From assembly GCA_028820695.1 (NCBI GenBank), contig JAPPIB010000057.1, positions 1 to 64,000 on the forward strand: a stretch of 64,000 nt of DNA. The letters are read 5' to 3'. Under the pieces are notes generated by a model that was not told the DNA's origin, did not search any database, and saw nothing but the letters and a program-made list of their open reading frames with translations. A program made the position numbers and the translations under genes. Positions 1 to 64,000 of this stretch are shown here, piece by piece. How positions within the stretch are numbered: the stretch's first letter is position 1; each line of letters opens with the position of its first letter. This DNA comes from Acidiferrobacterales bacterium. Its GTDB lineage: Bacteria; Pseudomonadota; Gammaproteobacteria; Arenicellales; JAJDZL01.

Positions 1-191
1 CGCCAGAATCGGGCTGTTGATGCGAAAATAATGCTCTAACGCGATTTCAGGGCACAAGTAGTTCTATCTATCAGCCCGATACAGATTAAAATAGCCGAAT
101 CTGTTTCCTGTCCAGACGAACAGACAGCCTGTGAAATCTCTTCACCCGAATTGAATTAATCTCTTACCTTGATTCTGAGGATGCTTATTCC

Positions 192-623
192 ATGAAACTT
201 GAACGAACCTTATCAATTATCAAGCCTGACGCAGTGCGGCGAGACCTGATCGGTGAAATCAATCGTCGGTTTGAAGCCGGTGGCCTATCCATTGTGGCGT
301 GCAGGATGATCCACCTGACACAAGAGCAGGCCCAGGGATTCTATGCGGTACATCGGGAAAGACCCTTCTATGACAGCCTGGTGGAGTACATGCAGTCAGG
401 GCCGATTGTGGTGCAGGTGCTCGAAGGCGACAATGCGATATCGAACAATCGGACGATCATGGGGGCGACCAATCCAGCCGACGCCGCGCCAGGCACCATC
501 CGCGCGGATCTGGCGGAGTCCCTGGAGCGAAATTCGGTCCACGGTTCCGATGCCCAGGAGACCGCCAGGACTGAAATCGCATTCTTCTTTTCGGATGATG
601 ATATCCATTCCAGAAACGCCTGA
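192..623 (+). CDS. ndk: Nucleoside diphosphate kinase
   Basis: Transfers the gamma-phosphate of ATP to other (d)NDPs through a phospho-histidine, balancing NTP pools in the cytosol. The 143-residue length is the family norm. The N-terminus ([12 protein letters not shown]) and the active-site segment NSVHGSD with catalytic His117 are both present. A GAGGA sequence lies about 10 bases before the ATG. It opens the conserved gammaproteobacterial order ndk-rlmN-hisS. The 191 bases upstream hold no recognisable gene. No odd residues were seen and the assignment is secure. Confidence 0.98.
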
Positions 624-659
624 TTCCTGCGAATCGATGACGGGGCCTCACCGACTGAA

Positions 660-1757
660 ATGAAGGTCAATCTACTCGGATATGAACGCAATGCGCTGAC
701 CGACTTTATGGCGGAACTCGGCGAGCCGTCCTATCGTACCGATCAGATCCTGAAGTGGATTCATCAGCGCAATGTGACGGACTTCAGCGAAATGACTGAT
801 CTCAGCAAGCAGCTCAGAGGCCGTCTTGGTGAAATCGCATCAGTTGAAGGGTTGCGTGCGGTCGGCGATACCGTGTCCACTGACGGCACTCGCAAGTGGC
901 TTCTTCAGCTGGATGACGGTAACTGCGTTGAGACGGTTTTCATACCCGAGGACTCAAGGGGGACATTGTGCATCTCATCGCAGGTCGGATGCTCGCTCAC
1001 ATGTTCTTTCTGCGCTACTGGCAGACAGGGATTCAACCGGAACCTGACGACGGCTGAGATCATCGCGCAGGTTCGATTCGCGATCAATATGCTATCGACC
1101 GATCGGATCAGTCGGCCGATCACCAATATCGTCCTGATGGGCATGGGTGAGCCTTTACTCAACTACGGACAGGTTGTCCCGGCACTCCGACTCATGCTGG
1201 ACGATTGCAGTTACGGATTTTCGAGAAGAAAAGTCACACTGAGCACCGCCGGTGTCATTCCCGGGATCAAGCGTCTGCTGACAGACTGCCCGGTCAGTCT
1301 GGCCGTCTCCCTGCATGCGCCGGACGATGAGTTGCGCAATCAGCTGGTTCCAATCAACCGCAAGTACCCGATCGCCGACCTGATGGCAGCATGCGCTGAT
1401 TACGCAAGATATGATCGGCGTTGGCGCGTTACATTTGAATACATCATGATCAGGGACGTGAACGATTCGATCCGACATGCCAGAAATCTTGTTCGATTGC
1501 TTGCCGACGTTCCGTCGAAGGTCAATCTGATTCCCTACAATTCGGTTACCGGATTGGATTACGAGAGATCCTCGACACAGTCAATCGATCGGTTTCGCGA
1601 CGTACTTCTTGCCGCAGACGTCATGACCATCACACGCAAGACCAGGGGCGACGAGGTCGCCGCCGCTTGCGGTCAGTTGGTCGGTCGATTCAAGGATCGG
1701 ACCAAGCGGTCAAGTCGTCTGGGTACCGCATTGGCGGACGTGGCACTGGCCGAGTGA
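660..1757 (+). CDS. rlmN: Dual-specificity 23S rRNA/tRNA adenine-C2 methyltransferase RlmN
   Basis: Radical-SAM enzyme that methylates C2 of A2503 in 23S rRNA and A37 in a subset of tRNAs. The sequence shows the CX3CX2C iron-sulfur motif (Cys111, Cys115, Cys118 in GCSLTCSFCATG). The C-terminal catalytic Cys337 (AAACGQL), which carries the methyl on the enzyme in this family, is also present. Its 365 residues are close to usual. It starts 37 bases after ndk, probably in the same transcript. The next gene is hisS; rodZ and ispG, which sit between rlmN and hisS in Escherichia coli, are absent here. Confidence 0.97.
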   Translation: MKVNLLGYERNALTDFMAELGEPSYRTDQILKWIHQRNVTDFSEMTDLSKQLRGRLGEIASVEGLRAVGDTVSTDGTRKWLLQLDDGNCVETVFIPEDSRGTLCISSQVGCSLTCSFCATGRQGFNRNLTTAEIIAQVRFAINMLSTDRISRPITNIVLMGMGEPLLNYGQVVPALRLMLDDCSYGFSRRKVTLSTAGVIPGIKRLLTDCPVSLAVSLHAPDDELRNQLVPINRKYPIADLMAACADYARYDRRWRVTFEYIMIRDVNDSIRHARNLVRLLADVPSKVNLIPYNSVTGLDYERSSTQSIDRFRDVLLAADVMTITRKTRGDEVAAACGQLVGRFKDRTKRSSRLGTALADVALAE

Positions 1758-1774
1758 CCGCGCAGGCGTCGGGG

Positions 1775-3052
1775 ATGTCGATGAAAGTCCAGTCAGTCCG
1801 GGGAATGAAGGATCTTCTTCCCGGCGAAATCGAGCTTTGGCAACAGGTCGAACAGGAGATCCGTGAAGTATCGGCATTGTATGGTTACAGTGAGATCAGG
1901 TTGCCCCTGCTGGAACGGACCGAGCTTTTCAAGCGTTCGATCGGGGAAGCGACTGATATTGTTGAAAAGGAAATGTACACCTTCCTTGACAACAGCGACA
2001 AGAGCATGACGCTCAGACCGGAAGCGACCGCCAGTTGCGTGCGCGCCGGCATCGAGCACGGACTGTTTCACAATGCCCAGCCAAGATTGTGGTACATGGG
2101 ATCGATGTTTCGTTATGAAAGGCCCCAGCAAGGACGCTACCGCCAATTCCACCAGTATGGAATTGAAGCGTTTGGCTGGGCCGGACCGGATATCGATGCG
2201 GAAATCATCGATATCGGCAATACGCTGTGGAAGCGCCTGAAAATTGCCCGGTTTGCCCGCTTGCAGATCAATTCATTGGGTACGCCTGACTCCAGAGCAA
2301 CCTATCGTCGGCAACTGGTCGCATATTTCGAGGCCAATCATGGTGAGCTTGATGAGGACAGCGTCAGAAGATTGAAGACTAATCCGTTGCGGATACTTGA
2401 CAGCAAGAATCCCGATATGCAGCAAGTGATCCAGTCTGCACCGGCCCTGTCGGATTATCTGAGCGACGAGTCCAGGGATCACTTCAACCGCCTGCTGAGG
2501 CTTTTGCGCGACCTCGGAATTGAATATGAAATCAACAACCGACTGGTTCGCGGACTTGATTACTACAACGGCACGGTTTTTGAGTGGGTAACCGACCGGC
2601 TGGGTGCGCAAAATGCGATATGCGCAGGTGGCCGATACGATGGGCTGGCCGAAATGCTGGGTGGGCGGGAAGTGCCCGGGATCGGATTCGCAATGGGTCT
2701 CGAGCGACTCGTTGACATTGTCAGGCTCGGCGACCTTGAGCCCTTGTCGACAGCCGCCGATGTGTATTTGTGTGTGCTGGGTGAAGAGGCACAGGGACAA
2801 GGCTATTCGATCGCACAGGCCCTGCGACAGGCGGATGTGTCGACCATCGTGCATTGCGGCGGCGGGAAACTCGCCCGACAGCTTCGGAATGCTGATAGGC
2901 TCAGTACTGCGATTGCTATAATTATCGGGCAATCTGAATTGGAAGCAGGCAATGCGATGATCAAGAACCTTAAGGTGGATGAACCGCAAAGAGCAGTTCG
3001 AATTTCAGAAGTTGTACAGACCGTAAAGCAGATGCTGAGTACAAACAATTAA
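1775..3052 (+). CDS. hisS: Histidyl-tRNA synthetase
   Basis: Class II aminoacyl-tRNA synthetase charging tRNA-His. From the ATG at 1775 it has 425 residues, matching the usual length of about 424. The N-terminal MKDLLPGE, motif 2 (FRYERPQQGRYRQFHQ), the histidine-A motif GLDYYNGTVFEW and the C-terminal anticodon-binding domain are all visible. An open frame extends upstream to 1667, but that would overlap rlmN by 91 bases and lacks homologous residues. ATG 1775 (or 1781, two codons on) is therefore the likely start. It lies 17 bases after rlmN. Confidence 0.97.
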   Translation: MSMKVQSVRGMKDLLPGEIELWQQVEQEIREVSALYGYSEIRLPLLERTELFKRSIGEATDIVEKEMYTFLDNSDKSMTLRPEATASCVRAGIEHGLFHNAQPRLWYMGSMFRYERPQQGRYRQFHQYGIEAFGWAGPDIDAEIIDIGNTLWKRLKIARFARLQINSLGTPDSRATYRRQLVAYFEANHGELDEDSVRRLKTNPLRILDSKNPDMQQVIQSAPALSDYLSDESRDHFNRLLRLLRDLGIEYEINNRLVRGLDYYNGTVFEWVTDRLGAQNAICAGGRYDGLAEMLGGREVPGIGFAMGLERLVDIVRLGDLEPLSTAADVYLCVLGEEAQGQGYSIAQALRQADVSTIVHCGGGKLARQLRNADRLSTAIAIIIGQSELEAGNAMIKNLKVDEPQRAVRISEVVQTVKQMLSTNN

Positions 3053-3074
3053 TCTTGAATCGGAGTCGAATCAG

Positions 3075-3698
3075 ATGACAACCGAAGAAGAACGCCTAGA
3101 TCAGATAAAGGAGTGGTGGAAGGAATACCGCTGGACGATTGTCGCAGGCACCGTACTCGGAATCGGTGTGATTGGAGGTTGGACGGGTTGGAACGAGTAT
3201 ACCCGAGTCCAGCAGGAATCCGCATCCGTGCTATATCAGGATGTGTCGGTCGCGGTGGTTCAAAACGACTATGAAGCGGCACTGACAGCAGCTGAGCAAC
3301 TGTTGGATGAACATGGTTCTTCAGGTTATGCGGGCAAGGCCATGTTGCTGATGGCGCGCGCAAGTTATGAAAACGGCGACGCCGCCCAGGCTCGCCGCTA
3401 TCTGCGCCAGGCATTGGATGAGGCCACTGAAGAGGCCACTGTTCATGTGGCCAGGATCAGATTGGCAAAGCTGATGATTGCCGATCGGGAATATCAGGAT
3501 GCGCTCGACTTGCTTGACGTTGAAAGACAGCAGGGCTTCGATTCGTACTATCTCGAACTCAGAGGCGACGCCTATCATGCACTGGGAATGGATGAACAGG
3601 CGCATCAGGCTTATCTTCAGAGCATGGATGAACTCAGTCCGGGGTCATCATACGAACAGGTACTGGCATTGAAGTTAAACGAGACCGTCAGCGAATGA
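3075..3698 (+). CDS. yfgM: YfgM-type tetratricopeptide membrane protein
   Basis: A 207-residue inner-membrane protein of the YfgM family, an ancillary partner of the SecYEG translocon thought to help hand exported proteins to periplasmic chaperones. A short cytoplasmic N-terminus ending in KEYRW is followed by one membrane segment at about residues 19-38. A periplasmic domain with TPR-like helices (AAQARRYLRQAL, ALGMDEQAHQAYLQ) comes next. It lies between hisS and bamB, the same order as in E. coli. A 12-base tandem duplication near 3414-3437 encodes a repeated EAT stretch. The family call rests on topology and context. Confidence 0.88.
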   Translation: MTTEEERLDQIKEWWKEYRWTIVAGTVLGIGVIGGWTGWNEYTRVQQESASVLYQDVSVAVVQNDYEAALTAAEQLLDEHGSSGYAGKAMLLMARASYENGDAAQARRYLRQALDEATEEATVHVARIRLAKLMIADREYQDALDLLDVERQQGFDSYYLELRGDAYHALGMDEQAHQAYLQSMDELSPGSSYEQVLALKLNETVSE

Positions 3699-3705
3699 CT
3701 CCAGT

Positions 3706-4854
3706 ATGAAACTTCGCCTGATTATCGTAATCACCCTGTGCCTGACGCTTGTCGCCTGTGGCTCAGCCAGAAAGCGAGGCCCGGACCCGACACCTCTTTC
3801 CAAGATCACCGCGTCCGCGCAACTGGCATCTTTGTGGCGTAGTAATTTCGCGTCCGGGGGCACAGGTGCGGGCAGCCAGTTTATCAATTTGCTGCCGATT
3901 ATCGTTGACGACCAGATATTCGGTGCGTCAGCGCAAGGTCGGGTCGCTGCCATCGGCAAGAGTGATGGCAAATTGCGTTGGTCAACTGATCTGGAAAACC
4001 AGATCACCGCAGGAGTGGGAGTGGGTGATGGCGTTGTAGCTGTAGTCAGTGCCGCCCGTGAGTTGGTGACGCTGCGATCGGACTCCGGCGAGCTGCGATG
4101 GAAAGAGTCGATCGATCAGACCTCGTTCACTCCGCCATTGGTTTATCGTGGGATTGTAGTAATGCAGACCATCGACGGCGACTTGCTGGCAATCGACGCT
4201 TCGAGCGGAGAGTTGATGTGGGATGCATTCTATGATCAGCCGGAATTCGTCGTTTTTGGATCTCCGCGGCCACTGGCCATCGGAAATCTGGTTCTTGTCG
4301 GCAATGCGACCGGCCGCGTGTTCGCGACTGATCTTGCGACCGGTCTGGAATTCTGGCAGATCTATCTGGGCGGCACAAGTTCCGAAACAGCACTGAACGA
4401 CGCCGAAACCATACCGGTCATCTTTGGCGACCACCTGTTCGTTTCGGACTATACGAATGCGGTCGTGGCGTATGATCTGACCGACGGAAGTCTTTTCTGG
4501 CAGCGTCTCAGAAAATCCCAGCGTCGCTTGGCGGTGGATTCAGACCAAGTCTATGGAACGGATCTGGATGATACGGTTTTTGCGCTCTCGCGCAGTGACG
4601 GTTCAGTCAGGTGGGAGCAGAAATCGCTGCTGTACCGAAAACTGAGCAATATTGCACTGGTCGGTGATCATCTGGTGGTGGGAGATAATCAGGGTTATCT
4701 CCATATACTGGATACCGACAGCGGAGAAATTATCGGACGGGCAAAGCTGAGAAGTGATGTTCTGTTCGGTGGGTTTCTTACGGATGGCAACAGACTGTTT
4801 GTCAGTTATAGACAGGGGTCGATGGAGGCGTTCCGGCTGACTGCGGTCCAGTAA
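3706..4854 (+). CDS. bamB: Outer-membrane assembly lipoprotein BamB
   Basis: Beta-propeller lipoprotein of the BAM complex that inserts outer-membrane beta-barrel proteins. It has 382 residues. The lipobox is LVAC with lipidated Cys18. Repeated PQQ-like blades follow, each with a dG.lrW core (for example DGKLRWSTDL, SGELRWKESI, DGSVRWEQKS). It starts 7 bases after yfgM, consistent with one operon. Der follows after 266 bases that contain no gene. Confidence 0.95.
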   Translation: MKLRLIIVITLCLTLVACGSARKRGPDPTPLSKITASAQLASLWRSNFASGGTGAGSQFINLLPIIVDDQIFGASAQGRVAAIGKSDGKLRWSTDLENQITAGVGVGDGVVAVVSAARELVTLRSDSGELRWKESIDQTSFTPPLVYRGIVVMQTIDGDLLAIDASSGELMWDAFYDQPEFVVFGSPRPLAIGNLVLVGNATGRVFATDLATGLEFWQIYLGGTSSETALNDAETIPVIFGDHLFVSDYTNAVVAYDLTDGSLFWQRLRKSQRRLAVDSDQVYGTDLDDTVFALSRSDGSVRWEQKSLLYRKLSNIALVGDHLVVGDNQGYLHILDTDSGEIIGRAKLRSDVLFGGFLTDGNRLFVSYRQGSMEAFRLTAVQ

Positions 4855-5120
4855 TCCCTGAAGGCATGGCCAGGGCGGGACGCCCCCGATCTTTGGACTC
4901 CAGTTGCCTGTACGGCCGGCTGGGCAAAATAGCTGTCATGGTCGCTGCAGCGTGGCGTACGACCTGTTCGGTCCGGCAGGGACACCATGGTGAATGCAGT
5001 TATGTCGCTTTATACGCTGCAGCTGTTTGTGTCAATCCGGCGACCGCCTGATGTTACGAACAGGGTTACCCGGAACATAGAACACCAAGCACACCGCATT
5101 TGATCTTGTCGGAGAGGTTC

Positions 5121-6446
5121 ATGCTGCCCGTAATCAGTATTGTCGGACGCCCGAATGTCGGGAAGTCCACCTTGTTCAATCGCCTCACGCGAACTCGCGA
5201 TGCGCTGGTCGATGACATTCCCGGTGTGACCCGGGATCGGCTCTACGGTGTCGCCCGATTCGGTGAACGCAACGTTCTCATTGTGGATACAGGTGGAATC
5301 GGTGAGGAGGACGACGGACTTTCCAAACTGGTGGTGGAACAGGTCGAGTCGGTATTGGAAGAGTCGGATGCAATCGTGTTTTTGGTTGATGCAACCCAGG
5401 GTCTGACGGTTGCTGATGAGCAGATCGCACAGCGCCTCGGCAGGATCAATCTGCCAGTGGCCATCGCAGTCAATAAAAGCGAGGGACTGGCACCGGAACT
5501 CGCCTGTCTGGAATTCCAGTCGCTCGGATACAGCGAACCGGTCGCCATCTCAGCGCGTCGCGGCAGCGGCGTGGCACAGATGTTTGAGCCGATTGTGCAG
5601 TCACTGCCCCAGCAGGAGGATTCACTGTGGCTTGATCCCGGACCGAAAATTGCTGTGATCGGTCGGCCGAACGTCGGCAAGTCCACATTGATCAATGCCA
5701 TCTGCGACGACCAGCGTCTGATTGTCAGTGACGTGCCGGGTACTACCCGGGATAGTGTGCTGGTCCCATTTGAGCGAGGTGGAGAACGCTATCGATTCAT
5801 CGATACCGCGGGTGTGCGCAGAAAGTCCAGGATCGACGAATCACTGGAAAAACTCTCAGTCGTGAAGACCCTGCAGTCGATAGAGGCCGCACATGTCGTG
5901 ATTCTGATGCTGGATGGGTCGGAGGCTGTAACCGACCAGGATGCCACACTGGCGGGTCTGATCAGGCGTGCCGGACGTCCGGTGATCATTGCTGTGAATA
6001 AATCCGACCGAATCACAGCCGCATCCCGTGTCGATATCGAAAAGATGCTCCAGCGAAAGCTCGCATTTGCACCACATCATGAGTCGCTCTATCTGTCGGG
6101 ACTCAAGCGCCAGGGGTTTTCGAAGCTGCTCAAGGCGATCGATCTGGCTTACCGCTCGGCGATGATCGACATGCCGACTGGGATCCTGAACAGGACGCTG
6201 CAGGATGCCGTCAGTCAGATGCCTCCACCTTTATCCCGTCGTCGACCGGTGCGCTTGAAATATGCTCACCAAGGCGGTCGAAACCCGCCGGTAGTCGTGG
6301 TCCACGGCAATAATGTAAGTTCAATTCCAGACCACTATCGCCGCTATCTGGAAAAGTATTTTCGCGAACGGTTCGATCTTTTCGGCGCTGATGTCCGGGT
6401 GGTCTTTCGTTCGGGCAAGAATCCGTTCGACAAAGACCGCGACTGA
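5121..6446 (+). CDS. der: Ribosome-assembly GTPase Der (EngA)
   Basis: Tandem-domain GTPase needed for 50S subunit maturation. It carries two G domains, each with a GRPNVGKST P-loop (first at residues 9-17, second near 180) and a matching DTGG or DTAG switch. NKSE and NKSD guanine-specificity motifs are present, followed by the C-terminal KH-like domain. It is 441 residues from ATG 5121, which is preceded by GGAGAGG at the right spacing. An in-frame TTG at 5100 is less likely. It ends 6 bases from the converging xseA. Confidence 0.97.
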   Translation: MLPVISIVGRPNVGKSTLFNRLTRTRDALVDDIPGVTRDRLYGVARFGERNVLIVDTGGIGEEDDGLSKLVVEQVESVLEESDAIVFLVDATQGLTVADEQIAQRLGRINLPVAIAVNKSEGLAPELACLEFQSLGYSEPVAISARRGSGVAQMFEPIVQSLPQQEDSLWLDPGPKIAVIGRPNVGKSTLINAICDDQRLIVSDVPGTTRDSVLVPFERGGERYRFIDTAGVRRKSRIDESLEKLSVVKTLQSIEAAHVVILMLDGSEAVTDQDATLAGLIRRAGRPVIIAVNKSDRITAASRVDIEKMLQRKLAFAPHHESLYLSGLKRQGFSKLLKAIDLAYRSAMIDMPTGILNRTLQDAVSQMPPPLSRRRPVRLKYAHQGGRNPPVVVVHGNNVSSIPDHYRRYLEKYFRERFDLFGADVRVVFRSGKNPFDKDRD

Positions 6447-6452
6447 GTCGGG

Positions 6453-7802
6453 TCAGCTGTCGACGGAATCCACTTCAAGATTCAGGGTGCCGTCCGACAG
6501 TTGCGCCCGGACCTTGTCTCCGCTCGATACGCAGTCCACATGGGATATCACTGAATCGTCATCGGCGCGACGCATGATCGAGAATCCGCGATTAAGGGCA
6601 GTGGTGGGATTTGCGGATTGAAGCCTCGCAAGTAAATTCTCAATCTGATTGGACTTGGCATTGAAATGCTTGGAGAAATGAATATCAAGCAGTCTTTGGG
6701 CCTCTGAGAACTTTCGACCGATTAGTTCGATCCTGATTTTCGGTGACGCTGCAGACAGGCGCTGATTCTCGGACATGAGTCTGGTGGAATGCGAGTTCAG
6801 CAATTCGCTCGCAAGGTGGTGAAGACGATTTTCGATCAATTGAAAACTTGCCTGTTGATTCTGTATTCGCTGTGCGGGATGCACCAGGCTTTTGTGCATC
6901 AGGTCCACGTCCTGTGACAGTCCGTTGATTTTGCCGCTGATCAGGCTGGACAACCGAAATTTGTTATTGGCGAGCTTTTCCAGCAGGTCGTTCCGGGACG
7001 GCGTGCTCACGCGCTCCGCCGCTGCGGTCGGTGTTGCCGCACTGACGTCAGCAACGTAGTCCGCGATCGTCTTGTCGGTTTCATGTCCGATGCCGGTGAC
7101 GATCGGAATATCGCTCTGTTTGATTGCCTCAGCCACTGCCTCTTCATTGAATGCCCACAGATCTTCAATGCTGCCACCGCCCCTGGCAATTATCAGAACA
7201 TCCTCGCGGTTTCGCCTGTTCGCCAAATTGATTGCGGCGGCGATCTTTTCTTCGGCACCGGTACCTTGAACTGCGACCGGATAGACCAAAAGAGCAATGA
7301 ATGGACTTCTGCGAGTGAACGCCCGGATCATGTCCTGCACCGCGGCGCCGGTCGGTGATGTGATGATACCCACGCGTTCGGGAATGGCCGGCAGTTGTTT
7401 CTTGCGTTCGGCGGCAAAATATCCCTCTTTCTCGAGGCGCGTCTTGCGTTCGATGAATGATCTGTAAAGTTCGCCTTCGTCTTTGAGTTCGACTCCGCTG
7501 ACGATGAACTGATATCTGCCTCGGTTCGGATACAGTGTGACCTTGCCGATCAGAATGACTTCCTGACCATTTTCCGGTAATTTTCGAAGCTTGTACGCGG
7601 TTGATCTGAACAACGCACAATCAATCTCCGCAGATTGATCTTTCAGAGTGAAGTAGGTGTGCCCTGACTGTGCGGTCTGCAGTCCGGAAACCTCCCCTCT
7701 GAGCCGAATCTCTCCGAATTCGTCCTCAAGCAGCTTCCTGACCGTCGAGTTCAGTTCAGAAACGGTGAGAATGCGCATGGATTGTTTGCTGGATGCGTCC
7801 AA
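6453..7802 (-). CDS. xseA: Exodeoxyribonuclease VII large subunit
   Basis: Catalytic subunit of exonuclease VII, which degrades single-stranded DNA into acid-soluble oligonucleotides with XseB. The N-terminal OB fold (TVSELN to YFTLKDQ), the central nuclease region with ARGGGSIEDLWAFNEE and GIGHETDKTIADYVADVSAATPTAAAE, and a long C-terminal helical part are seen. Two starts are possible. The TTG at 7802 has AGGTG four bases upstream and gives 449 residues. The ATG at 7778 has no ribosome-binding site and gives 441. xseB lies elsewhere, at 20687. Confidence 0.95.
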   Translation of the reverse strand: MDASSKQSMRILTVSELNSTVRKLLEDEFGEIRLRGEVSGLQTAQSGHTYFTLKDQSAEIDCALFRSTAYKLRKLPENGQEVILIGKVTLYPNRGRYQFIVSGVELKDEGELYRSFIERKTRLEKEGYFAAERKKQLPAIPERVGIITSPTGAAVQDMIRAFTRRSPFIALLVYPVAVQGTGAEEKIAAAINLANRRNREDVLIIARGGGSIEDLWAFNEEAVAEAIKQSDIPIVTGIGHETDKTIADYVADVSAATPTAAAERVSTPSRNDLLEKLANNKFRLSSLISGKINGLSQDVDLMHKSLVHPAQRIQNQQASFQLIENRLHHLASELLNSHSTRLMSENQRLSAASPKIRIELIGRKFSEAQRLLDIHFSKHFNAKSNQIENLLARLQSANPTTALNRGFSIMRRADDDSVISHVDCVSSGDKVRAQLSDGTLNLEVDSVDS

Positions 7803-8059
7803 GTGGCACCTGCCGGCGGATCGTGAATGTTGCTGTCTTTGTCAGTTGTTGAGTTGTTGCGACCATTTTATATTGTCCGAATTCCGACAATGATCCGTTG
7901 TTCCAGACGCAAGAACCTCACACGCGCCGTCACCTGCCGCGACAGGTCGGTGAGCGCAGGCTTCCGCGACCTGGATATACGGTCGGCGGCGGTCGCGCTC
8001 GTGTTGGCTGATCCGGCGATGTTTGTGAACACTGCCCTCAAATCCGAGCGACTTAACAC

Positions 8060-8065
8060 TATAAT
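8060..8065 (+). promoter_or_regulatory. Putative -10 element of guaB
   Basis: A perfect TATAAT lies 6 bases before the guaB ATG at 8072. If used, transcription would start at or next to the A of the start codon. No TTGACA-like hexamer is seen 16-18 bases upstream, and there is no Shine-Dalgarno sequence between the element and the ATG. Confidence 0.5.
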
Positions 8066-8071
8066 TGGCGA

Positions 8072-9535
8072 ATGGAAAACATTGAACATGCACTGACCTT
8101 CGACGACGTCCTCCTGGTTCCCGCAAGTTCGACTGTACTGCCAAAAGACGTCGACCTCTCAACCCCTCTCACGCAGAAAATCCGTCTGAATCTACCGTTG
8201 CTTTCGGCGGCAATGGATACAGTCACCGAATCTGCGATGTCAATCGCCCTGGCGCAACTCGGAGGAATTGGTGTCATCCATCGCAACATGTCAGCGGACC
8301 GACAGGCTGCGGAGGTTCGCAGAGTCAAGAAACACGAGAGTGGCGTTGTAACCGACCCCATCACAGCGGATGTCAACATGACCATCTCGCAGGTCGCCGA
8401 CCTGATGAGGAACAAGCGCATATCGGGGGTTCCGGTACTGGATGGAAAGACTCTGTCGGGCATTGTCACCAACCGTGACCTGCGTTTCCAAAAACTGAGC
8501 GATAAGAAAATTACGACCGTGATGACGCCAAAGGAGCGTCTGGTCACGGTGCACAGGCAGGAAAAGAAATCCCGAATCCTCGAATTGCTTCATGCCAATC
8601 GGATCGAAAAAATTCTGGTCGTGGATGACTCGTTTCAGCTGGAAGGGTTGATTACTGTCAAGGATATCCTTAAATCCGATGTCTATCCGAATTCCTGCAA
8701 GGATGGGGACGGCAGATTGCTCGTAGCGGCGGCAGTCGGAACGTCAGATAGTGACCTTGAGAGAGTTGGCAGATTGGTGGACCAGGGAGTGGACGTGATT
8801 ATCGTTGATACCGCTCACGGTCACGCCCAGCGCGTGCTCCAGCAAGTGCGGAAGATAAAGGCGCAATTCCCCTCAATTGAACTGATTGCGGGCAACGTCG
8901 CAACCGCCACCGCGGCGCAGGATCTGGTGGATCAGGGAGCCGATGCGATCAAGGTCGGAGTCGGGCCCGGGTCCATTTGCACGACCAGGGTGGTTGCCGG
9001 CGTTGGCGTCCCCCAGGTCTCTGCAATTTTTGACGTTGTCAGGGCGATCCGCAACCAATCTATTCCTGTCATTGCGGATGGTGGTATCCGCTACTCGGGC
9101 GACATTACCAAGGCAATTGCCGCCGGCGCGCATTCGGTCATGGTCGGAAGCCTTCTGGGCGGTACGGATGAGGCACCGGGTGAGATTGAGGTTTATGAAG
9201 GCAGAACCTATAAGTCCTACCGCGGAATGGGATCACTCGGCGCACTCGAAGGCGGCAATTCGAAAGACCGCTATTTCCAGGAATCCGAGAACGAGCGGAT
9301 CAAACTGGTGCCGGAAGGAATCGAGGCTCGTGTTCCATATCGGGGCGCAGTGAAGAATATCGTACACCAGTTGATTGGCGGCCTGCGATCGGGAATGGGT
9401 TATACCGGAAGCGGTGATCTGGACACCCTTCGCAACAAGGGACGATTTGTCCGCATTACCAATGCCGGTGTGCGCGAGAGTCATGTCCATGACGTTGAAA
9501 TTGTCAAGGAATCTCCAAACTACCAGCGATTATGA
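8072..9535 (+). CDS. guaB: Inosine-5'-monophosphate dehydrogenase
   Basis: Oxidises IMP to XMP with NAD, the committed step to GMP. At 487 residues it has the full IMPDH layout. The N-terminus [17 protein letters not shown] begins the barrel. Two CBS domains occupy about residues 90-205. The active-site loop GPGSICTTR carries catalytic Cys303, and the flap ends with [11 protein letters not shown]. The start is fixed by homology even though no ribosome-binding site precedes it. Its stop overlaps the guaA start (9532-9535), so the two are probably translationally coupled. Confidence 0.97.
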
Positions 9536-11133
9536 TGTCGTCTCCTGCGGCTGATCATCCTCATGCCTCGCCTGAAAACAAGATACTGGTAATCGACTTC
9601 GGATCGCAGTATACGCAGTTGATCGCGCGTAGAGTTCGGGAGTGCAAGGTCTTCAGCGCTATCCTGCCATACGACTCGCCATTTGAGTCGATCGACAGTT
9701 TCCAGCCCGCGGGCATCATACTGTCCGGCGGGCCCGCTACTGTCACGGAGGAATTCACCGCCAGGGCAGTGCCGGAAGTGTTTGAGATGGGCGTCCCGGT
9801 GTTGGGAATCTGCTATGGAATGCAGACCATGACCGCCCAGCTTGGCGGTAAGGTTGAGAACGCCCTTTTCCACGAATATGGGCGTACCACAATGAAGCTG
9901 ATCGAGCAGTCAGAGCTGCTCCATGGACTCGGCGATCCATCCGGTAACGGGAGCCTGGGTCAGATGGATGTGTGGATGAGTCATGGTGACCGAGTGATCG
10001 AACTGCCACCGGGATTTACCGCGAGCGCATGTTCTGCAAATTCTCCCTATGCTGCGATCAGTGACGCTGACCGGCAGTTGTATGGATTTCAGTTTCACCC
10101 GGAGGTGACTCACACACCTCAGGGAAAGGCAATCATCGAGAGATTTGTTCACCGTGTCTGTCGTTGCTCGCCAAGTTGGGAACCGGAGTCAATCATTCAG
10201 AATCAGATCGATTCAATTCGTCGGCAAGTTGGATCCGATCGGGTTGTTCTAGCTCTGTCAGGCGGTGTCGATTCTTCTGTCTGTGCGGCTTTGCTGCACC
10301 GGGCCATCGGAGATCAGCTCACCTGCATTTTTGTCGACAACGGATTGCTGCGTCTCAATGAGGCGGATACCGTCTGTCAAACCATGACCGAAAAGGTCGC
10401 CGTGAATCTCATCAAGGTTGATGCGGCCGACAGATTCTATTGCGAACTCGCGGGCGTGTCCGAACCTGAGGAGAAACGCAGGATCATCGGTCGGGTATTT
10501 GTCGAGATTTTCCAGGAGGAGGCGAGCAAACTCAGTCATGTTGAATGGCTGGCCCAAGGTACCATCTATCCGGACGTAATCGAGTCGGCGGGGTTGAAGA
10601 CAGACAAGGCAAAAGTGATAAAAAGCCACCACAATGTCGGAGGACTGCCGGAGTCACTGCATCTGCGACTGCTTGAACCGTTGCGTGAGCTGTTCAAGGA
10701 CGAGGTGCGTACAATCGGTACGGAACTTGGCTTGCCGCATGAGGTTGTCTATCGACATCCGTTTCCCGGCCCCGGTCTCGGTGTCCGGATACTCGGTGAG
10801 GTGAAAAGAGAGTTTGCCGATATTCTGCGACAGGCGGACGCAATTTACATCGAGGAACTGCACCGACACGACTTGTACTACGAGGCAAGTCAGGCTTTTG
10901 TTGTGTTTGTGCCAGTCAAGTCTGTCGGAGTGGTCGGAGACAATCGCGCTTACGATTATGTTGTAAGTCTGCGAGCGGTGCAGACACAGGACTTCATGAC
11001 CGCGAACTGCATGGAAATACCTCACCCTATTCTTCAGGTCATTGCCAGCCGGATAACCAACGAGGTCGCAGGTGTCAGCAGGGTCACGTACGACATCACC
11101 AGCAAGCCACCGGCTACCATTGAGTGGGAGTGA
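9532..11133 (+). CDS. guaA: GMP synthase (glutamine-hydrolysing)
   Basis: Aminates XMP to GMP using glutamine and ATP. The class I glutamine amidotransferase domain has nucleophile Cys94 in GICYGMQ and the His/Glu pair in [10 protein letters not shown]. The ATP-pyrophosphatase domain carries the P-loop [10 protein letters not shown], and the C-terminal dimerisation domain ends in PPATIEWE, the family hallmark. It has 533 residues. Two consecutive ATGs (9532, 9535) overlap the guaB stop, and either could start translation. Confidence 0.97.
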
Positions 11134-11306
11134 TGTCGGGGCAGCGCAAACAATGCAGGTGTCGGACAGTCTGACACTTCAGGTGCCCGACCGACCGTCT
11201 GGCCTCGACTCAGGCGGGAGTGGTCACACACCGGCTTGAAGTAACGAGTCGAACAACAGATCATCTGACTGGTCCCGGTCGCTGAAAATTTTCAGGTTCA
11301 CATTCA

Positions 11307-14201
11307 ATGCAGTCGACCCGCACAATAGGTAAAGACCTTGCCCGCCTGGTCCAGGGGGAGGTCCTGACCGGAATCTTTGATCGGGGACGCTACGCGACCG
11401 ACGCGTCAATCTATCAGATGATGCCACTTGCGGTCGTTACGGTAAAGAATCAGCCCGATGTGGCGACGACCGTACAGTATGCGCGCAATCACGGAATTCC
11501 AATACTGCCAAGAGGTGGCGGGACGTCACAATGCGGACAGACGGTCAACAATGCGATCGTCCTGGACTATAGCAAGTACATGAGTCGACTGATCGATCTG
11601 GACATCGAGAATCGCCGCTGTCGGGTCGAGGGCGGAATCGTGCTCGACGAACTGAATCGAATGCTCAAGCCACATGGACTGTGGTTTCCGGTTGATGTGT
11701 CTACAGCCAGCCAGGCTACCATTGGTGGTATGGCCGGCAACAATTCCTGCGGCAGCCGATCGATACGCTATGGGCTTATGCGTGACAACGTCATTGCGAT
11801 CGATGCCTTGCTGCCCGGGGGAGATTCGGTACATTTCGGCGAAGTGGATGTGAATGCACGCGCAATCCACCCGTTGTACGACGAACTGCTGGACATCGGA
11901 ATTCGCGAGGAACAGGAAATTGCTCACCGGTTTCCCAAAGTGCAACGGCGCGTCGGGGGATACAACATCGACGCACTGGTTGCCGGATCTGACACCGTCA
12001 ATCTCGCCCATCTGCTCGTTGGTTCGGAAGGCACGCTGGCGTGCTCGGGCACAATCGAACTCAGTCTCTCACCCATCGCACAGAACAAAGTGCTTGGCAT
12101 CTGTCATTTCCCGAGTTTTCATGCGGCCATGGATTGTGCACAGCATATCGTCACGCTGAATCCGACGGCAGTGGAACTCATTGATCACACCATGATCGGA
12201 TTATCCCGGGATATTCCGCTGTTTAAGCATACCATCGACGAAATGGTCAATGGAGATCCGCAATCCCTGCTGCTGGTTGAGTTCGCCGAAGATGATCAAC
12301 AGGAGAATTTCAGGCGACTGAAAGCCCTGGCCGAAATGATGTCCGACCTGGGATACAGTTTCGCCAACCCTGCCAACTCTCGCGGCGGTGTGGTCGAAGC
12401 AATCGATCCGACATTTCAGAGTGCGGTGTTTGATGTCCGCAAAGCCGGTTTGAACATCATGATGTCGATGCGTGACGAACGCAAGCCGGTCTCTTTCGTG
12501 GAAGATTGCGCAGTAAGACTGGAAGACCTGGCTGAATACACGGCAAGACTCAACGAGATCTTCCGCAAGCATGGGACTCGCGGCACTTGGTACGCACATG
12601 CTTCTGTCGGATGTCTGCATGTGCGGCCGATTCTCGACATGCGACACAAACAGGACGTCCGCGCAATGCGGGCGATCGCACAGGAGTGCTTCGACATGGT
12701 ATTGGAGTACAAGGGCTCTCATTCCGGGGAGCACGGTGACGGACTGTCTCGGTCCGAATTTCACGAAAAGATGTTCGGCAAGAAAATGGTGGATGCATTT
12801 CAACAGGTCAAGAAGCTGTTCGACCCGGACGGGATCATGAATCCGGGCAAGATTGTGAATCCACCGAAAATGGACGATACGAGACTGTTTCGCCACCCGC
12901 CTGAGTACTCCGTTCCCCAATTCAGCACCGCATTGAACTGGCAGGGCTGGACCGGAGCCGGCGGCGGATTTCAGGGTGCGGTGGAGATGTGCAACAACAA
13001 TGGTGCGTGTCGCAAGCTCGCAGGTGGTGTGATGTGTCCATCCTACCGCGTAACCAGGGATGAAAGACACGTCACTCGCGGTCGGGCGAATGTGTTGCGA
13101 TTGGCCATTTCCGGTCAGCTTGGCCAAGATGCCCTGACCAGTGAATCCATGCACGACGCGATGCAGTTGTGTGTGAGTTGCAAAGCGTGTCGCCGGGAAT
13201 GTCCGACGGGTGTTGACATGGCGAGAATGAAACTGGAAGTTGCCGCGGCGCGATTCGAAAAGCACGGCGCGTCCTTTCATCACAAGCTCATCGCTCATCT
13301 TCCGCGGTATGCGCCCTATGCCAGTCGATTTTCCAGTTTGACTGATCTCGCGCTCAGATCCGGGTTGATTCGTTCAATCAGCGAGCCCATTACCGGCCTG
13401 AGTCGATTTCGTCCTCTGCCCGGTTGGAGTCGCAAGCCATATCTGAAGCGCGAATCGCTCGGACCGCCCGACAACCCGCCAGTCGTACTGTTCGCGGATA
13501 CATTCAATACATGGTTTGAACCTGAGAACCTGATTGCGGCTGAGGAAGTGCTGATTGCTGCCGGATACCGGGTTGAGGTCGCGGCGCCTGCACTCGGCGA
13601 GCGTCCGCTTTGCTGCGGTCGTACCTACCTGACCAATGGCATGGTGAATCAGGCCAGGCACGAAGTCGGGCGGTTGCTGCGGGCACTGAATCCGTACCTG
13701 GAAAATCGGCTACCGATTGTCGGTCTGGAGCCGAGCTGCATGCTGGGTATGAGAGACGAGATTCCCGTGCTCGTCGACAGCCAATCGGCTGAATTGCTTG
13801 CGCAAAATTCCTTTCTGCTCGAAGAGTTCCTGGACCGGGAAGAGCCTGAAATCGACCTCAAGACAGTCCACGGTACGGCACTCGTCCACGGTCACTGTCA
13901 CCAGAAATCATTCGATCAGATGGTTCACGTTGAACGTTCGCTGGGACGTATTCCCGGTCTGACTTTCAACTGTGTCAGTTCAGGGTGCTGTGGAATGGCA
14001 GGCGCATTCGGATACGATCGCAAGACCTACCGGCAATCGGAACAGATGGGCGAGCTCGATTTATTCCCCGCAGTTCGGGACTCGGCAGATGACACGATCA
14101 TTATCGCGGATGGAACCTCTTGCCGGCACCAGATCGAGCTGGGCACGGGCAGAAAGGCCATGCACTTTGCGAGAGTGATGCAGGCCGCCCTGCAGCCATG
14201 A
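11307..14201 (+). CDS. FAD/iron-sulfur 2-hydroxyacid dehydrogenase, YdiJ-like
   Basis: A 964-residue fusion. The N-terminal FAD-binding PCMH domain (PRGGGTSQCGQ, IGGMAGNNSCGSRS) and the FAD-oxidase C-domain (GEHGDGLSR) match D-lactate/D-2-hydroxyglutarate dehydrogenases. A ferredoxin-like region follows (CVSCKACRRECPTGVD). Two CCG-type cysteine motifs end the protein (LCCGRTYL, SSGCCGMAGAFGY). The layout is that of E. coli YdiJ, a D-2-hydroxyglutarate dehydrogenase that probably passes electrons to the respiratory chain. The exact substrate is inferred from family only. Its neighbours are a crotonase-like hydratase and an acyl-CoA dehydrogenase, suggesting a catabolic setting. Confidence 0.85.
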   Translation: MQSTRTIGKDLARLVQGEVLTGIFDRGRYATDASIYQMMPLAVVTVKNQPDVATTVQYARNHGIPILPRGGGTSQCGQTVNNAIVLDYSKYMSRLIDLDIENRRCRVEGGIVLDELNRMLKPHGLWFPVDVSTASQATIGGMAGNNSCGSRSIRYGLMRDNVIAIDALLPGGDSVHFGEVDVNARAIHPLYDELLDIGIREEQEIAHRFPKVQRRVGGYNIDALVAGSDTVNLAHLLVGSEGTLACSGTIELSLSPIAQNKVLGICHFPSFHAAMDCAQHIVTLNPTAVELIDHTMIGLSRDIPLFKHTIDEMVNGDPQSLLLVEFAEDDQQENFRRLKALAEMMSDLGYSFANPANSRGGVVEAIDPTFQSAVFDVRKAGLNIMMSMRDERKPVSFVEDCAVRLEDLAEYTARLNEIFRKHGTRGTWYAHASVGCLHVRPILDMRHKQDVRAMRAIAQECFDMVLEYKGSHSGEHGDGLSRSEFHEKMFGKKMVDAFQQVKKLFDPDGIMNPGKIVNPPKMDDTRLFRHPPEYSVPQFSTALNWQGWTGAGGGFQGAVEMCNNNGACRKLAGGVMCPSYRVTRDERHVTRGRANVLRLAISGQLGQDALTSESMHDAMQLCVSCKACRRECPTGVDMARMKLEVAAARFEKHGASFHHKLIAHLPRYAPYASRFSSLTDLALRSGLIRSISEPITGLSRFRPLPGWSRKPYLKRESLGPPDNPPVVLFADTFNTWFEPENLIAAEEVLIAAGYRVEVAAPALGERPLCCGRTYLTNGMVNQARHEVGRLLRALNPYLENRLPIVGLEPSCMLGMRDEIPVLVDSQSAELLAQNSFLLEEFLDREEPEIDLKTVHGTALVHGHCHQKSFDQMVHVERSLGRIPGLTFNCVSSGCCGMAGAFGYDRKTYRQSEQMGELDLFPAVRDSADDTIIIADGTSCRHQIELGTGRKAMHFARVMQAALQP

Positions 14202-14266
14202 ACTGAGACAAAGTGTCAGGCCGGCGCCAGCAGACTTGATCCGACAGGTCTCAGATCCATTCCGGC

Positions 14267-15064
14267 TCATCGACCTTTGAATCTTGGTTCCCTTTTCTCG
14301 TTGAAGGCCAGCATCCCTTCCCTTCGATCGCGGGTCGGTACAGTCTGATAGTAAGATTCAAGCTCGAATTCAAGCCCATCGGACAAGGTCATGTGAAGTC
14401 CGCCGCGGATGGCCTTTTTGGCCTGCCGGACAGCAATCGGCGCGTTTTCGGCTATTTTTTGAGCGACTTGCATTGCGGCGGGCATCAGCTGATCTTGAGG
14501 GAGTACCTTATTGACCAGTCCCCAGGCCAGCGCTTCAGTGGCTGTAAAGGCACGTCCACTCAATATGATCTCCTTGGCTCGCTTTTCCCCTATGGTACGG
14601 GGCAAGGTCTGGGTGCCGCCCGCGCCCGGAATGATACCAAGGCTGGTTTCCGGCAGGGCGAATCGTGCGGTTTCAGCAGCATACAGAAAGTCGGCCAGAC
14701 AGGCGATTTCGCATCCTCCGCCAAACGCGGCGCCATTGACCGCCCCGACTATAGGGATGGGACAATCATGGATTGCCCGAACCATCCGCTCTATTTCCAG
14801 GTGCTGCCGCGTCCACTGCTCGTCCCTCATCTCCCTGCGTTCCTTGAGGTCCGCACCCGCGCAAAAGGCACGCTCGCCAGCTCCTGTGAGAATGATGCAA
14901 CGCGACTTGGAATCATCCGCGTTCAAGTCTTCGAAAAATCCATAAAGCTCACACGCCATCCGGGTATTGAATGCGTTCGAGATTTCGGGACGATTCAGCG
15001 TCACAACAGCAATATGCGCGTCGACTGACTCAACGAGTAGCGTATCGTATTGATTCGGTTTCAT
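14267..15064 (-). CDS. Enoyl-CoA hydratase family protein, AUH-like
   Basis: Crotonase-fold enzyme of 265 residues that most likely hydrates a 2-enoyl-CoA. The oxyanion-hole segment FCAGADLKER and both catalytic glutamates (GGGCEIAC and LPETSLGIIPGAGGTQ) are intact. ADLKER is typical of the methylglutaconyl-CoA hydratase (AUH) branch. I infer a role in leucine or fatty-acid breakdown but the substrate is not certain. ATG 15064 is taken as start; a TTG four codons upstream is the alternative. The gene diverges from the acyl-CoA dehydrogenase across a 246-base promoter region. Confidence 0.88.
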   Translation of the reverse strand: MKPNQYDTLLVESVDAHIAVVTLNRPEISNAFNTRMACELYGFFEDLNADDSKSRCIILTGAGERAFCAGADLKERREMRDEQWTRQHLEIERMVRAIHDCPIPIVGAVNGAAFGGGCEIACLADFLYAAETARFALPETSLGIIPGAGGTQTLPRTIGEKRAKEIILSGRAFTATEALAWGLVNKVLPQDQLMPAAMQVAQKIAENAPIAVRQAKKAIRGGLHMTLSDGLEFELESYYQTVPTRDRREGMLAFNEKREPRFKGR

Positions 15065-15123
15065 ATCTGAAAGCAATATCTGGCTGTTTCAGCGTTCGCG
15101 GTGGCAAATTCGAAAACGCAACC

Positions 15124-15203
15124 GATTATAGACTCTGCCGACGATCTGGACACCTTATGCGACCGCCACGCATCGTGGACAATGTCGTTTCAAGTCTATA
15201 ATC
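15124..15203. promoter_or_regulatory. Divergent promoters in an 11-bp inverted repeat
   Basis: GATTATAGACT at 15124-15134 is repeated as its exact reverse complement AGTCTATAATC at 15193-15203. Each copy contains a perfect TATAAT reading outward: 15130-15125 on the minus strand toward the hydratase, and 15197-15202 on the plus strand toward the acyl-CoA dehydrogenase. A TGGACA lies 15 bases before the plus-strand -10. The -35 elements are otherwise weak. Confidence 0.55.
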
Positions 15204-15310
15204 GCGAGTCCGATTTCAGACCAGGTGCGTGCGGCGCCCCTTCGCATGGTATGCGACATGCCTGCACAATGTCGACTTTGCACTCGGAGAGTCTCGCCGG
15301 ACAACGTTTC

Positions 15311-16468
15311 ATGAACTACGAGAATGATCACCAGGATATTCGGGACGGTATCAGAAAACTCTGTCTTGAATTCGATTCAGAATATTGGCGAAATTGTGAT
15401 CGGGATCGCGCATACCCGACAGATTTTGTCAGGGCGCTCACGCGATCAGGCTATCTGGGAGCGTTGATACCTCAGCAGTACGGCGGGATCGGGCTGCCGA
15501 TCAGTGCAGCGGCAGCCATACTGGAGGAAATCCACCTAAGTGGCGGCAATGCCGCAGCCTGTCACGCCCAGATGTACACCATGGGAACGATATTGCGCCA
15601 TGGCAGTGACCGACAGAAGTCTCGATACCTGCCTCATATTGCGGACGGCTCACTTCGACTGCAGGCATTCGGTGTGACGGAGCCCGTCAGCGGAACGGAT
15701 ACGACATCAATCCGGACGACGGCGGTTCGCACCGGTGACAGATATATTGTCAATGGCCAGAAAATCTGGACCTCGCGGTCGGAGCACTCTGACCTGATGC
15801 TGTTGCTGTGCCGCACCACCCCGCTCGATCGGGTGAGCAAACGGTCGCAGGGACTGTCGGTTCTGCTGATTGACATGCGCGAGATCCCCCGATCGCAACT
15901 GACCATCCGTCCGCTCCGCACCATGATGAACCATTCGACAACCGAAGTATTTTTCGAGGATATGGCGGTACCTGCGGACGCACTGATTGGCGAGCAGGAC
16001 AATGGTTTCAGTTACATTCTGTCAGGGATGAATGCAGAACGCATCCTGATTGCTGCCGAGTGCATAGGAGATGCGAAGTGGTTTATTGACAAAGCGGTGA
16101 AATATGCGAATGAGCGGGTGGTTTTCGGCCGGCCGATAGGAAAGAACCAAGGCATACAGTTTCCGATTGCGCAAGCCTATTCGAGGATGCGGGCGGCTGA
16201 ACTGATGCTCAAGGAAGCGGCAAGACGATACGATGCCGGCGAAAATCCCGGAGAAGAGGCGAACCTGGCAAAGATGCTGGCAGCCGACGCATCTTGCGCG
16301 GCAGCGGATGTTTGCCTTCAGACTCACGGAGGTTTCGGTTTTGCCGAAGAATTCGACGTGGAACGAAAATTCCGCGAGACCAAGCTCTATCAGGTGGCTC
16401 CGATTTCTACCAACCTGATTCTCAGTTATCTTGCGGAGCACGTTCTGGGCTTGCCAAGATCGTACTGA
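15311..16468 (+). CDS. Acyl-CoA dehydrogenase
   Basis: FAD-dependent enzyme that makes the alpha-beta double bond in acyl-CoAs and passes electrons to ETF. It has 385 residues from ATG 15311. Signature segments include FGVTEPVSGTDTTS, the substrate-binding ERVVFGRPIGKNQGIQF and GGFGFAEEFDVERKFRE. The glutamate found in the medium-chain IYEGT motif is missing (the segment reads LYQVAPIST). A glutamate at residue 243 (GMNAERI) sits where isovaleryl- and long-chain-type enzymes keep their base. An upstream in-frame extension to 15101 lacks homology and contains the promoter region, so it was excluded. Confidence 0.9.
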   Translation: MNYENDHQDIRDGIRKLCLEFDSEYWRNCDRDRAYPTDFVRALTRSGYLGALIPQQYGGIGLPISAAAAILEEIHLSGGNAAACHAQMYTMGTILRHGSDRQKSRYLPHIADGSLRLQAFGVTEPVSGTDTTSIRTTAVRTGDRYIVNGQKIWTSRSEHSDLMLLLCRTTPLDRVSKRSQGLSVLLIDMREIPRSQLTIRPLRTMMNHSTTEVFFEDMAVPADALIGEQDNGFSYILSGMNAERILIAAECIGDAKWFIDKAVKYANERVVFGRPIGKNQGIQFPIAQAYSRMRAAELMLKEAARRYDAGENPGEEANLAKMLAADASCAAADVCLQTHGGFGFAEEFDVERKFRETKLYQVAPISTNLILSYLAEHVLGLPRSY

Positions 16469-16485
16469 AATGTGCCGATGGGTAC

Positions 16486-16522
16486 AAAAAAGAGGCATTC
16501 CTTCCCAACAAGGAATGCCTCT
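16486..16522 (-). terminator. Rho-independent terminator of katG
   Basis: A perfect 13-bp stem (16491-16503 with 16510-16522) and a 6-base loop are followed, on the minus strand, by a run of six T (16491-16486). It lies 15 bases after the katG stop. On the plus strand no T-run follows, so it works mainly for katG, although the hairpin also closes the acyl-CoA dehydrogenase transcript. Confidence 0.9.
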
Positions 16523-16537
16523 TCGGTGTCAATTGGA

Positions 16538-18760
<2,223 letters not shown>

Positions 18761-18797
18761 TTATTTGATATGATGTTATCCGAATACTGCAATATAC

Positions 18798-18819
18798 GAA
18801 TTCTCATTATAGAGAATTC
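18798..18819 (-). promoter_or_regulatory. katG promoter -10 inside an 8-6-8 palindrome
   Basis: The arms GAATTCTC (18798-18805) and GAGAATTC (18812-18819) are exact inverted repeats. Their 6-base centre reads TATAAT on the minus strand (18811-18806), about 60 bases before the katG ATG. A dimeric repressor bound here would block the -10 box directly. A recognisable -35 is lacking (TTCAAT is the nearest match). The palindrome does not match the classical OxyR or 19-bp Fur consensus well. Confidence 0.6.
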
Positions 18820-19273
18820 CCAAGGTGATTGAATCCACCCTGACCTGATCACAGGAACGTCTATTTTACATCTATCCACCACCAACACCTGACAAAGTGT
18901 CGGGGTTGAGATGTCAGCCGTCGACCAAACGGTTTTGCGTCGGTTCGAAGGGCCTGTGACTGTTGCCGCGTGCCGCAGCGTCGGGCCTGCTTCACAAAGT
19001 CATTGCCGATGGGCAAAAACCCGGCTCATGCGCAACCTTTCGAAATGAGAATCGCGGTGTCCTGTCAAGCCTGTCCAAGTGATAGAATAACGACTTTGAT
19101 ATTGGCTTGTACAAGTCTGGTAATCTTGATAATTGCTGTCCATGAGGGAGTTTGCCGGCATCGAACGATGTTGGGCACAGTCGGGTGGCCGCTGGGGGAT
19201 ACGCCCTTCGCACCGTGTGCTGGTTTCGCCGGGTTGACATGTCGGATTGGACTGTAAACGGATAATTGTTGAT
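18820..19273. other. Intergenic region between katG and the YbdK-like gene
   Basis: About 450 bases without a convincing gene. Short open frames here show no recognisable homology or ribosome-binding site. I see no clear promoter for the following gene and no structured RNA. Confidence 0.5.
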
Positions 19274-20428
19274 ATGAGTGAAGATACGACAATCACCCTG
19301 GGTGTCGAGGAGGAGATGTTTCTGGTCGAGCCGGAATCCGGAAACCTGATCGACAATCCGGACCAGAGGATATTTGATGTCTGCGAGGACAACAGCGGTC
19401 CGCATAAGGTGGTTCGCGAGTTTCTACGCGCGCAGATAGAGACCAACACAGAGGTTTGCAGTTCTATCGCGCATGTTCGCAAAGCGATGCATGAAACCCG
19501 CAGGATCGTGATCGAAGCGGCAGAGCAGTACGGATTGAGGGCTTTGGCGGCCTCGACCCATCCTTTTGCGAAACTGGCGGAACGGGCTGTGACCAAAGGG
19601 GATCGCTACCAGCGTTACGCCATGATCTTTCAGGAAGGGTTGCGAAGATTTGTCATCGGGGGAATGCATATTCATGCGGGTTTTGGCGATGAGGAATCAA
19701 GAATTCAGGTGATGACCGCTTTGCGGCGCTATCTGCCGTTGCTGCATGCGCTGTCAACATCTTCACCGTTCATCGAGGGACGCGATACGGGCTTTAAGTC
19801 CTACCGACTGACATTGGTCGGCGGCCTGCCGCGCACCGGGTTGCCGAGTGCGATGAAATCTCGCAGTGACTATGACCGTCTTCTGAGCGAGTACCAGAAA
19901 ATGGGGTTTGCCGAAACCGGTGGCGATCTTTGGTGGGACATCCGCCCGTCCCATGCCTATCCAACCGTTGAATTGCGCATCTGCGATGTGTGTCCGCGCA
20001 TTGAGGACACCGTAACCATCGCTGCACTGTATGCCTGCCTGATCCGACGACTCTCACGACTTCAGCGCGAGGGCGAGCTTCCGGAAGAACCACTCACAGA
20101 ACTGATCGCCGAAAATCGCTGGGTTGCACAGCGCTACGGCGTGTTCGCTTTCTTTGGCGCCCAATCGGTTGAAGGCGGTCGGATTGACATCGAGGACCTG
20201 GTCGCTGAGTTGATTGAGGAGCTTGCAGACGATGCCCGTGCATTGGATTGCGAGGCCGAGATACGTCGCGCGCAGAAGATCGTGCGCGAAGGTACCAGCG
20301 CAGACCGCCAGATTGATCTATACAGGTTGCGGCTGCTTGAGGGCGATACCCCTGAAGAGGCGCTTCAGCACGTTGTCGAATTGATACTTGCCGAAACGCG
20401 AGAGGGAATGGGCCAACTGTCTGACTGA
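19274..20428 (+). CDS. Carboxylate-amine ligase, YbdK-like (glutamate-cysteine ligase family 2)
   Basis: A 384-residue member of the GCS2 family. The N-terminal LGVEEEMFLV is the glutamate/Mg-binding signature. GMHIHAGF and the C-terminal ENRWVAQRYG also match. YbdK of E. coli has weak glutamate-cysteine ligase activity, but the physiological substrate of most family members is unknown, so a glutathione role is only possible. ATG 19274 is chosen over an in-frame TTG at 19247. It stands next to katG, though divergently and with no shared promoter evident. Confidence 0.87.
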   Translation: MSEDTTITLGVEEEMFLVEPESGNLIDNPDQRIFDVCEDNSGPHKVVREFLRAQIETNTEVCSSIAHVRKAMHETRRIVIEAAEQYGLRALAASTHPFAKLAERAVTKGDRYQRYAMIFQEGLRRFVIGGMHIHAGFGDEESRIQVMTALRRYLPLLHALSTSSPFIEGRDTGFKSYRLTLVGGLPRTGLPSAMKSRSDYDRLLSEYQKMGFAETGGDLWWDIRPSHAYPTVELRICDVCPRIEDTVTIAALYACLIRRLSRLQREGELPEEPLTELIAENRWVAQRYGVFAFFGAQSVEGGRIDIEDLVAELIEELADDARALDCEAEIRRAQKIVREGTSADRQIDLYRLRLLEGDTPEEALQHVVELILAETREGMGQLSD

Positions 20429-20564
20429 CGGCAGTCGGGATCAACCTCAGCACGCACTGCCGCAGACAGGTTCAGCGCACGCGTGCAAACCAAGGTGGCC
20501 GAACCGGCATCTACCCCCGGAAGAACTGACGACTGCCCGCTACAATCCGGGACGATTCATCATT

Positions 20565-20570
20565 TATAAT
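20565..20570 (+). promoter_or_regulatory. Putative -10 element upstream of xseB
   Basis: A TATAAT in the context ATTTATAATGGG lies 117 bases before the xseB ATG. It could drive the xseB-ispA-dxs-folE2 cluster. A consensus -35 is not apparent. Confidence 0.35.
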
Positions 20571-20686
20571 GGGAAAATCGGATTCACCGCATCGGATTCA
20601 CGCAGGATACCGGACTGGATCCATCACTCAATGCAGGATTTCCAGTTTTGAAGTCATTTTCGAACCGATATTGAGAGGAATGATCG

Positions 20687-20956
20687 ATGGAAGGCAAGGA
20701 TATCGAACGCTCAGCAGAGTCGGACGCCGATACGCGGTCATTTGAAGAGTCGCTGGCGGAACTGCAGACGATCGTCGCCGCAATGGAGAGCGGTGACCAG
20801 TCGTTGGAGAAGTCGCTCGACGAGTTCGAGCGCGGAATCAGCCTGATTCGCCAGTGCCAGCGCAAATTGGAACAAGCGCAGCAACGTGTGGAAGTCCTGA
20901 CTGCAAAGAACGGCGAGGACGACGTCGCACCATTTTCACCCCAAAAATCGGACTGA
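20687..20956 (+). CDS. xseB: Exodeoxyribonuclease VII small subunit
   Basis: Small helical subunit that binds XseA in multiple copies to form exonuclease VII. The 89 residues contain the family core SFEESLAELQTIVAAMESGDQSLEKSLDEFERGI (read in parts at about 18-51) followed by a coiled-coil tail. Its TGA stop overlaps the ispA ATG by one base (TGATG at 20954-20958), the usual xseB-ispA coupling. The large subunit is 13 kb away. Confidence 0.95.
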   Translation: MEGKDIERSAESDADTRSFEESLAELQTIVAAMESGDQSLEKSLDEFERGISLIRQCQRKLEQAQQRVEVLTAKNGEDDVAPFSPQKSD

Positions 20957-21774
20957 TGCCATTCAAGCAGGACTGGACTCGCTGCCGGAAGCTCACCGAG
21001 CAGGCACTTGACGCGCGTCTGCCGCCGGTTGATCTGCCGCCTCAGTCTTTGCATGAGGCGATGCGCTATGCCACATTGAACGGAGGGAAAAGGTTCCGTG
21101 CAACTTTGGCGATCATGACCGGAGAGATGCTCGGCGTCGAAACTGAACTCCTGCTTCCCTCAGCAGTTGCTGTGGAATGCGTGCATGCGTTTTCGCTGGT
21201 GCACGATGATCTCCCATGCATGGACGACGATGACTTCCGACGGGGGAAACTCTCGTGTCACGCAGTATACGGTGAGGCAATGGGCGTTCTGGTCGGCGAT
21301 GCGCTGCACAGTCTGGCTATGGAGATACTCGCGAAGGATGAAAGTTTGGTACACTTTCAGCATAAGACCGGACAGTTGGTTGCGGCTTTAGCGGAAGCTG
21401 CCGGCTCGACTGGAATGATTGGAGGTCAGGTGTTGGACATAGAGTTGACGGATTCGGACGGCAGTATTGATCTGCATACGGTCTTTCAGCTGAAGACCGC
21501 GAAACTGATACAGGGCGCCGTCAAGTTGGGCGCTCTGATGTGCGATGATCTTGATGCGCGCGACTACGAGGCGTTGTGCGAATACGGAGAAGCTGTCGGC
21601 CTGGCATTCCAGTACGTGGATGACCACCTTGACGGGGAACACTTGGGGGAGAATCTCCTTGACAAGGCCGTCGGCTTCCGGGACCAGGCCATTTCCGCGC
21701 TGCAGCGATTGAATGGCACCGACTCGAGCAATCTGGTTCAGGCTGCGAACTTTGTGGTCGAGCGCAAATATTGA
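20956..21774 (+). CDS. ispA: Farnesyl diphosphate synthase (geranyltranstransferase)
   Basis: Condenses isopentenyl diphosphate with dimethylallyl and geranyl diphosphate to give farnesyl diphosphate. The 272-residue protein shows the first aspartate-rich motif (DDLPCMDDDDFRRG), the conserved GGKRFR segment and the second aspartate motif near the C-terminus (YVDDHLD). The ATG at 20956 overlaps the xseB stop. A longer frame starting at 20854 runs through xseB and is not credible. It feeds UppP-dependent cell-wall lipid and quinone pathways and precedes dxs. Confidence 0.96.
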   Translation: MPFKQDWTRCRKLTEQALDARLPPVDLPPQSLHEAMRYATLNGGKRFRATLAIMTGEMLGVETELLLPSAVAVECVHAFSLVHDDLPCMDDDDFRRGKLSCHAVYGEAMGVLVGDALHSLAMEILAKDESLVHFQHKTGQLVAALAEAAGSTGMIGGQVLDIELTDSDGSIDLHTVFQLKTAKLIQGAVKLGALMCDDLDARDYEALCEYGEAVGLAFQYVDDHLDGEHLGENLLDKAVGFRDQAISALQRLNGTDSSNLVQAANFVVERKY

Positions 21775-21789
21775 TCAGGGAGGCAAGTG

Positions 21790-23718
21790 ATGGATACGAC
21801 ACAGAAAGAAGATTCTGGTCCAGACAGCCAGATCAACATGAGCCGGTATGATCTGCTCAGGAGCATCGAATCACCGGCGGACCTCAGAAAGTTACCATCG
21901 GACAGGCTGGTCGATGTAGCGGACCAATTGCGGGAGTATCTGATTGAGGTGACATCCAAGACCGGGGGGCATCTCGCACCGGGTCTGGGCGCTGTCGAGC
22001 TGACTGTCGTTCTGCATTACCTGTATGACACACCCCATGACAGGTTGGTCTGGGATATCGGACACCAGGCCTATCCACACAAGATTCTGACAGGACGTCG
22101 CGAGCAGATGCATACGATTCGACAACACGACGGAATCAGCGGATTTCTCAAACGTGACGAAAGCGAATATGACTGTTTTGGCGCAGGCCACTCAAGCACG
22201 TCCATATCAGCAGCATTCGGGATGGCGAAAGCGGCTCAGGCCAAGGGAGAGGACCGCAATGTCGTAGCCGTTATCGGTGATGGCGCCATGACCGCAGGAC
22301 TCGCCTACGAGGCCTTGAACAACGCGGGCACGTCGGACACCAATCTGCTTGTGATTCTCAATGACAATGAGATGTCCATCTCACCGAACGTCGGTGCGGT
22401 TTCCAACTACCTCGCGCGCGTGCTGTCCGGCAAGACATTCATGACCGTCCGCGAGGGCAGTATGGCCGTATTGAGTACGGTGCCACCGGTCAAGGAGCTG
22501 TCCAGTCGGGTCGAGACGCATACCAAGGGCATGTTTCTCCCCAGCTCACTGTTTGAGGAACTCGGGTTTTACTACGTCGGACCGATTGACGGGCACGACA
22601 TCAGGATACTCCAGCGAACGATCAGGAATATGCAACGCATCAAGGGACCGAGGTTTTTGCATATCGTTACGCAAAAAGGCAAGGGATTTGATCCCGCGGA
22701 GGCAGACCCCCTGGTCTATCACGGTGTGGTACCTTTTAATCTGGCAACTGGAAAGATTGAAAAGAAATCCAGTGGCGGAGCGGTTTCCTATACCCAGGTG
22801 TTCAGCAAGTGGCTGTGCGACATGGCGGAGAAGGACGAAAGGCTGGTGGGTATAACACCTGCCATGCGGGAAGGTTCGGGTCTGGTGGAATTTGAGAAAC
22901 GATTCCCGGACCGCTATTTCGATGTGGGCATAGCGGAACAGCATTCGGTGACCTTCGCGGCGGGACTGTCCTGTGAAGGCATGAAGCCGGTGGTGGCAAT
23001 CTATTCGACATTTCTCCAACGTGCCTACGATCAGCTGATCCATGATGTCTGCGTGCAGAATTTGGACGTTACATTCGCACTCGATCGGGCGGGTTATGTC
23101 GGCGGCGACGGTGCCACCCATGCCGGTGCATACGATTTCGCGTATATGCGATGCATTCCAAACATGGTCGTCATGGCGCCATGTGATGAGCGCGAATGCC
23201 GCAATATGCTGTACACGGCATACCTGCATGAAGGACCCAGTTCCGTACGCTATCCCAGAGGTGCCGGCGTCGGCGTTGAGCAGGAAGAGGAAATGACGCA
23301 ACTCGAGATCGGCAAGGCGGTGGTGGTGCGTGAAGGCCATGGTACGGCAATCCTGTCATTCGGCAGCATGCTGATTCATGCCATGCAGGCTGCTGAGGAA
23401 CTGGATGCGACGGTGGTCAACATGAGATTTGTGAAACCGATCGACGAAGAAATTGTGTTGCGTATGTCAGAGTCTCATGATTTAATCGTAACTACTGAGG
23501 AGCACGTTGTTCTGGGTGGAGCAGGCTCCGCGGTGAATGAGGTGCTGGCCAAGTATGGCATTCTCACAAGAACAGTCAATTTAGGAATGCCTGACGAGCA
23601 TGTCGATCACGGTGTGCCCAAGTTGGTTTTTGCTGAGCACGGAATGGACGCCGATGCAATCATTCGACAGGTTGAGGCGATCAGGGGTCAGGATATCAAG
23701 GAGTATGCCAGAAAATGA
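21790..23718 (+). CDS. dxs: 1-Deoxy-D-xylulose-5-phosphate synthase
   Basis: Thiamine-diphosphate enzyme joining pyruvate and glyceraldehyde-3-phosphate, the first step of the MEP isoprenoid pathway. It has 642 residues. [16 protein letters not shown] and [16 protein letters not shown] lie in the N-terminal domain, [20 protein letters not shown] is the ThDP/Mg motif, and the pyrimidine-binding domain has [23 protein letters not shown] precedes ATG 21790 by 7 bases; a GTG just before it is also in frame. Its stop overlaps the folE2 ATG (ATGA). Confidence 0.97.
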
Positions 23719-24569
23719 ATTTACCCGAAATTATTCCAGTTCCGACAGAACTTGAGGGGAAGCCAATCCCCGATATTCAGTCGAAGGCAGATACGCGGCA
23801 ACTGGCAATCGATCAGGTCGGAATCAGGGCGATTCGCCATCCGGTCAAGGTGCGCGATCGCAGTCACGGAGAGCAATACACCATTGCGACATTCAACATG
23901 TACGTCGGTCTCCCGCACAATTTCAAGGGGACTCACATGTCGCGATTTATCGAAGTGCTCAATGATCACGACAACGTAATCTCGATCCAGTCATTTCGGG
24001 ACATCGTAAAGCAGGTGGCCGACAAGCTGGATTCGGAAACCAGCCGGATTGAAATGACATTTCCGTATTTCCTGGAAAAGGCGGCACCGGTGACGGCTGT
24101 GAAGAGTCTTGTTGACTATGAGGCCACGCTATACGGCGATCTCAACAAGGATGAGGTGAACATCACGACAAGCGTTGTGGTGCCTGTTACCAGCCTGTGC
24201 CCGTGTTCGAAGGAGATTTCCGACTACGGAGCGCACAACCAACGCTCACATGTCACAATCACAGTTCGTACCGATGGCTTTGTCTGGCTTGAGGAATTGA
24301 TTGAATTGGCGGAAGACAACGCAAGTTCCCAGCTATACGGCTTGCTGAAACGTCCGGATGAGAAATTTGTTACAGAACAGGCATATGACAATCCCAAGTT
24401 TGTCGAGGACATGGTACGTGACATCGCCGGTAAGCTGATCGAGGATGACAGGGTCGTTGCCTATACCGTTGAGTCAGAGAATTTTGAATCCATTCACAAT
24501 CACTCAGCCTATGCGAGAATCTCCGGAGTAAAACAATCTCAAAACGGCAAACTCAGCATCGTTGAGTGA
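23715..24569 (+). CDS. folE2: GTP cyclohydrolase I type 2 (FolE2)
   Basis: Converts GTP to dihydroneopterin triphosphate for folate synthesis. It is the type IB enzyme, which tolerates metals other than zinc, and is unrelated in length to FolE. The family signatures [19 protein letters not shown] near residue 30, the cysteine segment [10 protein letters not shown] (Cys162, Cys164) and GAHNQRSHV are present over 284 residues. It begins inside the dxs stop codon, implying coupled translation. No Zur-like operator is seen, so it is probably the housekeeping enzyme rather than a zinc-starvation backup. Confidence 0.95.
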
Positions 24570-24624
24570 CAATATCCGGAACCACGGCTCGAATATTTGA
24601 AATCCAGACGGCGGCTGGTCGGGA

Positions 24625-25116
24625 GTGAGTTCGCAGGTTGAACAGATTCTATTGCAGCGGCTCAAGTCGGATCCACCGGAATCGGTTCTGATCGTTGCCC
24701 CGAAGTTATCCCGGGTTCTGGCGGAATTTGCAAGTCAATCTGAAAATTTGCAAGTGACCCATGTCGCGTTCGAGAGTCTCGAAAAATCAACTCGCGAGCT
24801 TGAACGATACGACTTTGCGGCAGTAGTGGAATCAACATTTTTGCAACTTGACGGTCATGCCGCGCAACAACTGGTGGCCAGGTTGCGCGATCTGCACGCA
24901 AAGTTGCTGTGGGTGGCTGTTTCTGATGGTCCGGACACTGCATTCTCTTCTAAAGACGCGATGGCACAAGGCATGCGGATGGTTGACCCGACTCAATTCG
25001 GAAACAAGGACACCAAGTGGTTCGAGTTCAGTCTCAAATTCTATAAGCCGGTACCCAAGTGGTTGAACGCAAGGGACTGGGCGAATCCCGACCGATGGGA
25101 CAAGGATCGCTGGTAG
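24625..25116 (+). CDS. Uncharacterised protein, DUF6231-like
   Basis: A 163-residue protein of unknown function. The C-terminus (PKWLNARDWANPDRWDKDRW) resembles the gammaproteobacterial DUF6231 family as I remember it. It starts at a GTG preceded directly by GGGA and has no signal peptide or membrane segment. It lies 55 bases after folE2 and 23 bases before proS on the same strand, so it is probably part of that transcript. An 11-base direct repeat (AATTTGCAAGT) occurs twice in its N-terminal half. No function is proposed. Confidence 0.75.
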   Translation: MSSQVEQILLQRLKSDPPESVLIVAPKLSRVLAEFASQSENLQVTHVAFESLEKSTRELERYDFAAVVESTFLQLDGHAAQQLVARLRDLHAKLLWVAVSDGPDTAFSSKDAMAQGMRMVDPTQFGNKDTKWFEFSLKFYKPVPKWLNARDWANPDRWDKDRW

Positions 25117-25139
25117 ACGACAATGCACAGGACCACACC

Positions 25140-26873
25140 ATGAAAACATCAAATTATCTGTTAGCGACTGTTCGACAGGTCCCCGCCGATGTTGAGATTG
25201 TCAGCCATCGGCTCATGCTGAGAGCCGGGATGATCCGCCAGCTGGCCGCCGGGATTTACAACTGGCTGCCCACCGGACTGCGGGTGTTGAAGAAAGTGGA
25301 GAACATTGTCCGCGAAGAAATGAACCGGGCCGGTGCGCAGGAAGTATTGATGCCTTCCGTACAACCGGCAGAAATCTGGCGCGAATCCGAACGCTGGGAC
25401 TTCTTCGGACCCGAGTTGCTGCGCTTCACGGACAGACATGATCGAGATTTCTGTCTAGGCCCCACACACGAGGAAGTGATCACAACGCTGATCAACAATG
25501 AGGTTCGCAGTTATCGTCAGCTTCCAGCAAACTTCTACCAGATGCAATGGAAATTCCGAGACGAGATCCGTCCGCGATTCGGAGTGATGCGTTGCAGGGA
25601 ATTCCTGATGAAAGATGCCTATTCGTTCGATGTGGACAAAAAAGGCATGGAACAGTCGTATCGTGTGATGTACGACGCGTACCGCCGGGTTTTTGACCGT
25701 CTCGGACTGGACTATGTCGCGGTTGAGGCTGACTCCGGTGCCATTGGCGGAAGTGTGTCTCATGAGTTTCATGTCCTGGCCGATTCAGGTGAGGACGGAA
25801 TCGGTGTCAACACCGAAGCCGGGTTTGCATCGAATATCGAATTGATTCCCCTGCCTCCTTCAGACGCAGCGAGAAATCCACCGACCCGGCCAATTCAGTC
25901 CATTGAGACTCCTGGTGTGAGCACAATTGAGCAATTGTGCGACAGTCTGGACATAACCGCTGATTCAACGCTCAAGACTCTACTTGTGCAAGGTGAGAAA
26001 CAACCCGTTGCACTGGTTGTCAGAGGCGATCATGAACTGAACATGCTCAAAGCTGAGAACATAGCGGGTGTGACAGTCCCGGTTCAATTCCTGACACCGC
26101 AGCAGGTCGGCGAAGCGGTCAACGCGGAAGTCGGCTCGATCGGTCCGGTCAATCTCACTTCGAAGTCCGATGGTTCGGACATTCGGGTTGTTGCCGACTA
26201 TTCGGTCCAGCCGATGTCCGATTTTGTCTGTGGCGCGAACTTAAGCGGACAGCATCATGTCGGCGTCAACTGGGAACGGGATGTGTCCGATGTGGAATTC
26301 GCTGACTTGAGAAAGGCAGTGGAGGGTGACCCATGCCCGGGAACATCTGCGCAGACTCTCACCGTCAAGCGCGGGATAGAAGTCGGTCATGTCTTCCAGC
26401 TGGGTACGAAGTACAGCGAGGCCTTTGATGCCACCTGCCTGGATGCTGATGGCCGCAATTCGATCATGTGGATGGGGTGCTACGGAATCGGTGTATCGCG
26501 TATCGTAGCTGCGGCAATCGAGCAGAATCACGATGAGGCCGGCATCATCTGGCCTGAACCGATTGCTCCGTTTGCAGTCTGTATCGTCCCGATCAATTAT
26601 CACCAGTCCGACAGTGTCGCGAGGTTGTCGGACCAGATTCAGGATCAGCTGACTGGTGCGGGTGTGGAAGTGTTGCTTGACGACCGTGATGACCGCGCAG
26701 GTGTGAAGTTCAATGATATGGATCTGCTCGGCATTCCGCATCGACTGGTCGTTTCAGACCGCAATGCCGCAAATGGTGAAATCGAGTACAAGCACCGTAC
26801 CGACGAACAGGCAACCAATCTCCCCATCGACGGTCTGACGACCGACATTCTCAACCGGATAAAATCGGGCTGA
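25140..26873 (+). CDS. proS: Prolyl-tRNA synthetase
   Basis: Class II synthetase of the bacterial type charging tRNA-Pro. It has 577 residues from ATG 25140, which aligns with the usual start (MKTSNYLLATVRQ). Motif 1 (VLKKVENIVREEMNRAGAQEVLMP), motif 2 (FRDEIRPRFGVMRCREFLMKDAYSF), the inserted YbaK-like editing domain at about residues 225-400 and the anticodon-binding domain are all present. An upstream in-frame stretch from 25059 overlaps the previous gene and is not part of the protein. Confidence 0.97.
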   Translation: MKTSNYLLATVRQVPADVEIVSHRLMLRAGMIRQLAAGIYNWLPTGLRVLKKVENIVREEMNRAGAQEVLMPSVQPAEIWRESERWDFFGPELLRFTDRHDRDFCLGPTHEEVITTLINNEVRSYRQLPANFYQMQWKFRDEIRPRFGVMRCREFLMKDAYSFDVDKKGMEQSYRVMYDAYRRVFDRLGLDYVAVEADSGAIGGSVSHEFHVLADSGEDGIGVNTEAGFASNIELIPLPPSDAARNPPTRPIQSIETPGVSTIEQLCDSLDITADSTLKTLLVQGEKQPVALVVRGDHELNMLKAENIAGVTVPVQFLTPQQVGEAVNAEVGSIGPVNLTSKSDGSDIRVVADYSVQPMSDFVCGANLSGQHHVGVNWERDVSDVEFADLRKAVEGDPCPGTSAQTLTVKRGIEVGHVFQLGTKYSEAFDATCLDADGRNSIMWMGCYGIGVSRIVAAAIEQNHDEAGIIWPEPIAPFAVCIVPINYHQSDSVARLSDQIQDQLTGAGVEVLLDDRDDRAGVKFNDMDLLGIPHRLVVSDRNAANGEIEYKHRTDEQATNLPIDGLTTDILNRIKSG

Positions 26874-26936
26874 CAATCATGTTCTCACGGCGTCATCGCA
26901 CCCCGCTCGGGTAACCGGGCACTGTTGTCGGGTGCG

Positions 26937-27206
26937 CTAGCGAACAGAAAAACGCTCGCACACCGGTTCCTGGGAAGGTTCCCAACGCACCGATCGGACA
27001 TCCGATCGAAGGGTTCCCCGCCACAGTTCCAATTCGAGCTTTTCCAAGTTTTCCGGACTCCCCTGGGCCAAGACCTCAACGGTCCCATCTTCCGCATTTC
27101 GTACCCAGCCATTGATTCCATGATGAATGGCGACATCCTGTACGAACTTTCGAAACCAGACTCCCTGAACCAGACCCGAGACGACCAACTTTCTGGTTTC
27201 GATCAT
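26937..27206 (-). CDS. acyP: Acylphosphatase
   Basis: Hydrolyses carboxyl-phosphate bonds. The 89-residue protein carries the family pattern VSGLVQGVWFRKFV followed by GINGWVRNAEDGTVEV, with catalytic Arg19 and Asn37. Its ATG overlaps the stop of slt (ATGA at 27203-27206), so it is likely the last gene of that operon. It converges on proS across 63 bases. These bases hold a CGCACCC/GGGTGCG inverted repeat but no T-run. The physiological substrate is unknown, as for most bacterial acylphosphatases. Confidence 0.92.
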   Translation of the reverse strand: MIETRKLVVSGLVQGVWFRKFVQDVAIHHGINGWVRNAEDGTVEVLAQGSPENLEKLELELWRGTLRSDVRSVRWEPSQEPVCERFSVR

Positions 27207-29203
27207 TCCGACGAGCTGGCGTGCTGTATGTCCGGTAGCTGGAGGTAATCTCTGACCCGCGCACTCTGCGAGTTGTGAATCTGCTCATAAACAACGAAAT
27301 TGACCAGAATGTTCTTGACGTAATTTCGTGTCTCGTCGAATACGATCGTCTCTACCCAGATTGCGGGATCAGACGCGCGAAAGGAATTTTGCCACTTTTT
27401 CGCTCTTCGCGGACCGGCGTTATATCCCGCAATTGCTTGAATCGTCTTGTAGTCGGCTTGGTCGAGCAGCTGTTTGAAATAAGCCACGCCGAGTCGAATA
27501 TTCACTTCGGCGCGTTGAAGATCGCCCACACTCGGTTTTTTCAGTCCACTCTTGTTGGCTGTCATGCGGGCGGTCGAGTGCATCAGCTGCATGAGTCCTG
27601 TTGCCCCGCGTCCGGAACGAATATCGCGTATGAAATTGCTTTCCTGTCGCATGATCGAGTAGATCCACGGTTCTGGAATACCATGCCGAAGAGACTCCCT
27701 GCGAACAATGTGGGCATATGGCGACGGATGCGTGACGTTCATCTGCAGTCGTGCGCGATCAGTCCGGTAACTGGACTGGATCGCACCGTCATGCCAGCCC
27801 CACAGATGAAACTGGATCGCTGTGTGATACCAGAAATCCGCATCGTCCCTTCTGGCTGCCTTGAGCCGTTTCAATTCCCGTCTGGCTGAGTAGGGCTTGT
27901 TCATGACCAGCCACTCCCGAATACGCAGTATCGCAGGCTCCAGCATCGCAACGTCTGCGGAATGATTCAGATGAATGGATGGAACAGGTTGATGGATTGA
28001 GTATGGCAACCCCAGCTGATCGGCTGCGAGAAACCCGTAATAGCTGTACTCACTCGATAGATCCAGCCAGATCGGATTGGCGAGCTCTTCATCGCCGGTC
28101 TCATACAGGGCGCGCGCCTTCCAATACCTCCATTGCGACCGACTCGCCTCTTTGATGGGCATCAGATCAACGGTCTGCATGACCTGCTTCCAACTTTCTG
28201 TTGCAAGGGCACTCGTGGCCATCAGTCGCAACGACTCGCGGTCGTGCACATCAGCGGGCAGATTCCGAAGCCAGTCGAAGCTGTCCTGATGTTGCGCCCA
28301 AGCCAGCCTGAGTGCGATTGTCCTTTCAATCTGTGACATTGTCTTGATCGCTGCTGAATCGATCTTGCGAAGTTCCTGCCATAATTTGGCGGCATCACCT
28401 ACATCAGCCCTGGCGACCCGAACCATTCCGTGATTGATTACCCCGTGACCCTGCTTCGATTCACTCCACTTGGAAAAATTCTTCCTGATGTTCTTTTCGG
28501 GGTGTCTATGCACTGCGTTCAGATGTTTTCCCCAGCGCTGGTACTGTTTGGACTTCAGCAATCCGGCGAGGTAGTCCGTCAGACGACCGTCGTTGCGTAA
28601 CTTGGTGAGCAGCATTCTTTCAAAAATCAGCCGGTCGTCGATAATACCGGTATCGAATCCATATTTGAAGACGATATCGCACTGTTCGGGTTGCGAACGG
28701 TTGACCAGCCATAGTTTATGCATGGCCTGTTCCAGCGATGCGCTGGCCGGATTCGACGAATCCTGTTTTTTCAGTTGGATCATCGCGTGGGCGGCCAAGC
28801 ACCGCGTCTTGGTGTTGCTTGAGTCAGCGTAATGTCTGATAACAAGTTCCCAGTCTCCGTGATGCCGGAGCCGCTTAAGCCACCAGTTGGCGAAACTGGA
28901 AGGAATCGGGATCTGCAATTCAGAAACGATCTGTGAGATCTCCTTGTTGCTGAACTGGGATTGTGTCGCCCGTATTTCCTTCAGTCGAAGATACGGGAAC
29001 AATGGGTAGGACTTCAGGTCTGGCCTGATCTTCAGCCATTTGGAAATTCTGCCCTGATCCAGGTGCCGGGCAGCTTCGAGATAAGCTTTTCGCTGTTGAG
29101 CCAGGTCCAATCCGGAACTGGCGGCGGACGTCGCTGACACAGTCAGCGCCAACACCAGGACGCAGATGCATCGGATGAAGGTGATCAGTGAGTTATTCCG
29201 CAT
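27203..29203 (-). CDS. slt: Soluble lytic murein transglycosylase
   Basis: Periplasmic enzyme that cleaves the MurNAc-GlcNAc bond in peptidoglycan with 1,6-anhydro product formation. ATG 29203 gives 666 residues beginning with a signal peptide (about 1-29, ending VSATSAASS). A long superhelical U/L domain is followed by the catalytic domain with Glu521 in SIMRQESNF, GRGATGLMQLMHSTA and AGYNAGPRRAKKW. An upstream in-frame extension to 29344 would bury the signal peptide and is rejected. It follows a LysM lipoprotein gene on the same strand and overlaps acyP. Confidence 0.94.
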   Translation of the reverse strand: MRNNSLITFIRCICVLVLALTVSATSAASSGLDLAQQRKAYLEAARHLDQGRISKWLKIRPDLKSYPLFPYLRLKEIRATQSQFSNKEISQIVSELQIPIPSSFANWWLKRLRHHGDWELVIRHYADSSNTKTRCLAAHAMIQLKKQDSSNPASASLEQAMHKLWLVNRSQPEQCDIVFKYGFDTGIIDDRLIFERMLLTKLRNDGRLTDYLAGLLKSKQYQRWGKHLNAVHRHPEKNIRKNFSKWSESKQGHGVINHGMVRVARADVGDAAKLWQELRKIDSAAIKTMSQIERTIALRLAWAQHQDSFDWLRNLPADVHDRESLRLMATSALATESWKQVMQTVDLMPIKEASRSQWRYWKARALYETGDEELANPIWLDLSSEYSYYGFLAADQLGLPYSIHQPVPSIHLNHSADVAMLEPAILRIREWLVMNKPYSARRELKRLKAARRDDADFWYHTAIQFHLWGWHDGAIQSSYRTDRARLQMNVTHPSPYAHIVRRESLRHGIPEPWIYSIMRQESNFIRDIRSGRGATGLMQLMHSTARMTANKSGLKKPSVGDLQRAEVNIRLGVAYFKQLLDQADYKTIQAIAGYNAGPRRAKKWQNSFRASDPAIWVETIVFDETRNYVKNILVNFVVYEQIHNSQSARVRDYLQLPDIQHASSSE

Positions 29204-29508
29204 CAAACCTGTATGTTCAGGCAATAAAAATGGGTGACCGGGTGCAGGAGACAAAACCGAATGGACTGCTGCCAGAGCCGACTCGGTGCGGACACTCTGT
29301 CCTAATCTGTCATTTGCAGTCTGGATGAACCTCCAGCGTGACAAGCGACAAGCACATTGTTACGACCGGATGCATGCAGAAAATCGGCGGATACGGTCAG
29401 ATAGCCGACCGTACGACGCCGATTCCCAAATAATCTGGTTCAAATGCGACAAACACAGATTCAATCAGTTGGTTTGGGCATGGACTTGCCCCTCAGCCAA
29501 CTGTTGAA
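29204..29508. other. Spacer between the LysM lipoprotein gene and slt
   Basis: About 305 bases with no gene. A nested hairpin sits at 29466-29503, just after the LysM stop. Otherwise only weak AT-rich patches are seen. Confidence 0.5.
29466..29503 (-). terminator. Nested hairpin after the LysM lipoprotein gene
   Basis: CAGTTGG (29466-29472) pairs with CCAACTG (29497-29503), enclosing GGGCA/TGCCC. It begins 5 bases after the stop codon on the minus strand. No T-run follows, so it may be an attenuator or an mRNA-stabilising stem rather than a full terminator. Confidence 0.4.
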
Positions 29509-29979
29509 TTACATGGTTGACGCGCGATACTCAGTATCGGATGCCTCAACTTCACCGATTGACCATGCACCTCGATTCTTTGCGTGCATGACGGCTGCAT
29601 CAATCATATCGCGACTCAGGTCACGTTGAATGGACAACTCCTGGCCGGGAAAGATCAGATCGGCATCTTCGATGCTCTTGTTACGGGCATAAATCAATGG
29701 CCAGCGGAACGGGTCATTGTAAATTGATGACATTCCAGCGATATTCCATAGATTTTCGCCAGTCGACACAACGTGAATATCATCTGAAACCATGAGCGGT
29801 TCAACTGTAACCTCAGTTTCGTCCATGACTTCTTCCTTTGGTTCCTCCATGGTCATCATCTCAGCTTCTGCTGGAGGGGAAAAGCCAAAAATCGCCCGAA
29901 AAAGCTGACACCCTGACACGCTGAATGTCAATAGCACAACAAGAGCAAGTAATACGCCGCGTAGGCTAGTGGATTTCAT
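29509..29979 (-). CDS. LysM-domain lipoprotein
   Basis: A 156-residue predicted lipoprotein. The signal peptide ends in a VSGC lipobox with lipidated Cys24, then an acidic Met/Glu-rich linker runs to about residue 65. One LysM domain follows (HVVSTGENLWNIAG to IYNDPFRWPLIYARN to IFPGQELSIQRD). LysM binds peptidoglycan glycan strands, so the protein probably tethers the membrane to the cell wall. ATG 29979 is chosen because it gives a clean signal peptide and has GGA seven bases upstream; an ATG four codons earlier (29991) is possible. The slt gene lies downstream on the same strand. Confidence 0.85.
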   Translation of the reverse strand: MKSTSLRGVLLALVVLLTFSVSGCQLFRAIFGFSPPAEAEMMTMEEPKEEVMDETEVTVEPLMVSDDIHVVSTGENLWNIAGMSSIYNDPFRWPLIYARNKSIEDADLIFPGQELSIQRDLSRDMIDAAVMHAKNRGAWSIGEVEASDTEYRASTM

Positions 29980-30512
29980 TTGATTATCCATATTGTGAAA
30001 TCACCTCAAAAACATAAATTTATGGAATGTTGAAATACGACATTCACGAATCGCTACACCCCGTATCTTAAAAAAGGACAGCCTGTATCGTTCATATAGT
30101 AAATTATATGAAAATAATTCAGGTAAGTTGAACAATTAATTACTGACAATCTGCTTCTCGAGACAGGTTTTCGAAGCATTTTTTTAACGATGGGAAAGCA
30201 GACGAAACGGGCTGTCTCGTCTTTCCTGATCACGGCGCTTCGGAGCTAGCCCAATGACGGGCCCGAATCAGCAAAAATCCGGTATTGCATGGCTTTCGAC
30301 CAATTGCCGCCGCAGTGGTTCAGTTGCATCACCGTGCCGGCCGCAAAATGCGGTTGAAATAAAAACTTGCATAATACCGGCGAAATTACAATAATTCAGC
30401 ATAGGAATGCCCAGTCCTTCGGTAGCCAGAAATTGAAAACCGCTGGACAGAAATGAGCTATAACTTTTCCAAACGCGGGACGGTGACGTCCTGAATAGAT
30501 GAACAGAGGTAA
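29980..30512. other. AT-rich intergenic region with palindrome and small hairpin
   Basis: About 530 bases without a convincing gene. It contains an 8-6-8 inverted repeat at 30091-30112 and a 6-bp hairpin followed by seven T at 30152-30185. A further short stem GACGA/TCGTC lies near 30200. It separates the divergent LysM lipoprotein and rhodanese genes, so it should hold both promoters. A small RNA is possible but not shown. Confidence 0.4.
30091..30112. repeat. Operator-like palindrome, 8-bp arms
   Basis: TTCATATA (30091-30098) and TATATGAA (30105-30112) are exact inverted repeats around a 6-base centre. It lies 112 bases before the LysM lipoprotein ATG and 400 bases before the rhodanese gene. 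AT-rich chance palindromes are common, so the regulatory reading is tentative. Confidence 0.35.
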
Positions 30513-31178
30513 ATGATCATGCGAAAAATCTGCATTTTATTGATTGGCGTTATTTCACTCGTGACAATACCGTTGGTCGGGTCGGCTGACTCCAAACCTG
30601 TAGGGATTACACCGGATATCATGTCGGTGCCCTTTGACATAAATGGCTCAACCGTCTCGATTGAGCGCAATCAGGATAACAATGCAACAGTGAATCCCGC
30701 GTTTGCGAAGACATCACGTCCCTGCCCGCCGTTTTGCATTCAGCCATCAAGTCTTGCCGTTGGTGTGGAAACCATCGCAGAAGTCGAATTGATTGCATTG
30801 GCGAAGGACATGAATGACGGTAATGAGGACATTATCGTTATTGATTCGCGTACGCCTGACTGGGTTGAGCGGGGCACCATCCCCACTGCCATGAATGTTC
30901 CGTGGACCAACCTGAATCCTGCGAAGGGCGCGACACCGCTGGAAATCGCAGAAATTCTTGAGTCGGTGTTCAACGTAACCGAGAGCGAGGGATTGTTTGA
31001 TTTTTCCAACTGCCGCACTGCGGTCATGTTCTGCAATGGAATGTGGTGCGGTCAGTCACCGAACAACATCAAGAATCTGTTGCGACTGGGTTATCCCGCG
31101 CACAAGATCAAGTGGTATCGGGGTGGCATGCAGAATTGGGAGAATCTCGGATTGACGACCATTCACCCCAACGCATAA
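30513..31178 (+). CDS. Secreted rhodanese-like protein
   Basis: A 221-residue protein with a signal peptide (about residues 1-25, ending VGSADS) and a C-terminal rhodanese fold: IIVIDSRTPDWVERGTIPTAMNVPW, the catalytic loop with Cys174 (FCNGMWCGQSPNN), and YRGGMQNWENLG. A second cysteine pair, Cys71 and Cys75 (CPPFC), lies before the domain. Rhodaneses move sulfane sulfur, and here the site would be periplasmic. The start is ATG 30513 or ATG 30519; AGAGG upstream suits the second slightly better. It is followed by a strong terminator, so it is a single-gene unit. The substrate is unknown. Confidence 0.83.
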   Translation: MIMRKICILLIGVISLVTIPLVGSADSKPVGITPDIMSVPFDINGSTVSIERNQDNNATVNPAFAKTSRPCPPFCIQPSSLAVGVETIAEVELIALAKDMNDGNEDIIVIDSRTPDWVERGTIPTAMNVPWTNLNPAKGATPLEIAEILESVFNVTESEGLFDFSNCRTAVMFCNGMWCGQSPNNIKNLLRLGYPAHKIKWYRGGMQNWENLGLTTIHPNA

Positions 31179-31206
31179 CCGTCTGACAATCAGCTGATTC
31201 AGATAG

Positions 31207-31248
31207 GACCGCTCGAAGCAGCAGCTTCGAGCGGTCTTTCTATTTTTA
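31207..31248 (+). terminator. Rho-independent terminator after the rhodanese gene
   Basis: A perfect 13-bp stem (31207-31219 with 31224-31236) closes an AGCA loop. It is followed by a T-rich stretch (TTTCTATTTTT). It lies 29 bases after the stop codon. Confidence 0.92.
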
Positions 31249-31419
31249 TCTACCGACAGTCGTGTCTTTGTCATCTCAAGACGACTTGTGAGTCGGTGAT
31301 TCGCAATCAGCCGACCGCTCAGGCAAGGCAGCGCTGACCGTCGGGAGCAGGCAACCGGAACTGATCAACTGTCGATGTCTCGCCCGGATTCATCGCGGCA
31401 GTTCAATATTGTTCAAGAT

Positions 31420-32388
31420 TCAACTCTTTGAATAGCCTGACTGTATCGCAGGTTGCACCGAGTCTCGCTTCAGGGCAACAAGCAGCACCCGCATGTCCTC
31501 AGGTACACCCGCATGCCACTTCAGTTGTTCATTGGATGCAGGGTGGTTGACACTCAGCGTCTCGGCATGCAGTGCCTGACGGCGGAAACCTTTCAGCGTT
31601 GCCACCAGCGTCTCGTCCGCAGCGGCTGGAATTTTTGTCCTGGTTCCGTATTCCGGGTCGCCGACCAGGGGATGCCCCATGTGCTGGAAATGCACGCGTA
31701 TCTGATGGGTTCGCCCGGTGTCAAGCGATACCCGCAGCAAAGTGTGCATCCGGTAGCGCGAGACGATTCTATAGTGACTGATCGCGTCTTTGCCCAGCCC
31801 CGCAGTCATTTTCTTTCGGTTGCGCGGATGCCGGCCTATGGGTGCATCAATCGTTCCGCCCGAAATCAGTCTGCCATCGACAATAGCGAGGTATTGACGT
31901 TTGGCGAGTCGATTCTTGAATTGCTTGACGAGCGCGAGTCGTGCAGTCTCGGTCTTCGCGACAACGAGCAGCCCGGATGTGTTCTTGTCGAGACGATGGA
32001 CGATGCCGGCCCGCGGCAGAGCGCTCAGCGAATCTGCATGACTGATCAGCGCGTTCAGAAGAGTGCCGCACTGGTTTCCAGCGCCAGGATGGACCACCAT
32101 GCCCGGGGCCTTGTCGATCACAAGCAGATGATCATCTTCAAACACGATGTCAAGCGGAATGTCCTCGGCCAGCCAGTCGTGGCGCTCAGGTTGGGGGATT
32201 TCAACCCGAAGCCGCTCACCGCCGGAAACAATCTTCCGACGCGATGGGGTGTCCTCATCCAACAGAATCCTGCCGGCGTCCAGCCACGACTGGATCGTTG
32301 TTCTCGAATAATCCGGCAGGAGCAGGGCAAGTGCCTTATCCAGTCTGTAACCGCGATATTGATCAGGTACGGATAGCTCGATGTCCAA
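31420..32388 (-). CDS. rluD: 23S rRNA pseudouridine synthase RluD
   Basis: Makes pseudouridines 1911, 1915 and 1917 in helix 69 of 23S rRNA. An N-terminal S4 domain (RLDKALALLLPDYSRTTIQSWL) is followed by the RluA-type catalytic domain with GIVHRLDKNTSGLLVVAKT carrying the catalytic aspartate, and by GRTHQIRVHFQHMGHPLVGDPEYG. No ATG start is available. TTG 32388 has GAGG nine bases upstream and gives 322 residues, while TTG 32406 would add six. In E. coli rluD is directly divergent from bamD; here a DUF429-like gene separates them. Confidence 0.94.
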   Translation of the reverse strand: MDIELSVPDQYRGYRLDKALALLLPDYSRTTIQSWLDAGRILLDEDTPSRRKIVSGGERLRVEIPQPERHDWLAEDIPLDIVFEDDHLLVIDKAPGMVVHPGAGNQCGTLLNALISHADSLSALPRAGIVHRLDKNTSGLLVVAKTETARLALVKQFKNRLAKRQYLAIVDGRLISGGTIDAPIGRHPRNRKKMTAGLGKDAISHYRIVSRYRMHTLLRVSLDTGRTHQIRVHFQHMGHPLVGDPEYGTRTKIPAAADETLVATLKGFRRQALHAETLSVNHPASNEQLKWHAGVPEDMRVLLVALKRDSVQPAIQSGYSKS

Positions 32389-32574
32389 GTTGTTGAACCT
32401 CAGCAATGGGGAAATTCAAACGTAGTGTCGGTTCGCGGCCGAGAGCCAGCAAGGAAGCATGAGGAACGAGGCTACATGTGCATCCCAACCTCTCAGCGAC
32501 CCGCAGAATTGTTTTTGACAACCGGGAATTGGACAGAATAGGATATTTCCAGAAGATTTTGACTAACACTCTTT

Positions 32575-33534
32575 TTATGGTTGGAAGCGACGACCCCTTT
32601 GGGCTAGGTTGACCGTCCCAACCAAGAGCATTGATCCCTCCGCAATTTCGTCAATCCAGCCCCGACTAGTCAGACGCCTTTTTTCAATAACGCAGCGCAT
32701 GGCAGCAGCGGCCGTAAGGTGAGCATCGAAGTCATCATCGTTCTTGACCAGTGCCTCAAGTTCGCCAAGTTCAATTTCGTTATCTTTAACCCAATTGGCT
32801 TCTTTAAGGAGTTCACAGACTTCATTTCGTTGTTCTCGTTTGGTTTTAGACACGATAAGCCTGCGTGTGGGAAGTTCGTCCGCCTCCGCCAACGCAGTGG
32901 CATAGGCGATACCGGGATACGTTTCACATAGGAAAATACTGTCTTGGTGGAGAAGACCAGACAGGTCGTTTTCGAATGGCCAAATTGTAAATTCTCGATC
33001 GCCGCAGGTGAGGGCTGGAATCAATTCGCGCCAGAAGCATCGGGTTGCTCCACCAACGACACCTGGAATTCCACTGACGGCAAAAACTGGCTTTGCGTTT
33101 GTTGCGCGATCAATACAACGACGAAACCCATCACACACTAGATCTGTGAATGACCTAAGTCCTCCTTCGCCCTTTGGTACACGAAACCAAGGTCGATCGA
33201 CATGCCACTCTCTCGAATCTGTGTTAATGTGAAAGAAGTCACTGTCGGGGTCAATACGACTTAACCAATCCACGAAATTCTTGGGTTTGTGGCGTTCACT
33301 TTTTTCACGAACCATGCGCCAGTATCCGTCTGAAACGCCTAGTACTACGTCGACTCCGATCAGCACGGGACCGCTTCCCCGAAGAGAATTCGCGAGATCC
33401 AGCAATGCTTTAAGGTTCCAATACTCGGTCTTTGGATTCTTCTTCTGAATCGATTTCTTATCTATATCTGCAACGTATACTGATCGTTTTGTTGGATCTT
33501 TGCTCCAATCTGCAGAAATGAAATATGCGCACAT
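32575..33534 (-). CDS. DUF429-like predicted nuclease of RNase H fold
   Basis: A 319-residue protein I recognise only loosely. Acidic positions ISADW (Asp9) and LIGVDVVLG (Asp62), the segment LCETYPGIAYATAL and the C-terminal DDDFDAHLTAAAAMRC fit the DUF429 family, predicted to be nucleases with an RNase H-like fold. There is no signal peptide. ATG 33534 is the first ATG. Base composition is lower than in the neighbours: 32761-32820 is 23/60 G+C, against 38/60 for 31981-32040 in rluD. Its place between rluD and bamD, normally adjacent, suggests insertion by transfer. Function unknown. Confidence 0.65.
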   Translation of the reverse strand: MCAYFISADWSKDPTKRSVYVADIDKKSIQKKNPKTEYWNLKALLDLANSLRGSGPVLIGVDVVLGVSDGYWRMVREKSERHKPKNFVDWLSRIDPDSDFFHINTDSREWHVDRPWFRVPKGEGGLRSFTDLVCDGFRRCIDRATNAKPVFAVSGIPGVVGGATRCFWRELIPALTCGDREFTIWPFENDLSGLLHQDSIFLCETYPGIAYATALAEADELPTRRLIVSKTKREQRNEVCELLKEANWVKDNEIELGELEALVKNDDDFDAHLTAAAAMRCVIEKRRLTSRGWIDEIAEGSMLLVGTVNLAQRGRRFQP

Positions 33535-33694
33535 AAGTAACAATCTAAGGATGTGTAGTGGAATATAGCGTCTGTTTTCTATACTCGTGTAAAGTTATGA
33601 AACCTATTATACCGGCAGGGCTTTTCTTGCTTTTGACTTGTCTAACGAGATTTCAGGGGAGATTGTTATTGAGCAATCGACAAATTTCACTTTG

Positions 33695-33700
33695 TATAAT
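33695..33700 (+). promoter_or_regulatory. Putative -10 element of bamD
   Basis: TATAAT followed by GAT lies 104 bases before the bamD ATG. A TTGAGC is found 20 bases upstream, longer than the usual spacer. Confidence 0.4.
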
Positions 33701-33804
33701 GATACCGCCAATTGCGATGCCGTCGTTGCAATGACGATATCAGCGCAGGTTCCAGACCATGCTGTGCATATCAGCAATACCTGACCGAAAATTGTGGGAA
33801 GTTC

Positions 33805-34635
33805 ATGAAGCTCAATCGAATCATCCTTGTTCTGGCAGCACTGACCTCGCTCATTATCGCGGGTTGCGGCGGTAAGGACAAAGATAGGATACGCTCCGAG
33901 CGGGAAATGTACGATCGCGCGTATTCTTCCTTGAATTCAGGTGCTTACGAAACCGCGATCGAACGCTATACGGCACTCAGTGCAGCTTACCCGTTCGGTA
34001 CCTACACCACGCAGGGTGAACTGGAAATCTGCTACGCCCATTACAAGCTGAAAAATTCGGATGAAGCTGTCCCGTGCGTGGATGAGTTCCTGAGCCTGCA
34101 CCCCACGCATCCGCACATCGACTACGCATATTACCTCAAGGGTCTGGCCCATCTCCCATTGCGGGCACCAAGGCTCGGAGAGCGGTTTTTCAAGACGCAG
34201 GAGCAGTTCAGCGATCACGATGCGGAGTCGGCACGGGAGGCCTATGAGGCGTTCAACGTGGTGATCGAGCGGTTTCCGTTCAGTGAATATGCGGAGTCCT
34301 CACGGACGATACTTGTCAATCTGATCAACGCATTTGCCCGCCACGATCTGCGGATCGCGAGATTCTATCTGTATCGCAATGCCTATGTGGGCGCGATCAA
34401 CCGGGTCAAGCAAGTGCTTTTGCGCTACGAGACATCACCGCATACTGAAGAGGCGCTGGCGATTCTTATCTATGCGTACGAGCAACTGGAGTTGCCTGAG
34501 CTGGCGGCGGATAATCGCAGGGTGCTTTCGTACAATTTCCCAGGCAGCAAATATCTCGGCAACGAGCATATCGTTCTGGACCAGGAGATTTTGGAACGCA
34601 GCACCAAACCTCTATTGCTTGGCGTATTCCGCTAA
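33805..34635 (+). CDS. bamD: Outer-membrane assembly lipoprotein BamD
   Basis: Essential lipoprotein of the BAM complex that contacts BamA and recruits the other subunits. ATG 33805 (GGGAAG upstream) gives 276 residues with a lipobox IIAGC (Cys21). TPR helices follow, including MYDRAYSSLNSGAYETAIERYTALSAAYPFG and FNVVIERFPFSEYAESS (shown in part). A longer frame from 33712 would put 31 residues ahead of the signal peptide and is rejected. Its 3' end overlaps the converging nadE by 4 bases. Confidence 0.95.
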   Translation: MKLNRIILVLAALTSLIIAGCGGKDKDRIRSEREMYDRAYSSLNSGAYETAIERYTALSAAYPFGTYTTQGELEICYAHYKLKNSDEAVPCVDEFLSLHPTHPHIDYAYYLKGLAHLPLRAPRLGERFFKTQEQFSDHDAESAREAYEAFNVVIERFPFSEYAESSRTILVNLINAFARHDLRIARFYLYRNAYVGAINRVKQVLLRYETSPHTEEALAILIYAYEQLELPELAADNRRVLSYNFPGSKYLGNEHIVLDQEILERSTKPLLLGVFR

Positions 34636-36254
34636 CTGCGATTGGTGATCGGGTAACGCCGGTCGCGCCCGAATGCCAGTTCGGTAATCCGTACACCGGG
34701 CGGTGCCTGTCTGCGTTTGTATTCATTGCGCTTGACCATCCCGACAATTCGACGGACTGTTTCCGCCTCAAATCCTGATTTGGCGATCTGATCGGAATCC
34801 TGTTCCTGCTCGATGTACTGTTGCAGGATTGCATCAAGCAGCGCGTAGTCCGGCAATGAATCGGTATCGCGCTGATTTTCCGCCAGCTCGGCTGTGGGTG
34901 CGCGTTCAAAGACGATTTCGGGGATCACATGACCGATGTGCTCATTGCGATATCGAGCCAGTTCATAAACCAGCATTTTCGGCACATCCTTGATGGGTGC
35001 GAAGCCGCCGGCCATGTCTCCGTAAAGAGTGGCGTAGCCCACGGCCATTTCGCTCTTGTTACCCGTGGTGATCAGAATCTTTTTCTTCTTGTTCGATATG
35101 GCCATCAGCAGCGTGCCTCGGCACCGGGCCTGTATGTTCTCCTCTGTGACGTCTGAATCGAACCCTTCGAATTCAGTCGTCAGTTGATTCAGAAACGCTT
35201 CAAAAATCGGCTCGATGGAGATGATCGAATAGGGTACACCAAGCATTTTCGCCTGTTCGATCGCTGCATCCATGCTGACCTGACCGGTGTATCTCGAGGG
35301 CATCAGGACCGCTTCCACATTGTCTGGACCGATCGCGTCAGCGACAATGCATAGCGTGAGTGCCGAATCGATCCCTCCCGACAGTCCCAGCACAGCGCCT
35401 TTGAATCCGTTTTTGCCGATGTAGTCCGCCACCCCGAGCCTTATGGCAGTGTAGACGCCCTGGACATTGTCCGGAATCGGTGCAACTGTATGTGCAATCG
35501 GCGTGATCGGACCCCTTGCGGTAAAAGTTGAGCGCACCACTGCCTCCTCGAAGTGGGCTGCTCTGACGACAACCGAGCCGCTGGCATCACAGACCAGGGA
35601 ACCACCGTCAAAGACCAGCTCATCCTGACCGCCGACGAGATTGACGTAGACAATGCTGACGTTATTGTTCCGGGCGCGGGTGCGGACAATCTCATTTTCC
35701 CGGTAGGCAATCTTGGCCGCGTCAAATGGCGATCCGTTCAAGGTGAAGATCAGATCCGCGCCTTGCGCGACAGACTGTTCCACCGGACCGACTTCCCAGA
35801 CATCCTCGCAGATCGTCAGACCGATCCGCACCCCATCAATCTCCTGTACCTTAGGCGCGATACCTGCGCTGAAGTATCGTTTCTCATCAAAAACTCCATA
35901 GTTCGGAAGCAGCTGCTTGTGATAGGTGCAAAGTTGCCTGCCATCGTCAATCATGGTCGCTGCATTGAACAGTGCACCCGACTCGCGATGGGGATGTCCG
36001 ACACACAAGGCGATTCCCGGTACCGCATCGGTCAGCGTCTGCAAGGTCGCCTCACAATCATCGATGAAACGATTGCGGAGCAGCAGGTCCTCTGGCGGGT
36101 AGCCACAGACGGTCAATTCCGGGAAAACGGCATACCGGCAGTTCAGCCGGTCGCGGGCATCGATGGCAGCGGCGATCACCCGGTCCCGATTGCCCTGAAG
36201 ATCACCGACGACAAGATTCAACTGGGCTAACGCTACGCCAAATTCTGAAGCCAT
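34632..36254 (-). CDS. nadE: Glutamine-dependent NAD+ synthetase
   Basis: Amidates nicotinic acid adenine dinucleotide to NAD using glutamine and ATP. The 540-residue protein has an N-terminal nitrilase-type glutaminase domain with Glu46 (FPELTVCGYPPED), Lys113 (YHKQLLPNYG) and nucleophile Cys149 (LTICEDVW). The synthetase domain has P-loop LGLSGGIDSALTL. It is divergent from the FemAB-like gene across only 46 bases. nadC, an earlier step of the same pathway, lies 3 kb away. Confidence 0.96.
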   Translation of the reverse strand: MASEFGVALAQLNLVVGDLQGNRDRVIAAAIDARDRLNCRYAVFPELTVCGYPPEDLLLRNRFIDDCEATLQTLTDAVPGIALCVGHPHRESGALFNAATMIDDGRQLCTYHKQLLPNYGVFDEKRYFSAGIAPKVQEIDGVRIGLTICEDVWEVGPVEQSVAQGADLIFTLNGSPFDAAKIAYRENEIVRTRARNNNVSIVYVNLVGGQDELVFDGGSLVCDASGSVVVRAAHFEEAVVRSTFTARGPITPIAHTVAPIPDNVQGVYTAIRLGVADYIGKNGFKGAVLGLSGGIDSALTLCIVADAIGPDNVEAVLMPSRYTGQVSMDAAIEQAKMLGVPYSIISIEPIFEAFLNQLTTEFEGFDSDVTEENIQARCRGTLLMAISNKKKKILITTGNKSEMAVGYATLYGDMAGGFAPIKDVPKMLVYELARYRNEHIGHVIPEIVFERAPTAELAENQRDTDSLPDYALLDAILQQYIEQEQDSDQIAKSGFEAETVRRIVGMVKRNEYKRRQAPPGVRITELAFGRDRRYPITNRS

Positions 36255-36300
36255 CAGATATACTTTTATCTCGGTTCGATCGTGAATTACGTGGAAAGCG

Positions 36301-37506
36301 GTGCGTCATCCAACAACTTGCAGCGGTATCGAAAAAGAATTGTTCAAGCAGGAAATCATCCAGTCAATCAATCAGGTCAGTGCCTATGAATGGAATCGGT
36401 GTGTGCCGTCGGATAGTCCATTTCTTCGCCACGAATTCCTCAACGCGATGGAACAGTCGGGATGCGTATCGGAGGAAACAGGATGGTGCCCGATGCATAT
36501 TGTATTACGAAAACCGGACGTTCCCGATTCGCCTGTGGCGGGCGCGTTGCCGCTATACCGGAAATATCACTCATGGGGCGAGTTTATATTCGATTGGCAG
36601 TGGGAGAACGCGTATTTTCGTCATGGCCTGCAGTACTATCCGAAATTGGTATCGATATCGCCGTTCACCGGTCTGCCCGCCCCGAAACTGCTTGCAGCAC
36701 CTGACTCTCCGGTCGACGAGGTGCGCAGCCAGCTCACCGACTCCTGCCTGAACGAAGCCAGCGACCCTGATCTGTCTTCGTTGCATCTGCTGTTCCTGAA
36801 TCAGGATGAGCTTGATTATTTCACCACCAGGGATCTGATTCCGCGGCGCAGTAACATCAGTTTTGTCTGGACAAACAACAGCTATGGTTCAATGGATGAC
36901 TTTCTGTCGACCCTGTCGAGCAGAAAGCGAAAGAAAATCAGGCATGAGAGAAAGTCCGTCCGAGAGGAGGGTATACAGATCAAGGTGATTCCGGGTACCG
37001 AAATGGAGGACTACCATTGGTACTCCTTTCACCTTTGCTATTACGCCACCACCCGTAAATATGATTCGTTTCGATACCTGAACCGCGAGTTCTTCCAGAT
37101 GATCCGGGAATCCATGCCGGAAAATCTGCTGCTCGTCTTAGCTGAGCGGGACAATCGACCGCTGGCGAGCGGGCTGTTCTACCAGGGCGGCGGAACACTC
37201 TACGGACGTTACTGGGGCACATTGCAACCGGTGTCCAATCTGCACTTCGAAATTTGCTATTACTCTGCCATTGAATACTGTATCGAGAACGGATTCAGGC
37301 AATGTCACGCCGGTGTTCAGGGCGCACACAAGCTGAGCCGGGGATTTTTGCCGCAAGCGTGCTATTCCGCACACATGTTCAACAATACGCAGTTTTCCGA
37401 CGCGATTCGTCACTACACCATTGAGGAATCACATAGCCTGGATGTACGTCAGGAACATCTTTTTGACTTCTCTCCGTATGCGAAGATCATGGAGGACAAG
37501 AATTGA
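36301..37506 (+). CDS. FemAB/GNAT-like transferase (DUF482 family)
   Basis: A 401-residue protein of the peptidoglycan biosynthesis/recognition family PF04339 (former DUF482), which has a GNAT/FemAB-like fold. Recognisable segments are PFLRHEFLNAMEQSG, WGEFIFDWQWENAY, SRKRKKIRHERKSV, LASGLFYQGGGTLYGRYWG and GFRQCHAGVQGAHKLSRGF. The acceptor and donor are unknown. FemX-type relatives use aminoacyl-tRNA. It starts at a GTG with GGAAAG upstream, since the next Met lies 48 residues in. Its stop overlaps the aat start (TTGA), giving tight coupling to another aminoacyl transferase. Confidence 0.85.
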   Translation: MRHPTTCSGIEKELFKQEIIQSINQVSAYEWNRCVPSDSPFLRHEFLNAMEQSGCVSEETGWCPMHIVLRKPDVPDSPVAGALPLYRKYHSWGEFIFDWQWENAYFRHGLQYYPKLVSISPFTGLPAPKLLAAPDSPVDEVRSQLTDSCLNEASDPDLSSLHLLFLNQDELDYFTTRDLIPRRSNISFVWTNNSYGSMDDFLSTLSSRKRKKIRHERKSVREEGIQIKVIPGTEMEDYHWYSFHLCYYATTRKYDSFRYLNREFFQMIRESMPENLLLVLAERDNRPLASGLFYQGGGTLYGRYWGTLQPVSNLHFEICYYSAIEYCIENGFRQCHAGVQGAHKLSRGFLPQACYSAHMFNNTQFSDAIRHYTIEESHSLDVRQEHLFDFSPYAKIMEDKN

Positions 37507-38195
37507 TCACCGTCCTATCTCCCGATCTGCGCAATCCTGGCTTCCCGGAGCTCGACTCGCCCGGCGATCAGTTCAGCCCGGTTGCGGTTGGTGGCGACCT
37601 CTCAGTCGAAAGACTGCTGATGGCCTACAGTCGCGGGATATTCCCCTGGTTCAGCAACGATGAGCTCATTTTCTGGTGGAGTCCCGATCCGCGTCTGGTG
37701 GTTTTTCCGGAGCGGTTCAAGGTATCTCGGAGTCTGCGCAAGAGTATCCGCAACCGAGGCTATTCAGTTACAATCAATAAGGATTTTGAAGCTGTTATTC
37801 GAAACTGTGCGACTACTCTGCGACCGGGTGAGGAAAGAGTCTCTACCTGGATTACCAACGCAATGATCGACGCTTATTGCGAGCTCAGCAGACTCGGCCA
37901 TGCACACTCGGTGGAAACCTGGCACGACGGACAGCTTGTCGGCGGCCTGTACGGTGTCAGCCTGGGAAAGGTATTTTTCGGTGAGAGCATGTTTTCCACC
38001 CGGACTGATGCGTCAAAGGTTGCGCTGTGTCATCTTGTCGCAAAATTACGCGAGTGGAATTTTGTGCTGATTGACTGTCAGATCAAGACCTCGCTCCTGA
38101 GCAGTATGGGGGCGGAACAGATTGAGCGAACTGAGTTCCTGACGCTCGTCAGGCGCGCAATTGTGCGCAACTCAGATGATGAGGATTGGACATAG
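37503..38195 (+). CDS. aat: Leucyl/phenylalanyl-tRNA-protein transferase
   Basis: Adds Leu or Phe from charged tRNA to proteins with N-terminal Arg or Lys, marking them for ClpS/ClpAP under the N-end rule. At 230 residues it shows VAVGGDLSVERLLMAYSRGIFPWF, WWSPDPRLV, RLGHAHSVETW, GGLYGVSLGKVFFGESMFS and IDCQI, all family markers. It starts at a TTG that overlaps the preceding stop codon by 3 bases, so translation probably depends on the upstream gene. The TlpA-like gene starts 8 bases after its stop. Confidence 0.95.
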   Translation: MITVLSPDLRNPGFPELDSPGDQFSPVAVGGDLSVERLLMAYSRGIFPWFSNDELIFWWSPDPRLVVFPERFKVSRSLRKSIRNRGYSVTINKDFEAVIRNCATTLRPGEERVSTWITNAMIDAYCELSRLGHAHSVETWHDGQLVGGLYGVSLGKVFFGESMFSTRTDASKVALCHLVAKLREWNFVLIDCQIKTSLLSSMGAEQIERTEFLTLVRRAIVRNSDDEDWT

Positions 38196-38203
38196 GTACC
38201 GCT

Positions 38204-38704
38204 ATGATTCGACAGAACCGTCTGATTGACTGGATTGGCGCTGTTTTGGCTGCCGCGATGCTGGCTGTCTCGACCGCGGGTGCCTCCGACGAGATTGTTG
38301 ATTTCACGTTGCCTGACATTCAAGGAAACCTCCACAGTCTGTCAGACTATCGGGGGCAGTGGGTGATTGTCAACTTCTGGGCGACATGGTGCGCCCCGTG
38401 CATCAAGGAAATTCCGGAGTTGAATGAGGTTTCCAGGCTGACGGATCCGGTCACACCGGTTGTAATCGGGATCGATTTTGAGGAGATTGATACCGAAAGC
38501 CTGAAGGAATTCATCATGGCGCTTGAAATGGAATATCTGGTTCTGCGCATTGGAGACCAGCCGCTGGTTCCATTTGAACCGCTCAAGGGCATGCCGACGA
38601 CATTCATCGTCTCACCTGAGGGAAAGATTGTATTTCGCAAGATTGCGGCGGTGACAAAGCATGTTCTGATCGAGAAATTGAAAGCGCTGACCCAAAGCGA
38701 ATAG
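38204..38704 (+). CDS. TlpA-like thiol-disulfide oxidoreductase
   Basis: A 166-residue thioredoxin-fold protein with an N-terminal signal or anchor segment (about residues 10-28, ending STAGAS). Its active site is WCAPC (Cys63, Cys66). The cis-proline loop is GMPTTF. It most likely reduces disulfides in the periplasm, as TlpA/ResA proteins do in cytochrome maturation, though no partner gene is nearby. ATG 38204 is preferred over TTG 38186, which overlaps aat. It converges on nadC with 14 bases between. Confidence 0.9.
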   Translation: MIRQNRLIDWIGAVLAAAMLAVSTAGASDEIVDFTLPDIQGNLHSLSDYRGQWVIVNFWATWCAPCIKEIPELNEVSRLTDPVTPVVIGIDFEEIDTESLKEFIMALEMEYLVLRIGDQPLVPFEPLKGMPTTFIVSPEGKIVFRKIAAVTKHVLIEKLKALTQSE

Positions 38705-38718
38705 ACTTGCCCGGGCAG

Positions 38719-39579
38719 TCAGGCATTCGCGCCGGATGAGTCAAACAACATCGTAAAGTCGATGGCCCGTACGTTTTTGGTAATCGCACCGACCGATATG
38801 TAGTCGACCCCTGTCCTTGCGACTTCGCGGATGTTGCCAAGGTCAATGTTTCCCGATGCCTCGAGCTCGACCCGGTGCGCATTGATCTTTACGGCTTGTG
38901 CGATATTGTCGACACTGAAGTTGTCCAGCATGATTCGGTTCGCGCCGCACCGAAGGGCGCCTTCGAGTTGATCGAGACGTTCGATTTCCACTTCAATCAG
39001 TGCGGGACGACTGTCCGGCAAGCCACGCAGGATCGACTCCAGTGAATGTGTTGCGTACTGGTGATTGTCCTTGATCAGGATTCCGTCGTATAGCCCATGG
39101 CGGTGATTGGTGCCACCGCCGATACGAACGGCATATTTTTGGGCATTGCGCAGGCCTGGAACGGTTTTGCGTGTATCGAGTATCCGTGTTCTGTATTCGG
39201 CGATGGCCTGCACGAACTGGTTGGTCACAGTCGCGGTTCCCGACAGTGTCTGCAGAAAATTCAAAGCGGTTCTTTCGGCTGTGAGCAGTGATCGCGCACT
39301 TCCATTGAGCCGGCATACTGTCTGATTGGCGTGCAGTTCGTCTGCGTCGTCACAGAGCCAATCAATCTGTATCGACGGGTCGGTCTGGTGGAACACCTCA
39401 TTGAACCAGGCACAGCCACAGAGAATTGCAGATTCCCGCACCTTGACGTACGCATTGACGTGCTCGCGATCCTCGATCAGACAGCTTGTTGCGTCGCCAT
39501 CGCCAACGTCTTCGCGCAATGCGACACGAACGATATCCGGGATGTCACCCGGAAGTTCAATGGCATTGGCTGGTTTCAT
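38719..39579 (-). CDS. nadC: Nicotinate-nucleotide pyrophosphorylase (carboxylating)
   Basis: Quinolinate phosphoribosyltransferase, which turns quinolinate and PRPP into nicotinate mononucleotide in de novo NAD synthesis. The 286-residue protein shows REDVGDGDATS, TAERTALNFLQTLSGTAT, DTRKTVPGLRNAQKYAVRIGGG and HRHGLYDGILIKDNH. ATG 39579 is chosen over a GTG two codons earlier. The upstream 650 bases contain no gene I can support. Confidence 0.96.
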   Translation of the reverse strand: MKPANAIELPGDIPDIVRVALREDVGDGDATSCLIEDREHVNAYVKVRESAILCGCAWFNEVFHQTDPSIQIDWLCDDADELHANQTVCRLNGSARSLLTAERTALNFLQTLSGTATVTNQFVQAIAEYRTRILDTRKTVPGLRNAQKYAVRIGGGTNHRHGLYDGILIKDNHQYATHSLESILRGLPDSRPALIEVEIERLDQLEGALRCGANRIMLDNFSVDNIAQAVKINAHRVELEASGNIDLGNIREVARTGVDYISVGAITKNVRAIDFTMLFDSSGANA

Positions 39580-40232
39580 GTTCACTCACAACAATCAATT
39601 TGCAGGTGGTGGCAAAATGCGCACAACTGTGTTGTGTTGCAAGTCGCCTCAAGTGCATACGCCGTCGCACAGACCGAAAATCCAGTCCGCTCCGCCGCCT
39701 TGAATCGATAGATGCTCACAACTTTTCCAGACCACCGCACTCCTGAAATCGCAAGGTCACGACGCAAACGCGAATTTACAGCCAATGACGCAACCAGTCA
39801 GCCTCACCGACTGACGCTGACCGGGGATAAATTGTGTTCGCACTTGGTTCGCGATCACGAACTGCAGTCGCTGCTGAGCGATCACTTTGAACCTCACTTG
39901 TGATCTGCTCGAGCGAAGCCCTGGAACAACGCTTCTTGCCGGTCAGCAAATCCCTCCCTGCGTGCTGGCATTATGATACGTCGGAATTCGCTGTGCCCGC
40001 AAATCTCACCATTTGACCTGCCCGCAAATACTCGCCCGGTCCGGCAGCGTGAGAGGAACCGTCAATAAGACTCAGTCGACAATCAGTCAAAACTGTCTCA
40101 CGCAATGGTCGCTACTGTGCAACAATATAAGGTCCGAAAGTTGCAACCGGATGCCAATCCGAAAATCCATACTACATGCGAAGTTGTTTGCCAGCCTCGT
40201 CCGACCCGCTGGCATGCAGGAGGTATACGATC
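39580..40232. other. Long intergenic region between nadC and the acyl-CoA ligase
   Basis: About 650 bases. Small open frames (for example 39712-39903 on plus and 39582-39785 on minus) have no recognisable homology or ribosome-binding site. The first 100 bases should hold the nadC promoter. A strong AGGAGGT ribosome-binding site for the ligase lies at its right end (about 40218-40224). Confidence 0.45.
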
Positions 40233-41792
40233 ATGTCTCACGATATTTGGAATATTTTCAGTCCGCGCCTGAAATCAAATGCACCAAAAACCGCCTGGAT
40301 TCGCAGACAGCGAGATGCACAATCCCTTTCGTATACGTATGGAATGGTGCACCAATCTGCGCTGCATATGGCAGCCCGCCTGCGCGAGCATGGTGTTTCG
40401 CAAGGAGATGTTGTTTCCGTAATCGGACCGAACGGTATTGAATGGGGCGTTGCCGCCTTCGCAGCATGGCGGGTTGGTGCGATTCTGGCCCCGGTCCACA
40501 TCGGTTACAGCGAGGAAGACATCCGCACCCAGATCACAGCATTGAGTCCCAAGTTGATCATGGCACACGAGGCAGACTCAAAACTCTCGGGTGTCGACAC
40601 ACCCCAGATTGCGATTGAGATTACAAGTGAACTCTCGGCCGCAGAGGAACAGGTTGCCAGCAACAATCTGAGCTCAGAAGAGGCGGTGCGAATCTACACT
40701 TCAGGCAGTACGGGCTCGCCCAAGATTGTCCGGCTTTCGCATCGCAACCTGTCGTCAAACGTGATTGCCTGCTCGAAAATCGTTGAGATCGATCACAATG
40801 ACAGATTTCTCAGTCTGCTGCCGCTCTCACACACATTTGAAATGGTGGGTGGGATGTTACTGCCGCTTTACTGCGGATCGTCGATCGCATTGCCCAAAGT
40901 GCTGACCGCACAGGAGGTGCTGGCAGCCATGGCGGAAGAGAATGTATCAGTTGTATTGGCGGTTCCGCGGCTTTATCGCAATATCAAACGGGGCATGGAG
41001 CAGAAATTTCACAGCGGCAGTTTTCTGCTTCGGGGCTATGTTTCGCTGCTTGGCGCTTTGCCGATGAGTCTGAGAACCCGACTGAACGCGCCGTTGCGCA
41101 AGAAATTGAGTCCGAATCTTCGCTACTGGGTCAGCGGCGGCGCCCGACTTGATCCGGTCATCGCACAGTTCTTCCGCGATCTGGGGATCAGTCTCAGGCA
41201 GGGATATGGATTGACAGAGACATCTCCGGTTGTCTGCGTTCAGGAGGCATTTCCGGACAACCTCGACAGTGTGGGTTATGCGATTGAAGGCGTAACCGTC
41301 AAGATTGACAATCCTGATGAGCTGGGAAGCGGTGAGGTGCTGGTCAAGGGGGACAATGTCATGCTGGGATATTCCGATGAGTCAGCGACGCAGGAAGTGA
41401 TGACCGATGGGTGGTTTCGAACCGGCGATCTGGGAAGACTTGACAGTTCCGGAAATCTGAGTCTTACCGGCCGAATCAAGAGAACCATCATCACCGAGGG
41501 CGGCAAGAATGTGTATCCGGAAGAGCTTGAATCACTGCTTGAGCGCTATCCGGATGTCAAGGAGGCCGGGATTGTTGAATTCGATAATCGTCCCTGTGCC
41601 GTGTTTGCCATGGAAAATCCCGAAACCGGCGCTGCACGGGCAAAACAGATTCTGAAGGACTTCAACACCAAGGCATCTGCCCACAATCACATTACCCGAT
41701 GCGCAGTGGTCGAGGACTTGCCGAAGACACCGCTTGGCAAGACCGCACTGTCCAAACTCCCCGAAGTGTTCGAGTCTTACGAAGTACGCTGA
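40233..41792 (+). CDS. AMP-forming acyl-CoA synthetase
   Basis: Activates a carboxylic acid, probably a fatty acid, as acyl-AMP and then acyl-CoA. The 519-residue protein has the AMP-binding motif IYTSGSTGSPKIVRLSHRN, YGLTETSPVV, GWFRTGDLGRLD and the C-terminal hinge GRIKRTIITEGGKNVYPEELE. ATG 40233 is preceded by AGGAGGT at ideal spacing. An in-frame extension to 40176 is excluded. The substrate chain length cannot be read from sequence. The clpB gene follows on the same strand with its own promoter. Confidence 0.9.
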   Translation: MSHDIWNIFSPRLKSNAPKTAWIRRQRDAQSLSYTYGMVHQSALHMAARLREHGVSQGDVVSVIGPNGIEWGVAAFAAWRVGAILAPVHIGYSEEDIRTQITALSPKLIMAHEADSKLSGVDTPQIAIEITSELSAAEEQVASNNLSSEEAVRIYTSGSTGSPKIVRLSHRNLSSNVIACSKIVEIDHNDRFLSLLPLSHTFEMVGGMLLPLYCGSSIALPKVLTAQEVLAAMAEENVSVVLAVPRLYRNIKRGMEQKFHSGSFLLRGYVSLLGALPMSLRTRLNAPLRKKLSPNLRYWVSGGARLDPVIAQFFRDLGISLRQGYGLTETSPVVCVQEAFPDNLDSVGYAIEGVTVKIDNPDELGSGEVLVKGDNVMLGYSDESATQEVMTDGWFRTGDLGRLDSSGNLSLTGRIKRTIITEGGKNVYPEELESLLERYPDVKEAGIVEFDNRPCAVFAMENPETGAARAKQILKDFNTKASAHNHITRCAVVEDLPKTPLGKTALSKLPEVFESYEVR

Positions 41793-41893
41793 ACGGACAA
41801 TCCAGGTGGGTTACGTCCGCGCAAGCCCATGCTTGTGCGATTTCCACAGGCGCAATCCAAAGCTTGGCGATCAGTTTCGACTCCGCATCGAAT

Positions 41894-41921
41894 ATTGAAA
41901 TTCCCGGATTCGCCCCCATTT
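41894..41921 (+). promoter_or_regulatory. Heat-shock (sigma-32) promoter of clpB
   Basis: ATTGAAA (41894-41900) and CCCCATTT (41914-41921) are separated by 13 bases, closely matching the sigma-32 consensus CTTGAAA-N11-16-CCCCATNT. The predicted start site near 41929 gives a leader of about 36 bases to the clpB ATG at 41965. Confidence 0.85.
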
Positions 41922-41964
41922 TTTGTTGCATGGACAGAATTCCGAATTTGGTCGGGCAAACGAT

Positions 41965-44559
41965 ATGAATCCAGAAAAGTTCACCACAAAACTGCAGCAT
42001 GCACTGGCTGATGCCCAGAGTCTGGCGATTGGACGGGATCATCAGTTCATCGATCCGGCGCACCTGGTGGTGGCCATGCTGGACCAGAAAGGTGGCACAG
42101 TTCATCATCTGCTGACGCAGAGCAATGTGAGGATGCCGCAGCTTCGAACTGAGCTCGGCAATTATCTCGATGGACTCGCGACAGTGAGCGGAAGTGATGG
42201 ACAGGTCCACCTGTCGCAGGATCTCGCAAGACTCCTGAACGGGGCTGATGCGCTATCCCAGAAAAGAGGTGATCAGTTCATTTCCAGTGAGATGGTTGCG
42301 CTGAGTGCTGTTGACAGCAAGCACAAAGTCGGGAAGATATTGCGCGATGCGGGTGCTGACGGGAAGATTCTGGAAGCGAAAATCGATCAGATGCGCGGAG
42401 GTCAGGCTGTCAGTGATGCCGGCAGCGAAGAGCAGTATCGGGCACTTGAGAAGTATACGATCGATGTAACCGAACGGGCCCGGCTGGGAAAGCTGGATCC
42501 GGTGATCGGCCGGGACGACGAGATTCGGCGCACCATTCAGGTACTGCAGCGTCGAACGAAGAACAACCCGGTGTTGATTGGCGAGCCTGGTGTTGGCAAG
42601 ACCGCGATTGTCGAAGGACTTGCTCAACGAATCTCGGACGATGAGGTGCCGGAAATCCTGAAAGGCAAGCGTTTGCTATCGCTTGACCTTGGCACATTGA
42701 TTGCCGGAACCAAGTTCCGCGGCGAGTTTGAGGAGCGGCTCAAGGCCCTGCTCAACGAACTGACCCGTCAGGAAGGGGAGATCATCCTTTTTGTCGATGA
42801 GCTTCATATGATGGTTGGTGCAGGCAAGGCGGAAGGCTCGATGGACGCTGGAAACATGCTGAAGCCCGCGTTGGCTCGCGGTGAGTTGCATTGTATCGGT
42901 GCGACAACGCTTGATGAATATCGCAAGCATGTCGAGAAGGATGCGGCGCTCGAGCGCCGTTTCCAGAAGATCATTGTCCAGGAACCCAGCATGGAAAGCA
43001 CTATTGCGATTCTTCGCGGCATCAAGGAAAAGTACGAGGTCCACCATGGCGTGGATATCACAGACCCGGCAATTGTCGCAGCAGCCCGACTCTCCCATCG
43101 CTACATCACCGATCGAAACCTGCCGGATAAGGCGATTGATCTGGTCGATGAGGCCGCCAGCCGGATACGAATCGAGATTGACTCAAAACCGGATGCGCTG
43201 GACCGGCTTGACCGAAAGATCATCCAGCTGAAAATTGAGCGGGAAGCCCTGAAAAACGAAACCGATCAGGCTTCCAGGACCAGACTCGAGAAATTGGAAA
43301 GTGAACTTGATCGCCTTTCGGGTGAGTATTCCGAACTCGAACAGCTGTGGTTTGGTGAGAAGTCCGCTGTCATGAGCTCACAGCACATCATGGAACAGCT
43401 TGATGCCGCACGAATTGAGGCTGGCAATGCGCAGCGGGCGGGAGATCTGGATCGCTTGGCGAAACTCACCTATCAGACCATTCCGGAGCTGGAACAGCAA
43501 CTGGAGAGCAGTCGCTCAGAAGATGATCGGGAGTTTGAGTTGCTGAGAAGCAGTGTGACTGAAGAGGAAATCGCACAAGTGGTTTCATCCGCCACTGGAA
43601 TTCCTGTCAGCAGAATGCTCGAGGGGGAGAAATCGAAACTGTTGCGGATGGAACAGGAACTAGGTCGGCGCGTCGTCGGTCAGAAAGCCGCAGTCGGCAG
43701 TGTTTCCGATGCGATCCGGCGATCTCGCACCGGTTTGTCGGATCCTGATCAGCCGTATGGAACATTCCTGTTTCTGGGGCCCACAGGGGTCGGCAAGACT
43801 GAACTGTGCAAGGCACTGGCACAATTCCTGTTCGATACCGAAGATGCGTTGATTCGAATTGACATGTCCGAGTTCATGGAAAAGCACTCAGTTGCGAGAC
43901 TGATCGGTGCGCCACCCGGCTATGTCGGCTATGAAGAGGGAGGACATCTCACCGAACTGGTGCGCCGCCGCCCGTATTGCGTCATCCTTTTGGATGAGAT
44001 CGAGAAAGCCCATTCCGATGTGTTCAACATTCTGCTGCAGGTACTGGACGATGGACGGCTGACCGATGGTCATGGACGTACGGTTGACTTTCGCAACACG
44101 GTTGTTGTCATGACTTCCAATCTTGGATCGGACCTGATCCAGGAAATGACCGGCGATACGCCCTACAGGAAAATAAAACGCGCTGTGATGAATACGGTGG
44201 TGCGGAATTTCCGCCCCGAGTTCATCAATCGCATCGACGACATCATCATGTTCCAGCCGCTTACACGCAAGAACATTGACGACATCGCACGAATTCAGAT
44301 AAGTCTGCTTCAGGATCGGCTTGCCGATCAGGATGTACATCTGAAGCTGACCGAAGAGGTGGTCGGATTTATTGCGACGACGGGATTCGATCCGGTTTAT
44401 GGGGCGCGACCCCTGAAAAGAGCGATCCGGACCCGACTGGAAAATCCACTCGCCAAGGAACTTCTTTCCGGACAATTCGCTGCAGGTGACGAGGTTGAGG
44501 TGAGTTTGAACGAGGGCAAGGTCAGGTTCGCAAAGTCACAGCTTCCGGTTGAGGTATGA
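41965..44559 (+). CDS. clpB: ATP-dependent disaggregase ClpB
   Basis: Hexameric AAA+ chaperone that extracts polypeptides from aggregates together with DnaK. It has 864 residues. The N-domain has two Clp repeats (about 1-150). NBD1 has Walker A GEPGVGKT near residue 206. The coiled-coil M-domain (about 410-530) distinguishes ClpB from ClpA. NBD2 has GPTGVGKT near residue 606. ATG 41965 matches the family start ([18 protein letters not shown]); an extension to 41923 would begin inside the promoter leader. A sigma-32 promoter lies just upstream. Confidence 0.97.
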
Positions 44560-44587
44560 GACACCATCAGCTTGACCGCCGATCGAA

Positions 44588-45496
44588 ATGGTGAGAACCT
44601 CAATTCCATTTCAGCTAGCCGATGAGTTCGAATACGGGGAACTTCACGAGGTTTCTCCCCTGATCAGACGGATCGTAGCGAAAAATCCAAGCAAGTTTAC
44701 CTATCTGGGAACCGGGACCTATATCGTGGGGCGCGGCGAAGTCGCTGTCATTGACCCTGGACCGCGACTGGAAAGTCACATCAGGGCAATCGCGGAAAGC
44801 CTGTCAGACGAGACAATCACGCACATCCTCGTGACGCATACTCATAGCGATCACTCTCCCGCAGCCCGACCCTTGCAGTCAATCTGCGGTGCGCCGGTTT
44901 ACGGGTTCAGCACAAGACCCGCGGAAAACGACATTGAGGTGTCGGAGCGATTGGAAGAGGACGTCGACCATGCGTTCCATCCTGATATTGCGGTGAAAGA
45001 TGGGGATTTGCTGCGCACTGAGCAGTGGACTTTGCAATGTGTCCACACGCCAGGCCACATGTCCAATCATATGTGCTATCGGCTGCTGGAAGAAAAGGCG
45101 CTTTTTTCCGGCGATCACGTTATGGGGTGGTCGACCACTGTCATCATACCGCCCGACGGTTCGATGTCGGACTATCTGGCAAGTCTCAGGATGTTGCTGG
45201 ATTGTGACGATCAAATCTATTATCCGACGCATGGACCGCCCATCAGGCAACCGCATGAATTCTTGCACGCGTGCATTGAACACCGGCGACAGCGTGAGTT
45301 ACAGATACTGGAGTGTCTGCAAAATGGCTTGTCGGACGTTATGGAAATGGTGCCCGTGGTTTACCGGGACACCGATGTGTCACTGCATGCACCGGCAGCC
45401 AGGTCTTTGTTCGCAACCATCATCAAGTTGTGGGAAGAGGGCACGGTGACTTGCCAGGGCGCGCCGGCATTGGACAAGAAATACCGGTTGGCCTGA
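44588..45496 (+). CDS. Metallo-beta-lactamase fold hydrolase, LACTB2-like
   Basis: A 302-residue hydrolase with the zinc-binding motif THTHSDHS, a second histidine in HTPGHMSNHMCY, an aspartate in FSGDHVMGW and a final histidine in YPTHGPP. The C-terminal winged-helix-like extension fits the LACTB2 group, which includes RNA endonucleases and thioesterase-like enzymes. The substrate is not known. It starts 28 bases after clpB and may be co-transcribed. It converges on hemE with 15 bases between. Confidence 0.86.
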   Translation: MVRTSIPFQLADEFEYGELHEVSPLIRRIVAKNPSKFTYLGTGTYIVGRGEVAVIDPGPRLESHIRAIAESLSDETITHILVTHTHSDHSPAARPLQSICGAPVYGFSTRPAENDIEVSERLEEDVDHAFHPDIAVKDGDLLRTEQWTLQCVHTPGHMSNHMCYRLLEEKALFSGDHVMGWSTTVIIPPDGSMSDYLASLRMLLDCDDQIYYPTHGPPIRQPHEFLHACIEHRRQRELQILECLQNGLSDVMEMVPVVYRDTDVSLHAPAARSLFATIIKLWEEGTVTCQGAPALDKKYRLA

Positions 45497-45511
45497 GCCC
45501 CCGGTCGGGTA

Positions 45512-46567
45512 TCAGTGAAACTGCGGGCTGATGCGGGCGACTGCATCGACCAGCACCGACACCTTATTTGGGTCGATGTCGGGTTTGATTCCATGTCCGA
45601 GATTGAATATGTGGCCATTGCCAGGCCCGAATGACTCAAGTATTCCAGTCACCTGCTGTTCGATCTGCTCGTCGCTGAGTCTGAGTGAATCCGGATTCAG
45701 GTTGCCCTGAATGGCGGTCCTGTCGCCGACTCTGCGCCGGGCGTCACCGATATCGACAGTCCAGTCAATACCAATGGCGCTGCACCCGGCATCCGCCATA
45801 TTCTCAAGCCACTTTCCTCCGCCCTTGGTGAAAAGTATCGTGGGAATTCCGGGCGTCTGTATCGACAGTTCCTCGACGATTCGCTGCATGTAACGCAACG
45901 ACAGATCCAGATATTGGGGGGTGTCAAGCAGCCCGCCCCAGGTATCGAAAATCATGAGTGCCGAGGCGCCGGCTCTGGCTTTGGCCGCGAGATATTCAGC
46001 GGCCGACCGTGCGAGGATATCAAGCAATTGATGCAAGTCTGCGGTCTGAGACTTCGCAAAAGCCAGAATTTTCCCAAAGTCAGTCTTGGAACGACCTTCT
46101 ATCATGTAGACTGCGAGTGTCCAAGGGCTTCCGGAGAATCCGATCAGTGGGACCGCACCATCGAGACTGCTTGCCGTTGTGCGCACAGCGTCCATCACAT
46201 AACCCAGATCGTCTTCCGGGTCAGGGCGCACAAGTTTTCTGATGTCAGCCCCCGACGTGATTGGATTTTCGAATACCGGCCCGACCGACTCCTCCATTCT
46301 GAGCCCAAGTCCCATGGCATCTGGAATGACCAGAATGTCGGAAAAGATAATCGCAGCATCGAGATCATATCGTCTGAGCGGTTGCAGTGTGACTTCGCAA
46401 GCCAGTTCCGGTGTTCGGCACAGAGTAAGAAAATCGCCGGCCTGGCGCCGCGTTTGCCGGTATTCAGGCAGATATCGGCCGGCCTGGCGCATGATCCATA
46501 CCGGTGTGCGATCCGTGTCCTGTCTTTTCAGGGCGCGCAAGAAGCGGTCGTTTTTCGGTAATGTCAT
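45512..46567 (-). CDS. hemE: Uroporphyrinogen decarboxylase
   Basis: Removes four acetate carboxyls from uroporphyrinogen III to give coproporphyrinogen III. The signature [16 protein letters not shown] with substrate-binding Arg27 and Arg31 is present, with [14 protein letters not shown] and [16 protein letters not shown]. It has 351 residues from ATG 46567; a TTG two codons earlier is also in frame. It is the last gene of gltB-gltD-pyrF-hemE. The gltBD-hemE linkage is also found in other gammaproteobacteria such as Pseudomonas. Confidence 0.96.
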
Positions 46568-46578
46568 CGGCAATCAGA

Positions 46579-47286
46579 TCAGCTTTCAGCCAACGCATCC
46601 GCGATTTCATTCTGGAATTGTGCCGCAGCCCGGGCAGGATCGGATGCATCGCGAATTGGTCGGCCGACGACCACGTAGTCGGCACCGGCGTCAAGCGCAC
46701 CCTTGACCGTCATCACGCGTTTCTGATCATTGAAGCTGCCACCCTCGCGACGGATGCCCGGCGTTACAATTCTCAATCTGGCGTCTGCCTGCTGACGGAT
46801 GACCGCCGCCTCGCGAGGGGAAGCGACCACACCGCCACAACCCAGCCTCTCGGCATTTTTCGCCCGTGTCCTGACGAGATCCTCAAGGCTCATACTGACG
46901 CCCATGCCTGCCAGACTGTCCTGATCCATGCTCGTCAGGACAGTGACTGCCAATATTGAAATCCCGTCAGATGCCTCGACTGCGGCTTCCATGATCTGCT
47001 CATCGCCGTGCACAGTGACAAATGTGATCCCCAGTCCGTTGAGATTGCGAACAGCCCGAAAGACTGTTGCGGGTACGTCAAACAGCTTGAAGTCTGCAAA
47101 TACCTTGTGGCCGCGCCCGATCAGGGACTCGATCAGATCGACGCCGGTACCACTTGAGAACAGCTCCAGGCCGACCTTGAAGAAATTGACGTGACCCTCG
47201 ATTCTGTCAGCCAGTTCCAACGCCTGGGTGCCTGTCGGTAAATCCAAGGCGACGATCAGGCGGTCGCGGGTTGGAATTTCGGCCAT
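46579..47286 (-). CDS. pyrF: Orotidine-5'-phosphate decarboxylase
   Basis: Last step of UMP synthesis. The 235-residue protein shows IVALDLPTG at the N-terminus and the catalytic DFKLFD (Asp65, Lys67, Asp70). TPGIR and the phosphate-binding YVVVGRPI near the C-terminus complete the fold. It lies 20 bases after gltD and 11 before hemE on the same strand, so the genes probably share a transcript. Confidence 0.96.
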   Translation of the reverse strand: MAEIPTRDRLIVALDLPTGTQALELADRIEGHVNFFKVGLELFSSGTGVDLIESLIGRGHKVFADFKLFDVPATVFRAVRNLNGLGITFVTVHGDEQIMEAAVEASDGISILAVTVLTSMDQDSLAGMGVSMSLEDLVRTRAKNAERLGCGGVVASPREAAVIRQQADARLRIVTPGIRREGGSFNDQKRVMTVKGALDAGADYVVVGRPIRDASDPARAAAQFQNEIADALAES

Positions 47287-47306
47287 GAGGGGGTGTCCGT
47301 CCTGAG

Positions 47307-53199
<5,893 letters not shown>

Positions 53200-53620
53200 G
53201 GAATAAGTCAGTCCCTTTGCCCGATGATCCAGCGGCGAATGCAGCCGTGATGGGCGTGCTATTCAATACTTGGCGGTCAGATGCTATGAAAATGTCACGC
53301 GTTCCGCTTACATTCAACCTATCAAGTATAACGATTGAGAGGTGAATTCGGAAATGATTTCACTCGCTCATTCCGCATTACCGAATCATCCGCGGCTGGA
53401 AAATAACCGGTGGAAGTGTATTTGCAGTGCAGTTGCATTTATTAAATTCACAATATCAACTGCTTAGGTCAAATAAAGTTATACTTCGGCCGGGTCGGCA
53501 TGCTCGTTTAAGAAAAAGCCACCTGTCGCTGAACCTCAACGCGATCGCAAAACGAATGAATCAGGAAACGAAAAATGAACAGGATTGGCCATGTACTAAC
53601 ATGCGATTGCTGAACAGGGA
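53200..53620. other. Intergenic region between gltB and the SulP gene
   Basis: About 420 bases, AT-richer than the flanking genes. It should carry the gltB promoter. A TATACT on the minus strand (53330-53325) is the best -10 candidate but lacks a good -35. No gene or terminator was recognised. Confidence 0.4.
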
Positions 53621-55267
53621 TCAATTCATTGACGACCTGAGCATCTGTCTTGCCAGCTGGTGGGCGCCTTCCAGGTCATCTACGATATTTTCGTCCGGAA
53701 CAAGTTTCAGTACGTTCAGTGACGTCATGGTCCTGAAGACAGAGTCGGCGAAGCCGCACATGACGATTTGGATATTGTCCTGAGTGGCCACTTCGGTGAG
53801 TTTCTCAATCACCAGGGCAATGTCATCGTCGACAAATTGAGTCTTGGTGAAGTCAAAAATAATGATCTCATGATCCTTGATATCTTCGGTGACACTGTTG
53901 ACCAGTTTTGTTTTGGAAGCGATTGAAAGGATTCCGCTCAGACGGACCAGCACTGTACGCGTGGAAAAGGGGTCAAGTTTCGAGGTTGACGCATCCTCAT
54001 CAAACAGTTGCAGGTCAAGTATGGCTGCCGAAGTCACACTGTCCAGCTCGAATCGCTCGATTGTCCGGGCATGTGACATGGCTGCAGCGATCAGGCCAAG
54101 GGCGATGGCGGGCAGCAGGTCAACAAAAACAGTCAGGCCGAAAGTCAGCAAAAGTATGACCATTCTGGGACGCTGGATCCGATGAATACGATTGACAATT
54201 CTCCAATCGATGACGTCCCAGCCGACCTTGATCAAAATGCCCGACAATGCGGCGAGCGGTATCGGTTCCACGACGTCACTGATCACCAATACGATCAGCA
54301 CGAGTATGATCGCATAGGAAAGACCGGATACAGCGGTACTGGCGCCGGCGCGGATATTGGCCGCTGTTCCGGGTGGGGATCCGGAACCCGGCAGACCTCC
54401 GACAAGTCCTGCCGCTATATTTCCGATTCCCTGTCCGATCAGTTCGCGACTGGGTTTGTGCCGGGTTCCCGTCATGGTATCCGCCATGACTGCTGAAATC
54501 AGGCTTTCAACCGACGCGATCATAGCCAGAATGAATGCCAGTTCGACTGACGCCCACAGAAGATCGAGTCCCGGGAAAAATAACTGCAGTTGCGGCAATC
54601 CGCTAGGGATTTCTCCGATCACAGGTGAGTCGGGGAACCATAGAACAGCACTCAGGGTTGCCACAGTCAGGGCCACCAACGGGGCTGGCAGGTATTTTCC
54701 CAGTCTTGCCGGCCAGAAAATGGAAATACCCAGTGCAACCAAGCCGACGATCAGGGCGTCGACATTGGTCACCCCAATCAATTCGGTCAGCATATGCAGG
54801 GATTCCACAACTTCCGATACGGGCGCATGACCCAGCAACGGCAGCAGCTGAACAACGATGATGATCACACCGATTCCGGACATGAACCCTGAAACCACGA
54901 CTCTTGGCGCGTATTCGATATATTTTCCGACTCCCGACAACCCCAACAATATCTGGAAGAAGCCGGCTATCGAGACAATCGCAAACGCTTGATAAATGCT
55001 CTCGGCGTGGCTGGCGACGATGACTGCGATCGCGATCGCCACTGGCGCAGTGGGTCCTGAAATCTGGGTTGGCGTGCCTCCGAAAACAGCGGCGAAAAAT
55101 CCAACAGCAATCGCGCCGTAAATACCTGCGCTGGGTCCCAGACCGGTTGCGATACCGAATGCCAGCGACAAGGGGAGCAAGACCACTGATGCAGTCAGGC
55201 CGCCAAAAATATCCCCTTTCAATTTGGCAGGGCTATAGTTGCGCGGCAACAATGTATCAAATGCCAT
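53621..55267 (-). CDS. SulP family anion transporter with STAS domain
   Basis: Inner-membrane carrier of the SLC26/SulP family. ATG 55267 gives 548 residues. The SulP entry KLKGDIFGGLTASVVLLPLSLAFGIATG and the motif GGTPTQISGPTAPVAIAIAV lie in the first third, about 10-14 hydrophobic segments follow, and a cytoplasmic STAS domain occupies about the last 110 residues. The substrate could be sulfate or bicarbonate and cannot be told from sequence. A long in-frame extension to 55426 is polar and not SulP-like. It is divergent from the MmeI-like gene. Confidence 0.88.
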   Translation of the reverse strand: MAFDTLLPRNYSPAKLKGDIFGGLTASVVLLPLSLAFGIATGLGPSAGIYGAIAVGFFAAVFGGTPTQISGPTAPVAIAIAVIVASHAESIYQAFAIVSIAGFFQILLGLSGVGKYIEYAPRVVVSGFMSGIGVIIIVVQLLPLLGHAPVSEVVESLHMLTELIGVTNVDALIVGLVALGISIFWPARLGKYLPAPLVALTVATLSAVLWFPDSPVIGEIPSGLPQLQLFFPGLDLLWASVELAFILAMIASVESLISAVMADTMTGTRHKPSRELIGQGIGNIAAGLVGGLPGSGSPPGTAANIRAGASTAVSGLSYAIILVLIVLVISDVVEPIPLAALSGILIKVGWDVIDWRIVNRIHRIQRPRMVILLLTFGLTVFVDLLPAIALGLIAAAMSHARTIERFELDSVTSAAILDLQLFDEDASTSKLDPFSTRTVLVRLSGILSIASKTKLVNSVTEDIKDHEIIIFDFTKTQFVDDDIALVIEKLTEVATQDNIQIVMCGFADSVFRTMTSLNVLKLVPDENIVDDLEGAHQLARQMLRSSMN

Positions 55268-55664
55268 CAGTGCTGACTTCCTCAACCACTTGGAGTTACG
55301 AGTACCCGAAGGTGAATAAACGATTGCTGACGGTAAAAAAGATGAGTTACCCGCATCTGTCGGGGTGCCGAATACCTTGGATCGGTATTGTTGCCATTCA
55401 GTGGGCTGATTTGCGTCCGCAATCAATCTAATTTTAATACCTATCTTTATGGGAATTTACAAATCCGCGCGCGTCTGGCGGATCGGCACGCAAAACGGGA
55501 TGGTCACGTACGAGGCAATCGGTTTGGGACAGTTGTAAAATACCGGTTATGCAAGCGCATTTGAAGCTTCGTTACGCGCCTCGCCCTGACACCTCTCAAA
55601 GAATTGGCTGCGTAATGCCGCTATCTTGTGGAATTCACAACACGCACACAACAGACCAGCACCA

Positions 55665-58454
55665 ATGGCATTGAGTTGGAATGAAATTCGAATCCGAGCT
55701 GCCGAGTTTTCCCGCGACTGGTGTGATGCGAGATATGAAAAAAGTGATACACAGAGCTTTTACAACGACTTCTTCGCTATATTCGGGGTGAAACGACGCA
55801 GGGTTGCGCGCTTTGAGGAGAGAGTGACCCGACTGGACAATTCACGTGGCTATATAGATCTTTTCTGGCCGGGTGTGTTGCTGGTTGAGCAAAAAAGTGT
55901 CGGCCGCGACTTGAATCAGGCCGCAGAGCAGGCCGGTGAGTATTTTGATGCCGTAAACGACTCGGAAAAACCGCGCTATCAGCTGGTATGTGATTTTCAG
56001 ACGTTCCACCTGCTCGATCGAGAGACGCGCGGGCAGTGGAAGTTCACGCTTGAGGAACTGCCACAGAATGTGGAAGTATTTGGCTTCATTCTGGGTCGGC
56101 AATCTCGCGACTTCAACCAACAGGATTCCGTCAGTATCGCGGCGACAGAACTTGTGGGCCAAATTCATGACAGACTTGCACATTCGGGGTATCCAGCTGA
56201 TGATCTTGAGAGATTCCTGGTGCAGCTGGTCTTCTGCCTTTTTGCTGACGACACCGGAATCTTCGAGCCGCGTGACATTTTTCATAATCTCTTGCTTGAC
56301 CACACGCACGAGGATGGATCGGACACAGGGCTGTGGCTGAAACGGTTATTTGAGTTACTGAACACCCCGGTTGACGAGCGTCAACGTTACCTCATTGATG
56401 ATTTGGCAGCATTCCCTTATGTGGATGGCATGCTGTTCGAACACCATCTTGTTACTGCTGATTTTGACTCCGTGCTTCGAAACCGGCTGCTGGAAGCCTG
56501 CGAGTACGACTGGTCGGAGATATCGCCGGCAATATTCGGGTCGTTGTTTCAGTGTGTGATGGACAAGGATCTTCGCCGTGCGATCGGAGCTCACTATACG
56601 ACTGAGGAGAACATTCTGAAAGTGATCGAGCCACTTTTTCTTGATGACCTCAGAAAGGAATTCTCAGATATCTGCAAGTTGAAACGGGGTCAGGCCTATC
56701 GGTTGCAGGAGTTCCAACGCAAGTTGGGTGATCTGACATTTTTTGACCCGGCCTGTGGTTGCGGAAACTTCCTGGTTATCGCATATCGGGAGTTAAGGCA
56801 ACTGGAGATCGACGTGCTTCGACAGAGAATCAGTTCCAGTCAGCTTGATTTGGATGCCCGCAGTCTGAGTATTGTCGATGTCGATCAGTTCTACGGTATC
56901 GAACTGGAAGAATTTCCAGCACGGATTGCTGAGATTGCGTTGTGGATGATGGATCACATCATGAACAATCGGCTGGGAGAGGCATTCGGCAAGGTCTACA
57001 CGCGTATTCCTCTTCGCGCCACCGCAAACATTGCGTGCGCGGATGCGCTCGAGATGGACTGGAATGACGTCATCTCCGCGGCGAACTGCAGTTACATCCT
57101 TGGCAATCCTCCCTTTTCAGGTTCCAAGCTCCAAAGTCCGGAACAACGCGCTCAGGTTCATCGAATTGCCGCATTCAAGCACATCAAGGGAACACTTGAT
57201 TATGTGAGTTGCTGGTTTCTGAAAGCTGCTGCGTATGTTGAAGGCAAAACGAGAATCGGTCTTGTCGCAACCAACTCGATTGTGCAGGGTGAACAGGTGG
57301 GTCAGTTGTGGCCATTGATGTTCAATCGGGCCGGGTTGGATATCGCATTCGCACACAGTTCGTTCTCATGGTCGTCCGAAGCGAGCGGCGCAGCTCATGT
57401 CCATGTGGTGATTATCGGGCTCGTGCGAAGTGAATATCGGCCGAAGTCGGTGCGTCTTTTCAGTTATCCTGACAACACGCAACGGCCGCAAGAAAGCTCG
57501 CACAAGAATATCTCCCCGTATCTCGTGCCCGAACTTGAGCGCTATCCCTATGTGGCAGTGCAGGCCAGCAAACGTCCGATCAATGGCTTTCGGGCATTGA
57601 AGGCGGGATCGAAACCGATTGACGACGGAAATTACATTTTCAAGTCCCAGGCGCAGCGGGATGCCTTTGTCGCCCGGGAACCAGCCGCCGCGCAGTTCAT
57701 CCGTCCCTATGTCGGATCACAGGATCTGATCAATGGTACGACCCGATACATTCTGGCACTGCACGATGCCACGCCGGATCAGTTGGCAAATCTTCCGCAG
57801 GTGCGCGAGCGGATCAGGGCAGTGCGCGAGTTCAGGCAGCGAAGCAGCAGCGTTCCAACGATCAAACTTGCTGACACTCCAATGCTGTATCACATCAATG
57901 TCATTCCTTCCTCTGCCTTCCTGGTGATTCCAGTGACAAGTTCCGAACGTCGGGAGTATGTTCCGATCAGCTGGCTGGAACCGCCTGTAATCCCCAACAT
58001 CGATACAAGAATACTTGTCGATGCGAGTCTGGCCGATTTCGCACTGCTGACGTCCCGGATGCACATGGTCTGGCTTCGATTTGTAGGTGGCCGACTGGAA
58101 AGTCGCTATCGTTATTCCATCAATTTGGTCTACAACGTCTTCCCGCGTCCCGAAGGTGATCTTGACCGTCTGGAACCATTCGCAAAGGCGGTGCTCGATG
58201 CAAGAGACCAATATCCGGATACAGCATTCCTGAACTTGTATGATCCAGACTTCATGCCTGCCGGATTGCGTACGGCGCACGCCAATCTGGACCGAGCGGT
58301 TGAACGGCTTTACCGCCGCAGACCGTTCGACTCAGATCAGGAAAGAATAGATTGCCTGTTCGAACGTTATGAGCAGTATGTCCAACCCTTGCTCATCAGC
58401 AAGCGGGGATACAGAAGTTTCGGACGCAATCTTCCGTCTGCTGTTTTCGCATAG
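55665..58454 (+). CDS. MmeI-like type IIL restriction-modification enzyme
   Basis: A 929-residue single-chain enzyme that should both cut DNA and methylate adenine. The N-terminal nuclease motif is D65-X9-E75-X-K77 (YIDLFW, LLVEQKS), the same spacing as in MmeI. A helical linker leads to a gamma-class methyltransferase with motif I DPACGCGNFLVI (Asp361) and motif IV NPPF (Asn481). A target-recognition and C-terminal region follows. No separate S or R gene is nearby. Type IIL enzymes methylate one strand of their site and cut about 20 bases away. The recognition sequence cannot be read here. ATG 55665 is chosen over a frame opening at 55626. Confidence 0.88.
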   Translation: MALSWNEIRIRAAEFSRDWCDARYEKSDTQSFYNDFFAIFGVKRRRVARFEERVTRLDNSRGYIDLFWPGVLLVEQKSVGRDLNQAAEQAGEYFDAVNDSEKPRYQLVCDFQTFHLLDRETRGQWKFTLEELPQNVEVFGFILGRQSRDFNQQDSVSIAATELVGQIHDRLAHSGYPADDLERFLVQLVFCLFADDTGIFEPRDIFHNLLLDHTHEDGSDTGLWLKRLFELLNTPVDERQRYLIDDLAAFPYVDGMLFEHHLVTADFDSVLRNRLLEACEYDWSEISPAIFGSLFQCVMDKDLRRAIGAHYTTEENILKVIEPLFLDDLRKEFSDICKLKRGQAYRLQEFQRKLGDLTFFDPACGCGNFLVIAYRELRQLEIDVLRQRISSSQLDLDARSLSIVDVDQFYGIELEEFPARIAEIALWMMDHIMNNRLGEAFGKVYTRIPLRATANIACADALEMDWNDVISAANCSYILGNPPFSGSKLQSPEQRAQVHRIAAFKHIKGTLDYVSCWFLKAAAYVEGKTRIGLVATNSIVQGEQVGQLWPLMFNRAGLDIAFAHSSFSWSSEASGAAHVHVVIIGLVRSEYRPKSVRLFSYPDNTQRPQESSHKNISPYLVPELERYPYVAVQASKRPINGFRALKAGSKPIDDGNYIFKSQAQRDAFVAREPAAAQFIRPYVGSQDLINGTTRYILALHDATPDQLANLPQVRERIRAVREFRQRSSSVPTIKLADTPMLYHINVIPSSAFLVIPVTSSERREYVPISWLEPPVIPNIDTRILVDASLADFALLTSRMHMVWLRFVGGRLESRYRYSINLVYNVFPRPEGDLDRLEPFAKAVLDARDQYPDTAFLNLYDPDFMPAGLRTAHANLDRAVERLYRRRPFDSDQERIDCLFERYEQYVQPLLISKRGYRSFGRNLPSAVFA

Positions 58455-58638
58455 GCGAACAGTCTTGAGCCTTCCAAATCCATTGATTATCTGCCCGTAC
58501 AGGAGCAATATTCAACAACGTCGATCCGTCGTCGCTTAGCGGCATTGCGACCACAGCCTGCCCGCCGGACCGGACTTCAGATGCATACACATGTCGCCGG
58601 CTGTCAGCGCGGCCAAAAATATTCGGTGTTTTCAACAA

Positions 58639-58644
58639 TATAAT
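58639..58644 (+). promoter_or_regulatory. Putative -10 element of the MidA-like gene
   Basis: TATAATGG lies 25 bases before the ATG at 58669. No -35 consensus is evident. Confidence 0.4.
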
Positions 58645-58668
58645 GGCGACCGGTACATTCATATCGAT

Positions 58669-59892
58669 ATGAAAACGCATTCTGACAATGCCCGCCTGGC
58701 CGTGGACCTCGAAATGTCTGCTGAAGAGCATGAGCGTTCCCGTATGCTCAGCGCGTTGATTCAGGAGCAGATTGCAAGTTCGGACCACCAGGCGATTCCA
58801 TTTTCGAGCTATATGAATCTCGCCCTGTATGCACCGAACTGCGGTTACTATACCTCCGCAGGACGGGTAGTCGGTGCCGGGGGTGACTTCATTACCGCAC
58901 CGGAACTTGGGGAAGTGTTCGGTATTGTTCTTGCGAGCAAGATTGCGGACTGTCGCACACAGTTTGAAAATCCGCCCGTGTTGTACGAGTTTGGCGCGGG
59001 CAATGGGACCTTGGCGATGCAGATTCTCGAACAATTGCATCGCCGAAATGTTGACATCGAAAATTATGTGATCGTTGAAGTCAGTCCGGTGCTCAGGGAA
59101 ATTCAAAAAGACACCTTCAGCCGTGCGGGACATCAGGTCGGTCACAAGATTGAGTGGCGGGAAACACTGCCGCAATCGGGATTCGATGGCATCGTGATCG
59201 CGAATGAGGTCATTGATGCCATGCCAGTTGAACTGTTTTTCAAGGCGGGTGATGAGTGCCGACAGGGGTTTGTCGTCGAGACCGATGGCGGTCTTGGATT
59301 GGAATACCGTACACCCGTTCGGCCGGATTTCCGAAAGTCCATCAACGCGCTGAATCTGCTGGAGTTCGATGACGAATACTTCTCCGAGATTCACTGCCAG
59401 GCTGAAGCATGGATCCGCACATTGGCACAAATGATGCGATCCGGGTCGATTCTGATCGCTGACTATGGGTTTCCTGAGCACGAGTACTACCATCACGACA
59501 GGAATCAGGGAACTTTGGTCTGTCACCGACGACACAGGCTTGTGTATGATCCTTTTGCCTATATCGGCTGTCAGGATATCACGGCCCACGTCAATTACAC
59601 GGGACTGGCCCGGGCCGCCGCTGAAATGGGAATGGAAGTCAATGGGTTCACCAATCTTGGCAGTTTTGTCGTTGACATCGCAGTGATCGGCGCGGCACTC
59701 GAACAGGCAACGCAGAATTCCGCACAGCATGCCCGCGAGCTCGACAAGTTGAGCAGTCCGCAAGAAATGGGTGAGATTTTCAAGGTGATGGAACTGACCA
59801 AGAACTTCAATTCAACCGGATTGGGGTTTGAATTGTCTGATCGGACCCATCGTCTAGGTGTTTCCGACCCGAATTTCGGAGCGGGAAACTGA
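58669..59892 (+). CDS. SAM-dependent methyltransferase, MidA/NDUFAF7-like
   Basis: A 407-residue member of PF02636. Its eukaryotic relative NDUFAF7 (MidA) methylates an arginine of a complex I subunit; the bacterial target is unknown. The sequence shows IPFSSYMNLALYAPNCGYYTS, GDFITAPELGEVFG, the SAM-binding EFGAGNGTLAMQIL, GIVIANEVIDAMPVELF and LIADYGFPEHEYYH. ATG 58669 follows a TATAAT; an in-frame extension to 58591 covers that promoter and is rejected. It is followed by uppP after 27 bases. Confidence 0.88.
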   Translation: MKTHSDNARLAVDLEMSAEEHERSRMLSALIQEQIASSDHQAIPFSSYMNLALYAPNCGYYTSAGRVVGAGGDFITAPELGEVFGIVLASKIADCRTQFENPPVLYEFGAGNGTLAMQILEQLHRRNVDIENYVIVEVSPVLREIQKDTFSRAGHQVGHKIEWRETLPQSGFDGIVIANEVIDAMPVELFFKAGDECRQGFVVETDGGLGLEYRTPVRPDFRKSINALNLLEFDDEYFSEIHCQAEAWIRTLAQMMRSGSILIADYGFPEHEYYHHDRNQGTLVCHRRHRLVYDPFAYIGCQDITAHVNYTGLARAAAEMGMEVNGFTNLGSFVVDIAVIGAALEQATQNSAQHARELDKLSSPQEMGEIFKVMELTKNFNSTGLGFELSDRTHRLGVSDPNFGAGN

Positions 59893-59919
59893 TACGATTT
59901 CCGGTCTGGTGTTGGTTCG

Positions 59920-60717
59920 ATGACAGAATTTCTCAGTTCCAGTTTTCTCGCATTCATACAGGGTGCAACTGAATTTCTGCCGATATCGAGTTCAGCTCAT
60001 CTGGTCATTGTGCCGCACATTTTTGGCTGGCGTGATCAGGGACTTGCATTTGACATCGCAGTGCACGCAGGAACGCTCGCCGCGTCGCTCACCTACTTTC
60101 GCGATGACATCCGGAAAATTCTTGTCGCATGGCTGAAATCACTTTCGGGGCGAGACGACTCAGCGGAAGCGAAAATGGGCTGGCTTATCGTTATCGCCAG
60201 TATTCCGGTTGCGCTGGCCGGGGCGCTGTTCCATGAATTGGTCGAGAACGAACTCAGAAGTCCTGTTGTCATTGCATCAGCAACCGTGTTGTTTGCGTTA
60301 CTGCTGTGGTACGCGGATCGATTTCGCAGGGGCGGACGCAGCCTGAATTCACTGAGCTGGAAGGATGCTGTGCTGATTGGACTGGGACAAGCCGTTGCTC
60401 TGATTCCTGGTACTTCAAGATCAGGCATGACGATCACCGTTGGTCTGTTGCTGGGACTCTCGAGGAAGGAATCTGCAAAATTCGCGTTCCTCCTGGCAAT
60501 TCCAGCAATTGCGATGGCCGGGGGATGGCAGTTTCTGACTCTGGTGACGTCGGATTCCGTGACTGACTGGCCGGTATTCGCATATTCGGCTGTGATTTCT
60601 GCCGTTGTCGCATACCTTTGCATACGCTGCTTCCTGCAATTCATAGAGCGTGTCGGAATGATGCCATTCGTGCTGTACCGATTGGCACTGGGCGCGGCGA
60701 TCTTCCTCTTGGTCTGA
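59920..60717 (+). CDS. uppP: Undecaprenyl-diphosphatase UppP (BacA)
   Basis: Integral membrane enzyme that dephosphorylates undecaprenyl diphosphate, recycling the lipid carrier for peptidoglycan. The 265 residues include the signature QGATEFLPISSSAHLVI near the N-terminus and the second active-site motif PGTSRSGMT. About eight hydrophobic segments are present. It starts 27 bases after the MidA-like gene on the same strand. Confidence 0.96.
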   Translation: MTEFLSSSFLAFIQGATEFLPISSSAHLVIVPHIFGWRDQGLAFDIAVHAGTLAASLTYFRDDIRKILVAWLKSLSGRDDSAEAKMGWLIVIASIPVALAGALFHELVENELRSPVVIASATVLFALLLWYADRFRRGGRSLNSLSWKDAVLIGLGQAVALIPGTSRSGMTITVGLLLGLSRKESAKFAFLLAIPAIAMAGGWQFLTLVTSDSVTDWPVFAYSAVISAVVAYLCIRCFLQFIERVGMMPFVLYRLALGAAIFLLV

Positions 60718-60777
60718 CCGGACAAACTTCCGCTGCGGTCGGCGATGAGCGTCAATAATGCCTTGTCGCTATTCATT

Positions 60778-60783
60778 TATAAT
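60778..60783 (+). promoter_or_regulatory. Putative -10 element of hemC
   Basis: TATAATGAC in the context ATTTATAATG lies 135 bases before the hemC ATG. The same ATTTATAATG core is found upstream of xseB (20563-20571). No good -35 is seen. Confidence 0.4.
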
Positions 60784-60917
60784 GACATCCGGACTTGGCG
60801 GCGGCATTTGGAACATAGATATGATCATGGCTTTTGTTGTTCTTTCTTTCCCGGAATCGGTATTGCCTGATGATTCGGGTTGAGACGTACGGCCTGGTAT
60901 AGACCGATTCGAGGGTA

Positions 60918-61847
60918 ATGTGCGTGCAGAACATCCTGGTAGGAACACGGGGCAGTGACTTGGCGTTGTGGCAGGCGAATCATGTTGCCGAAAGCCTTAG
61001 GAATCTTCACCCCGAAGTTCGGATCGAAGTCGTGCCCGTCAAGACCGAAGGTGATCGAAGGCTTGATGTCACACTGTCGCAAATAGGAGGCAAGGGTCTT
61101 TTTATCAAGGAGCTCGAACGCAGTCTCCATGAGGAGAAGGTGGATATCGCGGTCCATTCCATGAAAGACGTTACCGTCCATCTGGACCCGGAATTGTGTA
61201 TCGATGTCATTCTTGATCGCGGCAATCCATACGACGCATTGGTATCCAATCGTTATGGGTCAATTGATCAGTTGCCTGCCAATGCGACGATCGGAACATG
61301 CAGTGTGCGCCGCAAAAGCCAATTGCAGGGTATTCGTCCGGATTTACAGTTTCTCACCCTGCGGGGCAATGTGACGACCCGTCTCAATCGGCTTGATGCA
61401 GGTGAATTCGACGCAATAATACTTGCGGTTTCAGGACTGAAACGGCTGGGTCTGGAATATCGAGTCGCACAGATACTTGACGGCACGGATCATGTCCCCT
61501 CCCCGGGGCAAGGCGCGCTGGGGATTGAATGCCGCAGGTCCGACATCCGGATTCAGGAGCTGATTGCGCCATTGAATCACGAATACAGCAGTATCGCTGT
61601 ACAGGCTGAACGACTGACCAACCGGGAATTGGGCGGCAGTTGTGTTGCACCGATAGGAATTCATGCCTCGGCCGACAATGAAAGGATCAGGTTGTCTGCG
61701 TTTGTTGGAAGTGTTGACGGCAGCACACGGATACAGTCATCCATAGAAGGTGCGACTGATGATGCCAAAGCGGTCGCACACACCTTGGCGGGTGATCTGG
61801 ACCGACAGGGCGCGCAGGAGATTCTCAATGCCTGGAAGACGGATTGA
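60918..61847 (+). CDS. hemC: Porphobilinogen deaminase
   Basis: Joins four porphobilinogen units into hydroxymethylbilane. The 309-residue protein carries LVGTRGSDLALWQAN, LPANATIGTCSVRRKSQL, LRGNVTTRL and Cys242 in LGGSCVAP, the attachment site of the dipyrromethane cofactor. GAGGG lies just before the ATG at 60918; a GTG two codons later is a lesser option. It overlaps hemD by 20 bases. Confidence 0.96.
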   Translation: MCVQNILVGTRGSDLALWQANHVAESLRNLHPEVRIEVVPVKTEGDRRLDVTLSQIGGKGLFIKELERSLHEEKVDIAVHSMKDVTVHLDPELCIDVILDRGNPYDALVSNRYGSIDQLPANATIGTCSVRRKSQLQGIRPDLQFLTLRGNVTTRLNRLDAGEFDAIILAVSGLKRLGLEYRVAQILDGTDHVPSPGQGALGIECRRSDIRIQELIAPLNHEYSSIAVQAERLTNRELGGSCVAPIGIHASADNERIRLSAFVGSVDGSTRIQSSIEGATDDAKAVAHTLAGDLDRQGAQEILNAWKTD

Positions 61848-62664
61848 TTCTGGGACCTGCAGGAGTTTGGAAGGGGTCAGTGTACTGGTCACACGACCGT
61901 CTGCCTACGCCGGATATCTGATCGGCGAAATCGAGTTGCGCGGCGGACACGCCATCGCGCTGCCGACCGTACAGGTTGAATACACCGTGGAGGCTTCGGG
62001 TCTTCCGGCTGTCCTGTGCGCAGATTCGGAGCGAAAGCTTGCAATATTCACCAGTCGAAATGCAGTGGATGCGGTAGCCGAGTGGCTGCGAGACAGCAAT
62101 GCCGCATGGCCGCGTGTTCTCGAATGTGCTGCGGTCGGCCGCAAGACGGCACAGGCGATAGAAAATTCATTCGGCATCGATTGCGCGATCTATCCCGAAT
62201 CAGCCCATGGCATCACCCATCTGATGGAAATGGACAGAATGCAGAATCTTGCTCGGACACCGTCCATGGTGATCGACGGCGGCGGCGCGAATTCCAAGAA
62301 ATTGTCGGATCTCCTGCGGCATCGGGGCTCTCCCTCGGTTGCACATTTTGTTGTGTATCGCAGAAAATGTCCCGATGTTGATATCGGGCCTGTTGCCGAG
62401 TATCTGGGTCAGGGCTCGATCGGCTACGTTGTGATCACCAGCGTGTCTGGCGCCACCAATCTGTTCAGCATATTGGGCACACAACTGTCAGACCGGTTGA
62501 GGGCATCATGTATGATTACTTACAGTGAGAGAATCGCGGACCGCATATGCTCTGAAGGCTTTGATCAGGTGGTCGTTGCCAGCGAGTCGTGCGATGATGC
62601 GGTCATCGCGGCGATTGAGAATTCCGTTCAGGCTCAAGACATGAACATCGCCAGTGGACTTTGA
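61828..62664 (+). CDS. hemD: Uroporphyrinogen-III synthase
   Basis: Cyclises hydroxymethylbilane to uroporphyrinogen III with inversion of ring D. The family diverges strongly, but VSVLVTRPSAYAGYL at the N-terminus, IFTSRNAV, AAVGRKTAQAI and VVITSVSGATNLF fit, as does the position between hemC and hemX. ATG 61828 has AGGAG eight bases upstream, lies inside the hemC coding region, and gives 278 residues. An earlier in-frame start at 61750 lies deeper within hemC and lacks such a site. Confidence 0.9.
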   Translation: MPGRRIDSGTCRSLEGVSVLVTRPSAYAGYLIGEIELRGGHAIALPTVQVEYTVEASGLPAVLCADSERKLAIFTSRNAVDAVAEWLRDSNAAWPRVLECAAVGRKTAQAIENSFGIDCAIYPESAHGITHLMEMDRMQNLARTPSMVIDGGGANSKKLSDLLRHRGSPSVAHFVVYRRKCPDVDIGPVAEYLGQGSIGYVVITSVSGATNLFSILGTQLSDRLRASCMITYSERIADRICSEGFDQVVVASESCDDAVIAAIENSVQAQDMNIASGL

Positions 62665-62704
62665 CGAGTCATGACAATGAGAACAAATTGGAGTAGGTTT
62701 TAAG

Positions 62705-63862
62705 ATGGCTGAAGAATCGACACAACCCGACTCACGCGGGTCATCCGGTCAATCCGATAAAGCGAAGCGAGCGCGTAAACCCAAGCAAACAAGTTCCGGT
62801 GCAAAGTTCTGGATTTTTGTCGCATTGCTGTTGTCCCTGGTTTCGCTCGGTGGTGCCGGTTACCTGTTTTATCAACAGGAATTCAGGATTCTTCCCCAGT
62901 TCGCTTCCGAGAGTGAATTCATTCAGGATGTCGACAGTCAGATCTCGGAACTGACTGAAAGCATCTCCCGGCAGAAAGACGAACTGATTGCCGGGTTGCA
63001 GGGTCTGGACGACGAGGTTGAAGACCGGGATGGGAAGATCGAACGCCTCGAGAGCGAAATGCAGCAATCATTCGAGCAATTGACGCGACAGCTTGAAGAT
63101 GTCAAGGCCTCGCTGTCCGCGATTTATGAGAATCAGGACGATGAGACAGACGAGTGGAGAGTTCAGGAAATTATCTTTCTGATGGTACTGGCCCGGCATC
63201 GGATTGAGATCGACGGGAATGTGAACTCCGCGTTGGTGGTCTGGCGGGCGGTCGAAGATCAGCTCCAGACCATTTCCAACCCGGGACTGTTCGACGCAAA
63301 ACTGGCAATTGAGGAGGAGATTGCAGCGCTTGAGAATCTTGTACCGATAGATTTGGGTGACGTTTCGAGTCGCTTGTTGAGGTTGGCCGTTGATGTCGAG
63401 CAGCTGCCGCTGGATCTGTCAGCCGCTTCGATGCTGCAAGATGATGGCGACGACAATGCGATGCCCGACCAGCCTGTTGAGGTGGACAGTTCGATGGGCT
63501 CTGGACTAATCACGGAAGTCTGGACGGATATCCAGTCGTTGGTACGCGTGAAGAAGATCGATCCGTCTGAACAGTCACTGCTCAGGCCGGACATGATAAT
63601 CAATGTGGTGGAAAACCTGAAGTCGGCGCTGTTCGCGGCGCAATCCGCGGCAATACGATCCGATCAGCAGTTGTTTGAGGCCAATCTTGAGTATGTCAGG
63701 GCTTCAGTCGGACAACAGTTCTCTTCGGACTCGTCTGTGGTTGCCGAATTTTCCAGCGAGGTCAGCGCATTGATCGCAACCGACATCGTGCTGGACATTC
63801 CAGACCTTTCCCGTTCCATTGAGCTTCTGGAACAGGCGCTTGAATCGGCGATCGTGGAGTAG
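62705..63862 (+). CDS. hemX: HemX-like membrane protein
   Basis: A 385-residue inner-membrane protein of the HemX family, encoded between hemD and hemY in many gammaproteobacteria. It is often labelled a uroporphyrinogen methyltransferase but lacks the SAM-binding fold. A lysine- and serine-rich cytoplasmic tail is followed by one membrane segment (about residues 34-54). A coiled coil (about 70-145, rich in E, Q and L) and a helical periplasmic domain follow. Its precise role is unsettled; a scaffold in haem synthesis is a reasonable inference. Confidence 0.88.
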   Translation: MAEESTQPDSRGSSGQSDKAKRARKPKQTSSGAKFWIFVALLLSLVSLGGAGYLFYQQEFRILPQFASESEFIQDVDSQISELTESISRQKDELIAGLQGLDDEVEDRDGKIERLESEMQQSFEQLTRQLEDVKASLSAIYENQDDETDEWRVQEIIFLMVLARHRIEIDGNVNSALVVWRAVEDQLQTISNPGLFDAKLAIEEEIAALENLVPIDLGDVSSRLLRLAVDVEQLPLDLSAASMLQDDGDDNAMPDQPVEVDSSMGSGLITEVWTDIQSLVRVKKIDPSEQSLLRPDMIINVVENLKSALFAAQSAAIRSDQQLFEANLEYVRASVGQQFSSDSSVVAEFSSEVSALIATDIVLDIPDLSRSIELLEQALESAIVE

Positions 63863-63866
63863 TGCC

Positions 63867-64000
63867 ATGATCTATATGATTCTATTGCTGATTCTGACTG
63901 CCATTGTCTCTGTTGTGACGCTCTCTACGCTGGGCGAGCCCGGCTACGTATTTCTGCAGTGGAGTGAATGGCAGATCGAGACTTCCTTGATTTTTGCTGT
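63867..64000 (+). CDS. hemY: HemY-like protein, partial (N-terminus only)
   Basis: The ATG at 63867 begins a frame that runs off the window after 44 complete codons. It encodes a hydrophobic segment (MIYMILLLILTAIVSVV), then LGEPGYVFLQWSEWQIETSL, which matches the opening of HemY, a TPR membrane protein linked to late haem synthesis. It starts 4 bases after hemX. Confidence 0.85.
   Translation, partial: MIYMILLLILTAIVSVVTLSTLGEPGYVFLQWSEWQIETSLIFA

Follow-up and report, generated by a model that had tools for sequence, protein, structure and literature searches.

The window, a stretch of 64,000 nucleotides of Acidiferrobacterales DNA, contained a gene whose product is very probably a restriction-modification enzyme of Type IIL (the MmeI family) that acts on its own. 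The gene appeared to be an old resident of its locus, present before the split between the host genome (G000) and its sister species (G004) and lost from the sister by internal deletion. The enzyme family is well characterised; the new points are the history of the locus and an unusual set of recognition residues. The features were as follows.

55665..58454, forward strand: MmeI-like gene, 929 codons from ATG (Pfam, PADLOC Type IIG, 5HR4 alignment)
55665..56183, forward strand: N-terminal PD-(D/E)XK endonuclease domain, residues 1-173 (Pfam MmeI_N, residues 11-173)
56202..56438, forward strand: helical spacer domain, residues 180-258 (Pfam MmeI_hel)
56691..57452, forward strand: gamma-class N6-adenine methyltransferase domain, residues 343-596 (Pfam MmeI_Mtase)
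57546..58154, forward strand: target recognition domain (TRD), residues 628-830 (Pfam MmeI_TRD, contact mapping, comparison of 177 TRDs)
TRD contact positions, mapped to MmeI: A647, K650, S729, H743, I744, V757, I779, D780, E812, R814, R816
58164..58391, forward strand: C-terminal helical bundle, residues 834-909 (Pfam MmeI_C)
58466..58500, forward strand: probable sulfatase-start remnant, similar to the start of the intact G004 sulfatase
53621..55426, reverse strand: SulP/STAS anion transporter, flanking context outside the system
58591..59892, forward strand: MidA-type methyltransferase (Methyltransf_28), flanking context outside the system

The original prediction of a single 929-residue chain, an MmeI-like Type IIL enzyme, was right in every respect that could be tested, including the coordinates, domains, full-length alignment and catalytic residues. 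The longest open reading frame begins at a TTG at position 55626; homologues begin instead at the ATG, which at 55665 gives the N-terminus MALSWNEIR, as in MmeI. All five Pfam domains (MmeI_N, hel, Mtase, TRD, C) were found in order, each far above its gathering score, and the PADLOC Type IIG model covered residues 2-907 with 1080 bits. The best solved relative was the MmeI structure 5HR4 (phmmer E=1.4e-258, residues 1-922), with 47% identity over 907 residues aligned end to end, close enough to a solved protein to settle the fold. A chance match was excluded by this E-value together with the five domains above gathering score. The reading frame ran through all 929 codons without a stop or frameshift, and the gene was the sole MmeI-like copy in the host genome. 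Assignment to BREX PglX or DISARM DrmMI was rejected, as these matches were weak and partial, the window's main ORFs included no partner genes, and a nuclease domain was present.

The nuclease motif D65-x9-E75-Q-K77 aligned exactly with D70...E80-M-K82 of MmeI, bearing out the predicted D-X9-EXK motif at MmeI spacing. Methyltransferase motifs I (FDPACGCGNFL, with DPACGCG at 361-367) and IV (NPPF at 481-484), which had been described as intact, were both recovered in the alignment to MmeI. H310 and W569 were also present and correspond to MmeI H314 and W570, the residues framing the flipped adenine, whose roles and conservation have been described (PMC4833311). What was observed, and supports the Type IIL model, is homology along the whole chain, catalytic residues that are all in place, the order of the genes and a presence that predates the split from the sister; methylation, cleavage, reach and an anti-phage role we infer from characterised MmeI. 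By this model, one polypeptide would use its recognition domain to bind an asymmetric site some 6 bp long, and the gamma-class methyltransferase would flip out and methylate the penultimate adenine on one strand only, protecting host DNA. Where unmodified DNA holds at least two sites, two molecules would form a dimer via the N-terminal PD-(D/E)XK domains, and the cut would lie some 20/18 nt downstream of the site.

The neighbouring gene families were those originally reported, a SulP transporter on one side and a MidA/uppP/hem block on the other. Upstream, the SulP/STAS transporter on the opposite strand is followed by GltB; downstream lie the MidA-type Methyltransf_28, BacA/UppP, HemC, HemD and HemX. 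PADLOC detected no other defence gene in 30 further main ORFs from the window, giving weak AAA/GTPase cross-matches only. The claim that no other defence gene accompanies the enzyme therefore held for the window's main ORFs but not genome-wide, as two Type I-like (HsdM-type) N6_Mtase loci lie elsewhere in the host genome (G000:C47:5444-6361 and G000:C32:17739-18695). A search for mobile-element boundaries around the MmeI-like gene found no notable flanking repeats and no tRNA, and base composition resembled that of the surroundings.

The sister species G004, a single-contig genome, was the closest relative with data (72% identity for MidA and 74% for SulP, as given by the search tool). A comparison of SulP and midA synteny in relatives lacking the intact gene had been proposed, and G004 proved to be such a case, keeping the interval with a stump and a sulfatase gene inside it. 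There the MmeI-like ORF is cut to 95 codons, the first 92 of which match the window enzyme (L037:2345-2632). The stump still encodes D-x9-EQK, and after codon 92 its frame runs straight into the final few codons of the MmeI-like gene. An intact 484-aa sulfatase (PF00884) follows (L037:2619-4073). Between the window and G004, a colinear 56-nt match (73%, E=9e-4) runs across the stop codon of the MmeI-like gene and the start of the sulfatase. Taken together, the stump, the G004 sulfatase and the sulfatase-like stretch in the window indicate that the ancestral order was probably SulP, MmeI-like gene, sulfatase, midA. The simplest reading is that the window lineage lost the sulfatase and the sister lineage the restriction enzyme, the sulfatase part being less certain as the match is short. 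Independent insertion at the SulP-midA spot was rejected, as the sister holds a stump in the same interval. The gene does stand alone in a housekeeping neighbourhood today, as originally claimed, but this description needs refining, since the interval was occupied before the split and, judging from G004, formerly held a sulfatase gene as well.

Over the 92 codons shared with the G004 stump, dN/dS was about 0.12 (NG86) to 0.19 (YN00), similar to that of the flanking genes (0.13-0.26). This similarity indicates that the gene was constrained through most of the period after the two species parted. The locus offers a clean case of a restriction-modification gene that one species has retained and that an internal deletion has removed from its sister.

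Other relatives were distributed widely. Among the matches listed in a genome-collection scan, the best 80 relatives showed 53-60% identity, came from many phyla, and were intermixed by phylum on the tree. Within the genus, one other full-length copy was found, in G003; it was 59% identical and stood at a different locus. Two N-terminal MmeI-like fragments occurred in G002 (L040:4453-4947 and L039:5701-6266), one of them an open 164-aa ORF with the nuclease domain alone, near a transposase-like ORF. A matching recognition domain was present in about one in ten genomes of the class and phylum samples; restriction systems usually show such a pattern of gain and loss. Some relatives were altered at normally invariant catalytic positions, with K82 changed to R (L121), H314 to Y (L045) and NPPF to NPPY (L095). 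At another locus, L047, an MmeI-like gene (3501-6266) was followed by two opposite-strand ORFs (6291-9613) that by eye encode a putative AlbA-type ATP-binding protein and an SMC/ABC-like ATPase, neighbours that possibly reflect a defence association. The bin names of several relatives suggest a sponge origin. Two others among the listed relatives belong, by accession series or bin naming, to the bins from the sponge Aplysina aerophoba in PMC5649159, where bin107 is listed; enrichment of restriction systems in sponge symbionts has already been published (PMC5099237; PMC5649159).

The TRD of the window enzyme aligned end to end with that of MmeI, and its contacts correspond, in order, to MmeI positions 642, 645, 723, 737, 738, 751, 773, 774, 806, 808 and 810. 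By the published rules, G:C at base 1 typically goes with serine at 723 and a positive residue at 737, and C:G at base 2 is correlated with K645. Base 5 is the target adenine, and at base 6 the E806/R808 pair is exclusive for C:G (PMC4833311). Position 737 is histidine here, which is only partly positive, and the base-1 rules are not simple by their authors' own description (PMC4833311). From these published contact rules we infer a partial target, 5'-GCNNAC, in which the A would be methylated and the cut would fall about 20/18 nt downstream. The E-R pair at 806/808 is present and the pair at 751/773 is atypical; around positions 751, 773 and 774 the alignment was free of gaps. V757/I779 and D780, at bases 3 and 4, match no published pair, and the V/I pair, the isoleucine at 773 and the aspartate at 774 were each unique to the window enzyme among 177 non-redundant sampled TRDs. 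Specificity could not be transferred from a close characterised TRD, as no sampled TRD exceeded about 60% identity and none carried the V/I/D set. A search for site avoidance covered 428 kb of host sequence and 400 kb from the sister, which lacks an intact gene. None of the GCNNAC hexamers showed clear depletion in the host: GCAAAC had the lowest z there (-2.7), and it was low in the sister too.

A new target site, as originally suggested, is plausible, given that the residues reading base pairs 3 and 4 form a combination unique among 177 TRDs, but the target itself was predicted only in part. It is a tentative proposal, somewhat short of an even chance, that V757/I779 and D780 read base pairs 3-4 by a code that the published MmeI-family rules do not cover, and so specify a previously unknown target of the form GCNNAC. 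The odd residues at 751, 773 and 774 could instead reflect weakened recognition. A rival reading holds that the sequence-intact enzyme is decaying, its recognition or activity already lost; the internally deleted sister copy speaks for this. The non-polar V757/I779 pair, where almost all relatives carry polar reading residues, is consistent with decay, as are a terminal branch of 1.18 against a median of 0.21 and changes at 13 of 249 near-invariant columns, more than in most relatives and including R565S and T566S beside W569. We consider decay unlikely, since the 929 codons are unbroken, the checked catalytic residues are intact, none of the 13 changes is catalytic, and active MmeI itself deviates at 27 of the 249 columns.

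A methyltransferase-only enzyme that serves as an epigenetic regulator and has lost its restriction activity, or no longer uses it, would fit long residence among housekeeping genes, and the position has been stable since before the G000/G004 split with no mobile element found around the gene. The intact nuclease triad (D65/E75/K77) and the low dN/dS of the nuclease region nevertheless make this very improbable, as does the loss of the gene in the sister, which indicated that it is not essential. A complete restriction-modification enzyme remains the preferred reading. The usefulness of Type IIL enzymes stems from the single recognition domain that serves both cutting and methylation, so that each new contact combination helps to decode the family; with the window enzyme one could test which base is read by a non-polar pair at position 3.

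Metagenome-assembled bacteria also carry uncharacterised MmeI-like enzymes, about 54-60% identical, which are full-length homologues in one clade. Most of those listed share the window enzyme's K645, S723 and H737 set (bases 1-2), and none has its V/I/D at 751/773/774. MmeI of Methylophilus methylotrophus (PDB 5HR4), which recognises TCCRAC and cuts at 20/18 (PMC4833311), has in common with the window enzyme its five domains, length class, catalytic residues and 47% identity. The E-x-R pair of MmeI (C:G at base 6) and the equivalents of R810 and K645 are likewise kept. A comparison of recognition-domain residues with characterised MmeI, as the original prediction had proposed, revealed differences at 642 (A for Y), 723 (S for A), 737/738 (H-I for F-Y), 751 (V for E), 773 (I for N) and 774 (D for A), and a target different from that of MmeI is therefore expected.
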